Positions 1 to 64,000 of a DNA stretch of 64,000 nucleotides are shown here, piece by piece. Position numbers and translations under genes: made by a program. Origin of the DNA: Ancylobacter novellus DSM 506 (GTDB taxonomy: Bacteria; Pseudomonadota; Alphaproteobacteria; Rhizobiales; Xanthobacteraceae). The stretch is taken from the NCBI RefSeq assembly GCF_000092925.1, contig NC_014217.1, positions 4,030,001 through 4,094,000 of the forward strand, given 5' to 3'. How positions within the stretch are numbered: the first letter of the stretch is position 1; each line of letters begins with the position of its first letter. The notes beneath the pieces are model-generated. The model was not told where the DNA came from, did no database searches, and saw only the letters and a program-made list of their open reading frames with translations.

Positions 1-197
1 GCGTCGACCTCGCGCACGAGGTGCCCCTTGCCGAGCCCGCCTATGGCCGGGTTGCAGGACATGGCGCCGATGGTGGCGAAGGCATGCGTCACCAGCGCGG
101 TGCGCGCGCCAAGGCGGGCCGCGGCCGCGGCGGCCTCGGTGCCGGCATGGCCGCCGCCGATGACGACGACGTCGAAGGAAAGATCGTGCGCGCTCAT
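1..197 (-). CDS. mnmG: MnmG (GidA), tRNA uridine-5-carboxymethylaminomethyl modification enzyme, 5' part only
   Basis: FAD-binding subunit that works with MnmE to modify U34 in the wobble position of several tRNAs. Only the first 65 codons lie in the window; the gene runs off the left edge. Reading leftwards from the ATG at 197, the protein begins with a Rossmann FAD motif, [16 protein letters not shown], and continues into the family signature [20 protein letters not shown]. It follows mnmE in the same direction, with a 140-bp gap holding two parS-like sites. The mnmE-mnmG pair normally precedes rsmG-parA-parB in this group, so those genes probably lie just outside the window. Confidence 0.96.
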
Positions 198-266
198 GAT
201 CGCCCTTCAAAGCCAGCGAAAGCCGGCGGCGTCAAGGCACGCTTGGCTGTGCCGGTCCCAGCCGGC

Positions 267-282
267 TGATTCACGTGAAACA
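267..282. other. parS-like ParB binding site 1
   Basis: The 16-mer TGATTCACGTGAAACA differs at one position from the widely conserved bacterial parS palindrome TGTTTCACGTGAAACA. It lies in the mnmE-mnmG intergenic gap. ParB-CTP clamps load at such sites and spread, marking the origin region for segregation. Confidence 0.85.
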
Positions 283-313
283 TTCCGTTAACGAATCGAG
301 CCCGGCGGGGCCT

Positions 314-329
314 TGTTTCACGTGAATCC
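314..329. other. parS-like ParB binding site 2
   Basis: The 16-mer TGTTTCACGTGAATCC matches parS at 14 of 16 positions, with both mismatches in the outer right arm. Its centre lies 47 bp from that of site 1. It is just before the mnmE stop codon, so the pair sits in the gap between mnmE and mnmG. Confidence 0.75.
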
Positions 330-337
330 TGCGCGGC

Positions 338-1714
338 TCATTTGCCGATGCAGAATTCGCGGAACACGACATCGAGCAGGTCTTCGACGCCGATCGTGCC
401 GGTCATGCGGCCGAGCGCCCGGCCAGCGAGGCGCAGCTCCTCGGCGAGCAGTTCGTCGTCGAGACAATCCCACTCCCAGAGCGCGACGCGCAGATGCCCC
501 GCCGCTTCCAGCGCGCTCATGCGATGCCGCTCGCGGATGAGCGCGGGATGTTCGGCTCCTCTTGCGCGTTCCGCCACGAAGGCACCGACCGCGTCGATCA
601 GGGCTTCCAGCCCGGTGCCGTACTTAGCTGAGATGGCAAAGGCACGATCCGTCCAGCCGCCAGTGGGAGGCACGGCGCCGACTTCGTCCAGCTTGTTGGC
701 GACCAGCCAGAGTTCGGCGCCGGCAGCCGCCTCGATCTGCGGCCGCGCGACCGGGGGCGGACCCTCGGCCGCATCGTGCACCCACAGCACCAGGTCGGCC
801 TCGGCGATGCGGGCATGGGCGCGGCGTATGCCTTCCGCCTCCACCTTTCCCTCCGCCTCGCGCAGGCCGGCGGTGTCGACGAGCGTCACCTTATGGCCGG
901 AGAGGTCGAGCGCGACCTCCAGCACGTCGCGAGTCGTGCCCGGCTCGTCGGAGACGATGGCGATCTCGCGCGCGGCGAGCGCGTTGATCAGCGACGACTT
1001 GCCGGCATTGGGCAGGCCGGCGATGGCGATCAGCGCGCCCTCGCGCACCATGGCGCCGCGCCGGTCGGCGAGCGCGGCGTCGAGCTCTCCGAGCAGCGCC
1101 TCCACCTCCGGCCGCGCCATGACCCGCGCCTCGGCCGGCACGTCCTCCTCGTCGGAAAAGTCGATGCCGGCCTCGATCAGCGCCATGGCGCGGATCAGCC
1201 GGCGCCGCCATTCCTCCACACGCTGGCCGAGATGGCCGAAGGCATGGGCGAAGGCGAGCCTGCGCTGACCTTCGGTCTCGGCGGCGATGAGGTCGGCGAG
1301 GCCCTCGGCCTGGGTGAGGTCCAACCGCCCATTGAGGAAGGCGCGGCGGGTGAACTCGCCCCGCTCGGCCGGGCGCAGGCCGGGCAGGGCGAACAGCGCG
1401 CCAAGCACGGCGGCGACCACGGCGCGCCCGCCATGGATCTGCAATTCGGCCATGTCCTCGCCGGTGGCGCTACGCGGGCCGGGAAACCACAGCGCCAGCC
1501 CCTCGTCCAGCACCTCGCCGCTCGACGGATCGCGCAACTTCGCCAGCATCGCCCGGCGCGGCTCGGGCAGGCGGTCGGCGAGCGCGACAAGCGCCTCCCC
1601 CGCCGCCGGCCCGGAGATGCGGATCACCGCCACCGCGCCGCCGGTGCCGGAGGAGACGGCCGCGATGGTGTCCCTCCCCGCCGCGGCAAATGCGCTTTCC
1701 TGCTGACCGTCCAC
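338..1714 (-). CDS. mnmE: MnmE (TrmE), tRNA modification GTPase
   Basis: Tetrahydrofolate-binding, potassium-activated GTPase that forms the tRNA U34 modification complex with MnmG. The 458-residue product has the family N-terminus [21 protein letters not shown], a P-loop GLPNAGKSS near residue 231, a switch motif DTAGLR near 278, and the C-terminal FCIGK whose cysteine is the conserved C-x-G-K residue. The start is a GTG. It is transcribed away from the thioredoxin-domain gene on the right, with a 49-bp divergent gap, and is followed by mnmG. Length and motifs are those of a normal full-length family member. Confidence 0.97.
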
Positions 1715-1763
1715 CCGCTACGCCCTATCTATCGAATCCATCGATCCTCGCCGGAGAACCAGC

Positions 1764-3782
<2,019 letters not shown>

Positions 3783-3792
3783 GGGACAAGCC

Positions 3793-3801
3793 TGTGGACA
3801 A
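3793..3801 (-). other. DnaA-box-like 9-mer
   Basis: On the minus strand this reads TTGTCCACA, one mismatch from the DnaA box TTATCCACA. It is a single copy just after the end of the YyaL gene, about 3.7 kb from the proposed origin, and could be a chance match. Confidence 0.3.
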
Positions 3802-3889
3802 GTTGTGCATGAAACGGCCGCAAGCGCCAGATTGGCCAGAATTGACCGCTGGCAGGCTAGGGCCTGTTTACGACCGATGGATCGGGCGA

Positions 3890-3973
3890 CATGCGAAATC
3901 GCCGTCCTGAGTCAATTGTGAGGGGCGTCGTTTCGCAGGCGAAATTATATTTCTGGTTGTATATTTCGCATGG
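3890..3973. repeat. AT-rich segment bounded by a perfect 10-bp inverted repeat
   Basis: CATGCGAAAT at 3890-3899 is the exact reverse complement of ATTTCGCATG at 3964-3973. A second imperfect hairpin (3940-3950 with 3961-3970) lies inside, in a TATA-rich stretch that contrasts with the GC-rich surroundings. It lies between two convergent genes, so it may be a terminator structure or the remnant of a small non-coding element. No T-run follows to settle this. Confidence 0.5.
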
Positions 3974-3994
3974 ATGATTGCAGAAGTTGTCGCG

Positions 3995-4372
3995 TCAGCC
4001 TTTCCGCGTGAAGCGGATGTTGGCGAACATCAGCGGCATGACCAGCACAAGGGCCCCGACGAGGTCGGCCTGGAAGATGTATGCGATCCCCAGCTCCTCG
4101 CGCACCGCCGGCCCGATCACCGGGTCGGCGAAGTCGGCGACGAGGCTGGAGACGAACAGCGCGGTGGGCAGCCAGATGGCGAGCGGCAGCCACCAGCGCC
4201 GGCAGGCCATCACCCAGCTCAGCGCCGCGACGCCGATGACCAGCAGCCACAGCACCGCGGAGGGCGGCTCGCGCTCGGTGATGACGGTGGCATGAGCGGG
4301 GACGGCCGCCATCGAGGCGAAGGCGGCGAAAGCGAGAGCGGCGGCCGCCAGATCGAACCGGCTCCTACGCAT
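3995..4372 (-). CDS. Small membrane protein of unknown function
   Basis: I do not recognise this 125-residue protein. It begins with an apparent signal peptide (MRRSRFDLAAAALAFAAFAS, ending near PAHA at residue 28). Three hydrophobic stretches follow, around residues 38-57, 60-80 and 101-117, and it ends with a basic tail. It is probably an inner-membrane protein with a short periplasmic N-terminus. It lies 34 bp downstream of rho in the same direction and may be the last gene of the hemE-hemJ-rho unit. Nothing visible gives a function. Confidence 0.7.
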   Translation of the reverse strand: MRRSRFDLAAAALAFAAFASMAAVPAHATVITEREPPSAVLWLLVIGVAALSWVMACRRWWLPLAIWLPTALFVSSLVADFADPVIGPAVREELGIAYIFQADLVGALVLVMPLMFANIRFTRKG

Positions 4373-4406
4373 CGCTCTCTCCTCCCCGCCCTCGCGGCGT
4401 CTCCGA

Positions 4407-5672
4407 TCAGGTGTTCATCGAATCGAAGAAGTCGCCATTGGTCTTGGTCTGGCGCAGCTTGTCGACCAGGAACTCGATGGCATCGACCGTGCCCATCGGG
4501 TTCAGGATGCGCCGCAGGACGTACATTTTCTTCAAAACGTCGGCCGGCACAAGCAGCTCTTCCTTGCGGGTGCCCGAGCGGGTGATGTCGATCGCCGGGA
4601 AGACGCGCTTGTCGGAAACCTTGCGGTCGAGGATGACCTCGGAATTGCCGGTGCCCTTGAACTCTTCGAAGATCACCTCGTCCATGCGCGAGCCAGTCTC
4701 GATCAGCGCCGTGGCGATGATGGTCAGCGAGCCGCCTTCCTCGATGTTGCGCGCCGCGCCGAAGAAGCGCTTGGGGCGCTGCAGGGCGTTGGCGTCGACA
4801 CCGCCGGTCAGCACCTTGCCGGAGGACGGCACGACGGTGTTGTAGGCGCGGCCGAGGCGGGTGATCGAATCGAGCAGGATGACGACGTCGCGCTTGTGCT
4901 CGACGAGGCGCTTGGCCTTCTCGATCACCATCTCGGCGACCTGCACATGGCGCTGGGCCGGCTCGTCGAAGGTGGAGGACACCACCTCGCCCTTCACCGA
5001 GCGCTGCATGTCGGTGACTTCCTCCGGCCGCTCGTCGATGAGCAGCACGATGAGGTAGCACTCGGGATGGTTGGTGGTGATGGACTGGGCGATGTTCTGC
5101 AGCAGTACCGTCTTGCCGGTGCGCGGCGGCGCCACGATCAGGCCGCGCTGGCCCTTGCCGATCGGCGCCACGATGTCGATGACGCGGGCGGAGAAGTCCT
5201 TGCGCGTCGGGTCTTCGATCTCGAGCTTCAGCCGCTCGTCGGGATAGAGCGGGGTGAGGTTGTCGAAGTTGATCTTGTGCCGGATCTTGTCCGGGTCTTC
5301 GAAATTGATGGTGTTGACCTTGAGCAGCGCGAAGTAGCGCTCGCCGTCCTTGGGGCTACGGATCTGCCCCTCGACGGTGTCGCCGGTGCGCAGGCCGAAG
5401 CGGCGGATCTGGCTCGGCGAGACATAGATGTCGTCGGGACCGGGCAGATAATTGGCATCCGGCGAGCGCAGGAAGCCGAAGCCGTCAGAGAGGATCTCGA
5501 CGACGCCCTCGCCGATAATGTCGGTCTCACGGGCGGCGAGCTGCTTGAGAATGGCGAACATCAGCTCCTGCTTGCGCAGCGTGCTGGCGTTCTCGACCTC
5601 AAGTTCCTCCGCGAACACGAGAAGTTCGGCCGGATTCTTGGACTTGAGGTCCTGGAGCTTCATTTCCCCCAT
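4407..5672 (-). CDS. rho: Transcription termination factor Rho
   Basis: Hexameric RNA helicase that terminates transcription. The 421-residue protein starts [20 protein letters not shown], the Rho N-domain. An RNA-binding cold-shock-like domain follows, with [20 protein letters not shown]. Next comes the ATPase core with Walker [13 protein letters not shown] near residue 180, Walker [12 protein letters not shown] near 215, and the R-loop region. The C-terminus [12 protein letters not shown] is typical. Length equals the usual alphaproteobacterial form without large insertions. It lies downstream of hemJ and hemE with a 243-bp gap, a neighbourhood conserved around alphaproteobacterial origins. 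Confidence 0.98.
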
Positions 5673-5915
5673 GGGAAAAGGCCTCGAATTTTGGATGGAC
5701 CCCGGCCTAGTCTTTCAACTCGCCGGGCATCGGAAGAGATGGGAAGCGCTGGTCTGCGGAACGGGCCGAAGGTTATCGGCCTCTTATCCGGCACACCGGA
5801 CAGCACCGGGGAAGATGCCGTTCAAAGTGGTGCGTCAGCCAGCTTCGTGGAAGTAGCGGCAACATAGGCAATGCCACGATTCGACGCAAGCCTGCCTCAA
5901 CAGGCTTTGACCGCG

Positions 5916-6341
5916 TCAAAACGGCTTTACGATGACGAGGATGACGATGCCGATCATCAGCACCGTCGGTACCTCGTTGGCGATGCGGTAGAATCGCGCC
6001 GGACGGATGTTGCGGTCGGCGGCGAAATCTTTCACCCAGCGCGACAGCGCACCGTGGAAGCCGCTCATGACGAGCACCAGCGCGAATTTGGCGTGGAACC
6101 AGCCGGAGAGATACCAGCCGCCGTCCCAGGCGAGATAAAGCCCGGGGAGCCAGGTGACGCCCATCGCCGGATTGATGATCGCCTTGAGCAGCCGTCGCTC
6201 CATGACCTTGAAGGTCTCGGATTGCTGCGAGCCGACCGGCGCGTCGCAGTGATAGACCATCAGCCGCGGCAGATAGAGCATCCCCGCCATCCAGGAGATG
6301 ACGGCGATCACATGCAGCGCCTTGATCCATTCGTAGAGCAT
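5916..6341 (-). CDS. hemJ: HemJ, protoporphyrinogen IX oxidase (membrane type)
   Basis: Membrane enzyme oxidising protoporphyrinogen IX to protoporphyrin IX in heme synthesis. The 141-residue product (UPF0093) starts MLYEWIKALHVIAVISWMAG, with the conserved histidine at residue 10 in the first helix, followed by LYLPRLMVYH. Four hydrophobic segments are visible. It lies 63 bp downstream of hemE, which acts two steps earlier in the pathway, so the two are probably co-transcribed. No hemG or hemY is seen nearby, consistent with HemJ being the enzyme used in most alphaproteobacteria. Confidence 0.95.
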   Translation of the reverse strand: MLYEWIKALHVIAVISWMAGMLYLPRLMVYHCDAPVGSQQSETFKVMERRLLKAIINPAMGVTWLPGLYLAWDGGWYLSGWFHAKFALVLVMSGFHGALSRWVKDFAADRNIRPARFYRIANEVPTVLMIGIVILVIVKPF

Positions 6342-6404
6342 GGCGAAGGCTAACCCATTACGCCCCGTGCCGGCCGAGCGACGCGCCGGCCATCCACGCT
6401 TTCC

Positions 6405-7457
6405 TCAGAATCCCCGCACCTTCGCGACCATCCGCTCGACATGCGTGATCGGCGTTTCCGGGCGGATGCCGTGGCCGAGATTGAAGATATGCGCCGCGCC
6501 GTGGAAATCCTCCATCAGCGCGTCAATGCCGCGGTCGAGCGCGTCGCCGCCGGCGATCAGCGCCAGCGGATCGAGATTGCCCTGCAAGGCGCAGCGCCCG
6601 CCCAAAGCGAGCCGCGTGGCGCGCCGCTCTGCCGTCCAGTCGAGGCCGACGCCGTTCACCCCGGTCCTCAGCACCAACTCGGTCAGACCGGCCAGCGTCG
6701 CTCCCTTGGGAAAGGCTATGATGCGCGCGCCGGGAACCTGTGCCCGCACGCCGTCGACAATCCGCTTGATCGGTTGGATGGACCAGCGCCGGAAGCTCTC
6801 CGGGTCCAACACGCCCGACCAGGTGTCGAAGATCTGCACCGCATCGGCACCGGCCCTGAGCTGCCCGACGAGATAGCCCACCGAGGCCTCGACCAGTCGG
6901 TCGATCAGCGCCTCGAAGAAATCCGGGTTGATCAAAGCCGCCAGCCGTGCCGGCGCCTGGTCCGGCGTGCCGCGGCCGGCGACCATGTAGGTCGCGACCG
7001 TCCAAGGTGCGCCGCAGAAGCCGAGCAGCGCCGTCTCGCCGGGCAATTCGGCACGCACGCGGGAGACCGTCTCCAGCACGCGGTCGATCTTCGACGGATC
7101 GAGATCGTCCCTCAATGCCTTGAGATCGTCGGCATCGGTCACCGGCTGGAGGCGCGGACCCTCGCCGGCCTCGAAGGTGAGGGGACAGCCCAGCGCGTGC
7201 GGCACGACGAGGATGTCGGAGAACAGGATCGCCGCATCGAAGCCGAAGCGGCGGATCGGCTGAAGCGTCACTTCGACCGCATGCTCGGGCGTATAGCAGA
7301 GCGTGAGGAAGTCGCCGGCCTTTTCGCGCACCTCCCGGTACTCCGGGAGATAGCGCCCCGCCTGGCGCATCATCCAGATCGGCGTGCGTTTCGGCACATG
7401 GCCGTCGAGCGCCTGCAGCAGGATGGATGAACCCGCCTTGTCCCCCGGCTCTTTCAT
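6405..7457 (-). CDS. hemE: Uroporphyrinogen decarboxylase
   Basis: Decarboxylates uroporphyrinogen III to coproporphyrinogen III in heme biosynthesis. The 350-residue protein carries the signature [17 protein letters not shown] (about residues 26-42) and the active-site aspartate in [14 protein letters not shown] near residue 83. It ends [20 protein letters not shown], the usual family C-terminus. It starts with ATG at 7457, on the edge of the proposed oriC, and is transcribed away from it. The region before the start has no strong ribosome binding site. hemE next to oriC is a known alphaproteobacterial arrangement. Confidence 0.98.
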
Positions 7458-7763
7458 ACTTTTTTAATCTCTATTGAAGGAAGGTAGTCTTTGTTTAGGT
7501 GAGGGCATTAGACGGGTTCCTCGGCCCTCACAAGCCACCCCCAGCCTGGCCTCCGGGCGGGCGCCCGCGGGCGTGCCTGATATCGAGGCGAAACAAGGGC
7601 TTATCCGAACCGCGGCGGATTATCCACGCAGTTCGCAAAGAGGGCTTTGATTCCGATCACAGGGGCAGCCCTGTGGAGGACGTGCCCCGCTTTCCCCAGC
7701 CCGGACTTGCTAACGCCGGCTCGGCATGGCTTGTTCCATCGCTATGCACAGCCCTGTGGATGA
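7458..7763. other. oriC: Proposed chromosomal replication origin (oriC)
   Basis: This non-coding gap between divergent hemE and ppsR is where oriC sits in Caulobacter and several rhizobia. It contains an AT-rich tract at 7451-7500, a likely unwinding element. DnaA-box-like 9-mers are TTATCCACG at 7620-7628, TCATCCACA on the minus strand at 7755-7763 (one mismatch each), and weaker matches at 7601-7609, 7672-7680 and 7742-7750. A CtrA-like TTAA-N7-TGAA lies at 7464-7478 and a CcrM-type GATTC at 7649-7653. Genes on either side are directed outwards. The call rests on position plus motifs; no skew calculation was made. Confidence 0.75.
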
Positions 7764-8629
7764 CCGGCGTGACTGACCCCTCTCGCCCGTCCGAAAGCTA
7801 TTACCACCTGCATCTCGTGTCGGATTCGACCGGCGAGACGCTGATCAGCGTCGGCCGCGCCGCGGCGGCGCAGTACGACGTGAAGCCGATCGAGCACATC
7901 TATCCGCTGGTGCGCACGCAGAAGCAGCTCGACAAAGTCATCCAGGCGATCGACGAATATCCCGGCATCGTGCTCTACACGCTGACCGAGCCGGAGCTGC
8001 GTAACCGGCTGAAAACCTATTGTCTCGCCAATGGCATACCTGTGCTTTCGGTTCTCGCTCCGGTGGTGCGGCTGTTCCAGGCCTATCTCGGCGGCGCTCC
8101 CGAGCCCCGCGTCGGCGGTCAGCACCAGCTCGACGGCGATTATTTCCGCCGCATCGACGCGATGAACTTCACCGTCATGCACGATGACGGCCAGCATGTG
8201 GACGGGCTGGAGGCGGCGGACGTGGTGCTGCTCGGCATCTCCCGCTCGTCGAAGACGCCGACCAGCATCTATCTCGCCAATCGCGGCATCAAGGCCGCCA
8301 ATATACCGCTGGTCCCGAGCATTCCCGTGCCGCCCGGCCTGTCTGAATTGAAGCGGCCATTGGTCGTCGGGCTCGTCGCCAGCGCCGAGCGGGTGGTGGA
8401 GATCCGCCGCAACCGGCTGCTCGGGCTGAACGCGGCGCAGGCGGCCGACGCCTATACCGATCGCGACTCGGTGGCCGAGGAGATTGCCTTCTCCCGCCGG
8501 CTCTGCGCCAAGCATGGCTGGCCGATGATCGACGTCACCCGCCGTTCCATCGAGGAGACGGCGGCGGCCATCATCGGGCTGCTGCAGGAGCACCGGCGCA
8601 AGCTGTCCGAGGACGCAAGTGTCGGATAG
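7760..8629 (+). CDS. ppsR: PpsR-type pyruvate,phosphate dikinase / PEP synthase regulatory protein (DUF299)
   Basis: Bifunctional serine/threonine kinase and Pi-dependent pyrophosphorylase that switches PEP synthase or pyruvate phosphate dikinase off and on. The 289-residue product has the N-terminal signature YYHLHLVSDSTGETLISVGR and the ADP-binding P-loop LGISRSSKTPTSIYLA near residue 158. The ATG at 7760 is chosen because the family motif begins about 12 residues later. A GTG at 7769 is equally in frame and upstream starts would read through oriC. No clear ribosome binding site decides between them. Its stop overlaps the start of maf. Confidence 0.93.
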   Translation: MTGVTDPSRPSESYYHLHLVSDSTGETLISVGRAAAAQYDVKPIEHIYPLVRTQKQLDKVIQAIDEYPGIVLYTLTEPELRNRLKTYCLANGIPVLSVLAPVVRLFQAYLGGAPEPRVGGQHQLDGDYFRRIDAMNFTVMHDDGQHVDGLEAADVVLLGISRSSKTPTSIYLANRGIKAANIPLVPSIPVPPGLSELKRPLVVGLVASAERVVEIRRNRLLGLNAAQAADAYTDRDSVAEEIAFSRRLCAKHGWPMIDVTRRSIEETAAAIIGLLQEHRRKLSEDASVG

Positions 8630-9251
8630 TTCGCCGAAAAATCCTCTGTGGCGGGGCGAGGCACCGCTCGTTCTCGCCTCGAAAAGCGCGGCCCGGCGGG
8701 CATTGCTGGAAGCGGCGCGGCTGCCTTTCGAGGCGCTCAGCGTCGAGGTCGACGAACGCGCGCTGGAGGCGGAAGCGGTGGCCGGTGGCGCCGGTCCTTC
8801 CGAGGTCGCCGCCGCTCTCGCCCGCGCCAAGGCGCTGGCGGGAAGCGCGCATCACCCGGATAGGCTGGTCATCGGCGCCGACCAGACGCTTGCCCTCGGC
8901 GACCAGGCCTTCCACAAGCCGGCGGACCTCGCGGCCGTCCGCGCGCAGATCGCCCGCCTAGCTGGCCGCACCCATGCGCTGCATTCGGCCATCGTGGTAG
9001 CGCGGGATGGGAAGGTCCTGTTCGAGACGGTGGAGAGCGCCTATCTCGCCATGCGCCCGCTGGATGACGCCGCGCTCGACGCCTATCTCGCCGCTGCCGG
9101 CGAGGCGGTGCGCTCCAGCGTCGGCGGCTACCAGCTGGAAGGGCTCGGCATCCATCTGTTCGAGCGTGTCGAGGGCGACCATTCGGTGATACTGGGTCTG
9201 CCGCTCTTGCCGCTGCTCGCCTTCCTGCGCCGCCTCGGAGTTCTCCTGTGA
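8619..9251 (+). CDS. maf: Maf-family nucleoside triphosphate pyrophosphatase
   Basis: Hydrolyses non-canonical or specific nucleoside triphosphates to monophosphates as a house-cleaning enzyme. The 210-residue protein has the Maf signature LVLASKSAARRALLEAA (about residues 17-33), the metal-binding GADQTLALGDQ near 87, and the C-terminal SSVGGYQLEGLGIHLFERVEGD. It starts with GTG at 8619 inside the end of ppsR, and its stop overlaps aroE by four bases, so translation is probably coupled along the ppsR-maf-aroE-coaE-dnaQ string. Confidence 0.95.
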   Translation: MSDSSPKNPLWRGEAPLVLASKSAARRALLEAARLPFEALSVEVDERALEAEAVAGGAGPSEVAAALARAKALAGSAHHPDRLVIGADQTLALGDQAFHKPADLAAVRAQIARLAGRTHALHSAIVVARDGKVLFETVESAYLAMRPLDDAALDAYLAAAGEAVRSSVGGYQLEGLGIHLFERVEGDHSVILGLPLLPLLAFLRRLGVLL

Positions 9252-10093
9252 CCCGCCACGCCGCCGTCATCGGCCATCCGGTCGCCCATTCGCGCTCGCC
9301 GCTGATCCATGGCTACTGGCTGAAGAAGCACGGCATAGACGGCACTTACGGCCTGCGCGACGTGGCGCCGGAGGAGGCGGATACCTTCTTCGCGAACTTT
9401 GCTGACAGTGGCCTCGTGGGCTGCAACGTCACCGTGCCGCACAAGGAAGCCGCCTTCCGGGCGCTGGCCGAGGCGGATCAGGTCGCCCGCGCGCTCGGCG
9501 CCGCCAATACGCTGTGGCTGGAGGGTGGGCGGCTCTGCGGTGGCAATACCGACGTCTACGGCTTCCTCGCCAATCTCGACGCCGCCGAGCCGGACTGGAC
9601 CCGTGCGCTCGGCGAGGCGGTGGTGCTGGGAGCCGGCGGCGCCTCGCGCGCCATCGTCTACGCCCTGCTCAGCCGTGGTATCGACCGTGTGGTGGTGGCG
9701 AACCGCACTTTGGCCCGCGCAGAAGCGCTGCGCGAGAAATTCGGCCCGCGCGTGCTTCCCGTCGACTGGCGCGACCTCGCCGGGCGGCTCAATGGCTGCC
9801 GGCTTCTGGTTAACACCACATCGCTCAGCATGAAGGGCCAGCCGCCGCTCGATATCGAGCTCACCGCCCTGTCGCCGGACGCGCTGGTGACCGACATCGT
9901 CTATGTGCCGCTGGAGACGCCGCTGCTCAAAGCCGCCAAGGCGCGTGGCCTCGCCACGGTGGACGGGCTCGGTATGCTGCTGCACCAGGCGGTGCCCGGC
10001 TTCGAGCGCTGGTTCGGTGTGCGCCCGGAAGTCACGCCCGAGCTGCGGGAGCTGGCCTTGGCAGACCTCGCCGCCAAAGGGCAGCTCACGTGA
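9248..10093 (+). CDS. aroE: Shikimate dehydrogenase
   Basis: Reduces 3-dehydroshikimate to shikimate with NADPH in the aromatic amino-acid pathway. The 281-residue protein shows the substrate site [16 protein letters not shown] (about 10-25), the catalytic lysine in [11 protein letters not shown] near 64, and the NADP-binding [13 protein letters not shown] near 127. The C-terminal [19 protein letters not shown] is conserved. The start is GTG at 9248, overlapping the maf stop (GTGA), and the end overlaps coaE in the same way. Confidence 0.97.
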
Positions 10094-10713
10094 CGGCATC
10101 AAAGCCCTTCCGCCTCGGCCTCACCGGCTCGATCGGCATGGGCAAATCGACCACCGCGCAGATTTTCCGCGAGTTCGGCGTGCCCGTGCATGACGCCGAC
10201 GCGGCCGTCCACGCCATCTATGGCGAGGAGGGCGTTGCGCCGGTCGAGGCCGCCTTTCCCGGCGTCGCCATCGGTGGCCGGATCGACCGCACCCTGCTCG
10301 GCGCCAAGGTGCTCGGCGACGATGCGGCGATGAAGCGGCTCGAAGCCATCGTCCACCCGCTGGTGCGGGCCCGCGAGCACGCCTTCCTCGAACGCGCGGC
10401 GCAGGCCGGCAACGACATCGCCGTGCTCGACATCCCCCTGCTGTTCGAGAGCGGGGCGCAAGGCCGCGTCGACGCCACCGTCGTCGTCACTGCGCCAGAA
10501 TCTGTGCAGCGCGCCCGCGTTCTCGCCCGTCCGGGCATGACGGAGGAGAAATTCGCGGCGATCCTTGCTCGGCAGATGCCCGATTCGGAAAAGCGCCGCC
10601 GCGCCGACTATCTGATCGACACCGGCCATGGCCTCGACCATGCCCGCGCCGAGGTCGAGAAGCTGCTGGCAGAGCTGCGGCAAGGGATGCGCAACGGAGA
10701 TCGCGATGCGTGA
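10090..10713 (+). CDS. coaE: Dephospho-CoA kinase
   Basis: Catalyses the last step of coenzyme A synthesis, phosphorylating dephospho-CoA. The 207-residue protein has the P-loop [16 protein letters not shown] (about residues 9-24), HDADAAVH near 36, the conserved DIPLLFE near 113, and the LID-type region [19 protein letters not shown]. It uses a GTG start overlapping the aroE stop and itself overlaps the start of dnaQ by 8 bases, which supports a single co-translated operon. Confidence 0.97.
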
Positions 10714-11404
10714 GATCGTGCTCGATACCGAGACCACCGGCCTCAATCCGCTCACCGGCGACCGGCTGGTGGAGATCGGCTGCGTCGAGATCTTCAACCG
10801 CATCCCGACCGGCCAGACCTTCCACGTCTATCTCAACCCCGAGCGCGACATGCCGCTCGAGGCGTTCAACGTCCACGGCCTGTCCGCCGAATTCCTGTCC
10901 GACAAGCCGCTCTTCGCGGCGGTCGTCGACGATTTCCTCGCCTTCATCGCCGGCGACCCACTGGTGATCCACAACGCCGCCTTCGACATCGGCTTCATCA
11001 ATGCCGAATTGGCGCGCCTCGCCCGCCCGGCGCTCACTTTCGACCGGGTGGTGGACACGCTGAGCCTCGCCCGCCGCCGCCATCCCGGTGCGTCGAATCG
11101 TCTCGACGACCTGATGAACCGCTACGGCATCGACGGCTCGCGCCGCACCAAGCACGGGGCGCTGCTCGATTCGGAATTGCTGGCGGATGTCTATGCCGAG
11201 CTGTGCGGCGGCCGGCAGACCGCTCTCGGGCTCACCGTCGTAGAGACCACGGTCGTGCTGGCCGAGCGGCAGTCAGCGGCACCGTTGCAGCGCCCGCGCC
11301 CGCTGGCGCCGCGGCTCGATGCCGCGCAGGTCGCCACGCACGAGGCCTTCGTCGCCACGCTGGGCGACAGCGCCATCTGGAAGGACTACGCGGCCGGCGA
11401 GTGA
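10706..11404 (+). CDS. dnaQ: DNA polymerase III epsilon subunit (3'-5' proofreading exonuclease)
   Basis: Proofreading subunit of the replicative polymerase. The 232-residue product contains all three exonuclease motifs of the DEDDh type: DTETTGLNP near residue 6, [13 protein letters not shown] near 91, and [17 protein letters not shown] near 151. The ATG at 10706 is preferred because [12 protein letters not shown] is the usual N-terminus; in-frame starts further upstream lie inside coaE. The C-terminal part includes a short tail that would contact the polymerase alpha subunit. It converges on secB with only 31 bp between the stops. Confidence 0.96.
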
Positions 11405-11435
11405 TTCTTCCGGCCGCGCCTTGTGCCCAAAGGGC

Positions 11436-11903
11436 TCAGGAGGCGAGCACGTTGCTCGGCTGCTGCTGCGCCATGCGCTGGCGGTAGAGGGTGACGAAGT
11501 CCACCGGATCGATCATCAGCGGCGGGAAGCCGCCATTGCGCACGGTGTCGGCGACGATCTGGCGCGCGAACGGGAACAGCATGCGCGGGCATTCGATCAG
11601 GATGAAGGGGTGGATCGTCTCCTGTGCCACGTTCTGGGCGCGGAAGATGCCGGCATAGACCAGCTCCAGCGCGAACATGGTCTTGCCGGAGAGCTCGGCC
11701 TTGGCCTCGATCTTCAGCTCGACCTCGTACTCGCCGCCCTCGCGCACCGGGCGCGCATTGACGTTGATCTGGATGCCGATCTGCGGCTGGCCCTTGACGA
11801 TCAGCGATTCCGGCGCGCCGGGATTCTCGAACGACAGGTCCTTGGTGTACTGCGTCAGCACCTGCAGCGTCGGCATCGGCGCGGCGTTTTCGGTCTCGGC
11901 CAT
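11436..11903 (-). CDS. secB: Protein-export chaperone SecB
   Basis: Tetrameric chaperone that keeps preproteins unfolded and delivers them to SecA. The 155-residue acidic protein reads [19 protein letters not shown], then [15 protein letters not shown], a conserved family block, and ends with the typical region [18 protein letters not shown]. The ATG at 11903 is chosen because it has a good ribosome binding site (AGGAGA, spaced 6 bases); a longer in-frame start lacks family similarity. It is divergent from the Tim44-like gene across a 432-bp gap and convergent with dnaQ. Confidence 0.97.
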
Positions 11904-12335
11904 GAATATCTCCTGGGGTCCGCCGGGCGCGCCGCGAGGGCGCCGGCGCATGGTGCCGCTGGGTCGGTAATTCCGCCGCAGACGGTCTTGGGCGATAAGG
12001 CGGGTGTCGCTAACATGGTTGCCCGCAGGCTAGCAAGCGCGCGCCCGTGGAAAGCCTTGCGCCGCCGCCATGAAGGTGAGGGGCTTGGCAGCCGCTTGGC
12101 GCGGTGCGCCGGCTTGCTCTACTGTTCAAATCGCATCGCCCGGCAACGGCTCTTCCGTGCGAAGTGATGACCCAGCGGCATTCACGGGGTGGCGAAATCG
12201 GCCAGACGTCGTAAATAGGTCATGGAGGGTGCCTCGGCTTGTTCCGACTGGAACGCGGCGGAATGCGCACCACATGAGAGTCATCCCATCGCCGAAAGGG
12301 TATTTCGGCGGCGTACAGCAACGGCGAACTGCGAC
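11904..12335. other. Divergent intergenic region between secB and the Tim44-like gene
   Basis: This 432-bp gap should hold the promoters for secB (leftward) and the Tim44-like gene (rightward). I see no convincing protein gene, hairpin with T-run, or recognised operator in it. In-frame codons continue upstream of the Tim44-like start but do not look like family sequence. Confidence 0.5.
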
Positions 12336-13061
12336 GTGTTCGATATCTATACGATCATCTTCCTGGCCCTCGCCGTGTTCATCTTCATACGGCTGCGCAG
12401 TGTGCTGGGTCAGCGGACGGGCCGCGAGCGCCCGCCTTACGATCCCTATTCGCGCCGTGATCCCGCCAAGGCGCCGGCCGGCCCTGCCGACAAGGTGGTG
12501 AGCTTCCCCGGCGCCGCCGAGAAGCCGTCCGTTCCCGAGCCGGCCGAGGCCACTGAGAGCGACGAGCCGGCGCCCGCCCGCTGGGCCGGCGTCGCCGAGG
12601 TCGGCTCGGCGGTGGCCAACGGCCTCGACGCCATCGCGGCGCAGGAGCGCGGCTTTGACGCCCAGCATTTCCTCACCGGCGCCCGCGCCGCCTATGAGAT
12701 GATCGTCGTCGCCTTTGCCAATGGCGACCGTGCCGCGCTGAAGGAGCTCCTCGCCCGCGAGGTGTTCGAAGGCTTCTCCGCCGCCATCGCCGAGCGTGAG
12801 CAGCGCGGCGAGAAGATGGAAACCCAGTTCGTCGGCATCGAGAAGGTCGAGATCATCGAGGCCGGGGTGAAGGGCCGTAGCGCCCAGATGACCCTGCGCT
12901 TCCTCTCGCAGCTCATCTCGGTGACCCGCGACAAGGCGGGCCGGGTGATCGACGGCGATCCCGAGCAGGTGGCGGATGTCACCGATGTGTGGACCTTCGC
13001 CCGCGAGCTCGGCACGCGCGACCCGAACTGGAAGCTGGTCGCCACCGAAGCGGCTTCGTGA
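12336..13061 (+). CDS. Tim44-like domain membrane protein (TimA/YajA type)
   Basis: Bacterial relative of the mitochondrial import motor protein Tim44. The 241-residue product begins with a single transmembrane helix (FDIYTIIFLALAVFIFIRL). A proline-rich low-complexity linker with PYDPYSRRDPAKAP follows, then a C-terminal Tim44 domain (about residues 95-240) with ARAAYEMIVVAFANGDRAAL. The GTG at 12336 is chosen because the helix then starts at the N-terminus as in homologues. Proximity to secB suggests a link to export, but the function in bacteria is uncertain. mltA follows after 12 bp. Confidence 0.88.
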   Translation: MFDIYTIIFLALAVFIFIRLRSVLGQRTGRERPPYDPYSRRDPAKAPAGPADKVVSFPGAAEKPSVPEPAEATESDEPAPARWAGVAEVGSAVANGLDAIAAQERGFDAQHFLTGARAAYEMIVVAFANGDRAALKELLAREVFEGFSAAIAEREQRGEKMETQFVGIEKVEIIEAGVKGRSAQMTLRFLSQLISVTRDKAGRVIDGDPEQVADVTDVWTFARELGTRDPNWKLVATEAAS

Positions 13062-13073
13062 GAATATGACGAG

Positions 13074-14324
13074 GTGCGCGCCCATCTCGTCATCCTCGCT
13101 TTTTCCTGTGTCCTGACCGGCGGAGCGGCCCTCGCTTCCGCGGCGCCGCCGCGCGTGCTGTTCCCGCAGGCCGCGCTGGAGCCCATCGGTTTCGACACGC
13201 TGCCCGGCTGGGAGCAGGACGACCATGCCGGTGCGCTGGTCGCCTTCCGCCGGAGCTGCGGGCGCATCCACGCCAAGCCCGATCTCGTCGATCCGCCGCG
13301 CCCGGTCTTCACCGCGCTGCGGCACGTCTGCGCGCAGGCGGCACACCTGCCACGCAAGCCGTCCGACGCCGCGGCCCGGCACTTCTTCGAGAAGGAATTC
13401 CGCCCTTTCCGCATCGCCGCGATCGACCAGCCGGCAGGCTTCCTCACCGGCTATTACGAGCCGGAGGTGGAGGGATCGCTGACGCGCTCGGCGGAATTCA
13501 GCATCCCGCTCTACCGCCGCCCGCCCGACCTCATCCTCGGCCCGCCGCCCAAGGATGGCCCGCCGGTGAACAAGGGGCCGGCCTATCGCCGGGTCGACGG
13601 CAAGCTCGTGCCCTATTACGACCGGCCCGCCATCGAGGACGGCGCGCTGAAGGACAAGGGGCTGGAGGTCGCCTGGATCCGCGACCCGGCCGACGCCTTC
13701 TTCGCCCATATACAGGGCTCGCTCAGGGTGCGGCTGCCGGACGGCCATGTGCTGCGGCTCAATTATGACGGCCATAACGGCCAGCCCTACACGCCCATCG
13801 GCCGCCTGCTCATCGATCGCGGCCTGGTGCCGCGCGAGAAGATGTCGATGGACGCGATCCGCGCCTATATCGAGGCTCATCCCGAGGAAGGGCGCGAGCT
13901 GATGCGGCAGAACAAATCCTACATCTTCTTCCGCGTCGCCCATGAGCTGAAGGGCGACGACGGCGCTGTGGGTGCGCAGGGCCTGCCGCTCGCCGCCGGC
14001 CGCTCCATCGCCGTGGACAAGGCGATCCATGTCTATGGCACGCCCTTCTTCATCGCCGCCGACCTGCCGACCGGCGAGGCGGGGGCGATCGAGCCCTTCG
14101 GGCGGCTGATGATCGCGCAGGATACGGGCTCGGCCATCGTCGGGCCGGCGCGGGCCGACATTTTCTTCGGTGCCGGCAAGGAGGCCGGCGCGGTGGCGGG
14201 CCGCATCCAGCATCCCGGCGCCTTCGCCGTGCTGCTGCCGCGGGCACTCGATCCCTCGCGCCGGCATGTGCCGCTGCCGAAGCCGCGCCCGGCTGTTCCC
14301 GCCACCATGTCGGAAACGCCATGA
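13074..14324 (+). CDS. mltA: Membrane-bound lytic murein transglycosylase A
   Basis: Cleaves the glycan strands of peptidoglycan with formation of anhydromuramic acid. The 416-residue protein has an N-terminal signal peptide (LVILAFSCVLTGGAALASA), the MltA beta-barrel core with GYYEPEVEGS near residue 127 and NKSYIFFR near 281, and the 3D domain carrying AQDTGSAIVGPARADIFFG near 345 with the catalytic aspartate. No lipobox cysteine follows the signal, so it may be periplasmic rather than a lipoprotein as in E. coli. The start is GTG and the stop overlaps the Smr gene by four bases. Confidence 0.95.
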   Translation: MRAHLVILAFSCVLTGGAALASAAPPRVLFPQAALEPIGFDTLPGWEQDDHAGALVAFRRSCGRIHAKPDLVDPPRPVFTALRHVCAQAAHLPRKPSDAAARHFFEKEFRPFRIAAIDQPAGFLTGYYEPEVEGSLTRSAEFSIPLYRRPPDLILGPPPKDGPPVNKGPAYRRVDGKLVPYYDRPAIEDGALKDKGLEVAWIRDPADAFFAHIQGSLRVRLPDGHVLRLNYDGHNGQPYTPIGRLLIDRGLVPREKMSMDAIRAYIEAHPEEGRELMRQNKSYIFFRVAHELKGDDGAVGAQGLPLAAGRSIAVDKAIHVYGTPFFIAADLPTGEAGAIEPFGRLMIAQDTGSAIVGPARADIFFGAGKEAGAVAGRIQHPGAFAVLLPRALDPSRRHVPLPKPRPAVPATMSETP

Positions 14325-14914
14325 GCGCCGACGGCACCGGCCGGCCACGGCGCCGGCGCCCCCTCCATCCGGAGGAGAAGGCGCTGTGGGAGCACGTCAC
14401 CCGCTCCATCGCGCCGATGCGCCCGGCGCCGAAGCTGGCGCTGCCCGCCGAGCCGCCGGCAGAGATTGCGGAGGCGGCAGAGAAGTCCCGGCCCAAGCGT
14501 CGGATCGCCGAAGCCGCCGCCCCGGCACCGAAAGCCCCGCCCGGTCCGCCGCCGCTCGCGCCGCTGGAGCCGAAGCTGCGGCGAAAGCTCTCGCGCGGCG
14601 CCGAGGTCGACGCCCGGCTCGACCTGCACGGCATGACCCAGGCTGCCGCCCACGGCCGGCTGATCGGCTTCCTGCGCGGCGCGCAGGGCGAGGGCCATTC
14701 GCTGGTGCTGGTGATCACGGGCAAGGGCGGCGAGGGCACGACGATATTGGCCGGCGAGGGCGGGCGCGGCGTGCTGCGCCGCCTCGTGCCGCAATGGCTC
14801 GCCGCGCCGGAGATGCGGGCGCTTGTGGTCGGCTTCCAGACCGCCGCGCGCGGCCATGGCGGCGAGGGCGCGCTCTATGTGCGGATAAGGCGCGTCAGGG
14901 AGTTCCGGCGATGA
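14321..14914 (+). CDS. Smr domain protein (MutS2 C-terminal-like nuclease family)
   Basis: The 197-residue protein has a basic, proline/alanine-rich first half with no recognisable domain and a C-terminal Smr domain from about residue 90. The domain shows the two family signatures LDLHGMTQAAAHGRL and VLVITGKGGEG. Smr domains bind or nick nucleic acids, including branched DNA and ribosome-associated mRNA. The specific role of this stand-alone form is not known. It overlaps the mltA stop and the start of the next gene by four bases each, so the three are probably co-translated. Confidence 0.92.
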   Translation: MSADGTGRPRRRRPLHPEEKALWEHVTRSIAPMRPAPKLALPAEPPAEIAEAAEKSRPKRRIAEAAAPAPKAPPGPPPLAPLEPKLRRKLSRGAEVDARLDLHGMTQAAAHGRLIGFLRGAQGEGHSLVLVITGKGGEGTTILAGEGGRGVLRRLVPQWLAAPEMRALVVGFQTAARGHGGEGALYVRIRRVREFRR

Positions 14915-15276
14915 CCCCGTTCGGCCGCCGCATGCGCGAGATGCGCGCCGAGCGCGGGGTGACGCTGAGCCAGATGGCCGAGGGCATCGGCGTCTCCGCC
15001 GCCTATCTCTCGGCGCTGGAGCACGGCAAGCGCGGCCAGCCGACCTTCCTCATGCTCCAGCGCATCACGGCCTATTTCAACGTCATCTGGGACGAGGCGG
15101 AAGCGCTGCGCATGCTGGCGGAGATCTCCGACCCGCGCGTGGTCGTCGACACGTCGGGCCTCTCACCCGAGGCGACCGAGCTCGCCAACCTGCTCGCCCG
15201 CGAGATCGCCACCCTGCCGCCGGAAGCCGTGGCCGAGCTGCTCGGCCGGCTCAAGATTCTCGGCCGGCCGGGATAG
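14911..15276 (+). CDS. XRE-family helix-turn-helix transcriptional regulator
   Basis: The 121-residue protein has an N-terminal Cro/CI-type helix-turn-helix at about residues 5-60: RMREMRAERGVTLSQMAEGI, then GVSAAYLSALEHGKRGQPTF. The C-terminal helical part (ELANLLAREIATLPPEAVAE) may dimerise. The ATG at 14911 overlaps the Smr stop. The target is unknown; its fixed place behind mltA-Smr and ahead of a parS site might mean a local or envelope-related regulon, but that is a guess. Confidence 0.9.
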   Translation: MTPFGRRMREMRAERGVTLSQMAEGIGVSAAYLSALEHGKRGQPTFLMLQRITAYFNVIWDEAEALRMLAEISDPRVVVDTSGLSPEATELANLLAREIATLPPEAVAELLGRLKILGRPG

Positions 15277-15277
15277 G

Positions 15278-15297
15278 CCGGTTTCACGTGAAACCGG
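15278..15297. other. parS-like ParB binding site 3 within a perfect 20-bp palindrome
   Basis: The core GTTTCACGTGAAAC matches the central 14 bases of parS exactly, and the palindrome extends by CCG/CGG on each side to 20 bp with no mismatch. It lies in the 33-bp gap between the convergent XRE gene and hslU. A hairpin from this palindrome could also help end both transcripts, but no T-run is present. Confidence 0.88.
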
Positions 15298-15309
15298 TCC
15301 CGCTATGCC

Positions 15310-16620
15310 TCAGAGGATATAGCGGCTTAGGTCGGTATTGCCGGCCAGATCCGCCACGCGCTCGCGCACATAGGCGCCGTCGATGACGATGGTCTCGCCC
15401 GAGCGGTCCGGCGCGTTGAAGGACAGATCATCCAGCACCCGCTCGATCACCGTCTGCAGCCGCCGCGCGCCGATATTCTCGACGCTGGCATTCACCTGCA
15501 CGGCGATGTCGGCGATCGCCTCCACCGCATCCTCGGTGATGGAGAGCTCGACGCCTTCCGTGCCCATCAGCGCTACCGACTGCTTGACCAGGCTCGCCTC
15601 GGTCTCGGTGAGGATGCGCTTGAAGTCCTCGCGGGTCAGCGCCTCCAGCTCGACGCGGATCGGCAGGCGGCCCTGTAATTCGGGCAGCAGGTCGGACGGC
15701 TTCGACACATGGAAGGCGCCCGAGGCGATGAACAGGATATGGTCGGTCTTCACCGGCCCGTGCTTGGTCGAGACCGTCGTGCCCTCGATCAGCGGCAGCA
15801 GGTCGCGCTGCACGCCCTCGCGCGACACGTCGGCGCCGCCGCGGCGGTCGCTGCCGGCGATCTTGTCGATCTCGTCGAGGAAGACGATGCCGTTCTCCTC
15901 CACCGCGCGGATCGCCTCCTGCACGATGGCGTCCTGGTCGATGAGCTTGTCGGCCTCTTCCGACATCAGCAGCGGGTGGGCGTCCTTCACCGTGACGCGG
16001 CGCGGCTTGGAGCGGCCGCCAAAGGCCTTGCCGAGCATGTCGCCGATCGAGATCGCGCCCATCTGCGCACCCGGCATGCCGGGGATCTCGAACATCGGCA
16101 TGCCCTGGCCGCCGCTGCTCGCCACCTCGATCTCGACCTCCTTGTCGTCGAGCAGCCCGTCGCGCAGCTTCTTGCGGAAGCTCTCGCGGGTCCCCGCCGA
16201 GGCGGTGGTGCCGACCAGCGCGTCGAGCACGCGTTCCTCGGCGGCGAGATGTGCCTTGGCTTCGACGCCCTTGCGCCGCACCTCGCGCACGAGGCCGATG
16301 CCGACCTCGACGAGGTCGCGCACGATCTGCTCGACGTCGCGCCCGACATAGCCGACCTCGGTGAACTTGGTCGCCTCCACCTTGAGGAAGGGCGCGCCGG
16401 CGAGCCGGGCGAGGCGACGGGAGATCTCGGTCTTGCCGACGCCCGTCGGGCCGATCATCAGGATGTTCTTCGGCAGCACCTCCTCGCGCAGCTGACCCTC
16501 CAGCTGCTGGCGCCGCCAGCGGTTGCGCAGGGCGATGGCGACCGCGCGCTTGGCCTTGTGCTGGCCGACGATGAAGCGGTCGAGCTCGGAGACGATTTCG
16601 CGGGGGGAGAAGCTGGTCAT
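15310..16620 (-). CDS. hslU: HslU, ATPase subunit of the HslUV protease
   Basis: AAA+ unfoldase that feeds substrates to the HslV peptidase. The 436-residue protein opens with [20 protein letters not shown], has Walker [20 protein letters not shown] near residue 57, the pore-loop region [11 protein letters not shown] near 88, and Walker [12 protein letters not shown] near 247. It ends in the conserved tail DLSRYIL, which inserts into HslV. Its start overlaps the stop of the acetyltransferase gene, and hslV lies one gene further upstream. Confidence 0.98.
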
Positions 16621-17132
16621 TGAGCGGAGATCCTTGCGGCACGTCTCATCAGGAGCACGCGGCCGAACGGCGTAGAACGGTGGTCGAGGGCGCCGAATCC
16701 GGCCTTCTCATAGGCCCGGATGGCGCGCGAATTGGTCGGGTCGGGATCGGTGACGACATGGGAGGCGCCGGCCTGCCCGCATCGCTCGACGAAGCGCGCG
16801 ATGAAGGCGGAGCCATGGCCCTGCCCGAGCAGCTCCGGCTCGCCGATGAACTGGTCGATGCCGAGCGTGCCCGGCGGCTGGTCGCGATAGGGGTGGCCGT
16901 CCTCCGCATGCGGATCGTAGCTCTGGATGTAACCGGCCTCACGCCCGTCGATCAGCACGAGATAGGGCTGCACCCAGGGCTCGGCCATCGCCTGCGCCAC
17001 CTCGGCCATCGCCTCCTCCGCCGGATTCCACCACTGCGCGACATGCGGCTTCCCGAACCAGCGCGCCAGCAGCGGGAAATCCGCCTGCGCCAGCGGCCGG
17101 AAGCCGTAGGTCGCGCCGGTCTCAGGCCGCAT
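16617..17132 (-). CDS. GNAT acetyltransferase resembling AAC(6')-type enzymes
   Basis: The 171-residue protein is a GNAT-fold acyltransferase. The acetyl-CoA loop is [19 protein letters not shown] (about 108-126), and the segment [19 protein letters not shown] (about 133-151) resembles aminoglycoside 6'-N-acetyltransferases and siderophore-type GNATs. The ATG at 17132 is taken because [19 protein letters not shown] is a normal domain start; it overlaps the hslV stop by 11 bases, and the end overlaps hslU by four. The natural substrate is unknown. Resistance activity cannot be inferred from sequence alone. Confidence 0.88.
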
Positions 17133-17673
17133 CGATGGTCTCGATGGTGAGCTGGCCGTTGGTGTAGATGCAGATGTCGGCGGCGATGCCCAGGCTCTTG
17201 CGCACGATCGCCTCCGGGTCCTGCCCGCTATCGGCGAGCGCACGCGCCGCCGCCAGCGCGAAGCCGCCGCCCGAGCCTATGGCGGTGATGCCATTCTCCG
17301 GCTCCAGCACGTCGCCGGTGCCGGTGAGCACGAGGGTGATGTTCTTGTCCGCCACGATCATCATCGCTTCCAGCCGCCGCAGATAGCGGTCCGTGCGCCA
17401 GTCCTTGGCGAGCTCGACCGCGGCGCGCTGCAGCTGGCCGGGATACTGCTCGAGCTTGGCTTCCAGCCGCTCGAACAAAGTGAAGGCGTCGGCCGTGGCG
17501 CCGGCGAAGCCGCCGATCACGTCGCCCTTGCCGAGGCGCCGCACCTTGCGGGCATTGGCCTTCATCACCGTATTGCCGAGCGTCACCTGCCCGTCGCCGC
17601 CGATGGCGACGCGCGAACCGGAGCGGACGGAGACGATGGTGGTGCCGTAGATCGTGTCGGGGGCGTGGTTCAT
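17122..17673 (-). CDS. hslV: HslV, peptidase subunit of the HslUV protease
   Basis: Proteasome-related threonine peptidase. The 183-residue product reads [19 protein letters not shown]. The conserved TTIVSVR shows the catalytic threonine at residue 11, so a ten-residue propeptide must be removed, unlike E. coli where only methionine is lost. Other landmarks are [20 protein letters not shown] and [16 protein letters not shown] (here [18 protein letters not shown]). It leads the hslV-GNAT-hslU unit. Heat-shock regulation is usual, but I did not find a clear sigma-32 promoter. Confidence 0.97.
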
Positions 17674-17741
17674 TCAGGACTCGGGATGCAGGACGCTGGA
17701 TGCAGGCTGGGGTCGAGAGCCTTACTTAAGTCGTCCCCGCT

Positions 17742-18971
17742 TCAGCGCAACTCGGCGGCGGGTTCTGCGCCCGTCGCAGGCTCCGCCAGCTTCAGCCCCG
17801 GCAGGATGCCCGCGAGCACGATGACGCCGCCGGCGATGAGGAAGATATCCGCCGGCAGGAACACCAGCAGCCCCGTCATCAGCCCGGCGAGGAACACCGA
17901 GAGCGCCACTCCGGCATTGGCGATGCCGAGCGCCCAGCCGCGTTCGCTCGCGTCGACCGAGGAGGAGATGGCGGCGAGCAGCGTGATGAAGGCGAGGATG
18001 TTGCTGGCGGTCGAAAGGAGCCCGACCGCGACCTGCCCCCAGGCCGGCAGCGGCAGCCCGCTGATGATGAGGAACATGCCGCAGAGCGCGAGGCCCAGCA
18101 GGGCGGTCGGCTTGTCGCTGCCGAGCCGGGCCCGGACGAATTTGAAGCCGATGGCGGAGGAGAAGGCGCAGCCTATGCCCATCACCATGGAAAACAGGCC
18201 GAGCTCGGCGGTGGTGAAGCCGTAGGAGCGCTGCATCTCGATGAGGATGAAGGTGTAGTAGATCAGGAAGCCGAACTGGAACAGGAAGAAGGACAGCGCC
18301 GGCACGATGATCGCCGGCCGGTCCTTGACCCGGGCAAGCAGGACGAAGGGCTGCTTCCAGTCGAGGCTCAGCGCCCGGCGCGCCTCGTCCTTGGCGAAAT
18401 GCGCGCGGCTCAGCAGCGCGAGGGTGAGAAGGCACAGCACCAGCGCCACGCCGAGCGGGAGGCGGAAGTCCCAATGGCCGAGCACGCCGCCGATCGCCGG
18501 CCCCGCCACCATGCCGATGGTGTTGACCAGCACAACCTGCGCCATGGCGGCGCTGCGCTGGTCCTCCGGCGCGGCATCGACCACCGAGGCCTGGGCGATG
18601 GGCGCGGTGCCGGCCATCTGGCCGGAGGAGAGCCGGCCGAGGAAGAACAGCCAGAGATGGCCGATCTCCAGCGCCAGCCACATCAGCGCATAGCTTCCCG
18701 CCAGTCCCGCCATGCAGATCATCAGCGTCTTCTTGCGGCCGAGCGCGTCGGAGAGGTCGCCGAGCAGCGAGGCGCCGAAGAACATGCCGATGGGAAACAG
18801 CGCGAAGGCCAGCGACAGCAGCGTGTCGCGCGTCGCCGGCGCATAGCCCGCCACGATCGATCCGTTCTCGAACAGGGCGACCAGCAGCGGGTACATCAGC
18901 CCGAAGGAGAAGATGTCGATGAAGACGGCAAGGAAGAGCGGGGCGCGGGCGCGCAGCGTGGCCATGTCCAT
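17742..18971 (-). CDS. MFS transporter, DHA1/TetA-like
   Basis: The 409-residue protein has about twelve hydrophobic segments and the MFS motif between helices 2 and 3 (GDLSDALGRKKTLMICMAG, about residues 71-89). Further typical features are MAGTAPIAQASVVDAAPEDQ near helix 4 and a long central loop before LSFFLFQFGFLIYY. This pattern is that of the TetA-like drug:proton antiporter group. The substrate cannot be told from sequence. It is transcribed alone, divergent from hisB across 158 bp, and ends 68 bp before the hslV start. Confidence 0.9.
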   Translation of the reverse strand: MDMATLRARAPLFLAVFIDIFSFGLMYPLLVALFENGSIVAGYAPATRDTLLSLAFALFPIGMFFGASLLGDLSDALGRKKTLMICMAGLAGSYALMWLALEIGHLWLFFLGRLSSGQMAGTAPIAQASVVDAAPEDQRSAAMAQVVLVNTIGMVAGPAIGGVLGHWDFRLPLGVALVLCLLTLALLSRAHFAKDEARRALSLDWKQPFVLLARVKDRPAIIVPALSFFLFQFGFLIYYTFILIEMQRSYGFTTAELGLFSMVMGIGCAFSSAIGFKFVRARLGSDKPTALLGLALCGMFLIISGLPLPAWGQVAVGLLSTASNILAFITLLAAISSSVDASERGWALGIANAGVALSVFLAGLMTGLLVFLPADIFLIAGGVIVLAGILPGLKLAEPATGAEPAAELR

Positions 18972-19129
18972 CGAGAGGCTCCGGGGGGCGAGGCGGGAAT
19001 GATGCGGGTATTCGGCACGATGCGCCAGCGCGATACCGCATCGTCAAGCCCGGCGGGCGTAGATGACGCGCATATGGCATCGCAACAGCATAGCTGCTAA
19101 GACGCCGGCTCTTCCGGGAGCCCGAAGCT

Positions 19130-19723
19130 ATGCGCACGGCCAGCATCACCCGCGCCACCAAGGAAACGCAGATCCGCCTCGCCGTCGACCTCGACGGCAC
19201 GGGGAAGGCGAAGATCGCGACCGGGGTCGGCTTCTTCGACCACATGCTGGACCTGCTCGCCCGCCATTCGCGCATCGACATGGAGATCGAAGCGACGGGC
19301 GACCTGCACATCGACTTCCACCACACGGTGGAGGATGTCGGCATCGCGCTCGGCCAGGCGGTGCGGCAGGCGCTCGGCGACATGCGCGGCATCACCCGCT
19401 ATGCCAGCCTGCATCTGCCGATGGACGAGACGCTGACCCGCGTCGCGCTCGACATCTCCGGTCGGCCCTTCCTGGTCTTCCGCACCGAGTTCCCGGCGGC
19501 GAAGATCGGCGAGTTCGACACCGAGCTGGTGCGCGAGTTCTTCCAGGGCTTCGCGATCAATGCCGGGCTGACGCTGCATGTCGAGACTCTGTATGGCGTC
19601 AACGCACACCATATAGCGGAGAGCTGCTTCAAGGGCCTCGCCCGTGCACTGCGCGCGGCGGTGGCGATCGACCCGGCGGCGGCGGGGGAGATCCCCTCCA
19701 CCAAGGGCAGCCTTGGTGGCTGA
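19130..19723 (+). CDS. hisB: Imidazoleglycerol-phosphate dehydratase
   Basis: Dehydrates imidazole glycerol phosphate in histidine synthesis; a monofunctional enzyme without the phosphatase half found in E. coli. The 197-residue protein shows [19 protein letters not shown] (about 36-54), the metal-binding [16 protein letters not shown] (about 63-78), and the C-terminal [22 protein letters not shown] ribosome binding site precedes the ATG. It begins the hisB-DUF2628-hisH-hisA-hisF-hisE run. Confidence 0.97.
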
Positions 19724-19756
19724 TCTCATTGGCTGAGACGGAAGGCTGAGACGAAT

Positions 19757-20245
19757 ATGGCGGTGTGGACGGTCTTCGAGCCCGAGGCGGCGGACGAGGC
19801 GCGCACGACCCGCGACTGGGCGGACGGCTTCGCCTTCGTGCCCGAGCGCCTGTCGTGGAGCGCGCTGCCGCTGGCGCCGCTGGTGCTGCTGTTCCACCGT
19901 CTGTGGCTGGCCTTCATCGTCTATGCCCTCGTGCAGGTGGCGGTGGTCGCTGCCATCTTCTTGCTCGACCTCGACGGCGACGCTTTCGCGCTGCTTCTCG
20001 TCGCCAACATAATGGTGGCGGTGGAGCTTCCCGGCCTGCGCCGCGCCAAGCTGGTCGCGCGCGGCTATGAGGAGGTCGGCACCGTCGCCGCACCGAAACT
20101 GGAAGGCGCCGAGCAGCGCTATTTCGAGGCGCGGCTGGGCACGTTCACGCCCGTGGCGCCCGTGCCAGCGTCTCCCCGCGCTTACGCCCCGGCCCGGCCG
20201 GCGGAAAGCGGCGTGCTCGGCCTGTTCCCGGAGGCGAGCCGATGA
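19757..20245 (+). CDS. DUF2628 membrane protein within the histidine operon
   Basis: The 162-residue protein starts [20 protein letters not shown], then [20 protein letters not shown], which matches the DUF2628 pattern (a soluble start followed by hydrophobic helices at about 33-53, 55-75 and 76-95). The C-terminal third is proline/alanine-rich and probably cytosolic. It sits between hisB and hisH and overlaps the hisH start by four bases. This gene position is conserved in Hyphomicrobiales, but no enzymatic role in histidine synthesis is known. Confidence 0.82.
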
Positions 20246-20904
20246 TCCCGCCCGCCCCCGTCGCCCTGATCGACTACGGCTCCGGCAATCTGCACTCGGC
20301 TGGCAAGGCGCTGGAGCGGGCCGCGCGCGAGAGCGGCACCAACAAGACGGTCCTCGTCACTGCCGACCCGGAAGTGGTGCGCCTCGCCGACCGCGTGGTG
20401 CTGCCCGGCGTCGGCGCCTATGCCGACTGCCGGCGCGGGCTCGATGCCGTTCCCGGCATGGTCGAGGCGCTGACCGAGGTGGTGCGCGAGCGTGGCCGGC
20501 CCTTCCTCGGCATCTGCGTCGGCCTTCAGCTGATGGCGACGCGCGGGCTGGAGCACGGTGTCACCGGTGGCCTCGGCTGGATCGAGGGTGATGTCACCAA
20601 AATCGTCACCAGTGACTCCGCGCTGAAGATCCCCCATATGGGCTGGAATTCGCTCGACGTCGTGCGCCCGCACCCGATCCTGGAGGGCATTCCGACGGGT
20701 CCGGAAGGGCTGGACGCCTATTTCGTCCACTCCTACCACCTCGCGGCCGCCAACCCCGCCGACGTCGTGGCAACTAGCGACTACGGCGGCAAGGTCACCG
20801 CTGTCGTCGGCCGCGACAACATCGCCGGCACCCAGTTCCATCCCGAGAAGAGCCAGCGCCTCGGCCTCGCCCTCCTCGCCAATTTCCTGAAATGGACGCC
20901 GTGA
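20242..20904 (+). CDS. hisH: Imidazole glycerol phosphate synthase, glutamine amidotransferase subunit
   Basis: Glutaminase subunit supplying ammonia to HisF. The 220-residue protein has [20 protein letters not shown] at the N-terminus, the oxyanion and nucleophile region [12 protein letters not shown] and [16 protein letters not shown] (cysteine near residue 93), and the triad end [12 protein letters not shown] with histidine and glutamate near 198-200. It overlaps the DUF2628 stop by four bases and the hisA start in a GTGA overlap. Confidence 0.97.
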
Positions 20905-21635
20905 TCCTCTTTCCCGCCATCGATCTCAAGGACGGCAAGTGCGTGCGCCTCGTGCAGGGCGACATGGCGCGCGCCACCGTGTTCAACCACGATCCCGCGC
21001 AGCAGGCCGCGCAGTTCGAGCATGACGGCTTCCGCTATCTGCACATCGTCGACCTCGACGGCGCCTTCGCCGGCAAGCCGGTCAACGCCCATGCCGTTGA
21101 GCGCATTCTCGAATCCGTCGCCATGCCGGTGCAGCTCGGCGGGGGCATACGCGACCTCGCGGGCGTCGAGGCGTGGCTTACGAAGGGCATCACCCGCGTC
21201 ATCCTCGGCACCGCCGCGGTGCGCGATCCGGCCTTCGTGAAGGAGGCGGCGCGCCGCTTTCCGGGCCGTGTGGCGGTGGGCATCGACGCACGCGACGGCC
21301 GCGTCGCGGTGGAGGGCTGGGCGGAGACCTCGGACCTCGAGGCCGCCGAGCTCGCCCGGCGCTTCGAGGATGCCGGCGTCGCCGCCATCATCTACACCGA
21401 CATCGCCCGCGACGGCCTGCTCAAGGGGCTGAACCTCGACGCCACCATCGCGCTGGCCGACGCCATCACCATCCCCGTCATCGCCTCCGGCGGCCTCGCC
21501 TCCCTCGACGACGTGAAGGCGCTGCTGGAGCCACGCGCAAGCAAGCTCGAAGGTGCCATCACCGGCCGCGCGCTCTATGATGGCCGGCTCGACCCGCACG
21601 CCGCACTGGCGCTCGTCGCCGGATTGCCGGCATGA
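20901..21635 (+). CDS. hisA: Phosphoribosylformimino-5-aminoimidazole carboxamide ribotide isomerase
   Basis: Amadori-type isomerase of histidine synthesis with a TIM-barrel fold. The 244-residue product starts [20 protein letters not shown], placing the catalytic aspartate at residue 8. The second aspartate lies in [16 protein letters not shown] near 170. The GTG at 20901 is chosen because it makes a four-base overlap with the hisH stop and gives the usual family N-terminus; an ATG nine bases upstream is also possible. hisF follows after 26 bases. Confidence 0.96.
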
Positions 21636-21661
21636 ATCGCTCAACAACCGGCGGGGATTCC

Positions 21662-22447
21662 ATGCTCAAGGTGCGCGTCATCCCCTGCCTCGACGTGAAG
21701 GACGGCCGCGTCGTCAAGGGCGTGAAGTTCGTCGATCTGCGTGACGCCGGTGACCCGGTCGAGGCCGCCAAGGCCTATGACGCCGCGGGCGCCGACGAGC
21801 TCTGCTTCCTCGACATCACCGCCAGTCACGAGGCGCGCGGTACGCTGATCGACGTGGTCAGCCGCACCGCCGAGCAGTGCTTCATGCCGCTGACCGTCGG
21901 CGGGGGCGTGCGCACGGTGGAGGACATCCGCGCGCTGCTCAATGCCGGTGCCGACAAGGTGTCGATCAACACCGCCGCGGTGAATCGGCGCGAGTTCGTG
22001 CGCGAGGCGGCTACGAAGTTCGGCGAGCAGTGCATCGTCGTCGCCATCGACGCCAAGAAGGTCTCGGAGCCGGGTGAACCCGACCGCTGGGAGATCTTCA
22101 CCCATGGCGGACGCAACCGCACCGGCATCGATGCCATTGAATATGCTAAGGAAGTCGTCGCGCTCGGGGCCGGCGAGATCCTTTTGACCTCCATGGACCG
22201 CGACGGCACCGGCGAGGGCTTCGACCTCGCCTTGACCCGCGCCATCTCCGATGCCGTGCCGGTGCCGGTCATCGCTTCGGGCGGGGTCGGCACGCTCGAT
22301 CACCTGGTCGACGGCATCCGCGACGGCCATGCCTCGGCCGTGCTCGCCGCCTCGATCTTCCATTTCGGTACCTTCACCATCGGTGCCGCCAAGCAGCGCC
22401 TCGCCGAAGCCGGGCTTCCGGTGCGCCTCGGCGGTGGTGACCAATAA
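21662..22447 (+). CDS. hisF: Imidazole glycerol phosphate synthase, cyclase subunit
   Basis: Cyclase subunit that joins HisH-derived ammonia with PRFAR to give imidazole glycerol phosphate and AICAR. The 261-residue TIM barrel begins [20 protein letters not shown] with the first catalytic aspartate at residue 11; the second is in [17 protein letters not shown] near 129. The ATG at 21662 matches the family start; an in-frame ATG 30 bases upstream would add [10 protein letters not shown], which is not conserved. It forms a complex with HisH and is followed closely by hisE. Confidence 0.96.
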
Positions 22448-22457
22448 GGTGACATTC

Positions 22458-22796
22458 ATGGCCGCACCGGTGACATCAAGGGTGACACTCGACGACCTCG
22501 CCGCGCTCGTCGCCCGCCGCGCGGCCGGGGAGGGCGAGGCCTCCTATACGCGCACGCTGATCGCCAAGGGCGTCGCCAAATGCGCCCAGAAACTCGGCGA
22601 GGAGGCGGTCGAGACCGCGCTCGCGGCGGTTGGCACCGATACCAAAGCGGTCGTTTCCGAGACCGCCGATCTTCTCTACCATCTGGTCGTGCTGCTTCAG
22701 GCGCGCGGCGTTTCCCTGGAAGACGTCTATGCGGAACTGGGCCGCCGGACGCGTCAGTCCGGCCTCGAGGAGAAGGCTTCCCGTTCGAAGGAATGA
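22458..22796 (+). CDS. hisE: Phosphoribosyl-ATP pyrophosphatase
   Basis: Second enzyme of histidine synthesis, releasing pyrophosphate from phosphoribosyl-ATP. The 112-residue product is the stand-alone HisE form, with the MazG-like metal site [18 protein letters not shown] (about 44-61) and [19 protein letters not shown] (about 67-85). The ATG at 22458 lies ten bases after hisF. No hisI is fused to it, so the cyclohydrolase step must be encoded elsewhere. Confidence 0.95.
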
Positions 22797-22812
22797 GGAA
22801 GCGGTGCCGCGC

Positions 22813-22833
22813 CCGGCCGATGCCCTCGGCCGG
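22813..22833. other. Perfect 8-bp hairpin between hisE and coaA
   Basis: CCGGCCGA at 22813-22820 and TCGGCCGG at 22826-22833 form a perfect stem with a five-base loop. No T-run follows, so it is not a classical intrinsic terminator. It could help separate the his operon from coaA or stabilise a transcript end. Confidence 0.35.
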
Positions 22834-22919
22834 CACTGTATCGAAGCCGGTTCCCGTGTGGTATACAGTCGACCAACGCCCGGCGGCTTGAATGTCCGGG
22901 CGAGCCGGGAAACGCATCT

Positions 22920-23882
22920 ATGGACCTGAAGCTCGACGAAGCCGGGCGGCTATCGCCGTTCCGCAACTTCTCCCGTTCGGAATGGGCCGGCCTTCGCGCC
23001 GATACGCCCCAGCCCCTGCAGCCGGACGAGATCCAGCGCCTGCAGGGCCTCAACGACCGCCTGTCGATCCATGAGATCGAGGACATCTACCTGCCGCTCT
23101 CGCGCCTGCTTTCCATGTATGTCGGGTCGGCGCAGAAGCTGTTCCGGGCCATGCAGAAATTCCTCGGGCCCGAGGAGAACGGCAAGATGCCCTACATCAT
23201 CGGTGTCGGCGGCTCGGTGGCGGTGGGCAAGTCCACCACCTCGCGCGTGCTGCAGGCGCTGCTGGGGCGCTGGCCGAACACCCCGAAGGTCGCGCTGGTC
23301 ACGACCGACGGCTTCCTGCTGCCCAACGCGGTGCTGGAACGCGAAGGGCTGATGGGCCGCAAGGGCTTTCCCGAGAGCTACGACCTGCCGGCGCTGCTGC
23401 TCTTCCTGCACGACATCAAGGCCGGGCGGCGGCCGGTGCGCGGGCCGGTCTACAGCCATTTCGACTACGACGTGATGCCGAACGCCTCGGTCGAGGTCGA
23501 CCAGCCGGACATCCTCATCGTCGAGGGGCTGAACGTGCTGCAGACCGGCCGGCCGCCCAAGGACGGCAAGGCCATCCCCTTCGTCTCCGACTTCTTCGAC
23601 TTCAAGATCTACATCGACGCCGACGAGGCGATCCTGGAGCGCTGGTATGTCGAGCGCTTCATGCGGCTGCGCGATTCAGCCTTCCGCGACCCGAAGGCCT
23701 ATTTCCACCGCTATTCCAGCCTCTCCGACGAGGAAGCCGACGCCACGGCGCGCTCGATCTGGCGCTCGATCAACCTCGTCAATCTGCGCGAGAACATCCT
23801 GCCGACGCGCCAGCGCGCCGACCTTATCCTGCGCAAGGGCGGCGACCATGAGGTCGAGGCGGTTTCGCTGAGGAAGCTGTGA
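22920..23882 (+). CDS. coaA: Pantothenate kinase, type I
   Basis: Phosphorylates pantothenate, the first committed step of coenzyme A synthesis. The 320-residue protein has [19 protein letters not shown] near the start, the P-loop [20 protein letters not shown] (about 98-117), [17 protein letters not shown] near 125, and a C-terminal region with [20 protein letters not shown]. This is the feedback-regulated prokaryotic type I enzyme. It follows hisE in the same direction after 123 bp, a neighbourhood conserved in rhizobia. Confidence 0.97.
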
Positions 23883-23892
23883 TGCCCTTCGT

Positions 23893-23984
23893 CGTCATCC
23901 CGGCCGAAGGCGAAGCCGTGGAGCCGGGATCGCTCTCCAATCGGGTCGCGATCCCGCATCGGCCTTCGGCCGTCCGGGATGACG
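23893..23984. repeat. Intergenic palindromic repeat, family A copy 1
   Basis: The element starts CGTCATCCCGGCCGAAGG and ends with the inverse arm CCGTCCGGGATGACG, with internal GGATCG/CGATCC-type palindromes. A second copy with the same arms lies at 44860-44951. It fills the gap between coaA and alkB. Confidence 0.8.
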
Positions 23985-23993
23985 GGTGAGAGA

Positions 23994-24638
23994 ATGACCG
24001 CCGCCGTCGAGATCGTTCCCGGCTGCCTCTACTGGCCCGGCTGGCTCGACCGGCCGGCGCAGGAGGCGCTGGCGGAGGAGCTCCGGCAGGTGCTCGCTGG
24101 CGCGCCGCTGTTCACCCCGCGCATGCCGCGCACCGGCAAGCCCTTCTCGGTGCGCATGTCGAATTGCGGGCCGCTCGGCTGGGTCTCGGACGAGACCGGC
24201 TACCGCTATCAGCCGACCCATCCCGAGACCGGCAAGCCCTGGCCGCCCATGCCGGACATGCTTCTAAAAGCATGGGACGCGCTCGCCGGCTCGCCGCTCC
24301 AGCCCGAGGCCTGCCTCATCAACTGGTACGCGCCCGGCACGCGCATGGGGCTGCATCAGGACCGCGACGAGGAGGAATTCGCCGCGCCCGTCCTCTCGCT
24401 GTCGCTGGGCGATACCGCGCTGTTCCGCGTCGGCGGCACCTCGCGAAAGGACCCGACGCGTTCCATCCGCCTCGCCTCGGGCGACGCGCTGCTGCTCTCC
24501 GGCCCGGCGCGGCTCGCCTTTCACGGCATAGACCGCATCCTGCCGGACACTTCGACGCTGCTGAAGCAGTCCGGCCGCATCAATCTGACGTTACGCCGGG
24601 TACATCCGGGCGCGACGAGCGAAATTCCGCCTTGTTGA
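23994..24638 (+). CDS. alkB: AlkB-family 2-oxoglutarate/Fe(II) dioxygenase
   Basis: Repairs N-alkylated bases (1-methyladenine, 3-methylcytosine) by oxidative demethylation. The 214-residue protein shows NWYAPGTRMGLHQDRDEEEF with the iron ligands H-x-D, a third iron-binding histidine in RLAFHGIDR, and the 2-oxoglutarate-binding arginines in SGRINLTLRRV at the C-terminus. The ATG at 23994 is preferred over one at 23979, because the latter lies inside the terminal arm of an intergenic repeat. No ada or other alkylation gene is adjacent. Confidence 0.93.
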   Translation: MTAAVEIVPGCLYWPGWLDRPAQEALAEELRQVLAGAPLFTPRMPRTGKPFSVRMSNCGPLGWVSDETGYRYQPTHPETGKPWPPMPDMLLKAWDALAGSPLQPEACLINWYAPGTRMGLHQDRDEEEFAAPVLSLSLGDTALFRVGGTSRKDPTRSIRLASGDALLLSGPARLAFHGIDRILPDTSTLLKQSGRINLTLRRVHPGATSEIPPC

Positions 24639-24704
24639 ACCCGCAGAAAAGGCCAAGTTGCGCTGCTGAGCCATCGTCGGCTCCCAGAATGTGAAGGATT
24701 GCGA

Positions 24705-25652
24705 ATGCGCCTTGTTGTCCGCGTTGCCGCCCTGGTTCTTCCGCTGCTTGCCCTCAGCGTTCCCGCTGGCGCGCAGGCTGTCTTCCCCAATCAGGGTACG
24801 ATCGGCCTCGTGCCGCCCGAAGGCATGAGCGAGATCCCCAACGTGCCGGGCTTCCAGGACCGCGCCACCAAGGCCTCGATCCTGGTGCTGGAGATGCCGC
24901 AGCCGGCGTTCCAGGAGATCACCAGCCATTTCGCGCCGGCGGAACTGAAGAAGCAGAACGTCACGGTGGAGGAGCGCCGCGACGTCGAGCTCGCCGACGG
25001 GGTCAAGGCGGTGCTGCTCAAGGGCTACCAGTCCATTCCCAACGCCGGCACGACGCTGAAGAAGTGGATCCTGATCGCCGGCGGCAAGCAGCAGACCGGC
25101 ATGATCACGGTGCAGTTCCCGGAGGAGGCCTCCGCCCGCTATCCCGACAAGGCGGTCGAGGCGGCGCTGAAGACCGTGGTGTTCCGTGCCCCGCCCAGCA
25201 ATGAGGAGCTGATGGCGCGGCTGCCCTTCACCTTCGACGACATGGAAGGCTTCAAGGTGTTCAAGGTGCTCGGCGGCAGCGCCGTGCTGCTGACCAAGGG
25301 CGATGCCGAGCCCGATCCCTCCACCCAGCCCTTCTTCATCGTCGCCGCCGGGCCGGGCGAGGTGCGCGAGGAGGAGCGCGAGAGCGTCGCCAAGCGGGCG
25401 ATCTCCAGCGTGCCGGGCGTCAAGGAGCTGCGGGTGGAGCGTGGCGGCCCGCTGCGCATTGGCGGCCAGCCCGGCTATGAGCTGATCGCCAATGCGCTCG
25501 ACGCCAAGTCCGGCAAGCCGGTGAAGGTGGCGCAGTGGCTGCGCTTCGGCCGCACCGCCAATCTGCGTATGGTGGGTGTGGCGCCGGCCGCGAGCTTCGA
25601 CGCCGATTTCGGCGCCATGCGCGGCCTGCGCGACGGCATCGAGCTGCGCTGA
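24705..25652 (+). CDS. Exported protein of unknown function
   Basis: I do not recognise this 315-residue protein. It has a clear signal peptide (LVVRVAALVLPLLALSVPAG, cut near AQA). After that there is no membrane segment; two similar halves may be present, each opening with a motif about 'P-x-G-M/F' (VPPEGMSEIPNVPGFQDRAT and FTFDDMEGFKVFKVLGGSAV). It is probably periplasmic. The ATG at 24705 has an AAGGA ribosome binding site seven bases upstream; a TTG two codons earlier is less likely. It converges on grpE across a repeat-rich gap. Confidence 0.8.
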   Translation: MRLVVRVAALVLPLLALSVPAGAQAVFPNQGTIGLVPPEGMSEIPNVPGFQDRATKASILVLEMPQPAFQEITSHFAPAELKKQNVTVEERRDVELADGVKAVLLKGYQSIPNAGTTLKKWILIAGGKQQTGMITVQFPEEASARYPDKAVEAALKTVVFRAPPSNEELMARLPFTFDDMEGFKVFKVLGGSAVLLTKGDAEPDPSTQPFFIVAAGPGEVREEERESVAKRAISSVPGVKELRVERGGPLRIGGQPGYELIANALDAKSGKPVKVAQWLRFGRTANLRMVGVAPAASFDADFGAMRGLRDGIELR

Positions 25653-25679
25653 GGATCACCACCGCTCGGCATTCCTCTT

Positions 25680-25770
25680 CCCTCATCCCCAGGCTTGACC
25701 CGGGGACCCAGCCTATCCGCCGACGCACGGCGTGGCCCCTGGGTGGCCGGGTCAAGCCCGGCCATGAGGG
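25680..25770. repeat. Intergenic palindromic repeat, family B copy 1
   Basis: The arms are CCCTCATCCCCAGGCTTGAC on the left and GGCCGGGTCAAGCCCGGCCA followed by TGAGGG on the right. The middle holds a second inverted pair around GGGACCCAG/CTGGGTGG-type sequence. Closely similar to the copy at 61155-61244. Confidence 0.85.
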
Positions 25771-25844
25771 CAGAAATGGTGGAAGACGCGAGCAGAACCG
25801 AACTGCGCTGAAGATCAGTCCTCGGCTGCCGAGCCACCCTCGGC

Positions 25845-25928
25845 CGTCATCCCCGGGCTTGGCCCGGAGATCCACGACTTCCTTAGGCACCAAAGACGTG
25901 GATGGCCGGGACAAGCCCGGCCATGACG
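25845..25928. repeat. Intergenic palindromic repeat, family B copy 2
   Basis: The arms are CGTCATCCCCGGGCTTGGCC and GGCCGGGACAAGCCCGGCCA followed by TGACG. The middle carries GATCCACGA and an inverted CGTGGAT. It resembles the copy at 47107-47187. It lies 74 bp from copy 1 in the same convergent gap. Confidence 0.85.
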
Positions 25929-25936
25929 TTCAGTTG

Positions 25937-25981
25937 GTAGGCAGGACCTGTGTAGGCAGGACCTGTGTAGGTAGGACCTGC
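25937..25981. repeat. Three tandem copies of a 15-bp unit
   Basis: The unit GTAGGCAGGACCTGT occurs twice exactly (25937-25951, 25952-25966) and a third time with two changes (25967-25981). The array ends two bases before the grpE stop codon. Confidence 0.9.
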
Positions 25982-25983
25982 CC

Positions 25984-26604
25984 TCACCCCTCGGCGGCGG
26001 GGGTCTCGGCCGGGGCCGCCTTCGGGCCGCCCTTGGAGACGCCGACCAGCGCCGGGCGCAGCACGCGCTCGCCGATCTTGTAGCCGGGCTGGATCACCTG
26101 CACGACCGTGCCCGAGGGCAGCTCGGTGTTCGGCACCTCGAACATCGCCTGATGCAGGTTCGGGTCGAACTTGGCGCCTTCCGCCTCGATGCGGGCGACG
26201 CCGTGCTTGGCGAGCGTCTGGGTCAGCGCGCGGGCGGTGATGTCGATGCCGTCGAGCACCGTCTTCAGCGGCCCTTCCGCCTTCTCGCGCGCCTCGGCAT
26301 CGACGGCGCCGAGCGCCCGCTCGAAATCGTCGGCCACGGTGAGGATGTCGCGGGCGAAGCCGGTGATGCCGTAGACCTTGGCGTCGGCGACCTCGCGCTC
26401 GGCGCGGCGGCGCACATTGTCGGCCTCGGCGAAGGCTCGCAGGAACTTGTCCTTGAGCGTGGCGATCTCGCCTTCCAGCCGATCCTTCTCGGCGGTGAAA
26501 TGGGCGGCAAGGTCGTCGGTCGCCGCGAGCGCGTCGTTCTCGGCGGCACGCGCCTCGTCCGCCACATCAGGCTGGTCCGCCGGCTTGCGGTTCTCGTCGC
26601 TCAT
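25984..26604 (-). CDS. grpE: GrpE, DnaK nucleotide exchange factor
   Basis: Nucleotide exchange factor and thermosensor of the DnaK chaperone. The 206-residue protein has an acidic N-terminus, a long helix with [20 protein letters not shown], then [19 protein letters not shown], and the C-terminal beta domain with [20 protein letters not shown] and [20 protein letters not shown]. The ATG at 26604 gives the normal start MSDENRKPA; an in-frame start 12 codons upstream has no family support. It lies 81 bp downstream of hrcA in the same direction. Confidence 0.96.
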
Positions 26605-26685
26605 AAGCACCTCGTCGGGAGAATGGATTTGCCCGCACACTTTTTCGTGCGGACGCCCGCCATATCGGGTCGGATGGTTGAAAAA

Positions 26686-27792
26686 TCAAGCCGCGTCGAT
26701 GCCCGGACCGGCCAGGACGCGGCTCACCACGCGGGCGGTGAAGTCGACCATCGGCACGATGCGGGCATAGTTGAGCCGCGTCGGCCCGATGACGCCGAGC
26801 ACGCCGACCACCCGGCCCTGCCCGTCGCGATAGGGCGCGACGATGGTGGAGGAGCCCGACAGCGAGAACAGCTTGTTCTCCGAGCCGATGAAGATGCGCA
26901 GCCCCTGCGCGTCCTCGGCGCGGCCGAGCAGGTCGACCACCTCCTGCTTGGCTTCGAGGTCGTCGAACAGCAGGCGCACGCGCTCGAGGTCCTCGATGGC
27001 CTTGAGGTCGTGCAGCAGCCGGGTCTGGCCGCGCACGATGAGCCGCCGGTCGGCCTTGTCGCCGCCGGACCAGCTGGCAAGGCCGGTCTCGACCACGCGG
27101 GCGGTGACCTCGTCCAGCTCGGCGCGGCGGGCGGCGAGCGTGCGCTCCACCTCGGCGCGCAATTCGGCGATGGTGCGCCCGCGGGTGAGCGCGCTGAGGA
27201 AATTGGTCGCCTCCACCAGCGCCGAAGCCGGGAGGCCCGGCGGCAGCGGCACCAGCCGGTTCTCCACCTCGCCATCCTCGGAGACGAGGATGAGCAAGGC
27301 GCGGCTCGGGTCGAGCGGCACGAATTCGATGTGCTTGAGCCGCACGTCGGTCTTGCCGGCGGTGACGACGCCGGCGCCGCGCGACAGGCCCGACAGCAGG
27401 TTCGAGGCCTCCGCCAGCACGCCTTCCACCGTCTGGGCGCGGGCGGCGGCGCGCACCTGCGTCTCGATCGAGTTGCGCTCGTCCTCCGAGACGTCGCCGA
27501 TCTCCAGCAGCGCGTCGACGAAGAAGCGCAGCCCCCGCTCGGTCGGCAGCCGACCGGCGCTGGTGTGCGGCGCGAAGATCAGCCCGGCCGCCTCCAGGTC
27601 CGCCATGACGTTGCGCACCGAGGCCGGGGAAAGCGTCATGGGGATCAGGCGAGAAATATTCCGGGACCCCGCCGGCTCGCCGGTGGCGAGATAGGTCTCG
27701 ACGATCTGGCGGAAGATCTCGCGCGAGCGCTCGTCGAGCCGCGCGAGCTGCGGGGCGGTGGCGGAGAGCAGCGGATCGAAGGGCATCACCAT
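26686..27792 (-). CDS. hrcA: HrcA, heat-inducible transcription repressor
   Basis: Repressor that binds CIRCE elements upstream of groESL and related genes. The 368-residue protein has the N-terminal winged helix [20 protein letters not shown], then [20 protein letters not shown], and the following block [20 protein letters not shown]. The C-terminal GAF-like region ends near [20 protein letters not shown]. The first ATG at 27792 is used; MPFDPLL two codons later is possible. No CIRCE sequence was found in this window, so the targets lie elsewhere. It is divergent from rph. Confidence 0.96.
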
Positions 27793-27954
27793 ATCTGTGC
27801 GTTCACGCGCCTATTCCGTTCGTGACCCCGCTATATTTCGGCATTCGGCCGGCGCATTCAAGCAACCGTCGGCAACCGCGCCCGGCCGGCCGATTGCGCC
27901 GGGGCGGCGGCGCCCTTACAAGGGCCGGCCATCAAGGTTTCAGGAGAGTTCCGC

Positions 27955-28668
27955 ATGCGCCCTTCCCGCCGCCAGCCCGACGAGATGCGGGCCGTCAGCT
28001 TCGAGCGCGGCGTGCTGCGCCATGCCGAGGGCTCGTGCCTGGTCAAGTTCGGCGAGACGCATGTGCTCGTCGCCGCCACGCTGGAAGAGCGCCTGCCGCC
28101 CTGGCTGAAGGGGCAGGGGCGCGGCTGGGTCACGGCGGAATACGGCATGCTGCCGCGCGCCACCCATGAGCGCACCCGCCGCGAGGTCACCGCCGGCAAG
28201 CCCTCCGGCCGCACCCACGAGATCCAGCGCCTGATCGGCCGCTCGCTGCGCACCGTGGTGGACCTGGAGAAGCTCGGCGAGCGCCAGATCACCGTCGACT
28301 GCGACGTCATCCAGGCCGATGGCGGCACCCGCACCGCCTCCATCACCGGCGCCTGGATCGCCCTGCACGACTGCCTGAGCTGGATGAAAACGCGGGGAAT
28401 GCTGGCAACGATTCCCCTTCGCGACCACATCGCCGCCGTCTCCTGCGGCATCGTCGACGGCGAGCCGCGGCTCGACCTCGACTATGTGGAGGATTCCTCG
28501 GCCCATACCGACGTCAACTTCGTCATGACCGGCACCGGCGGCTTCGTCGAGATCCAGGGCACGGCGGAGAAGACGCCGTTCACCGAGGACGAGTTCGGCG
28601 CCATGCTCGGCCTTGCCCGCAAGGGCGTCGCCAAGCTGGTCGACCTGCAGAAGCTGGCGGTGTCATGA
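27955..28668 (+). CDS. rph: Ribonuclease PH
   Basis: Phosphorolytic 3'-5' exoribonuclease that trims tRNA and rRNA ends. The 237-residue protein starts [20 protein letters not shown] and carries [40 protein letters not shown] and [20 protein letters not shown]. The full length is normal, with no truncation like that of E. coli K-12. A CAGGAGAG ribosome binding site precedes the ATG. The stop overlaps rdgB by four bases, and hrcA is divergent. Confidence 0.97.
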
Positions 28669-29321
28669 GCGCCGCCGAGCCGCACCGCCGCCTGGAAGGC
28701 CGCATCGTCATCGCCACGCATAACCCCGGCAAGCTGGAGGAGATGCGCGGCCTGCTGGCCCCCTATGGCGTCGACGCGGTCTCGGCCGGCGAGCTCGGCC
28801 TGCCGGAGCCGGAGGAGACCGGCCTCACCTTCGCCGAGAACGCCCGCATCAAGGCGGTCTCGGCCGCCAAGGCCTCCGGCCTGCCGGCCTTCGCCGACGA
28901 TTCCGGGCTGTGCGTCGAGGCGCTGGGCGGTGCGCCGGGATTGCTCACCGCGCGCTGGGCCGGGCCGGAGAAGGACTTCATGGCGGCGATGACGCGGGTC
29001 GAGACCGAGCTGCGCGCGGCCGGCGCCGAGCTGCCGGACCTGCGCCGCGCCTATTTCATCTCCGCGCTCTGCCTCGCCTGGCCAGACGGCCATGCCGAGG
29101 ATTTCGAGGGCGTGGTCGAGGGCACGCTGGTCTGGCCGCCGCGCGGCCCGGCCGGCTTCGGCTACGACCCCATGTTCCAGCCGGACGGCTATGAGCGCAC
29201 CTTCGGCGAGATGACCGGCGCGGAGAAGCACGGCCTGCCGCCGCTCGGCCGCGGCCTGTCGCACCGCGCCCGCGCCTTCATCGCGCTGGCGACGGCCTCC
29301 CTCGGGGCGAATTTTGACTGA
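28665..29321 (+). CDS. rdgB: RdgB/HAM1 XTP/dITP pyrophosphatase
   Basis: Removes deaminated purine nucleotides such as dITP and XTP from the pool. The 218-residue product has [20 protein letters not shown] (about 9-28), [20 protein letters not shown], the active-site block [20 protein letters not shown], and [20 protein letters not shown]. All are typical. It overlaps rph by four bases and its end overlaps the TTG start of hemW, making an rph-rdgB-hemW operon. Confidence 0.97.
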
Positions 29322-30504
29322 AGTCGACCATAGGCGGCCTCTCGCGCCGCCGCCTCCGGTGGATCCCGGCTTCGGCGTCTATGTCCACTGGCCGTTCTGC
29401 AAGGCCAAGTGCCCCTATTGCGACTTCAACAGCCACGTCCGCCATTCCCCGCCAGACCAGGCGCGCTTCCTCAAAGCCTTCAGGGCCGAGATCGCCCATA
29501 CGCGCGAGCGCATCGGCCAGCGGCGGACGCAGAGCGTGTTCTTCGGCGGCGGCACGCCCTCGCTGATGGAGCCGGCAACGGTCGGCGCCATACTCGACGC
29601 CATCAATGAAGCCTGGCCGCTCGACGCCCGCGCCGAGGTGACGCTGGAGGCCAACCCGACCAGCGTCGAGGCCGGCCGTTTCCGCGGCTACCGCGCCGCC
29701 GGGGTCAACCGCGTCTCGCTCGGCGTGCAGGCGCTGGACGACGCCTCGCTGAAGGCGCTCGGCCGCATGCACACGGCGCAGGAGGCGCTCGGCGCGGTGG
29801 CGGTGGCGCGCGCGGCCTTCGAGCGGGTGTCCTTTGACCTGATCTATGCCCGGCCCGACCAGAAGCCGGAAGCCTGGGCGGCCGAGCTGAAGCGCGCCAT
29901 CGAGGAGGGCTGCGAGCACCTGTCGCTCTACCAGCTCACCATCGAGGACGGCACGCCCTTCGCCGCGCTGCACCGCGCCGGCAAGCTGATCGTGCCGGAG
30001 GACGAGGTCGCCCGCGCGCTGTGGGACGTGACGCAGGAGACGACGCGCGAGGCCGGCCTGCCGTCCTACGAGGTCTCCAACCACGCCCGCCCGGGCGCGG
30101 AGAGCCGGCACAATCTGCTCTACTGGCGCTATGGCGAATATGCCGGCCTCGGGCCGGGCGCGCATGGCCGGCTCGACACGCCGGAGGGGCGCGTCGCCAC
30201 GTCCACCGAGCGCGGCCCGGAGGACTGGGTCGCGCGGGTCGAGCACGCCGGCCATGGCGTGATCGTCGACGAGAGGCTGACCCGCGCCGAGCAGGCCGAC
30301 GAATATCTGCTGATGGGCCTGCGTCTTGCCGAAGGCATCGACCGCGCCCGCTTCGCTCGCCTCGCCGGGCACGATCTCGACGCCGGCCGGGTGGCGACGC
30401 TCATCGAGGACGCCATGATCGAGGAACTGCCCGGCGAGCGCCTGCGCGCCACCGCGCTCGGCCTGCCGGTGCTGGACGCCATCGTGGCCGATCTGGCGGC
30501 GTGA
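29314..30504 (+). CDS. hemW: HemW-like radical SAM heme chaperone
   Basis: Radical SAM protein of the HemW group (formerly annotated as an oxygen-independent coproporphyrinogen oxidase), thought to deliver heme. The 396-residue product has [20 protein letters not shown] with the C-x3-C-x2-C cluster motif near residue 29-36, then [12 protein letters not shown] and EANPTS. The cysteine immediately before the cluster motif that marks true HemN is absent. The start used is TTG at 29314, overlapping rdgB; a GTG at 29359 would still keep the whole domain. Confidence 0.93.
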
Positions 30505-30534
30505 GGTTCTCTCGTTTCTACCTGCTCCCGAAGA

Positions 30535-30643
30535 CCGTCATCCTGAGGTGCCCGGCGTCAGCCGGGCCTCGAAGTATGCTCATCCAGGCACACCTAGGTG
30601 ACCATCCTTCGAGGCTCGCTGCGCGAGCACCTCAGGATGACGG
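30535..30643. repeat. Intergenic palindromic repeat, family C copy 1
   Basis: Arms CCGTCATCCTGAGGTGCCC and GAGCACCTCAGGATGACGG flank an inner pair around GGGCCTCGAAG / CTTCGAGGCTC. A further half arm, GCACCTCAGGATGACG, follows at 30657-30672. It sits between convergent hemW and the lipoprotein gene. Confidence 0.85.
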
Positions 30644-30701
30644 TGCGTTGTTGATTGCACCTCAGGATGACGTCGCGCCATGTGGCGGACGAGAAGGACG
30701 C

Positions 30702-31952
30702 TCAAATCCCCTGCGCGAAGCTGCGCGGGGCGGGGCTGACGATCTGCGTCGCGCCCCCTGAGATCTGCATGACCGCGAGGCCGCGCTGGTTGGTGCCGTC
30801 GGCGCGGAAGCGGAAGATGCCGTCGACGCCGGAGAAGCCCGACGGGTTCTGGATCGCCTGATCGGTGATGCCGGCTTCGCCATAGCTGTTCACCAGCGCC
30901 GCCATCAGCGACACGCCGTCATGGGCGAGGGCGGCGGTGCGCACCGGCTCGCGGCCGTAGCGGGCGCGGTAGCGCGCGGCGAAGGCGCGGAAGCCCGCCG
31001 GGTCCGGCGCGGCGAAGATGCCGCCATTCACCGAGGGCGCGGCGAACAGCTTCGGGTCGTCCCACAGGCCGGTGCCGATGAGCTGCTTGCCGTTAAGGTT
31101 CACCCCCGCGGCCGTCATCGCCTGCAGCACCTGCGGCACGGTGTCGGCGGCGTCGGGCAGGAACACCGCGTCCGCCTGCACCGCCGAGCCGGCGATGCGC
31201 CGTGCGGCCTCGGCATATTGCCCCGCCGCGTAGCGCTCCAGCCCGACGATGCGCCCGCCCACCGTCGGCACGGTCTCGCGGAAGGCGGCCTCGACCACCG
31301 AGCCATAGGCATTGTCCGGCACCAGCCCGACATAGGAGCGCCGGCCGGTGGAGGCGGCGTAGCGCACGGCGCGCTCGACATCGGTCTGTGGCAGGAAGCT
31401 GAGCAAATAGACGCCCTGCGTCGCGACATTGGTGTCGGTGGAGAAGCCGACGAGCGGCACGCCGCGCTGGCGCGTCACCTGGCCGGCGGCGGCCACCGAG
31501 TGGGCGAAGAGCGGGCCGAGGACGGCGCGCGCGCCCTCGTCGAGCGCCTGCTGGGCGGCGGCCTGCGCGCCCGGCCCGGTGCCGCCGTCATCCTTGACGA
31601 TGAGCCGGATGCGGGCGCCGGCGAACTCGGCCACCGCCATCTCGGCGGAATTGCGCAGCGCCTGCGCCACCGCCGCGGCATTGCCGCTGGCGCCGAGTGG
31701 CAGGATGAGCGCGACCGGCGTGCCGGTGCCAGCCATGGCGTTGGGATCGGGCAGCGGCTCGGACGAGGGGAGCGCGGCCTGCGGCGGCGCGGAATCGAGC
31801 GTGGAGCCACAGGCGGCGAGCCCGACAGCGGCTCCCGCCGCGCCGGCGGCGAGCAGGAAGCCGCGACGGGTCGCGCCATGCGCCGCGCCGCGTGTCGCCT
31901 CGCGCGCCGGGCTGCGGATCTCGGCCGGCGCGGATATGTCCTTCTCGCTCAT
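30702..31952 (-). CDS. Penicillin-binding protein activator, LpoA-like lipoprotein (periplasmic-binding fold)
   Basis: The 416-residue protein has a twin-arginine-like signal ([20 protein letters not shown]) ending in a lipobox LAAC with cysteine 48, so it should be a lipoprotein. The remainder is a type I periplasmic-binding fold, with VALILPLGASGNAAAVAQAL at about 78-97 and VVEAAFRETVPTVGGRIVGL. The same group includes branched-chain amino-acid receptors. Position next to rsmI and yraN parallels lpoA-yraN in E. coli, favouring a PBP1A activator role over nutrient uptake; this remains inference. It is divergent from rsmI. Confidence 0.85.
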   Translation of the reverse strand: MSEKDISAPAEIRSPAREATRGAAHGATRRGFLLAAGAAGAAVGLAACGSTLDSAPPQAALPSSEPLPDPNAMAGTGTPVALILPLGASGNAAAVAQALRNSAEMAVAEFAGARIRLIVKDDGGTGPGAQAAAQQALDEGARAVLGPLFAHSVAAAGQVTRQRGVPLVGFSTDTNVATQGVYLLSFLPQTDVERAVRYAASTGRRSYVGLVPDNAYGSVVEAAFRETVPTVGGRIVGLERYAAGQYAEAARRIAGSAVQADAVFLPDAADTVPQVLQAMTAAGVNLNGKQLIGTGLWDDPKLFAAPSVNGGIFAAPDPAGFRAFAARYRARYGREPVRTAALAHDGVSLMAALVNSYGEAGITDQAIQNPSGFSGVDGIFRFRADGTNQRGLAVMQISGGATQIVSPAPRSFAQGI

Positions 31953-32137
31953 TCGGGCTCGTGGTTCGGCTCGGATGGTGCGCCTGCCATCCGGCCGACG
32001 TTGTCCCTTTGTAGGACGGCGGGGCGCGCCCTGTCACCTCGTGACCGGCCGGTGACGGGCGCTGCGCCGACATATCCACGCCGCACGCGCCCGCCGGGCA
32101 TGACGCCGCCGGCCGCGCGGCCTAGAATGACGGCGCC

Positions 32138-33055
32138 ATGAACGCTCCCACCGAGGCGGCCAGCCGCCGTTCCTTCCGCATCGCCGGCCACAGCCTTCCC
32201 GCCGCCCGGCCCGAGCGCGGGCTGCACATCGTCGCCACGCCGATCGGCAATCTCGGCGACGTCACGCTGCGGGCGCTGGAGACGCTGGCCGGGGCCGACC
32301 TCATCGCCTGCGAGGACACGCGGATCACGCGGCGTCTGCTGGATCGTTACGGCATCGAAACGCCTCTCGTCGCCTATCACGACCACAATGCCGAGCAGGT
32401 GCGCCCGCGCCTGCTGGCGCGGCTGGAGGAAGGCGCGGCGGTGGCGCAGGTGTCGGATGCCGGCACGCCGCTGATCTCCGATCCCGGCTACAAGCTGGTG
32501 GAAGCGGCACTCGCCGCCGGCCACCGCGTCATCCCCGTTCCCGGCGCCTCGGCGAGCCTCGCCGCGCTGGTGGCGGCGGGGCTGCCGACCGACCGCTTCT
32601 TCTTCGAGGGCTTCCTGCCGCCGAAGAGCGGGGCGCGGCGCAACCGCCTCGCCGAGATCAAGACGCTGCCGGCGACGCTGGTGATCTACGAGACCGGCCC
32701 GCGCCTGCCCGAGAGCCTCGCCGACCTCGCCGACGTGCTCGGGCCGCGCCCGGCGGCGGTGTGCCGCGAATTGACCAAGAGCTTCGAGGAGGTGCGACGC
32801 GGCCCGCTCGACGCGCTGGCCGCCCATTACGCCGAGGCCGGGGCGCCGAAGGGTGAGATCGTGCTGGTCGTCGGTGCGCCGCTGGAGGAAGAGGCGCGCG
32901 AGGAGGATGTCGACGCGGCTCTCCGGCAGGCGCTGGCGACGCTCTCGGTCAAGGACGCGGCGGCGGCGGTGGCGACCGCCACCGGCCTGCCGAGGCGCAC
33001 CATCTATGCCCGCGCGCTCGCCTTGCAGGCGGGCGATGCAGGGGACGATGACTGA
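32138..33055 (+). CDS. rsmI: 16S rRNA (cytidine-1402-2'-O)-methyltransferase
   Basis: Methylates the 2'-hydroxyl of C1402 in 16S rRNA. The 305-residue protein belongs to the tetrapyrrole-methylase fold, with GLHIVATPIGNLGDVTLRAL (about 28-47), DLIACEDTRITRRLLDRYGI, and the SAM-binding AQVSDAGTPLISDPGYKLVE near residue 105. A C-terminal extension with KDAAAAVATATGLPRRTIYA resembles a helix-turn-helix. It overlaps yraN by eight bases and faces the LpoA-like gene. Confidence 0.96.
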   Translation: MNAPTEAASRRSFRIAGHSLPAARPERGLHIVATPIGNLGDVTLRALETLAGADLIACEDTRITRRLLDRYGIETPLVAYHDHNAEQVRPRLLARLEEGAAVAQVSDAGTPLISDPGYKLVEAALAAGHRVIPVPGASASLAALVAAGLPTDRFFFEGFLPPKSGARRNRLAEIKTLPATLVIYETGPRLPESLADLADVLGPRPAAVCRELTKSFEEVRRGPLDALAAHYAEAGAPKGEIVLVVGAPLEEEAREEDVDAALRQALATLSVKDAAAAVATATGLPRRTIYARALALQAGDAGDDD

Positions 33056-33410
33056 GCGGCGCCGCGCCGCCTTCACCCGCGGCCTCGACGCCGAGGCGGC
33101 GGCCGCGGCGCTGTTCGAGGCGCAGGGATTCGAGGTCGTCGCGAAGCGCGTGCGCACGCCGCGCGGCGAGATCGACCTGATCGTCGCCCGCGAGGGGCTC
33201 CTGGTCTTCGTCGAGGTGAAGGCACGCGCCAGCCTGACGGTGGCGGCCGAATCCATCCTGCCGCGCCAGAGGCGACGCATCGCCGGGGCGGCGGAGATCT
33301 TCCTCGCCCGCAACCCGTCTTATGACGGCTTCGACATGCGGCTCGACGTGGTGCTGGTGGCGCCCGGCGCCGCGCCCATGCACCTGCCCGGCGCCTTCGA
33401 CGCCGAGTGA
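33048..33410 (+). CDS. yraN: YraN family protein (UPF0102, endonuclease-like)
   Basis: The 120-residue protein has the restriction-endonuclease-like core of UPF0102: [20 protein letters not shown] followed by [10 protein letters not shown], with the D...E-x-K metal-binding pattern. The activity of the family is not established. The ATG at 33048 overlaps the rsmI stop and gives the expected start [16 protein letters not shown]. Genome order rsmI-yraN is widely conserved, and the adjacent LpoA-like gene repeats the E. coli neighbourhood. Confidence 0.92.
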
Positions 33411-33519
33411 CGTCATTGCGATCGTGCAAGATCGGGCGCGTGGCGCCCCGCCCCGCGAGCGGCTAGACAAGAGGGGACATGCCGCGCCGCGCGTGGCCCC
33501 TCCTGTTCCGGGACGCCCC

Positions 33520-34464
33520 ATGAGCCTCAACGTCGCCGTCCAGATGGACCCGATCGACCGCATCAACATTGCGGGCGATTCCACCTTCGCCCTGCTGCTG
33601 GAAGCGCAGGCCCGCGGGCACAGGCTCGCCTACTACACCACCGACCGCCTCGCCCTGCGTGACGGCGAATTGTTCGGCACCGTGCAGGACCTCGAGGTCC
33701 GCGACGTGAAGGGCGAGCATTTCACCCTTGGCGAGGCACGCCGCGTGCGGCTCGACAGCTTCGACGCGATCCTGATGCGGCAGGACCCGCCCTTCGACAT
33801 GAACTATGTCACCGCCACGCACCTCTTGGAGCGCATCCACCCGAAGACGCTGGTGGTGAACGACCCCGCTCATGTGCGCAACGCGCCGGAGAAGATCTTC
33901 GTCACCGAATTCCCCGATCTGATGCCGCCGACGCTGATCACCCGCGACCTCGAGGAGATCAAGGCGTTCCGCGACGAGTTCGGCGACATCGTGGTCAAGC
34001 CGCTCTACGGCAATGGCGGCGCGGCGGTGTTCCGCCTCACCCGCGACGACCTGAATTTCGGCTCGCTCTACGACCTGTTCGCCACCACCTTCCGCGAGCC
34101 CTGGGTGGTGCAGCGCTTCATCCCCGAGGTGAAGCACGGCGACAAGCGCATCATCCTGGTCGATGGGGAGTTCGCCGGCGCGGTCAACCGCGTGCCGAGC
34201 GAGGGCGACCTGCGCTCCAACATGGTGCGCGGCGGCGCGGCGAAGGAGACGGACCTGACCCCGCGCGAGAAGGAGATCTGCGAGCGGCTCGGCCCGCATC
34301 TCAAGCGCATGGGCCTCCTCTTCACCGGCATCGACGTGATCGACGGCAACCTCACCGAGATCAACGTGACCTCGCCGACCGGCATCCGCGCCATACGCCG
34401 GCTCGGCGGCGCCGATATCGCGGCGCTGATCTGGGACGTGATCGAGGCCAAGCGGCGCGGCTGA
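33520..34464 (+). CDS. gshB: Glutathione synthetase
   Basis: ATP-grasp ligase adding glycine to gamma-glutamylcysteine. The 314-residue protein starts [20 protein letters not shown], contains [20 protein letters not shown], the ATP-grasp loop [20 protein letters not shown], and the C-terminal metal-binding [20 protein letters not shown]. The ATG at 33520 is chosen from the family N-terminus. It follows yraN in the same direction after 109 bp. It converges on the DUF1150 gene, and the hairpin in the gap has its T-run on the other strand. Confidence 0.97.
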
Positions 34465-34470
34465 GCGGCC

Positions 34471-34507
34471 GACAAAAGAAAAGGCCCGGCCGTCGGCCGG
34501 CCGGGCC
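34471..34507 (-). terminator. Intrinsic terminator of the hsp20-DUF1150 unit
   Basis: On the minus strand, the stem GGCCCGGCC/GGCCGGGCC (34499-34507 with 34483-34491) is followed by the T-rich tail TTTTCTTTTG. The tail is downstream of the leftward DUF1150 gene. On the plus strand no T-run follows, so it is a one-sided terminator. Confidence 0.85.
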
Positions 34508-34534
34508 CATATCCCATTCCTAGGGTGCGTGCGG

Positions 34535-34819
34535 TCAGTGCACGCTGAGCGTCACCAGCTCGTTCTGCGTCGCGCTGGCGATCGCCGCCTCGCGGCTGTC
34601 GGTCAGCATGATCGGCGTGCCGTCCGCCGCGTGCAGGGTGAAGAGCTGCAGTCCCGGCGCGAGGTGCGCCTGCGGGAACATCTCGGCAGCGTCCTCCGAG
34701 CGGATGGAGCGCACATAGGCGATGCGGCCGTCACCGAGGCTCGCGAAGGCCTCGGGGGTCAGGGCACCAGCGAGAGCGGCACCCGTGGCAGGTCCGGTGA
34801 TCTGGAATTCGTTCGTCAT
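34535..34819 (-). CDS. DUF1150 family protein
   Basis: The 94-residue product starts MTNEFQITGPATGAALAGAL and continues PEAFASLGDGRIAYVRSIRS, then LFTLHAADGTPIMLTDSREA. This matches the small alphaproteobacterial DUF1150 family, whose function is unknown. The ATG at 34819 has a GAGGAG ribosome binding site; a GTG at 34843 is less well supported. It lies 48 bp downstream of the small heat-shock gene and ends at a good terminator, so the two are probably co-expressed. Confidence 0.87.
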   Translation of the reverse strand: MTNEFQITGPATGAALAGALTPEAFASLGDGRIAYVRSIRSEDAAEMFPQAHLAPGLQLFTLHAADGTPIMLTDSREAAIASATQNELVTLSVH

Positions 34820-34867
34820 GGTCCACGACTCCTCGTTACTCACTGTCGAGACCGGCTTCGGGTGCCC

Positions 34868-35290
34868 TCACTCGTCGGTCGCAATGGTGATACGCCGAAC
34901 GACGCGTTCCGGTTCCGGCCGAACAAGGTCGACCGACAGCAGACCGTTCTTCAGATCGGCGCCGAGCACCTTCATGCCGTCGGCCAGCACGAAGGTGCGC
35001 TGGAACTGACGGGCGGCGATGCCCCGATGAAGATAGATCCGCTCCGGCTCCTCGACCTGCCGGCCGCGGATGACGAGCTCCTTCTCCTCCACCGTCACAT
35101 CCAGCTGGTCCCGGGTGAAACCGGCGACCGCCAATGTGATGCGGAGCCTGTCCGGCTGGCCCGGCAGCACCACCCGCTCGACATTGTAGGGCGGATAGCC
35201 GTCGGAGCCTTTGACGACGCGGTCGAGCGCTCGCTCGACCTCATCGAAGCCGAGCAGGAAGGGGCTCGACAGCGAGGGAATGCGTGACAT
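34868..35290 (-). CDS. Small heat-shock protein Hsp20 (IbpA-like)
   Basis: Holding chaperone of the alpha-crystallin family. The 140-residue protein opens MSRIPSLSSPFLLGFDEVER and has the alpha-crystallin domain from about residue 35: YPPYNVERVVLPGQPDRLRI, LAVAGFTRDQLDVTVEEKEL and LHRGIAARQFQRTFVLADGM with the conserved A-x-x-x-F-x-R-x-F pattern. The ATG at 35290 has a GGGAG ribosome binding site. It is probably heat-inducible, but neither a ROSE thermometer nor a clear sigma-32 promoter was recognised upstream. Confidence 0.95.
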   Translation of the reverse strand: MSRIPSLSSPFLLGFDEVERALDRVVKGSDGYPPYNVERVVLPGQPDRLRITLAVAGFTRDQLDVTVEEKELVIRGRQVEEPERIYLHRGIAARQFQRTFVLADGMKVLGADLKNGLLSVDLVRPEPERVVRRITIATDE

Positions 35291-35477
35291 GCTCCCAAAG
35301 TCCTCGTCTAGAAGCGACTTTGCGTGATGGGACCCCACAAGGGCATCCCGTTGAGTGAGCATATGGGCGGGGGTGCGGGGGTGCGCAAGAAGACACCGCC
35401 GTGCACGGCGGAAAAACGCCGCGCGCGACCTAAGGCCGGCCGCCAAGGGCCGGGGCAATCGGCAAGACTGCGGGTTT

Positions 35478-36560
35478 TCAGGCGGCGTGGCGCTCGCCGT
35501 TCACGCCGAAATGATCGAGATAACGGGGGTTTATCCGCTCGATCGGCAGGACGATCAGCACGTCGGTGGTGCCGAACTGGCGGTCGACCACGGCGCCGCG
35601 GCCGATCTGCGCGCCGAGCCGCAGATAGCCCTTGATCAGCGGCGGCAGCTCGACGAGCGCCGCCTTGGTGTCGATCGCCTCCACCGCCATCAGGTCCATC
35701 GCCGCGGCGTTCCTCGGCAGCGCGTCGGCCGACCACTCCGGGTCGGTCGGGGCGAAATGGTGCAGGAAGGCGAGCGGGCGGGCGAGCGAGCGCGGGTCGA
35801 CGCCCTCGAGGCTGGCGCAGCCGAACATCACGTCGATGCGGTGGTGGCGGACATAGGCCCAGATGCCGTGCCAGAGCAGTTCCACCGTGCGCTTGTTGCG
35901 GTAGGAGGAGAGCACGCAGGAGCGGCCGAGCTCGAGGAAGCGCCGGTGCGGGTGGCGCGCCAGCAGCGGGGCGATGTCGAACTCGCCGGCGGTGTAGAAG
36001 CCGCCATGGCGGGCGGCGATCTCCTGGCGCAGCAGGCGGTAGGTGCCGACGACGCGCGGCACGCGTTTGCCGCGCACCATGCGGCAGGAATCGTGGTCGA
36101 GCACCAGGAGGTGGTCGCAGAAGCCGTCGAAGGCGTCGAAGTCGCGCCGGGCGAGCCGCATGGCGGCGGCGGGGACGGCCGACATCTCCTCGTAGAACAC
36201 CTCGTAGCGCAGGCGCTGGGCGCGGCGCACATCGGCCGCGGTGACGGCGAGGCGCACCTCCAGCGGGCCGATGCGGCCGAGCGTCACCGGGCCGCGGTCG
36301 CTGCGGCTCTCGCGGTGGCGCAGGCCCGAATAGGAGCGCAGCGCCGGCATGAAGCGCGAGGGCGTGAAGGCCGCCGGAACGAGGCGCAGCGGCTCTATCC
36401 TGGCGCGCTGGTCCTTTGCGTGATCCTTGGCGCGCTCTTCCGTGGCGCGGGGCTTGGGCGTGAAGGGATTGAGCAGGCTCGGCTTCAGGAAATTCCGCAG
36501 CGCCGAAGCGCCCGCGGCCGGCGCCGCCTCGACATTCCCGTCGGCGAGCATTTGCGTCAT
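35478..36560 (-). CDS. OlsB-like N-acyltransferase (GNAT, Acetyltransf_5)
   Basis: The 360-residue protein has a variable proline/basic N-terminus (about 1-95) followed by a domain typical of L-ornithine N-alpha-acyltransferase and hemolysin-type proteins: VRRAQRLRYEVFYEEMSAVP, DAFDGFCDHLLVLDHDS, and FLELGRSCVLSSYRNKRTVE. OlsB makes lyso-ornithine lipid using acyl-ACP. Here the partner olsA (PlsC-like acyltransferase) is not adjacent, so the exact lipid product is uncertain. The N-terminal extension is longer than in typical OlsB. It is transcribed as a single gene. Confidence 0.8.
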   Translation of the reverse strand: MTQMLADGNVEAAPAAGASALRNFLKPSLLNPFTPKPRATEERAKDHAKDQRARIEPLRLVPAAFTPSRFMPALRSYSGLRHRESRSDRGPVTLGRIGPLEVRLAVTAADVRRAQRLRYEVFYEEMSAVPAAAMRLARRDFDAFDGFCDHLLVLDHDSCRMVRGKRVPRVVGTYRLLRQEIAARHGGFYTAGEFDIAPLLARHPHRRFLELGRSCVLSSYRNKRTVELLWHGIWAYVRHHRIDVMFGCASLEGVDPRSLARPLAFLHHFAPTDPEWSADALPRNAAAMDLMAVEAIDTKAALVELPPLIKGYLRLGAQIGRGAVVDRQFGTTDVLIVLPIERINPRYLDHFGVNGERHAA

Positions 36561-37049
36561 GAACAGCCCCTCAGCCCGGTCGCATTATAGCGATTTGTGA
36601 CAAGAATCACATTTCTCGGACGCTCATGTGACAGAGCGTGACCGGCAGGTCGGGACATGCCGTTGCGGCATGTGGCGGACGGTGCGGCCGATGACGGGGC
36701 GTGCCGGAGAGGCCTCGGGACGGCGCTTCGGGTTGCCATCCCGCCGGACTCTCTTCGGAAAAGCGGCCCAGCCTGGGAGTCCCGCTCTACACCGTCATCC
36801 CGAGGTGCGAGCCCACGGGTCTTGCCTTCGGCAAGCCCGAGGACAGGCCACGAGCCTCGAGGGATACTCGTCAGCGTACACCAAGGCGAACATCCTTCGA
36901 GGCCCGGCCCGAGGCCGGGCACCTCAGGATGAGGGGCATCGGAATGATGTGAGTTCCCTGTCTCACCCTCGCGATAAGACCGTCCAAAGAGTGCCAACAG
37001 AAGGGTCGGCATTCCGGCCGAGGCAGGTCCTCCCGCCACGGCCCGGCCC
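36561..37049. other. Intergenic region upstream of the OlsB-like gene
   Basis: This 489-bp gap lies between comM/yifB and the OlsB-like gene, both leftward. It holds one family C repeat (36792-36934) and should contain the promoter of the OlsB-like gene in its left part. I see no credible coding sequence; apparent frames run through the repeat. Confidence 0.6.
36792..36934. repeat. Intergenic palindromic repeat, family C copy 2 (long form)
   Basis: Arms CCGTCATCCCGAGGTGCGAG and GGGCACCTCAGGATGAGG, with an inner pair around GAGCCTCGAGGGAT / ATCCTTCGAGGCCC. Two extra short palindromes (CTTCGGCAAG region and GGCCCGGCCCGAGGCCGGGC) make it longer than the other two copies. Confidence 0.8.
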
Positions 37050-38582
37050 TTACGCCGCGGCGGCGGTGCGGTCGGCGGCGGTGCGGTAGGCCAGCGCCTC
37101 GGCGAGATGGCCGCGGCTGACCGTTTCGGCTCCGGAAAGATCGGCCAACGTGCGCGCCACCCGCATGACGCGGTGATAGCCGCGCGCCGACAGCCGCATG
37201 ATCCGCGCCGCCTCGGTCAGCAGCGCGGTGCCGGCGGCGTCGGGCGCGGCGATCTCCTCCAGGATCGGGCCGCTGGCCTCGGCATTGGTGAACAGATCGG
37301 GACGGCCGAGCGCGAGGAAGCGCTCGCGCTGGAGCGCCCGCGCCTCGGCGACGCGGGCGGCGACCGCGGCGCTCGGTTCGGTGGGGCCGGGGCGCACGAG
37401 GTCGACGGCGGAGACCGAGGGCACGTCGAGATGCAGGTCCACCCGGTCAAGGAAGGGGCCGGACAGCCGGCCCTGATACTCGGCGGCGCAGCGCGGGCCG
37501 CGCGCGCAACTGTGGCCGGGTTCGCCGGCACGCCCGCAGCGGCAGGGGTTCATCGCCGCGACCAGCTGGAAGCGGGCGGGATAGGAGATGCGGTGATTGG
37601 CGCGGGCGATCACCGCTTCCCCCGTTTCCAGCGGCTGGCGCAGCGAATCCAGCACCGCCGGGGCGAATTCCGGCAATTCGTCGAGGAACAGCACGCCGTT
37701 ATGGGCGAGGGAGACCTCGCCGGGCCTTGCCCGCATGCCCCCGCCCACCATCGCCGCCATGCTGGCGGAATGGTGCGGGGCGCGGAACGGCCGCCGGCTG
37801 GTGAGCGCCCCGCCCTGCAGCGCCCCGGCGACCGACGCGATCATCGAGACTTCGAGCAGCTCGCCCGGGGTGAGCGGCGGCAGGATGGAGGGCAGGCGCT
37901 GCGCCAGCATCGACTTGCCGGCCCCCGGCGGGCCTGAGAGCAGGAGGTTGTGCCGGCCGGCGGCGGCGATCTCCAGAGCGCGCTTGGCGACTTCCTGGCC
38001 CTTCACCTCGGCGAGGTCGGGCAGAACCGACGTGCCCGGCTCCAGCCGCGGCTCCGGGCGCGAGAGCATCTGCCGTCCGGCGAAGTGATTGACCAGTTGG
38101 ATCAGGGAGAGGGGCGCCAGCACCGGCATGTCCGGGCTCGCCCAGGCGGCTTCCGGGCCGCAGGCGGCGGGGCAGATCAGCCCATGGCCGCGTGCATTGG
38201 CGCCGATGGCGGCGGGCAGCACGCCGGCGACCGGGGCGATGCGCCCGTCGAGCGCCAGCTCGCCGACCACGGTGAAGCCGTCGAGCGCGTCCGCCGGCAG
38301 GGCGCCGATGGCCGCCATCAGCCCGAGCGCGATAGGCAGATCATAATGACTGCCTTCCTTCGGCAGGTCCGCGGGGGCGAGATTGACGGTGATGCGCCGC
38401 GCCGGCAGCGCGAGGCCGGAGGCGATGAGCGCGGCACGCACCCGCTCCTTGGCCTCGGTCACCGCCTTGTCGGCGAGCCCCACGAGGTTGAAGGCCGGAA
38501 GGCCCGGGGAAACCTGCACCTGAACGTCGACCGGGCGTGCCTCGACACCCTCGAACGCCACCGTCGCCACGCGCTGGACCAT
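37050..38582 (-). CDS. comM: ComM/YifB family Mg-chelatase-like AAA+ ATPase
   Basis: Hexameric helicase that promotes branch migration during natural transformation in species where it has been studied. The 510-residue product has the N-terminal LonC-like domain (MVQRVATVAFEGVEARPVDV), Walker A LLSGPPGAGKSMLAQRLPSI near residue 214, Walker B NGVLFLDELPEF near 294, and a cysteine-rich patch PCRCGRAGEPGHSCARGPRC. The C-terminal domain ends YHRVMRVARTLADLSGAETV. Whether this organism is competent cannot be told from the window. Confidence 0.94.
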   Translation of the reverse strand: MVQRVATVAFEGVEARPVDVQVQVSPGLPAFNLVGLADKAVTEAKERVRAALIASGLALPARRITVNLAPADLPKEGSHYDLPIALGLMAAIGALPADALDGFTVVGELALDGRIAPVAGVLPAAIGANARGHGLICPAACGPEAAWASPDMPVLAPLSLIQLVNHFAGRQMLSRPEPRLEPGTSVLPDLAEVKGQEVAKRALEIAAAGRHNLLLSGPPGAGKSMLAQRLPSILPPLTPGELLEVSMIASVAGALQGGALTSRRPFRAPHHSASMAAMVGGGMRARPGEVSLAHNGVLFLDELPEFAPAVLDSLRQPLETGEAVIARANHRISYPARFQLVAAMNPCRCGRAGEPGHSCARGPRCAAEYQGRLSGPFLDRVDLHLDVPSVSAVDLVRPGPTEPSAAVAARVAEARALQRERFLALGRPDLFTNAEASGPILEEIAAPDAAGTALLTEAARIMRLSARGYHRVMRVARTLADLSGAETVSRGHLAEALAYRTAADRTAAAA

Positions 38583-38714
38583 TCCCGCCCCTCGCCGAAT
38601 GCCTCCGCGGATGGTGCCAGATTAAGGTCTATCGGCGCCGCGTCAAGAACATTTAGCGAACATTTGCCGCGAATGACGCAGCGGAATGCGCCGTAGCGGC
38701 ACGGCACCTTTTCG

Positions 38715-38729
38715 ATAGAAGAATTCTAT
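38715..38729. promoter_or_regulatory. LysR-type regulator binding motif upstream of the fds operon
   Basis: ATAGAAGAATTCTAT fits the symmetric LysR-type box ATAG-N7-CTAT (T-N11-A), extended by G/C on each side to GATAG-N7-CTATC. It lies about 87 bp before the fdsG start. In other bacteria fds operons are controlled by a LysR-type regulator (FdsR), but none is encoded next to this operon. Confidence 0.6.
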
Positions 38730-38815
38730 CAAGGCACGGAACACCTGAATTGATTTCAGTTTCGCCGCGTACGATCCTTTCGTTTGGAAAAATCCAAAAG
38801 AAGGCACGGGAGAAA

Positions 38816-39289
38816 ATGCCGCATTACGAACCTTGGAGCGAAGAGCGCGCCCGCGCGGTGATCGAGGAATTCTCTCACCTCGAAGGCCCGCTGATGCCGA
38901 TGCTCCATGCGGTGCAGGAAACCTTCGGCTATGTGCCGGAGGCCGTCGTGCCCATGCTCGCCGAGATGCTGAACATCTCCCGCGCCGAAGTCCATGGCGT
39001 GGTCACCTTCTATCATGATTTCCGCCACGAGCCGGCCGGCCGCCATGTGCTGAAGCTCTGCCGTGCCGAGGCCTGCCAGGCGGCGGGCGGCGATGCGCTG
39101 GCCGACCATGCCGAGCACCGGCTCGGCTGCAAGCTCGGCGAGACGACGGCCGATGGCCGCGTCACCGTCGAGCCGATCTACTGCCTCGGCCTGTGCGCCA
39201 CCGCGCCGTCCGCCATGCTGGACGGCAGGATCGTGGCCCGGCTCAACGAGCGTCGCCTCGACGCGCTGATCGCGGAGGCGCAGTCGTGA
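38816..39289 (+). CDS. fdsG: NAD-dependent formate dehydrogenase, gamma subunit
   Basis: Small iron-sulfur subunit of the soluble molybdenum formate dehydrogenase, homologous to NuoE. The 157-residue protein holds a thioredoxin-like [2Fe-2S] domain with ligands in LKLCRAEACQAAGG and IYCLGLCATAPSAM, and the N-terminal helical part RAEVHGVVTFYHDFRHEPAG. The ATG at 38816 follows a GGGAG ribosome binding site; further upstream codons are in the leader. It overlaps fdsB by four bases and begins the fdsGBA-fdhD-fdsD operon. Confidence 0.96.
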   Translation: MPHYEPWSEERARAVIEEFSHLEGPLMPMLHAVQETFGYVPEAVVPMLAEMLNISRAEVHGVVTFYHDFRHEPAGRHVLKLCRAEACQAAGGDALADHAEHRLGCKLGETTADGRVTVEPIYCLGLCATAPSAMLDGRIVARLNERRLDALIAEAQS

Positions 39290-40845
39290 GCGTTCGTATC
39301 TACGTTCCCAAGGACGCCTGTTCCATCGCCTGCGGCGCCGACGAGGTGGCTGCGGCCATCGAGGCGGCGGCGCTTTCCCGCCGCCAGCCGATCGAGATCG
39401 TGCGCAACGGCTCGCGCGGCATGCTGTGGCTGGAGCCGATGATCGAGGTGGTGACGCCGGAAGGCCGCATCGCCTATGGCCCGGTGGCCGAGGAGGACGT
39501 CGAGGGCCTGTTCGCGGCCGGCTTCCTGACCGGCGGCGACCACGCGCTGCGCATCGGCAAGCCGGAGGAGCACCCCTTCCTCGCCAAGCAGACGCGCCTC
39601 ACCTTCGCGCGCTGCGGCATCATCGATCCCGCCTCCTACGCCGACTACCGCGCCCATGGCGGCTATAAGGGCCTCGAGCGCGCGCTTGCGCTCGGCCCGG
39701 CGGAGATCATCGAGGAAGTCAAGAAGTCCGGCCTGCGCGGCCGCGGCGGCGCCGGCTTCCCCACCGCCATCAAGTGGAAGACGGTGGCGGACGCCAAGGC
39801 CGACCGCAAGTACATCGTCTGCAACGCCGACGAGGGCGATAGCGGCACCTTCGCCGACCGCATGATCATGGAAGGCGACCCCTTCGAGCTGATCGAGGGC
39901 ATGACCATCGCCGGCATCGCGGTGGGCGCCACCAAGGGCTTCGTCTACACCCGCTCGGAATATCCCCACGCCATCTGGGCGATGGAGAAGGCGATCGAGG
40001 TCGCCCGCGCCCATGGCATGCTCGGCGTCAACATCGCCGGCTCGCAGTACAGCTTCGACATGGAAGTGCGCATGGGCGCCGGCGCCTATGTGTGCGGCGA
40101 GGAGACGGCGCTGCTCGACAGCCTGGAAGGCAAGCGCGGCGTGGTCCGCGCCAAGCCGCCGCTGCCGGCGCATAAGGGCCTGTTCCAGAAGCCGACCGTC
40201 ATCAACAACGTGCTCTCGCTGACCGCCGTGCCGCATATCCTGGCCGATGGCGGCGAGTTCTACGCCAATTTCGGCATGGGCCGCTCGCGCGGCACGATGC
40301 CGATCCAGATCGCCGGCAACGTGAAGTTCGGTGGCCTGTTCGAGACCGCCTTCGGCATCACGCTGGGCGAGTTGATCAACGACATCGGCGGCGGCACCGC
40401 CTCCGGCCGTCCGGTCAAAGCGGCGCAGGTGGGCGGCCCGCTCGGCGCCTATGTGCCGACCTGGCAGTTCGACCTGCCCTTCGACTACGAGGCCTTCGCG
40501 GCCAAGGACGCGCTGATCGGCCATGGCGGCATCGTCGTGTTCGACGAGACCACGGACCTCGCCAAGATGGCGCGCTTCGCCATGGAGTTCTGCTCCGTGG
40601 AGAGCTGCGGCAAGTGCACGCCCTGCCGCATCGGCTCGACGCGCGGCGTCGAACTGATGGACCGCATCATGGCCGGCCAGCGCGTCGAGGCGAACCTCGC
40701 CACGCTCACCGACCTCTGCCAGACCATGAAGCTTGGATCGCTTTGCGCCCTCGGGGGTTTCACCCCATATCCGGTGCTGAGCGCGCTGAACCATTTCCCC
40801 GAGGATTTCGGCGCGCCGCCGCGCCACCTCGAAGCCGCCGAGTGA
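39286..40845 (+). CDS. fdsB: NAD-dependent formate dehydrogenase, beta subunit
   Basis: Carries FMN and the NAD+ site, passing electrons from formate to NAD+; homologous to NuoF fused to a thioredoxin-like domain. The 519-residue product starts SVRIYVPKDACSIACGADEV. It has the NADH/FMN site KSGLRGRGGAGFPTAIKWKT, then YIVCNADEGDSGTFADRMIM, and the [4Fe-4S] ligands CSVESCGKCTPCRIGSTRG with a further cysteine in LGSLCALGGF. The start is GTG at 39286, in a GTGA overlap with fdsG. Confidence 0.97.
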   Translation: MSVRIYVPKDACSIACGADEVAAAIEAAALSRRQPIEIVRNGSRGMLWLEPMIEVVTPEGRIAYGPVAEEDVEGLFAAGFLTGGDHALRIGKPEEHPFLAKQTRLTFARCGIIDPASYADYRAHGGYKGLERALALGPAEIIEEVKKSGLRGRGGAGFPTAIKWKTVADAKADRKYIVCNADEGDSGTFADRMIMEGDPFELIEGMTIAGIAVGATKGFVYTRSEYPHAIWAMEKAIEVARAHGMLGVNIAGSQYSFDMEVRMGAGAYVCGEETALLDSLEGKRGVVRAKPPLPAHKGLFQKPTVINNVLSLTAVPHILADGGEFYANFGMGRSRGTMPIQIAGNVKFGGLFETAFGITLGELINDIGGGTASGRPVKAAQVGGPLGAYVPTWQFDLPFDYEAFAAKDALIGHGGIVVFDETTDLAKMARFAMEFCSVESCGKCTPCRIGSTRGVELMDRIMAGQRVEANLATLTDLCQTMKLGSLCALGGFTPYPVLSALNHFPEDFGAPPRHLEAAE

Positions 40846-40854
40846 GGAGCCACC

Positions 40855-43710
40855 ATGTCCCTCGTCCATGAGATCGACTACGGAACACCCGCTCCCAAGA
40901 CCGACAAGATGGTGACGCTCACCATCGACGGCATGGAAGTGACGGTGCCCGAGGGTACCTCCATCATGCGCGCGGCGATGGAGATGGGGACGCAGATCCC
41001 CAAGCTCTGTGCCACCGACAGCCTGGAGGCGTTCGGCTCCTGCCGCCTCTGCCTGATCGAGATCGAGGGCCGCAACGGCACGCCGGCCTCCTGCACCACG
41101 CCGGTGGCGCCGGGCATCAAGGTCCACACCCAGACGCCTCGTCTCGCCCAGCTGCGCAAGGGCGTGATGGAGCTCTATATCTCCGACCACCCGCTGGACT
41201 GCCTGACCTGCGCCGCCAACGGCGACTGCGAGCTGCAGGACATGGCCGGCGCGGTCGGCCTGCGCGAGGTGCGCTACGGCATGGAGGGCGCGAACCACTT
41301 CGCCCCCACCTCCGAGCTCGTCATGCCGAAGGACGAGTCCAACCCCTATTTCACCTATGACCCGGCCAAGTGCATCGTCTGCAACCGCTGCGTCCGCGCC
41401 TGCGAAGAGGTGCAGGGCACGTTCGCGCTGACGATTTCCGGCCGCGGCTTCGGCTCGCGCGTCTCGCCGGGCCAGTCGGAAGCTTTCCTCACCTCGGAAT
41501 GCGTGTCCTGCGGCGCCTGCGTGCAGGCCTGCCCGACCGCCACCCTCTCCGAGAAGCGCCTGATCGAGATCGGCACGCCCGAGCACTCGGTGGTCACCAC
41601 CTGCGCCTATTGCGGCGTCGGCTGCACCTTCAAGGCGGAGATGCGCGGCCAGGAAGTGGTGCGCATGGTGCCGTGGAAGGACGGCAAGGCCAATCGCGGC
41701 CATAGCTGCGTCAAGGGCCGCTTCGCCTGGGGCTACGCCACCCATCAGGACCGCATCACCAAGCCGATGATCCGCGCCAAGGTCACCGACCCGTGGCGCG
41801 AGGTCTCGTGGGAGGAGGCGATCAACCACACCGCCTTCGAGCTGAAGCGCATCCAGGACAGCTACGGCCGCAAGGCGGTCGGCGGCATCACCTCCTCGCG
41901 CTGCACCAACGAGGAAGCCTATCTCGTCCAGAAGATCATCCGCGCCGGCTTCGGCACCAACAACGTCGACACCTGCGCCCGCGTCTGCCACTCGCCGACC
42001 GGCTACGGCCTGAACCAGGCCTTCGGCACCTCGGCGGGCACACAGGACTTCGACTCGGTCGAGGACAGCGACGTCATCATGGTGATCGGCGCCAACCCGA
42101 CCGACGGCCACCCCGTCTTCGGCTCGCGCATGAAGAAGCGCCTGCGCGAGGGTGCCAAGCTGATCGTCGTCGATCCGCGCCGCATCGACCTCGTCAAGTC
42201 GCCGCACATCAAGGCCGAGTTCCACCTGCCGCTGCAGCCCGGCACCAACGTCGCCATCGTCACCGCGCTGGCGCATGTCGTGGTCACCGAGGGGCTGGTG
42301 AACGAGGAATATGTCCGCCAGTTCTGCGACTGGGACGAGTTCCAGGACTGGGCCGAGTTCGTCGCCGATGCGCGCCACTCGCCGGAAGAGGTCGAGAAGC
42401 TTTCCGGCGTGCCGGCCGAGCTGATCCGCGGCGCCGCCCGGCTCTACGCCACCGGCGGCAATGCGGCGATCTATTACGGCCTCGGCGTCACCGAGCACTC
42501 GCAGGGTTCGACCACCGTCATGGCGATCGCCAACCTCGCCATGGCGACCGGCAATATCGGCCGCCGCGGCGTCGGCGTGAACCCGCTGCGCGGTCAGAAC
42601 AACGTGCAGGGCTCGTGCGACATGGGCTCGTTCCCGCACGAGCTGCCGGGCTACCGCCACATCTCCGACGACGCCACCCGCGCCACCTTCGAGGCGATGT
42701 GGGGCACCCCGCTCGATCCCGAGCCTGGCCTGCGCATCCCGAACATGCTGGACGCGGCCGTCGACGGCACCTTCAAGGCGATCTACATCCAGGGCGAGGA
42801 CATCCTCCAGTCCGACCCGGACACCAAGCATGTCGCCGCGGGCCTCGCGGCCATGGAGCTGGTGATCGTGCAGGACCTGTTCCTGAACGAGACCGCCAAC
42901 TACGCGCATGTCTTCCTGCCGGGCTGCACCTTCCTCGAGAAGGACGGCACCTTCACCAATGCCGAGCGCCGCATCCAGCTCGTGCGCAAGGTGATGGCGC
43001 CGAAGAACGGCTATGGCGACTGGGAGGTCACCCAGCTCCTCGCCAACGCCATCGGCCTGAACTGGAACTACACCCACCCCGCGCAGATCATGGACGAGAT
43101 CGCGGCGCTGACCCCGACCTTTGCCGGCGTCTCCTTCAAGAAGCTCGACGAGATGGGCTCGGTGCAGTGGCCCTGCAACGACGCCAATCCCGAGGGCATG
43201 CCGATCATGCACATCAACGGGTTCGCGCGCGGCAAGGGCAAGTTCGTCGTCACCGAATACGTGCCGACCGACGAGCGCACCGGCGCCCGCTTCCCGCTGC
43301 TGCTCACCACCGGCCGCATCCTCTCGCACTACAATGTCGGCGCGCAGACCCGCCGCACGGCGAATGTCGCCTGGCATCCGGAGGACGTGCTGGAGATCCA
43401 CCCGCACGACGCCGAGCAGCGCGGCGTGCGCGACGGCGACTGGGTGCGCATCGACAGCCGCGCCGGCTCCACCACGCTGCGCGCGGAGATCACCGACCGC
43501 GTGGCGCCGGGCGTCGTCTACACCACCTTCCACCACCCGGGCACGCAGGCCAATGTGGTGACCACGGACTTCTCCGACTGGGCCACCAACTGCCCCGAGT
43601 TCAAGGTCACGGCGGTGCAGATCGCCCGCTCGAACGGCCCGTCCGAGTGGCAGGAGGACTATGACGACTTCGCCCGCCAGAGCCGGCGCATCGCCGTCGC
43701 GGCGGAGTGA
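40855..43710 (+). CDS. fdsA: NAD-dependent formate dehydrogenase, alpha (catalytic) subunit
   Basis: Oxidises formate to CO2 at a bis-MGD molybdenum centre. The 951-residue protein has an N-terminal [2Fe-2S] domain (LEAFGSCRLCLIEIEGRNGT) and the histidine-ligated cluster HPLDCLTCAANGDCELQ. Two ferredoxin-type clusters follow (CIVCNRCVRACEEVQG, CVSCGACVQACPT), then the [4Fe-4S] motif CAYCGVGCTFKAEMRGQE. The active-site NNVDTCARVCHSPTGYGL uses cysteine, not selenocysteine, as metal ligand. A GAGGAG ribosome binding site precedes the ATG. The enzyme is cytosolic, as no signal sequence is present. Confidence 0.98.
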   Translation: MSLVHEIDYGTPAPKTDKMVTLTIDGMEVTVPEGTSIMRAAMEMGTQIPKLCATDSLEAFGSCRLCLIEIEGRNGTPASCTTPVAPGIKVHTQTPRLAQLRKGVMELYISDHPLDCLTCAANGDCELQDMAGAVGLREVRYGMEGANHFAPTSELVMPKDESNPYFTYDPAKCIVCNRCVRACEEVQGTFALTISGRGFGSRVSPGQSEAFLTSECVSCGACVQACPTATLSEKRLIEIGTPEHSVVTTCAYCGVGCTFKAEMRGQEVVRMVPWKDGKANRGHSCVKGRFAWGYATHQDRITKPMIRAKVTDPWREVSWEEAINHTAFELKRIQDSYGRKAVGGITSSRCTNEEAYLVQKIIRAGFGTNNVDTCARVCHSPTGYGLNQAFGTSAGTQDFDSVEDSDVIMVIGANPTDGHPVFGSRMKKRLREGAKLIVVDPRRIDLVKSPHIKAEFHLPLQPGTNVAIVTALAHVVVTEGLVNEEYVRQFCDWDEFQDWAEFVADARHSPEEVEKLSGVPAELIRGAARLYATGGNAAIYYGLGVTEHSQGSTTVMAIANLAMATGNIGRRGVGVNPLRGQNNVQGSCDMGSFPHELPGYRHISDDATRATFEAMWGTPLDPEPGLRIPNMLDAAVDGTFKAIYIQGEDILQSDPDTKHVAAGLAAMELVIVQDLFLNETANYAHVFLPGCTFLEKDGTFTNAERRIQLVRKVMAPKNGYGDWEVTQLLANAIGLNWNYTHPAQIMDEIAALTPTFAGVSFKKLDEMGSVQWPCNDANPEGMPIMHINGFARGKGKFVVTEYVPTDERTGARFPLLLTTGRILSHYNVGAQTRRTANVAWHPEDVLEIHPHDAEQRGVRDGDWVRIDSRAGSTTLRAEITDRVAPGVVYTTFHHPGTQANVVTTDFSDWATNCPEFKVTAVQIARSNGPSEWQEDYDDFARQSRRIAVAAE

Positions 43711-43723
43711 GCGGAGGAGACTG

Positions 43724-44557
43724 ATGATCCCGCCGGTCGTCCGCGTCTCGCGCCTTGCCGTCTCCTCGTCGGGAGCGAAGGCGGGCGAGCGGGCGATCCC
43801 CGAGGAGACGCCCGTCGCCATCGTGCATAACGGCTCGACCTATGCCGTGATGATGGCGACGCCTAGCGACCTCGAGGATTTCGGCTACGGCTTCAGCCTC
43901 ACCGAGGGCGTGATCGGCGCGCTTTCCGACGTCGAGGCGATCGAGACGCTGGAGTTCGAGGAAGGCGTCGAGATCCGCCTGTGGCTCAACCAGGAGCGCG
44001 CCGGCCAGCAGGTGGCGCGCCGCCGGCAGATCGCCGGTCCCACGGGCTGCGGCCTGTGCGGCGTCGAGAGCCTGGAACTGGCGGTGAAGCCGGCAAAGCA
44101 GGTCGCGGAGGGGCGTGTCTTCACCGCGGCGGAGATTTCCCGTGCCATCGCCTCGCTGCCGCCGGCGCAGGTGCTGAACCACGAGACCCGCGCCGTCCAT
44201 GCCGCCGCCTTCTGGGAGCCGGCGACGGGACTGGTGGCGGTGCGCGAGGATGTCGGCCGCCACAACGCGCTCGACAAGCTCGTCGGCCATCTCGTGCGCG
44301 AGGGCCGCGACGCCGCGGGAGGCATCGTGCTGCTGACCAGCCGCGTGTCGATCGAGATGGTGCAGAAGACCGCCATGCTCGGCGCGAGCGTGCTGGTGGC
44401 GGTGTCGGCGCCGACCGCGCTCGCCGTGCGCACGGCGGAGAAGGCAGGCATCACGCTGGCGGCCATCGCCCGCGACGACGGATTCGAAGTGTTTACCCAC
44501 CCCCATCGCATCGAGATCGGCGGGGCAGAGAAGGAGCGTATCGCCCATGTCGGCTAA
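43724..44557 (+). CDS. fdhD: FdhD, sulfurtransferase for formate dehydrogenase maturation
   Basis: Transfers sulfur from a desulfurase to the molybdenum cofactor, which formate dehydrogenase needs to be active. The 277-residue protein shows FGYGFSLTEGVIGALSDVEA, the paired-cysteine loop GPTGCGLCGVESLELAVKP near residue 110, and AVREDVGRHNALDKLVGHLV. The ATG at 43724 follows a GGAGGA ribosome binding site and lies 13 bp after fdsA. It overlaps fdsD. Position inside the fds operon couples enzyme and maturase synthesis. Confidence 0.96.
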   Translation: MIPPVVRVSRLAVSSSGAKAGERAIPEETPVAIVHNGSTYAVMMATPSDLEDFGYGFSLTEGVIGALSDVEAIETLEFEEGVEIRLWLNQERAGQQVARRRQIAGPTGCGLCGVESLELAVKPAKQVAEGRVFTAAEISRAIASLPPAQVLNHETRAVHAAAFWEPATGLVAVREDVGRHNALDKLVGHLVREGRDAAGGIVLLTSRVSIEMVQKTAMLGASVLVAVSAPTALAVRTAEKAGITLAAIARDDGFEVFTHPHRIEIGGAEKERIAHVG

Positions 44558-44834
44558 CACGATGGATCGCCTCGTCTACATGGCGAACCAGATCGGCAAG
44601 TTCTTCGAGCCGCAGGGCCATGAGAAGGCCGTCAAGGGCGTCGCCAAGCACATCAAGGACTTCTGGGATCCGCGCATGCGCGCGCGCATCGAGGACCACA
44701 TCGCCGCCGGCGGCGCGGGCCTCACGCCCTCCGTGTTCGAGGCGCTGAAGAGCCTGCCGCCGGTGAAGCGCGACACCATCCCGGCCGCCCATCCGACGCT
44801 GAACCCGCCCGGACCGACCGCCGCCCATCACTGA
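44547..44834 (+). CDS. fdsD: Formate dehydrogenase delta subunit
   Basis: The small delta subunit associated with soluble NAD-dependent formate dehydrogenases, proposed to act with cofactor insertion or complex stability. The 95-residue product has the characteristic MANQIGKFFEPQGHEKAVKG followed by VAKHIKDFWDPRMRARIEDH. It overlaps fdhD by 11 bases and closes the operon. A family A repeat lies 26 bp after the stop. Confidence 0.95.
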   Translation: MSANTMDRLVYMANQIGKFFEPQGHEKAVKGVAKHIKDFWDPRMRARIEDHIAAGGAGLTPSVFEALKSLPPVKRDTIPAAHPTLNPPGPTAAHH

Positions 44835-44859
44835 GGCGCCCGGCCTCAACCCCTGAAGC

Positions 44860-44951
44860 CGTCATCCCGGACGCCCATAGGGCGAGCCGGGATCGCGTCC
44901 CGATTCCTGCTTGCGATCCCGGCTCCGCGCTTCGCTTCGGCCGGGATGACG
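44860..44951. repeat. Intergenic palindromic repeat, family A copy 2
   Basis: Begins CGTCATCCCGGACGCCCA and ends CGGCCGGGATGACG, with inner inverted pairs GCCGGGATCGCG / GCGATCCCGGC. It resembles the element at 23893-23984 and lies between fdsD and the antiporter gene, both rightward. Confidence 0.8.
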
Positions 44952-45114
44952 CCGAGTAAGGCCGCCATCCGCCCGGCCGGTCCATCCGGAAAATTATCTC
45001 CTCGCCCGGCCTATGGCCGATTCATCCCGAATCGACCACGCTTCCGCCATGCGCGGGCGGCATCGGATGCGCTAGCCTCGGATCGGCGCGGGCAGGGCGA
45101 AGGAGCGGCAATCC

Positions 45115-46944
45115 ATGCATGACGACGGACACGGACTGCTGCTCGGGGCGGTGATCTTCCTCGCCACCGCGGTCATCGCGGTACCGATCGCGCGGCGGCT
45201 CGGTCTCTCGCCCATCGTCGGCTACATATTGGCGGGCGTCGCCATCGGCCCGGCCGGCATCGGCGCCTTCAGCGATCCCGAGCGCATCATCACCGTCGCC
45301 GAGATCGGCGTGGTGCTGCTGCTGTTCATCATCGGGCTGGAATTGCAGGTCTCGCGCCTGCTGGCGCTGAGGAAGGCGATCTTCGGCATCGGCACGGCGC
45401 AGCTCATCTTCAGCGGCGCCGCCATCGCCGTGCTCACCCATTATGCCGGCGACGAGTTCGGCTGGCGCGCCTCGCTGGTCGCCGGCCTGGCGCTGGCGCT
45501 CTCCGCTACCTCCATCGCGCTGCAATTGCTGGAGGAGAAGGGCGGCATGTCCCAGCCCTACGGCCAGCGGGCGTTCGGCGTGCTGCTGTTCCAGGACATG
45601 GCGGTGGTGCCGCTGATCGCGCTGATGCCGCTGCTGGCGCAGGGCACGCATGAGGAGCGGAGCCTTGCCGAATCGATCGGCCATGTCGGCATGATCCTCG
45701 GCGCGCTGGCGCTGGTGATCATCGTCGGGCGCTACCTGCTCACCCCGATGTTCCGCATCCTCGCCCATTCCGGCGCGCGCGAGGTGATGACCGCCGCGGC
45801 GCTGCTCGTGGTGCTGGGCGCCGGCGTGCTGATGGCCTCGGCCGGCATGTCGATGGCGCTCGGCGCCTTCCTGGCCGGCGTCATGCTGTCGGAATCGAGC
45901 TTCCGCCACGAGCTGGAAGCCAATGTCGACGCCTTCCGCGGCCTCTTGATCGCGCTGTTCTTCATGGGCGTCGGCATGTCGATGAATCTCGACGTGGTGC
46001 TGGCCAATGCGCCGCTGCTGATCGCCGGCACGCTGCTGGTCACGCTGGTGAAGGCGGTGTCGGTCTGGGCGGTGTTCCGCCTCTCCGACGGCACCCGCGC
46101 CGATGCGGTACGCTCGGCCTCGGTGCTGACCCCGGCCGGCGAGTTCTCCTTCGTGCTGTTCCCCTTAGCGCTGGAACTCGGCCTCATCGATTCCCGCCAG
46201 ACCGACATGCTGGCCGCCTGCGCCGCCATGACCATGCTGCTCGGCCCGCCGGTGGCGCTGATCGGCGAGCGGCTGGCCCGCCGGCTGGAGCGGCGCACGG
46301 TGAGCGAGCCGGTGGACGATTTCAGCGACGCGCATGGCGCGGTGCTGGTGGTCGGTTTCGGCCGCTTCGGCCAGATCGTCTCGCAGTGCCTGCTGGCGCA
46401 GGGGCTGGAGGTGACGATCATCGACAACGACGTCGAGATGATCCAGAGCGCCGGCCTGTTCGGCTTCCGCATCTATTACGGCGACGGCACGCGGCTCGAC
46501 GTGCTGCGCGCCGCCGGCGCCGAGCGGGCGCGGGTGGTGGCGGTCTGCGTCGACCAGCGCGGCACCGCCGACCGCATCGTCGAGATATTGAAGGCCAACA
46601 TGCCGGATGCCCGGCTCTATGTGCGCGCCTATGACCGCAACCATGCGGTGGCGCTGCGCCATGGCGGGGTCGACTTCGAGATCCGCGAGACCTTCGAATC
46701 CGCGCTCGCCTTCGGCGAGGCGACGCTGCGCGCCAACGGCATCGACGCCGAGACGGCGCAGACGACGATCGCTGACATACGCCAGCGCGATCTCGAGCGG
46801 CTCAGGCGGCAGATCGTCGAGGGCGAGGATCGCGGCCCGTCGCTGATCACGCCGGAACCGCTGATGCGGCCCGAGCGCACCGCCCGCCCGCTGAACGAGG
46901 AAGCCGAGGACGTGCTGAAGCACGAGACGGAGTTCTCGGGCTAG
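45115..46944 (+). CDS. Kef-type CPA2 monovalent cation:proton antiporter with TrkA-N domain
   Basis: The 609-residue protein combines about twelve membrane helices (residues 1-385) with a cytosolic Rossmann RCK/TrkA-N domain. The membrane part includes VVLLLFIIGLELQVSRLLAL and the segment LALALSATSIALQLLEEKGG, typical of Kef proteins. The domain starts VLVVGFGRFGQIVSQCLLAQ near 405 and includes IIDNDVEMIQSAGLFGFRIY. Kef systems release potassium under electrophile stress and are gated by glutathione. No KefF/KefG ancillary gene is adjacent, so regulation may differ. An AAGGAG ribosome binding site precedes the ATG. Confidence 0.92.
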   Translation: MHDDGHGLLLGAVIFLATAVIAVPIARRLGLSPIVGYILAGVAIGPAGIGAFSDPERIITVAEIGVVLLLFIIGLELQVSRLLALRKAIFGIGTAQLIFSGAAIAVLTHYAGDEFGWRASLVAGLALALSATSIALQLLEEKGGMSQPYGQRAFGVLLFQDMAVVPLIALMPLLAQGTHEERSLAESIGHVGMILGALALVIIVGRYLLTPMFRILAHSGAREVMTAAALLVVLGAGVLMASAGMSMALGAFLAGVMLSESSFRHELEANVDAFRGLLIALFFMGVGMSMNLDVVLANAPLLIAGTLLVTLVKAVSVWAVFRLSDGTRADAVRSASVLTPAGEFSFVLFPLALELGLIDSRQTDMLAACAAMTMLLGPPVALIGERLARRLERRTVSEPVDDFSDAHGAVLVVGFGRFGQIVSQCLLAQGLEVTIIDNDVEMIQSAGLFGFRIYYGDGTRLDVLRAAGAERARVVAVCVDQRGTADRIVEILKANMPDARLYVRAYDRNHAVALRHGGVDFEIRETFESALAFGEATLRANGIDAETAQTTIADIRQRDLERLRRQIVEGEDRGPSLITPEPLMRPERTARPLNEEAEDVLKHETEFSG

Positions 46945-46970
46945 GGTCCGACTCTTTCCCCCAGTCGCGA

Positions 46971-47078
46971 CCTCATCCTGAGGTGCTCGGCGTTTCGCCG
47001 AGCCTCGAAGGATGCTCGCCCGGGCGCGCTGTCGCGATCATCCTTCGAGGCTCGCTGCGCTCGCACCTCAGGATGAGG
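46971..47078. repeat. Intergenic palindromic repeat, family C copy 3
   Basis: Arms CCTCATCCTGAGGTGCTCGG and CGCACCTCAGGATGAGG, inner pair AGCCTCGAAGGATG / CATCCTTCGAGGCT. It is a near-perfect nested palindrome between the convergent antiporter and HAD genes. Confidence 0.88.
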
Positions 47079-47106
47079 GCGTATTGTGGGAGAGGTGCAT
47101 TTACAC

Positions 47107-47187
47107 CGTCATCCCCGGGCTTGGCCCGGGGATCCACGACTTTCAGCGCGTCAGATCAATGGAAGCCAAGGCGTGGATGGCCGGGCG
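47107..47187. repeat. Intergenic palindromic repeat, family B copy 3 (right arm incomplete)
   Basis: The left arm CGTCATCCCCGGGCTTGGCC and inner GATCCACGA are intact, and the inverse GCGTGGATGGCCGGGC is present. The outer right arm (AAGCCCGGCCATGACG) is missing, replaced by the 3' end of the HAD gene. It lies 28 bp after family C copy 3. Confidence 0.75.
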
Positions 47188-47196
47188 GCGGGGCGA

Positions 47197-48048
47197 TCAC
47201 CGCGCCGCGCGGGGCAGGACGAACTGCTCGATGGCGTGGGCGACGCCGTCCTGGTCGTTGGCGGTCGAGACGAAGTCGGCCTGCTCCTTCACCTCCGCGG
47301 CGCCGTTGCCCATGGCGAGGCGAAGGCCGGCGACGCCGAACATCGGCAGGTCGTTCTGCATGTCGCCGATCACCGCGACCTCTTCCAGCGGCACGCCGAA
47401 ATGGCGGGCGAAGGCGCGCACCGCATAGCCCTTGTCGGTGCCGGGCGGGGTGAGGTCGAGGTACTTGGCCTGCGAGCGCCGCGCCGTGGCGCCGTCGCCC
47501 ACCAGCGCCTGCAGCTCCGGCTCGCTCGCCGCCAGCATGTCGAAATCGGTCGAGGAGAAGACGATCTTGCCGGCGCGGGTGACGTGGTCGCCGAAATCCT
47601 CCACCACCGTCGGCTGGAACGCCACGGTGCGGATCTCGCCGGCGACATACTGGTTCGAGGGGTCGGTGATGAACCACTCGTCGTCGGCGAACACCCAGAT
47701 ATAGGCGCCGCGCGGCTTCATAACCTCGATGCCCTTCCGCGCCGCGTCCGCCGCCACGAAGTGCTGCTCCACCAGCGAGAAGTCGCCGCGCAGGATGGAG
47801 CCGCCATTGAAGCCGCCGAACAAATCGAGCTTCAGCGCCTCGACCAGCAGCTTCATGCCGCGCGGGGGACGGGCCGAGACGGCGGCGAAGGCGACGCCCG
47901 CCTCGCGCAGCCGCCGCACCGCCTCGATGGTGCCGGGCGTGACCTGCTTCTCCTTGTTCACCAGCGTGCCGTCGACATCCGACACCATGAGGCGGATGCG
48001 CCCGGAGGGCGTGTGCTTCGTGGCGGGCGCGGCATCGGTTGCGGTCAT
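47197..48048 (-). CDS. Cof-type HAD-IIB hydrolase (sugar-phosphatase-like)
   Basis: The 283-residue protein has HAD motif I IRLMVSDVDGTLVNKEK near residue 20, motif II SARPPRG, the C2 cap in the middle, motif III lysine in DKGYAVRAF, and motif IV VIGDMQNDLPMFGVAG. This is the Cof group that dephosphorylates sugar or nucleotide phosphates. The ATG at 48048 overlaps the zwf stop by four bases, and the preceding in-frame codons lie inside zwf. It closes a gnd-zwf-HAD operon; the substrate may be a pentose phosphate pathway intermediate, but that is inference. Confidence 0.9.
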   Translation of the reverse strand: MTATDAAPATKHTPSGRIRLMVSDVDGTLVNKEKQVTPGTIEAVRRLREAGVAFAAVSARPPRGMKLLVEALKLDLFGGFNGGSILRGDFSLVEQHFVAADAARKGIEVMKPRGAYIWVFADDEWFITDPSNQYVAGEIRTVAFQPTVVEDFGDHVTRAGKIVFSSTDFDMLAASEPELQALVGDGATARRSQAKYLDLTPPGTDKGYAVRAFARHFGVPLEEVAVIGDMQNDLPMFGVAGLRLAMGNGAAEVKEQADFVSTANDQDGVAHAIEQFVLPRAAR

Positions 48049-49586
48049 CGGCGTTCCCTTTCGAGCGGCAGCCACTGGAAGCCGTCCTGCGCCAGCATCA
48101 CGTCGGCCATGGCCGGTCCGTTGGAGCCGGCGGAATAGAACTGCACCTCGTCCTCGCCGCCGGCGACGGCCTCGAGGATCGGCTCCACCGCCTCCCAGCC
48201 CGCCTCGATGGTGTCGGCGCGCTGGAACAGCGTCGGGTCGCCGCACAGGCAGTCATAGATCAGCGTCTCGTAGCCGGTGGACGGGGCGGCGTTGAAGTAG
48301 TCGGTGTATTTGAAGTCCATCTCCACCTCGGAGAGCTTCACCTTGCGGCCCGGCACCTTGGCGGCGAAGCGCAGGGAGACGCCCTCGTCCGGCTGGACGT
48401 GGATCACCATCAAATTAGGCTTCAAGGCGGTCGGGAGATGGCGGAAAAGCACGCCCGGCGCCCGCTTGAACTGGATGGCGATCTCGGTGCGCCGCGTGGC
48501 CAGCGCCTTGCCGGTGCGCACATAGAAGGGCACGCCGTTCCAGCGCCAGGAATCGACGAAGCATTTCAGCGCCACATAGGTCTCGGTGCGGCTGTTGGGG
48601 TCGACGTCCTTCTCGGCGCGATAGTCCTTCACCGCCTCGCCATTGACGAAGCCGGCGCGGTATTGGCCGCGCACGGCGGCGCCGATGGCGTCGTTCGGGC
48701 GCATGTGCCGGATGGCCTCGATCACCTTGGTCTTCTCGGTGCGCACGGCGTCGGCGTCGAAGGAGTTGGGCGGCTCCATCGCCGTCATGGCGAGGAGCTG
48801 GAACATATGGTTCGGCACCATGTCGCGCATGGCGCCGGTGGCGTCGTAGAAGCGCCCGCGCTGCTCCACCGTCACCGTTTCGGCGGCGGTGATCTGGATG
48901 TGGTCGATATATTCCTTGCTCCAGATCGGCTCGAAGATGCCGTTGCCGAAGCGCAGCGCCATCATGTTCTGGACCGTTTCCTTGCCGAGGAAATGATCGA
49001 TCCGGTAGATCTGCCGCTCGCCGGCCACCGCCAGCAGGCGCCGGTTCAAGGCGCGGGCCGAGGGCAGGTCGGTGCCGAAGGGCTTTTCCACCACGACGTG
49101 GCGGAAGGTCTCCGCTTCCTCCTTGAGCAGACCGGCGGCGCCGAGCTGCTCGGAGATGGTGGCGAAGAAGCGCGGCGCCACGGCGAGGTAGAACACCGCG
49201 TTGCCGGTCTGCTTCGCCCGCTGTTCCAGCTTCTCGCGGATGCGGCCATAGGTGGCCGGATCCTCGAAGTCGCCGGCGACGTAGCCGATGCGGGCCATCA
49301 GCCATTTCCAGGTCTCGCCCTCGGTGTCGAGATGGCCCGGCAGGTTCGCCACCTCGTCGCTGAGATAGGCGCGGTAGTCCTCCTCGCTCTGCTCGATGTG
49401 GTCGACGCCGATGATGGCAAAGTCGTCGTCGAGCACACCCTCATGGGCGAGGTTGTAGAGCGAGGGCAGCAGCAGGCGCTTGGTCAGGTCGCCGGAGGCG
49501 CCGAAGATGAAGAAGGTCGAGGCCGGCGCCGGCGCCGTATCGGGCGCCAGCACCTTCTGGCCGAGGACGACGGTCTCGCTTCCCAT
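48045..49586 (-). CDS. zwf: Glucose-6-phosphate 1-dehydrogenase
   Basis: First enzyme of the oxidative pentose phosphate and Entner-Doudoroff routes, making 6-phosphogluconolactone and NADPH. The 513-residue product contains the nucleotide-binding FIFGASGDLTKRLLLPSLYN near residue 25, VVVEKPFGTD, and the active-site signature YRIDHFLGKETVQNMMALRF near 195. It ends with the usual C-terminal region. It lies 18 bp downstream of gnd and overlaps the HAD gene. The lactonase gene pgl, which usually accompanies zwf, is not present here. Confidence 0.98.
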   Translation of the reverse strand: MGSETVVLGQKVLAPDTAPAPASTFFIFGASGDLTKRLLLPSLYNLAHEGVLDDDFAIIGVDHIEQSEEDYRAYLSDEVANLPGHLDTEGETWKWLMARIGYVAGDFEDPATYGRIREKLEQRAKQTGNAVFYLAVAPRFFATISEQLGAAGLLKEEAETFRHVVVEKPFGTDLPSARALNRRLLAVAGERQIYRIDHFLGKETVQNMMALRFGNGIFEPIWSKEYIDHIQITAAETVTVEQRGRFYDATGAMRDMVPNHMFQLLAMTAMEPPNSFDADAVRTEKTKVIEAIRHMRPNDAIGAAVRGQYRAGFVNGEAVKDYRAEKDVDPNSRTETYVALKCFVDSWRWNGVPFYVRTGKALATRRTEIAIQFKRAPGVLFRHLPTALKPNLMVIHVQPDEGVSLRFAAKVPGRKVKLSEVEMDFKYTDYFNAAPSTGYETLIYDCLCGDPTLFQRADTIEAGWEAVEPILEAVAGGEDEVQFYSAGSNGPAMADVMLAQDGFQWLPLERERR

Positions 49587-49604
49587 GGAACGCTCGCCCG
49601 CCGC

Positions 49605-50585
49605 TCACTTGGACTTGAATTCGGTATGGCCGCCGAACTGGAAGCGCATGGCCGAAAGCAGCTTCTCGCCGAAGGTGTGGTCCTGGCGCGAGCGGAAGCG
49701 GGTGTAGAGCGCGGCCGAGAGCACCTCGGCGGAGACCGCCTCCTCGATCGCCGCCATCACCGTCCAGCGGCCCTCGCCGGAATCGGCCACGGCGCCGGGG
49801 AAGTCGGAGAGCTGGTCGTCCTTGGTCAGGGCGATGGCGGTGAGGTCGAGCAGCCAGGAGGAGACCACGCTGCCGCGCCGCCACACTTCGGCGATGTCGG
49901 CCATGTCGAGCGTGAAGCGCTCATTCTCCGGCAGGTCGGTCGAATCCTTCTTCTTCAGGATCTCGAAGCCCTCGGCATAGGCCTGCATCAAGCCGTATTC
50001 GATGCCGTTATGGACCATTTTGACGAAGTGGCCCGAGCCCGCCGGCCCGGTGTGGATGTAGCCCTGCTCGACGCGCGCGTCGCGGCTCTCGCGGCCGGGG
50101 GTGCGCGGGATGTCGCCGAGGCCGGGGGCCAGCGCGGCGAAGATCGGGTCGAGACGGTCGACCGCTTCCTTGGCGCCGCCGATCATCATGCAGTAGCCGC
50201 GCTCCAGACCCCAGACGCCGCCGGAGGTGCCGACGTCGACATAATGGATGCCCTTGGGCGCCAGCTCGGCGGCGCGGCGGATGTCGTCCTTGTAGAAGGT
50301 GTTGCCGCCGTCGATGATGACGTCGCCCGGCGACATCACCTCGGCGAGCGCCTTCACCGTCGCCTCGGTCGGCCCGCCGGCCGGCAGCATCACCCATACG
50401 GCGCGCGGCGCGTCTAGCTTGGCGACGAGGTCCTCGAGGCCCCCGGCGGGCGTGTTGCCTTCCGCCGCCAGGCCCTGCACGGCCGCCTCGTTGCGGTCCC
50501 ACACCACGCAGCTATGACCCGCCAGGGTGAGCCGGCGCGCAATGTTTCCCCCCATGCGGCCGAGGCCGACAATACCGAGCTGCAT
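49605..50585 (-). CDS. gnd: 6-phosphogluconate dehydrogenase (decarboxylating), short form
   Basis: Oxidises 6-phosphogluconate to ribulose 5-phosphate. The 326-residue protein starts [19 protein letters not shown] and shows [20 protein letters not shown] and [20 protein letters not shown], with catalytic lysine and asparagine in the latter. It is the shorter GntZ/YqeC-type form (about 300-330 residues), often NAD-linked, not the 470-residue enteric type. The ATG at 50585 has a strong AGGAGG ribosome binding site. It leads the gnd-zwf-HAD operon. Confidence 0.95.
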
Positions 50586-50830
50586 CGATTTTCCTCCTGA
50601 AGCGTCCCCGACCGCACGGGCGTCCGCCATCACGGTCCGCGCCCGTTACATCTAGGCCAACCCTATGCCGGGCATGCGACAATTGGAAAGGGGCGGACGT
50701 CGAGACCGTCATCCGCGCGGTTCTTCATGCCGGAGATAGTAAATTCGCTTGTATCAGTTCGAATTCCCTTCCTAATCTGAACCTTCGCAGCGGTCGCATG
50801 GCGGCGCTGTCCGCTCGGGAGGCCGCCGGC

Positions 50831-53803
50831 ATGGTGAAGAGGCGTCTCGATACCCATCTGGCGCTGGTGTTCGGTGTCACCGTCACCGTTGCGCTCGCCG
50901 GCATCGTCTTCTTCGTCAACAGCCGCGCCGCCTCGATCCTGCACGATGCGACCGGGATCCTGTTCGCCCGCATGGCCGGGGAAAGTCGCTCGCATATCGA
51001 CAAGAGCTTCAACACGCTCGACATGCTGACGCGGGTCTTCGCCAATGAGCCGGAGCTGGCCGCGCCGCAGATCGTCGATCGGCGCGCGGTGATCGAGCGG
51101 TTCCGCGTCGTCATGGACACGATGCCCTACACCTCGGCGATCTATGTCGGCTACGACAATGGCGACTTCCTGCTGCTGCGCCACCTCACCTCCGAGGATG
51201 CCCGGCGCAGCCTGATGGCGGGGGACGACGCCGCCTATTTCCTGCAGACCATCGAGCACCGCCCGGCCGGCACCAAGACGACGCTGAGCTTCCTCGACGG
51301 CGCGCTGCGCCTCGTCGGCTCGCTCGACCGGCCGGACTTCACCTTCGATCCGCGCCGGCGCGGCTGGTACGACGAGGCGATGGCGCGGGACGGGCCGGTG
51401 CTGACCGCCCCCTATCGCTTCTTCGCCACGGCGGAGATCGGTGTCACCATCGCCCACAGGCTGGCCAGCGGGCGCGGCGTGGTCGGCATCGACCTGTCCC
51501 TCGCCGACCTGTCGCAGGAGCTGCGGCGGATGAAGAGCACGCCCTCGACCGAGATCCTGATCGCCGACGAGGACGGGACGGTGATCGCGGCGAGCAACCC
51601 GCACGCGGCGCTGCCCAGCTCCGCCCGGAATCTCGCGAACCGCAGCCGGGCCAACAGCGTCCCCATCCCCGCCATCGTGCCGGCGCTGCTGGCGGCGGTG
51701 CGCAGCGGCGCCCGCGAGGAGACCGCCACCATCGTCGAGCGCGGCCGCGACTGGATGATGCATGTCGAGCCGCTGGATTCCGGGCCCTGGACCTTCGCCA
51801 TGGCGGTGGCGATGCCGCATGACGAGGTGATGGTCGGCGTGCGCAGCCTCGTCGCCACGCTGGGCTGGATCAGCCTGGGCCTGATCCTCTTGGTGATCGT
51901 CGCCATCCGCCTCACCGCCCGTGCGGTCAGCCTGCCGCTCATGGCCATCGCCCGCGAGGCCGAGGCGATCCAGTCCTTCAGCTTCAAGGACGCGCCGGAC
52001 GGCGTGCATTCCTCGGTGGCAGAGATCGACACGCTGTCGCGCGCCATCCGCAATGCCCGCCTCACCATCCAGCGCTTCATCGAGATCGGCCGCACGCTGG
52101 CCGCCGAGCGCGACCCGGACCGGCTGGTCGACCGGCTGCTGCAGGAGACGATCAGCATCACCGGCGCCGAAGCGGGGCTGATCCTGCTCGGCGAGGACGA
52201 CGGCAAGGGCTATGCGCTGGTGATGCGCCGGGCCGACGGCAGGCCGGTGAGCGGGCACGCGCCGAACCGGCTCGCCGCCGATGCCGGCGGCATGGGCGGG
52301 CGCATCATCCATGCGCTCGGGCGCAAGACGGTGTCGCATTTCGATGCCGTCGATCTCGTGGGGGACCCCATCGGCCAGGCCCTCATCGGCGGGCTGAAGC
52401 TCACGCTGGGACAGGTGCTGCGCCATTCCGTCATCCCGCTGCTCGACCGCGGCGACGCCGTCATCGGCGCGCTCGTCCTGATCGTCCGCGTCGATCAGGA
52501 CGACAAGATCTCCGACGACCATCTCGACCTCGCCCGCGCCTTGTCCGGCAATGCGGCGGTGGCGATCGAGACCACGCTGGCGCTCAGGTCGCGCAAGGCG
52601 CTGCTCGACGCCGTCATCCGCATGATGGCACAGGCGATCGACGCCAAGTCGCCTTATACGAACGGCCATTGCCAGCGCGTGCCGGTGCTCACCCAGGCGC
52701 TCGCCCGCGCCGCCTGCGACACGCGTGAAGGCCCCTTCGCCGATTTCGACCTGACGCCGGAGGAATGGGAGGCGGTCGACGTGGCGAGCTGGCTGCACGA
52801 TTGCGGCAAGCTGACCACGGCGGAATATGTGATCGACAAGGCGACCAAGCTCGAGACCATCACCGACCGCATCCATGAGGTGCGGATGCGCTTCGAGCTG
52901 CTGAAGGCCAGGGCCGAGACCGACTACTGGAAGGGCGTCGCCGGGGGCGGTGATGAGCCGGCTTTGCGTGCCGCGCGCGATGCCGCCTTGCAGCGCATCG
53001 ACGACGACTTCGCCTTCGTCGCCGAATGCAATCTCGGTGGCGAGGCGATGGAGCCGGAGCGGCTCGCCCGCCTCAAGCGCATCGCCGCCCAGACCTGGAC
53101 CCGCACGCTGAGCGACCGCGCCGGCATCTCCGCCAGCGAGCGCCGCCGCCGCGAGCGCGTGGCCGAGGCGCCGCTCCCCGTGGAGGAGCCGCTGCTGGCC
53201 GATGCCCCCCACCACATCATACATCACTTCCGCAACCACCTCGACGAGATGGAGGCGGCGGAAGGCTTCACCCTGGTGCGCCCGGCCAACCGGCTGAACC
53301 TTGGCGAGGTCTACAACCTCTCCATCGCGCGCGGCACGCTGACCGCCGAGGAACGCTACGAGATCAACCGCCACATCACCCGCACCATATTGATGCTGGA
53401 GGCCCTGCCGCTGTCGGGCGCGCTGACCCGGGTGCCGGAATATGCCGGCGGCCACCACGAGCACATGGACGGCACCGGCTATCCGCGCAGCCTGACGCGC
53501 GACCAGATGAGCCCGATCGCCCGGATGATGGCGATTGCCGACGTGTTCGAGGCGCTCACCGCCGCCGACCGGCCCTATAAGAGGGCGAAGTCGCTGAGCG
53601 AAGCCATCCGCATCATGGGCTTCATGAAGCGCGACAACCATCTCGACCCGGACCTCATGGACCTGTTCCTCACCTCCGGCCTGTGGCGCGACTATGCCGA
53701 GCGCTATCTCGACCGCGGCCAGATGGACGAGCCGGACGTCGCCGCCGTGCTCGCCATCCGCCCGAAGGAACAGGAGCCGCCGCCGGTCCGCGCGGCGGAG
53801 TAA
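50831..53803 (+). CDS. Membrane HD-GYP phosphodiesterase with Cache, HAMP and GAF domains
   Basis: The 990-residue protein has a first helix (LALVFGVTVTVALAGIVFFV) and a periplasmic Cache-like sensor (about 35-345) with RRRGWYDEAMARDGPVLTAP. A second helix near 350-370, HAMP-like linker, GAF domain (about 425-585) and HD-GYP output follow. The HD motif ASWLHDCGKLTTAEYV lies near 655; the GYP motif AGGHHEHMDGTGYPRS near 872, so about 215 residues separate them. It should hydrolyse cyclic di-GMP in response to a periplasmic ligand. The ATG at 50831 has a GGGAGG ribosome binding site. Confidence 0.9.
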   Translation: MVKRRLDTHLALVFGVTVTVALAGIVFFVNSRAASILHDATGILFARMAGESRSHIDKSFNTLDMLTRVFANEPELAAPQIVDRRAVIERFRVVMDTMPYTSAIYVGYDNGDFLLLRHLTSEDARRSLMAGDDAAYFLQTIEHRPAGTKTTLSFLDGALRLVGSLDRPDFTFDPRRRGWYDEAMARDGPVLTAPYRFFATAEIGVTIAHRLASGRGVVGIDLSLADLSQELRRMKSTPSTEILIADEDGTVIAASNPHAALPSSARNLANRSRANSVPIPAIVPALLAAVRSGAREETATIVERGRDWMMHVEPLDSGPWTFAMAVAMPHDEVMVGVRSLVATLGWISLGLILLVIVAIRLTARAVSLPLMAIAREAEAIQSFSFKDAPDGVHSSVAEIDTLSRAIRNARLTIQRFIEIGRTLAAERDPDRLVDRLLQETISITGAEAGLILLGEDDGKGYALVMRRADGRPVSGHAPNRLAADAGGMGGRIIHALGRKTVSHFDAVDLVGDPIGQALIGGLKLTLGQVLRHSVIPLLDRGDAVIGALVLIVRVDQDDKISDDHLDLARALSGNAAVAIETTLALRSRKALLDAVIRMMAQAIDAKSPYTNGHCQRVPVLTQALARAACDTREGPFADFDLTPEEWEAVDVASWLHDCGKLTTAEYVIDKATKLETITDRIHEVRMRFELLKARAETDYWKGVAGGGDEPALRAARDAALQRIDDDFAFVAECNLGGEAMEPERLARLKRIAAQTWTRTLSDRAGISASERRRRERVAEAPLPVEEPLLADAPHHIIHHFRNHLDEMEAAEGFTLVRPANRLNLGEVYNLSIARGTLTAEERYEINRHITRTILMLEALPLSGALTRVPEYAGGHHEHMDGTGYPRSLTRDQMSPIARMMAIADVFEALTAADRPYKRAKSLSEAIRIMGFMKRDNHLDPDLMDLFLTSGLWRDYAERYLDRGQMDEPDVAAVLAIRPKEQEPPPVRAAE

Positions 53804-53871
53804 GCCGCCCTTCCCCATCTGGCCGGCAGCGGGCATGGTGGCGCGCTTTGTCCCCGCAGAGAGTGCCGCCC

Positions 53872-54582
53872 GTGCCCGCCTTCCGCCTTCCTCGCCCGGC
53901 CGCGCAAATGCTCGCCGCCGCCGGCTTCCTCGCCCTTCTCGCCTCGCCCCTGCACGCGTTGGAGCCGCCGGCGCGTCCCGCCTGGCCGGACAGCTTCACC
54001 GCGCGGCTGGCGGCGCTGGCGCTGGTGCAGAGCCTCAATGCCGAGCTGCTCAGCCATGCCAGCGCGACGCTGACGTTGGACCGCTGGTGCGCGGCGCACC
54101 GTCTTGCACCCGAGGGGTCGAAGATCCTCGCCGAGCGGGTCACCGGCCAGGACAAGCCGGCGGATGCCGCTATGCGCGGGGTCTTGAAGGTCGGTCCAGA
54201 CGAAGAAGTGAAATATCGCCGCGTGCGGCTGCGCTGCGGCGAGCGCGTGCTGTCCGAGGCCGACAACTGGTATGTGCCGGCACTGCTGACCGAGGACATG
54301 AACAAGCAGCTAGATTCTACCGATATTTCCTTCGGCCGGGTGGTGCAGCCGCTCTCCTTCCGCCGGCAGACCCTCTCGGCCAAGCCGCTGTGGCAGCCGC
54401 TGCCGGCGGGATGGGAGATGGGTGCGCCCCTGCCGCCCGCCGGCGCCGCGCCGCTCGCCGTGCCGCCCTTCGTGCTGGAACACCGGGCGGTGCTGAGCCT
54501 GCCGGACGGCCGCCCCTTCAGCGCGCTGGTCGAGAGCTATACCGCCGAGGTGCTGGCCTTCCCGTGGGTGGAGGGGCGGTAG
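53872..54582 (+). CDS. Exported protein with similarity to the chorismate lyase fold
   Basis: The 236-residue product has a probable signal peptide with MLAAAGFLALLASPLHA cut before LEPPARP. Later sequence shows VKYRRVRLRCGERVLSEADN, WYVPALLTEDMNKQLDSTDI and FGRVVQPLSFRRQTLSAKPL. This resembles the order of conserved parts in chorismate lyase/UTRA-fold proteins (UbiC-like), but I cannot confirm catalytic residues, and an exported chorismate lyase would be odd. The GTG at 53872 is a best guess; the ATG at 53908 (MLAAAG) is the alternative. It converges on the decarboxylase gene with 3 bp between stops. Confidence 0.6.
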   Translation: MPAFRLPRPAAQMLAAAGFLALLASPLHALEPPARPAWPDSFTARLAALALVQSLNAELLSHASATLTLDRWCAAHRLAPEGSKILAERVTGQDKPADAAMRGVLKVGPDEEVKYRRVRLRCGERVLSEADNWYVPALLTEDMNKQLDSTDISFGRVVQPLSFRRQTLSAKPLWQPLPAGWEMGAPLPPAGAAPLAVPPFVLEHRAVLSLPDGRPFSALVESYTAEVLAFPWVEGR

Positions 54583-54585
54583 CCC

Positions 54586-56232
54586 TCACCCCTCCGCCGC
54601 CGCCTGCTTCAGCTTCTCGCTCAGCTTCAGCGACAGCGGCGAGGCCTCGTAGCGGCCGGTGACGACCTCGACATAGGCGCCGGAATTGGCCCCTTCGGCG
54701 GCGGTCAGCGCGGCGTCGAACTCGGCGCAGGTGGCGGCGCGGGCGACCGTCCAGCCGTCGCAGCCGAGCGCCCGCGGCAGCTCGGCATAGCGCCAGGGCG
54801 CGACGTCGTTGTAGCTGATCTCCGGGTCCTTGCAGAGCAGCCGCTCGATCAGGTAGCCGTCATTGTTCAGCACGAACACCACCGGCTTCAGCCCGAGCAT
54901 GCCGAAGGTGCCGAGCTCCTGCACGGTGAGCTGGTGCGAGCCCTCGCCGGTGATCAGCACGGTGCGGCGCGAGGGATCGGCAACGGCGGTGCCGAGCGCC
55001 GCCGGCGTCGCCCAGCCGATCGCCCCCCAGAGCGCCTGATTGTAGAAATTGGCGCCCGAGGGCATGCGGGCGAAGCCGAGGCCCATGGAGGCGGTGCCGG
55101 TCTCCGCCACCACGATGTCGCCGGGACGGATGAACTCGGCCCAGCGCGGATAGAGCGCCTCGGCCGTGATCGGTTCGTCGCCGGCGCCGGTCACCGGCCC
55201 GAGCGAGCCGGGTACGAGGCGCGGCCAGTCGCGCTTCGGCAGCGCCTGCGCCAGCGACGCCAGCACGTCGCCGAGCTCGACGCTGGGATAGGTGCGGCCG
55301 TCGACGCTGACGCTGTGATGGTCGATGGCGATGGTGCGCCCATGGTCGAGGTTGGAGGTGAAGCCGCCGGTGTTGAAGTCGGTCATCAGCGTGCCGACGG
55401 TGACGATGCGCTCGGCGTCCTCGACGAAGGCCTGCACCTCCTCGTTCATCAGCGCGCCGTCATACATGCCGGCATAGGCGGGCTGCTGCTCGTCGAGCAC
55501 GGTCTTGTCGTGGAACATGGTGGCGAAGGGCAGGCCGGAGGCGTCGATGAGCGCCTGCAGCCGGTCGCCGATGCCCAGCCGGGCGACCAGCAGGCCCGGC
55601 AGCACGCAGGCGGTCTCCACCCCTTCCAGCGCGGCGACGACGGCCTGTGTCGCGGCGGCGAGCTGCGTCGGGTCGCTCTGCGGCGCCGGCACCGGGGCGG
55701 CGGCGCTCACCACCGGCTGGTTGGCGAGATCAGCCGGGAAGGCCATGTAGACCGGGCGCAGATGATAGAGCGCTTCAGCGATCAGCCGCTCGGTCTCATA
55801 GGCGACGTTCTGCGGCGTCATCACCGCATGGGCGCAGACCACCGGCTCGCTCATGCGGCGGAACAGTTCGTACTCGCCGGTGCCCAGCGTGTGATGGACG
55901 ATGGCGCGCGCCCGCTGCACCGCCATGCGCGGCATGCCGACGAGATGGAAGATCGGCAGCCGCTCGGCATAGGCGCCGGCGACCCCGGCCAGCGCGCTGA
56001 GCTCGCCGACGCCATAGGTGGTGGAGAGCGCGCCCACGCCCTTGATGCGGGCATAGCCGTCGGCGGCATAGGCGGCGTTCAATTCGTTGGCGCAGCCGAT
56101 CCAGCGCATGCCGGGCTGGCGGCAGATGGCGTCGTTGACCGGGAAGGCGAAGTCGCCGGGCACGCCGAAGACGTCGGCTATGCCGATGTCCTGCAGGCGG
56201 GAGAGCACGTGCTGGATGACGGTGAGGGCCAT
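54586..56232 (-). CDS. ThDP-dependent 2-oxo-acid decarboxylase (pyruvate/indolepyruvate decarboxylase family)
   Basis: The 548-residue protein has the ThDP-activating glutamate in WIGCANELNAAYAADGYARI near residue 49 and the paired catalytic histidines in ARAIVHHTLGTGEYELF near 113. The ThDP diphosphate motif reads ITGEGSHQLTVQELGTFGML with NNDGYLIERLL, where GEG replaces the usual GDG. The substrate (pyruvate, indolepyruvate, phenylpyruvate or branched 2-oxo acid) cannot be chosen from sequence alone. The ATG at 56232 has a GGAGAA ribosome binding site and gives the usual start MALTVIQHVLSRL. Confidence 0.88.
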   Translation of the reverse strand: MALTVIQHVLSRLQDIGIADVFGVPGDFAFPVNDAICRQPGMRWIGCANELNAAYAADGYARIKGVGALSTTYGVGELSALAGVAGAYAERLPIFHLVGMPRMAVQRARAIVHHTLGTGEYELFRRMSEPVVCAHAVMTPQNVAYETERLIAEALYHLRPVYMAFPADLANQPVVSAAAPVPAPQSDPTQLAAATQAVVAALEGVETACVLPGLLVARLGIGDRLQALIDASGLPFATMFHDKTVLDEQQPAYAGMYDGALMNEEVQAFVEDAERIVTVGTLMTDFNTGGFTSNLDHGRTIAIDHHSVSVDGRTYPSVELGDVLASLAQALPKRDWPRLVPGSLGPVTGAGDEPITAEALYPRWAEFIRPGDIVVAETGTASMGLGFARMPSGANFYNQALWGAIGWATPAALGTAVADPSRRTVLITGEGSHQLTVQELGTFGMLGLKPVVFVLNNDGYLIERLLCKDPEISYNDVAPWRYAELPRALGCDGWTVARAATCAEFDAALTAAEGANSGAYVEVVTGRYEASPLSLKLSEKLKQAAAEG

Positions 56233-56330
56233 GTCGGGTTCTCCGGCAGAGGGTCTGACTGCCGACATGGTAGATGGGGCGCGTGACGCGCACGACAGCG
56301 AAACGCGTTCAACTTTCGCCTAGCCGGGGC

Positions 56331-56362
56331 CCATAAAAAGAAGGCCCCGCGAACGGGGCCTT
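56331..56362 (-). terminator. Intrinsic terminator of the small exported-protein gene
   Basis: AAGGCCCCG at 56341-56349 pairs with CGGGGCCTT at 56354-56362 around the stable tetraloop CGAA. On the minus strand it is followed by CTTTTTATGG (56331-56340), a T-run downstream of the leftward gene ending at 56398. Confidence 0.9.
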
Positions 56363-56397
56363 CCTCGAAGATCGGGGAGATGTCGCCTGCCCGGCGG

Positions 56398-56634
56398 TCA
56401 GCGCGAGCTGCGGGCGTTGGCGTCGATCTGGTCGGCGATATAGGGCTCCACGCCCTGCGTCGCCGGGGCCGCGACGTTGCGGCCCTCGATGGGCGCCGCG
56501 ACGACGGGAGCGGTCTGGCTGACGCTCTGCTGCCAGCCCTTGTTCCAGGTCTTGTCGACGCCGGCAGCATCGGCGGTGGCGGTGAGGGCGAGCACCGCGG
56601 TGGCGGCGGCGAGGGTAAGGACAAGCGTCTTCAT
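56398..56634 (-). CDS. Small exported protein of unknown function
   Basis: The 78-residue product is mostly a signal peptide (MKTLVLTLAAATAVLALTAT, cut after ADA) and a mature part of about 53 residues (GVDKTWNKGWQQSVSQTAPV and onwards, ending DQIDANARSSR). I do not recognise it. The ATG at 56634 lies seven bases after AGGAG; another ATG two codons upstream is too close to it. The gene has its own strong terminator, which argues that it is real. Confidence 0.72.
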   Translation of the reverse strand: MKTLVLTLAAATAVLALTATADAAGVDKTWNKGWQQSVSQTAPVVAAPIEGRNVAAPATQGVEPYIADQIDANARSSR

Positions 56635-56892
56635 GGTCATTCTCCTGCGTTCCTCCGGAGAGGGCGAAAGGCGCGGCCTAGGGCCGCCTGGAATGACCGG
56701 GAGATAGTTGTGCACCGCGGCATGCATAATAGGCGCAGATCGAAACGGGGTGTTGCGCTCAGCTTAACAATCGGCCCGTGGCGATGGGGGAAGGGCTCGG
56801 GCGGAGCGAATCACCGACGCGTCGCACCCGGCGCATGGCAAGACGCCCGCGTCGCGGCTCGACAGGCTCTAGATTGATCTGAGGGAGATGAT

Positions 56893-56968
<76 letters not shown>

Positions 56969-57131
56969 ACCGGGGGCGCCGGATGCGCGGGGCGCCTTTT
57001 TAAAGCGCCACGCCTTGGGTGTCTCACCCGGCTGGTCGCTCCGGCGCGGGCCGGAGCGGAACGGTCGTAAAGCACATGGCGGATCGGACTGCAAGCCTCG
57101 ACTTCACGTCGGGCGCGCCATCCCCAGCGCT

Positions 57132-57530
57132 TCAGGTTTCCTCGTCGTCCTCGAGGCCGTCGCCGATCAGGTCGGAGACGTCGTCGTCGCCGTCCTCATC
57201 CTCTTCGAGGAAGGCGTCCTCGTCATCGTCGCCGGCGACTTCCTCGTCGACATCGATGTCGTCGTCGGTCGCCGCCGCCTTGGAGCTGGTGCCGGCGGCT
57301 TCCTCGTCGGCGTCCTCCAGCGAGACCAGCTCGACCTCGGTGTTCTCCTCGACGTCGCTGTCGGCCTCCGCGACGGGGCGGGGAGCCTCGGGCCGGCCGC
57401 GGGCGACGATCGTCGTGATCGGCACGATCTGCCCGGTATAGGGCGAGATCACCGGATCCTTGTTCAGGTCGTAGAACTTCCGCCCGGTGACCGGGCAGAT
57501 GCGCTTGGTGCCAAGTTCAGGTTTCACCAC
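57132..57530 (-). CDS. TIGR02300 family acidic protein (FYDLN acid)
   Basis: The 132-residue protein begins VVKPELGTKRICPVTGRKFY, then DLNKDPVISPYTG, the signature that names the family, with a cysteine that may belong to a zinc-like knuckle. The rest, from about residue 50, is strongly acidic and low in complexity, ending in runs of D and E. It is an alphaproteobacterial family of unknown function. The GTG at 57530 is taken from the GAGG upstream; the next codon is also GTG. It is divergent from aroA, a conserved arrangement. Confidence 0.9.
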   Translation of the reverse strand: MVKPELGTKRICPVTGRKFYDLNKDPVISPYTGQIVPITTIVARGRPEAPRPVAEADSDVEENTEVELVSLEDADEEAAGTSSKAAATDDDIDVDEEVAGDDDEDAFLEEDEDGDDDVSDLIGDGLEDDEET

Positions 57531-57600
57531 GGTTTGGACCTCGGGTGGTGATGGAATGGAATAGGTGATTTGAAGGGTGCTCCCATTGAACCGGCCGTGA

Positions 57601-59717
<2,117 letters not shown>

Positions 59718-59731
59718 GGACGCAAGACGGC

Positions 59732-60142
59732 ATGACGCAGGACAGCACCACCGACGACCGCCTTGCCCGCGGCCAGGCGAAGCTCGCCGAGATCACCGGC
59801 CGTTCCGGCGCCGAGGTGATGACGGCGCTCGGCGAGATCGCGCCCGACTTCGCCCGCTACATCTTCGAGTTCGGCTATGGCGACATCTATTCCCGCCCGG
59901 GGCTCGACCTGCGCACCCGCATGCTCTCCACCGTCGCCGGCCTCGTGGCGCTCGGCCATGCGGCGCGCGAGCTGGAGGTGCATATCGGCTCGGCGCTGAA
60001 TGTCGGGGCGACGAAGGAGGAGGTGGTGGAGGTCATCATGCAGATGGCGCTCTATGCCGGCTTCCCGGCGGCGCTCGACGCGCTGTTCATCGCCCGCAAG
60101 GTGTTCGCCGAGCGCGGCCTGACCTCCGCCCCGCAGCCCTGA
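59732..60142 (+). CDS. Carboxymuconolactone decarboxylase family protein
   Basis: The 136-residue all-helical protein has the family core LRTRMLSTVAGLVALGHAAR, ELEVHIGSALNVGATKEEVV and EVIMQMALYAGFPAALDALF. It has no cysteine, so it is not an AhpD-type peroxidase; it resembles PcaC-like decarboxylases or related enzymes of unknown substrate. No protocatechuate genes are nearby. It begins 14 bp after cmk and ends just before cobF, in the same direction. Confidence 0.88.
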   Translation: MTQDSTTDDRLARGQAKLAEITGRSGAEVMTALGEIAPDFARYIFEFGYGDIYSRPGLDLRTRMLSTVAGLVALGHAARELEVHIGSALNVGATKEEVVEVIMQMALYAGFPAALDALFIARKVFAERGLTSAPQP

Positions 60143-60150
60143 GCCAGCCG

Positions 60151-60969
60151 ATGACCCGGCGCCTCCTCGTCATCGGCATCGGCGCCGGCGCGCCGGGCCA
60201 TCTCACGCTACAGGCGATCGAGGCGATCAACCGGGCGGAGGTGTTCTTCCTACTCGACAAAAGCGAGGCGGCGGCCGAGCTGGTGGCCGCACGGGAAGCG
60301 ATCCTCAAGGCCCATCGCCGCGCGCCCTGGCGGGTGGCGCGGCTCGCCAGCCCGAAACGCCGGGCCGAGGCGCATATCCACGGCGGCGCCCGCACGCCCG
60401 CGCGGGAGACGACCTACCGTGCCGACGTGGCGGACTGGCATTCGGCCCGCGCGGCCCTGCTCGCCCCGCTGATCGAGGCGGAGTTGCCCGAGGACGGGGT
60501 CGGCGCCCTGCTCGTCTGGGGCGACCCGGCGCTCTACGATTCCACCCTGCGCGTGCTGGAGGCGGTGCGCGCCACGCTCCCCCTCGCCATCGAGGTCGTC
60601 CCCGGCATCTCCGCCGTGCAGGCGCTCACCACCGCCCACGGGCTGGTGCTGAACGAGGTCGGCGCGAAGGTCGTCCTCACCACCGGCCGCCGGGTGCTGG
60701 AGGATTTTTCCCGTGAGGGCACCACGGTCGTCATGCTCGACGACGGCACCGGGCTCGCCGCGCTGATCGCCCGCGAGGCCGAGGTGCCCCCCGCCGGCGC
60801 CGCGCCGCTTCACATCTGGTGGGGCGCGTATCTGGGCATGGAGGGCGAGCTTCTGATGTCCGGCCCGCTGGCGCAGGTCGGCCCGCAGATCCTGCGCCAG
60901 CGCGCCGAGGCGCGGGAGAAGCGCGGGTGGATCATGGATGTGTGGTTGGTGAGGGAGCCAAAGTTCTAA
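60151..60969 (+). CDS. cobF: Precorrin-6A synthase (deacetylating), CobF
   Basis: SAM-dependent methyltransferase that methylates C1 and releases the acetyl side chain in aerobic cobalamin synthesis. The 272-residue product shows LLVIGIGAGAPGHLTLQAIE at the N-terminus, GALLVWGDPALYDSTLRVLE near 115, and VVPGISAVQALTTAHGLVLN near 150. It ends KRGWIMDVWLVREPKF, which fits CobF. It is separated from any other cob gene in this window. The ATG at 60151 lies eight bases after the preceding stop. Confidence 0.9.
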   Translation: MTRRLLVIGIGAGAPGHLTLQAIEAINRAEVFFLLDKSEAAAELVAAREAILKAHRRAPWRVARLASPKRRAEAHIHGGARTPARETTYRADVADWHSARAALLAPLIEAELPEDGVGALLVWGDPALYDSTLRVLEAVRATLPLAIEVVPGISAVQALTTAHGLVLNEVGAKVVLTTGRRVLEDFSREGTTVVMLDDGTGLAALIAREAEVPPAGAAPLHIWWGAYLGMEGELLMSGPLAQVGPQILRQRAEAREKRGWIMDVWLVREPKF

Positions 60970-61091
60970 CCATTAAAGGCCTCGTCGAATGAGTACAGCA
61001 CCCTCTTAGCCAATCTATGAGTTGCCAGAGCTTCCTCATCGCGGCGATCCTGCTCTCGACCGCCGCGCTGGTGCGGGCGGCGCGCAGCTAG

Positions 61092-61262
61092 GGCCTGTCG
61101 GAAGATAGACCTTCGGTTGCCGGCGTCCGAAGGCGATTGGGTGGGATCAACAATCCCTCATCCCCGGGCTTGACCCGGGACCCAGACCTTCCGCCGGTGC
61201 ACGGTCTGGTCCCTGGGTGGCCGGGTCAAGCCCGGCCATGAGGGCGCACTATCGGACAGGCC
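61092..61262. repeat. Short inverted repeats enclosing a family B element
   Basis: GGCCTGTCGGAAGATAG at 61092-61108 is an imperfect inverse of CTATCGGACAGGCC at 61249-61262. Between them lies family B copy 4 plus about 45 bp of other sequence. This looks like a small mobile or composite element, though no target duplication was identified. Confidence 0.5.
61155..61244. repeat. Intergenic palindromic repeat, family B copy 4
   Basis: Arms CCCTCATCCCCGGGCTTGAC and GGCCGGGTCAAGCCCGGCCA followed by TGAGGG. The middle reads GACCCAGACC ... GGTCCCTGGGTGG. It is close to copy 1 at 25680. It lies between convergent cobF and the EAL gene. Confidence 0.87.
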
Positions 61263-61266
61263 GCCC

Positions 61267-62856
61267 CTACTCCGCCGCCAGCGTCTCCACATTGGCCGGC
61301 ACGCCGAAGGTCTTGCGGTTGCGGGTGCAGAAGGCGGCGAATTCCTCCGGCGGCAGAGCGCGCGAGAACAGCCAGCCCTGCGCGAAGCCGACGCCGCGCT
61401 GGCGCAGATAGGCGGCCTGCGCCTCGGTCTCCACCCCCTCCGCGACGATGCGCAGCTTGAGCTCGCGCGCCATGGCGATGATGTGCTCGGTGACGTGGCT
61501 GGTCGGCGCCTCCGTGCCCACCGCGTCGATGAAGGACTTGTCGATCTTGAGCGCGTCGACCGGCAGGCGCTGGAGATATTTGAGGCCGGAATAGCCGGTG
61601 CCGAAATCGTCGATCGCCGTCATGTGGCCGCGCCGGCGCAGCGCCGCCAGCGTGTGACGCGCGCCCTCTATGTCGACGAAGCCGCGCTCGGTCGCCTCCA
61701 GCCAGATCTGCTGCGGCTCGATGCCGGTGTCGGCGAGCGCCGCCTCCAGCACCGGCAGGATGCGCCCCGAGCTGATGTCGGCGGCGCCGAGATTGATCGC
61801 GATGTGCAGCCGCCGGTCGCGGCGCAGCAGGTCGCCGAGATCGTCGACGACCCTCTCGACCACATGGTCGGTGATCGGGCCGATGAAGCCGGTCTCCTCG
61901 GCCAGCGGGATGAACAGGTCCGGCCGCACCAGGCTGCCGTCCGGCCGCCGCCAGCGCACCAGTGCCTCGGCGCCGATGCAGCGGCCGGTGGCGAGCTCGA
62001 TGATCGGCTGGTAATGCGCGAGGAACTCGCGGTTGCGCACGGCGAGCGCCAGCTCGCCGCGCGGCGAGAGGCGCCGGCGCGACAGCCATATGGCGAGGCC
62101 GGCGAACAGCCCGGCGAGGAACAGCGCCAGCGGCAGCAGCAGGAGCTGGGCGTTGCGCATGTGCTCGCCGAGCGAGAGGCGCGGCTCGCGGGCGATCACC
62201 GTCCAGCCCCTGGCGGTGCGCGCGGCGCTCGCCAGGGGCGCCTCGCCCGGCGTCGCCCTCATCTCGGCCGCGACTATCGGCGTCCCCTCCGGCCCGGGGT
62301 CCTCGGTGACGAGGCGGATGTCGCCCGGCGCGCGGATCTCGATCACGGCGAGCTGCAGGCTGGGCGAGGGGAAGAAGCGCAGCTGGTCGACGACCACCTC
62401 GTAGCCGCCGAACCGCAGCACCATGGAAGGGCGCTGCTCGCTGTAGCGCGGCCTGTCGTTCACGGTGAGCGAGAGGCCGTCGGGCTGCAGGCGGCCGTCA
62501 TCCTCGCGGGGGATGCGCTGCTGGGTTATGCCCCAGATGTCGCATTCGAGGACGCCGCTGTTCACATAGCCGATGTTCCGCGTCGCCAGCGAGGCGATGG
62601 CGAACTGGCGCATAAGGGCGATGTGCGCGGGCGAGCAGTGCTCGAAATCGGTGGCCGCGATGGAGCGCAGCGTCGTGGCGGCGTCGGCGTAGATGCTCCC
62701 GGCGCGGGCGAGGGCGAGCTCGGCGGCGTGGCCGAGCTGCTCGCGCTGGGCGGCCAGCGCCATCTGCCAGGACATGTAGAGCGTCGCCGCGAGCGGCACG
62801 GTGGTGCCGATCAGCGCAAGAAGCACGGCGACGACGATCACGCGCCAGCGACGCAC
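61267..62856 (-). CDS. Membrane EAL-domain c-di-GMP phosphodiesterase with CSS-like sensor
   Basis: The 529-residue protein has a helix at about 5-25 (VIVVAVLLALIGTTVPLAAT) and a periplasmic domain with cysteines in DFEHCSPAHIALMR and GVLECDIWG. These resemble the redox-sensing CSS domain of PdeC-type enzymes. A second helix near 200-222 and a cytosolic EAL domain follow. The EAL domain holds GAEALVRWRRPD, AINLGAADIS, IDDFGTGYSGLKYL and KIDKSF, plus VAEGVETEAQ, so the metal and catalytic residues look intact. The GTG at 62856 is chosen for its AAGGAG ribosome binding site; a longer frame upstream lacks support. Confidence 0.85.
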   Translation of the reverse strand: MRRWRVIVVAVLLALIGTTVPLAATLYMSWQMALAAQREQLGHAAELALARAGSIYADAATTLRSIAATDFEHCSPAHIALMRQFAIASLATRNIGYVNSGVLECDIWGITQQRIPREDDGRLQPDGLSLTVNDRPRYSEQRPSMVLRFGGYEVVVDQLRFFPSPSLQLAVIEIRAPGDIRLVTEDPGPEGTPIVAAEMRATPGEAPLASAARTARGWTVIAREPRLSLGEHMRNAQLLLLPLALFLAGLFAGLAIWLSRRRLSPRGELALAVRNREFLAHYQPIIELATGRCIGAEALVRWRRPDGSLVRPDLFIPLAEETGFIGPITDHVVERVVDDLGDLLRRDRRLHIAINLGAADISSGRILPVLEAALADTGIEPQQIWLEATERGFVDIEGARHTLAALRRRGHMTAIDDFGTGYSGLKYLQRLPVDALKIDKSFIDAVGTEAPTSHVTEHIIAMARELKLRIVAEGVETEAQAAYLRQRGVGFAQGWLFSRALPPEEFAAFCTRNRKTFGVPANVETLAAE

Positions 62857-63508
62857 GGGCACTCCTTCGATGCGGCGCCCGGCGATCCACCCGACACGGG
62901 GCAGGGCCGACCGGCGGCGCGCGCCGCATGCACGTTCCTCTGCTTCTCGGCAAAGGTAGCACAGCTCCGGCATCTTCGCCCGGTCTCAACGGGTGGATGT
63001 CCGGATGATCCCGCCGATAGCCGGCGCGTGCCGATAACCCGCTCGTGCCGATAACCCGCTCGTGCCTTGCGTCTGCGGGGTGCTTGCGCTATGGCAACGC
63101 CCGTCCCGGCGCCCTATATGAGGGCGGATGACGGGTGGGCCGGCGATGCGGGATGCGCGTCGCCGCAAGCTTGGAGGCGAGCCCGCCCCTGCCGCGCTTC
63201 GGCGCCGGAGCCGCATCGGTCCTGTTCGCGAGCTTTCGCGGCACCTTCCATGCGGCGACCCAGTATCAGTTCCGCTCCCGTCGGATGGCGCCTCGGCGCC
63301 GGCGGCGCGAGCCTATCCAGCTTCTTCCGGCAGATCGCCCGACGGGCCGCACGGCCCGCGCCGCGCCTGCCGAAGGAAACGTTCCGGACGCCACGGCCAA
63401 TGCGCCGGGCTTCGCGAGAGGTTGCATCGGGAAGCGCCATGTCCCGATGCCCGCGGCGGTCGGAACGATGATCAACCCCGTGCCGGCGCTTTGGCGACAG
63501 GAGCATTA
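62857..63508. other. Long divergent intergenic region and rpsA leader
   Basis: This 652-bp region separates the EAL gene (leftward) from rpsA (rightward). It holds 2.4 copies of a 17-bp tandem repeat at 63027-63066. Apparent reading frames in both directions have no recognisable protein features. The right part should contain the rpsA promoter and perhaps an autoregulatory leader, but I could not recognise a conserved RNA structure. Confidence 0.5.
63027..63066. repeat. Tandem repeat of a 17-bp unit, about 2.4 copies
   Basis: CGTGCCGATAACCCGCT occurs exactly at 63027-63043 and 63044-63060, followed by CGTGCC. It lies between the EAL gene start and the rpsA leader. Confidence 0.9.
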
Positions 63509-64000
63509 ATGTCCGCAACCCAAACCCTGAGCGCCGCGCGCGACGATTTCGCCGCGATGCTCGAAGAGAGCTTCAACCATGCCGAGCCCGCCGAGGGCAC
63601 GGTGGTCAAGGGCATCGTCGTCGCGATCGAGAAGGATCTCGCGATCATCGACATCGGCCTGAAGACCGAAGGCCGCGTGGCGCTGCGCGAATTCGCCGGC
63701 CCCGGCCGTGACCAGACGATCAATGTCGGCGACGAGGTCGAGGTCTACCTTGAGCGCGTCGAGAACGCGCTCGGCGAAGCCGTCCTCTCGCGCGACAAGG
63801 CCCGCCGCGAAGAGAGCTGGGTCCGCCTCGAGAAGGCGTTCAACGCCCAGGAGAAGGTCACCGGCGTGATCTTCAACCAGGTCAAGGGCGGCTTCACCGT
63901 CGACCTCGACGGCGCCGTGGCCTTCCTGCCGCGTTCGCAGGTGGACATCCGTCCGATCCGCGACGTCGGCCCGCTGATGCACAACCCGCAGCCGTTCCAG
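63509..64000 (+). CDS. rpsA: 30S ribosomal protein S1, 5' part
   Basis: Largest small-subunit protein, which recruits mRNA to the ribosome. The first 164 codons are in the window and the frame is open to the right edge. The product begins MSATQTLSAARDDFAAMLEE, then SFNHAEPAEGTVVKGIVVAI, the first S1 domain (IIDIGLKTEGRVALREF). The second begins KVTGVIFNQVKGGFTVDLDG. An AGGAG ribosome binding site precedes the ATG at 63509. It belongs to the aroA-cmk-rpsA neighbourhood despite the inserted genes. Confidence 0.97.
   Translation, partial: MSATQTLSAARDDFAAMLEESFNHAEPAEGTVVKGIVVAIEKDLAIIDIGLKTEGRVALREFAGPGRDQTINVGDEVEVYLERVENALGEAVLSRDKARREESWVRLEKAFNAQEKVTGVIFNQVKGGFTVDLDGAVAFLPRSQVDIRPIRDVGPLMHNPQPFQ

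Follow-up and report, generated by a model that had tools for sequence, protein, structure and literature searches.

Where does replication of the Ancylobacter novellus DSM 506 chromosome begin? The question is raised by the gap between hemE and a ppsR-like gene, which a sequence-only reading had put forward as the probable chromosomal origin. The DNA that we analyzed, called the window here, is a stretch of 64,000 nucleotides spanning bases 4,030,001-4,094,000 of a single-contig genome of 4,765,023 bp, and feature coordinates count from the start of the window unless they are marked as genome coordinates. The hemE-ppsR gap occupies 7458-7763 (306 bp), which corresponds to genome 4,037,458-4,037,763 (about 4.0375 Mb).

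The gap is bounded on its left by hemE, encoding uroporphyrinogen decarboxylase (6405-7457, minus strand; Pfam URO-D, 1.2e-111), and on its right by a gene for a ppsR-like kinase/pyrophosphorylase (COG1806, DUF299; 7760-8629, plus strand; Pfam Kinase-PPPase, 1.9e-89 for 7769-8629), so that its boundaries are the hemE and COG1806 genes, as in alphaproteobacterial oriC. The ppsR start is ATG 7760 or, alternatively, GTG 7769; the former would overlap the last DnaA box. We checked mnmE, rho, hemJ, hemE, ppsR, maf, aroE and coaE against protein families. By these matches mnmE, rho, hemJ (UPF0093) and hemE run leftward, and ppsR, maf, aroE and coaE run rightward. The description of the flanks as pointing outwards holds for most of the genes tested; since a DUF255 gene between mnmE and rho (1764-3782) runs rightward and a small ORF (11436-11951) leftward, this orientation is that of the majority and not a rule, and mnmG has just about 65 codons inside the window.

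We followed the neighborhood through 57 ppsR loci, comprising 27 named loci and the best 30 of 60 family genomes (the window among the 30); as the family search matched 60 genomes and these loci come from its top-scoring half, the sample is thin in more distant members of the family. hemE lies beside ppsR in 52 of these 57 loci. Counts over 51 gaps omit L154, L163, L169, L175 and L178, which have no hemE in the stretch examined (L163 lies at a record start, with 425 bases upstream), and L174, in which the hemE alignment starts late. Nineteen Ancylobacter-clade rows were picked by a ppsR identity above 80%, and they include the window (L156), two MAGs, Bosea sp. 117 and Xanthobacteraceae bacterium 501b; near-duplicates among them (L138 and L157 look identical in the alignment) mean that 19 rows are not 19 independent tests. 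Among named relatives, ppsR is most similar to that of a Xanthobacteraceae MAG, at 98% identity, followed by Ancylobacter species at 82-92%.

DnaA boxes were scored against TTATCCACA with up to two mismatches, using weights of 4, 2 and 1 for 0, 1 and 2 mismatches. The sample of the genome scanned for DnaA boxes, AT content and CtrA triples amounts to 1.496 Mb (31% of the 4.765-Mb chromosome) and includes the whole window. Exactly five 9-mers in the gap qualify, two with one mismatch and three with two, just as the sequence-only reading had placed and graded them. The first, TTATCCGAA (7601-7609, plus strand; two mismatches), is not conserved in relatives. The second, TTATCCACG (7620-7628, plus strand; one mismatch), falls where TTATCC[AT]C is present in 17 of the 19 clade genomes, and the third, TCCTCCACA (7672-7680, minus strand; two mismatches), has a plus-strand core, TGTGGA, that is invariant in the clade (19/19). 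The last two form an inverted pair at the ppsR start, CTATGCACA / TCATCCACA (7742-7763), with members at 7742-7750 (plus strand; two mismatches) and 7755-7763 (minus strand; one mismatch); CACAG..CTG.GGAT is found here in 19/19 clade genomes. These predicted boxes make up a DnaA-site cluster that is conserved in the clade: against the five observed, dinucleotide shuffles of the gap give a mean of 0.44, and none of 2000 shuffles contained five or more. Two or more one-mismatch boxes arose in 1 of the 2000. The weighted score of the gap, 7, is reached by no other 306-bp stretch in the 1.496-Mb sample. No perfect DnaA box lies within the gap, and the exact TTATCCACA occurs at just 2 sites in the whole genome, neither of them in the gap, as compared to 26 for the reversed control. 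This scarcity suggests avoidance, and it makes even near-perfect boxes notable in this genome.

The same kinds of site recur in relatives. The TCCACA core is found 124 times, in 51/51 gaps (named loci and the best 30 of 60 family genomes), as compared to 9.4 in mononucleotide shuffles, with 39 occurrences in the clade (shuffles 3.0) and 85 in the other gaps (shuffles 6.4). TCCCCA, the Caulobacter W-box and a weak DnaA site according to the part of PMC4285127 available, is found 69 times in 42 of the 51 gaps (clade 25, shuffles 5.3; others 44, shuffles 8.5). The window's gap contains a single TCCCCA (7693-7698, plus strand), which by itself is at chance level (509 of 2000 shuffles), and TCCCCAG is kept at this place in 18 of the 19 clade genomes. 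A W-box-like hexamer, CCCCCA (7538-7543, plus strand), contains the CCCCA that is conserved in the clade alignment. As a side observation, L169, L175 and L178, where hemE is absent beside ppsR in the stretch examined, have by raw count five to seven DnaA-like 9-mers in the 600 bases that precede ppsR; the origin may stay with ppsR where hemE moves away. No TCCACA core occurs upstream of ppsR in L169. Four DnaA-like 9-mers were seen in the 425 bases of L163 and three in L154, the most distant locus.

The AT-rich tract noted earlier at 7451-7500 is present, has a GC content of 30% and is a candidate DNA-unwinding element; 1251 of 1,490,120 50-mers in the sampled genome are as AT-rich. In 50 of the 51 gaps (27 named loci and the best 30 of 60) the AT-richest 50-mer falls in the third nearest to hemE, and in the window the hemE start codon lies at the edge of the tract. 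Read from hemE to ppsR, the alignment of the 19 clade gaps shows an AT-rich block where hemE starts (TTCATACTT in 18/19, TTCATCTTT in L142), ATTAG...GTT.C, an invariant CAA and CCCCA, followed toward ppsR by TTATCC[AT]C, TGTGGA, TCCCCAG, CTTGC.A, TG[GT]CTT[GT]T and CACAG..CTG.GGAT. The origin footprint of DnaA boxes, W-boxes and AT-rich tract is thus conserved across the 19 Ancylobacter-clade genomes. A separate block, CTTGC.A-N14-TGGCTTGTTC (7706-7736, plus strand), keeps both of its ends, CTTGC.A and TG[GT]CTT[GT]T, in 19/19 clade gaps and matches no DnaA, CtrA or promoter consensus known to us. Resembling blocks can be seen by eye in other family gaps, and exact CTTGC.A is not enriched outside the clade (3 of 32 family gaps). 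An Rfam scan at the gathering threshold produced no match in the gap and one tRNA only across the window, so no RNA gene is indicated in the gap; the Caulobacter origin has an RNA, CcnA, as described in part of PMC8959179.

To place the gap on the chromosome, we computed cumulative GC skew from 119 sampled stretches and the first 60 kb of the window. The minimum is a plateau from 4.01 to 4.13 Mb, with its lowest bin at 4.12 Mb, and the gap at 4.0375 Mb lies inside it. When two steps are fitted on a 20-kb grid, the origin falls at 4.14 Mb, to the right of the gap by 100 kb, and the terminus at 1.84 Mb. Relative to the gap, bootstrapping of the fitted origin (60 resamplings) gives quartiles of +2 and +102 kb, the 5-95% range being -418 to +102 kb. 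Given this broad range and the fit at 4.14 Mb, skew agrees with the region and by itself picks no gap; the minimum that an origin here calls for is in the gap's region and not far off, with 31% of the genome sampled and no pinpointing. The strand bias of GGGNAGGG, an octamer that we tentatively take to be an FtsK-orienting motif, switches sharply at 1.84-1.92 Mb, which is presumably the terminus. Its fit puts the origin at 3.86 Mb, and this bias does not mark the origin sharply. A search for a dif site with an E. coli-like pattern and 3 mismatches found none.

The parS-like sites are more closely placed. With up to two mismatches, the whole genome contains four, and the reversed control none; they lie at genome 4028252, 4030267, 4030314 and 4045280, 7-10 kb from the gap and on both sides of it. 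The three inside the window are at 267-282 (one mismatch), 314-329 (two mismatches) and 15280-15295 (two mismatches). ORFs that we read from their sequence as parB, parA, rsmG and mnmG lie at genome 4,025,839-4,029,999 (11839-15999 of L111), so that the hemE-ppsR gap has both parS and parAB nearby, as looked for at an origin. In eight relatives searched with up to one mismatch, parS sites lie 4-16 kb from ppsR in six (G024, G027, G043, G056, G060 and G023); G060 has one more site far away, with one mismatch, and in G023 the control gives one match. Of the other two, G013 has ppsR at the first bases of its record and parS near the last, and G038 has four sites, all with one mismatch, of which one lies about 15 kb from ppsR and the others elsewhere.

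The skew minimum in the region, the parS cluster, the top-scoring DnaA-box cluster in the sampled third of the genome and conservation in relatives bear out the proposal that the hemE-ppsR gap is the origin, and we hold it to be very probably the oriC of this chromosome. As judged from its sequence, the predicted origin is one of the known alphaproteobacterial hemE-COG1806 type, built as is usual in the class. DnaA itself is a 503-aa protein whose gene lies about 1.3 Mb from the gap. In the mechanism that we infer for DnaA binding, unwinding and initiation at the gap, DnaA would bind the boxes 7620-7628 and 7672-7680 as well as the inverted pair (7742-7763) and would spread over the W-boxes, which are weaker; melting of the AT-rich tract on the hemE side would follow, and two forks would leave; and ParB at parS sites no more than 10 kb away would then segregate the copied origin.

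The alternative that survives best is that the gap is a divergent promoter region only, at which DnaA acts as a transcription factor, with the true origin elsewhere nearby. DnaA boxes can regulate genes, and the breadth of the skew minimum leaves room for such an arrangement. A weak hemE promoter-like pair, TTGTGA-N17-TAATGC (7505-7533, minus strand), also overlaps the invariant ATTAG block (19/19); this putative pair includes ATTAG, the CAA is invariant too, and as an inference only, the ATTAG...GTT.C block and CAA would fit a weak leftward hemE promoter. However, a scan of 7380-7850 for consensus promoters and terminators found none, the box cluster is the top-scoring one in the sampled genome, and parS-like sites flank the gap on both sides. 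Promoter and origin roles can, moreover, coexist, and according to a figure legend in PMC8959179 transcription of hemE is important to replication in Caulobacter. We consider it very improbable that the gap is a promoter region and nothing else.

Still less credible is an origin at a dnaA gene, either the dnaA-like gene at base 434, near the start of the record, or dnaA at about 611 kb. In many bacteria oriC does lie beside dnaA, and the record starts near a gene with DnaA domains. Yet neither 0 nor 0.61 Mb coincides with a minimum of cumulative skew in the sampled stretches, and no parS-like site lies near base 434 or 0.61 Mb, so we reject both places. The cumulative GGGNAGGG count is lowest overall in the first bin because its curve does not close. 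The gene at genome 434-1672 (L006) is a second DnaA-like gene of 412 aa, with ATPase and DNA-binding domains and no match to DnaA_N, and its neighbor encodes a DNA methylase; the locus may belong to a mobile element. From these features the record start is probably a mis-rotation, to this DnaA-like gene and not to the origin, and the origin placed at the hemE-ppsR gap indicates that the first base of the record is not the origin. That the gap is coding, with ppsR starting further upstream, can be dismissed: the ppsR frame is open from 7499, 90 codons into the gap (90 of 103 codons stop-free), but in all 19 clade genomes, the window included, a stop interrupts this frame within the gap (between -6 and -303), the lengths of the clade gaps are spread over all three frames, and conservation takes the form of short blocks with variable spacing.

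Having settled on the hemE-ppsR gap as the very probable origin, we turn to its control, for which CtrA and CcrM had been suggested, a proposal that finds partial support only. The regulators are encoded. ctrA lies at genome 2711521-2712189 and scores 419 bits against NF045991 (RespRegCtrARhodob), with the cut-off at 350 and the runner-up at 180 bits; GcrA is encoded as well; and a 397-aa open frame has a RAMA-domain match, which among 14 control genomes is found only in Caulobacter, so we take this protein to be CcrM-like. The specific sites fare less well. TTAA-N7-TGAA is present as described (7464-7478); no more than 5 of the 19 clade genomes share it, on which ground we reject it as a conserved CtrA box. 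The one GANTC site of the gap, a CcrM-type methylation site, starts where reported (7649-7653), and its position is not conserved across the clade. Over the 51 gaps taken together, GANTC sites are nonetheless denser than in the mostly coding flanks (9.27 versus 1.51 per kb), and each of the 51 gaps shows the higher density.

The TTAA-N7-TGAA pair overlaps a second such pair on the opposite strand, and together they form a degenerate, putative CtrA-like array, TTCA-N7-TTAA-N7-TGAA (7453-7478), of three half-sites at 11-bp spacing. The triple occurs nowhere else in the 1.496-Mb sample, which contains five TTAA-N7-TGAA sites on both strands, two of them in the triple. The left pair, which overlaps the hemE start codon, is kept in 16/19 clade genomes. 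The window's gap contains no consensus box, TTAA-N7-TTAA, and within the clade L143 alone has one, at another place. Outside the clade, a box TTAAC[CG]GTTGATTAAC is found in seven genomes of five genera (L158-L162, L165 and L167, from the best 30 of 60), 48-77 bases from the hemE start; L163 has the box too, and L164 has it with one base changed (TTCA). This box is apparently in line with the ATTAG block, as read from consensus and sequences. No box of this shape is present in 23 of the 32 non-clade gaps, among which L152, L155 and L170 have other TTAA-N7-TTAA sites. The presumed origins of L158-L165 and L167 contain consensus CtrA boxes, in several cases two about 100 bases apart. In five genomes chosen for having the box, a whole-genome search for TTAA-N7-TTAAC found 5 to 13 distinct places per genome, one or two of them in the hemE-ppsR gap, and in two of the five the total is not clearly above the reversed control (G018, 9 versus 9; G057, 16 versus 13 strand hits). 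The same search of the window's genome and of its congener G022 found none in the gap. It is possible, though doubtful, that rewiring within the family has altered direct control of the origin by CtrA, with a consensus box in the related genera and a degenerate phased half-site array in the Ancylobacter clade.

Our literature searches on Ancylobacter with oriC returned taxonomic work only, as judged by titles, and those joining CtrA, DnaA and oriC binding sites in Rhizobiales returned nothing; the present analysis provides a footprinted origin for the Ancylobacter-like group, which can be set beside known ones. The Caulobacter crescentus Cori resembles it in its hemE and COG1806 boundaries and its AT-rich region, which lies on the hemE side in the window (PMC1914354, in part), in its few and weak DnaA boxes together with TCCCCA W-boxes (excerpts of PMC4285127), and in the linkage of parABS to the origin (PMC4468827, portion available). 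It differs in its G-box core, TGATCCAC, which is absent from all 51 gaps counted, and in its five CtrA sites, which have no consensus counterpart in the window and one degenerate array in their stead. The Hyphomonas neptunium ori shares the hemE neighborhood and has been mapped in cells, whereas that of the window is predicted from sequence; the excerpt of PMC6650430 places the marker-frequency maximum near hemE and parAB about 7 kb from hemE, and that of PMC7200025 reports CtrA bound next to ori.

Sinorhizobium meliloti belongs to the same bacterial order as the window, and its chromosomal origin also lies at the hemE-COG1806 place. Neither its origin nor the window's gap has a consensus CtrA box, and the available part of PMC4433202 reports that the S. 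meliloti origin has no CtrA motif and is not bound by CtrA. Published statements on CtrA at the origin thus differ by species, unbound in S. meliloti and bound nearby in H. neptunium, as far as these excerpts go. Unlike S. meliloti, the window's clade carries where hemE starts the degenerate, phased array of CtrA-like half-sites, and related genera have consensus CtrA boxes. If the rewiring is real, consensus box and half-site array alike would put CtrA in direct contact with oriC, in the order to which S. meliloti belongs. The comparison makes it testable whether direct contact of CtrA with the origin is a feature of some Hyphomicrobiales and missing in others.
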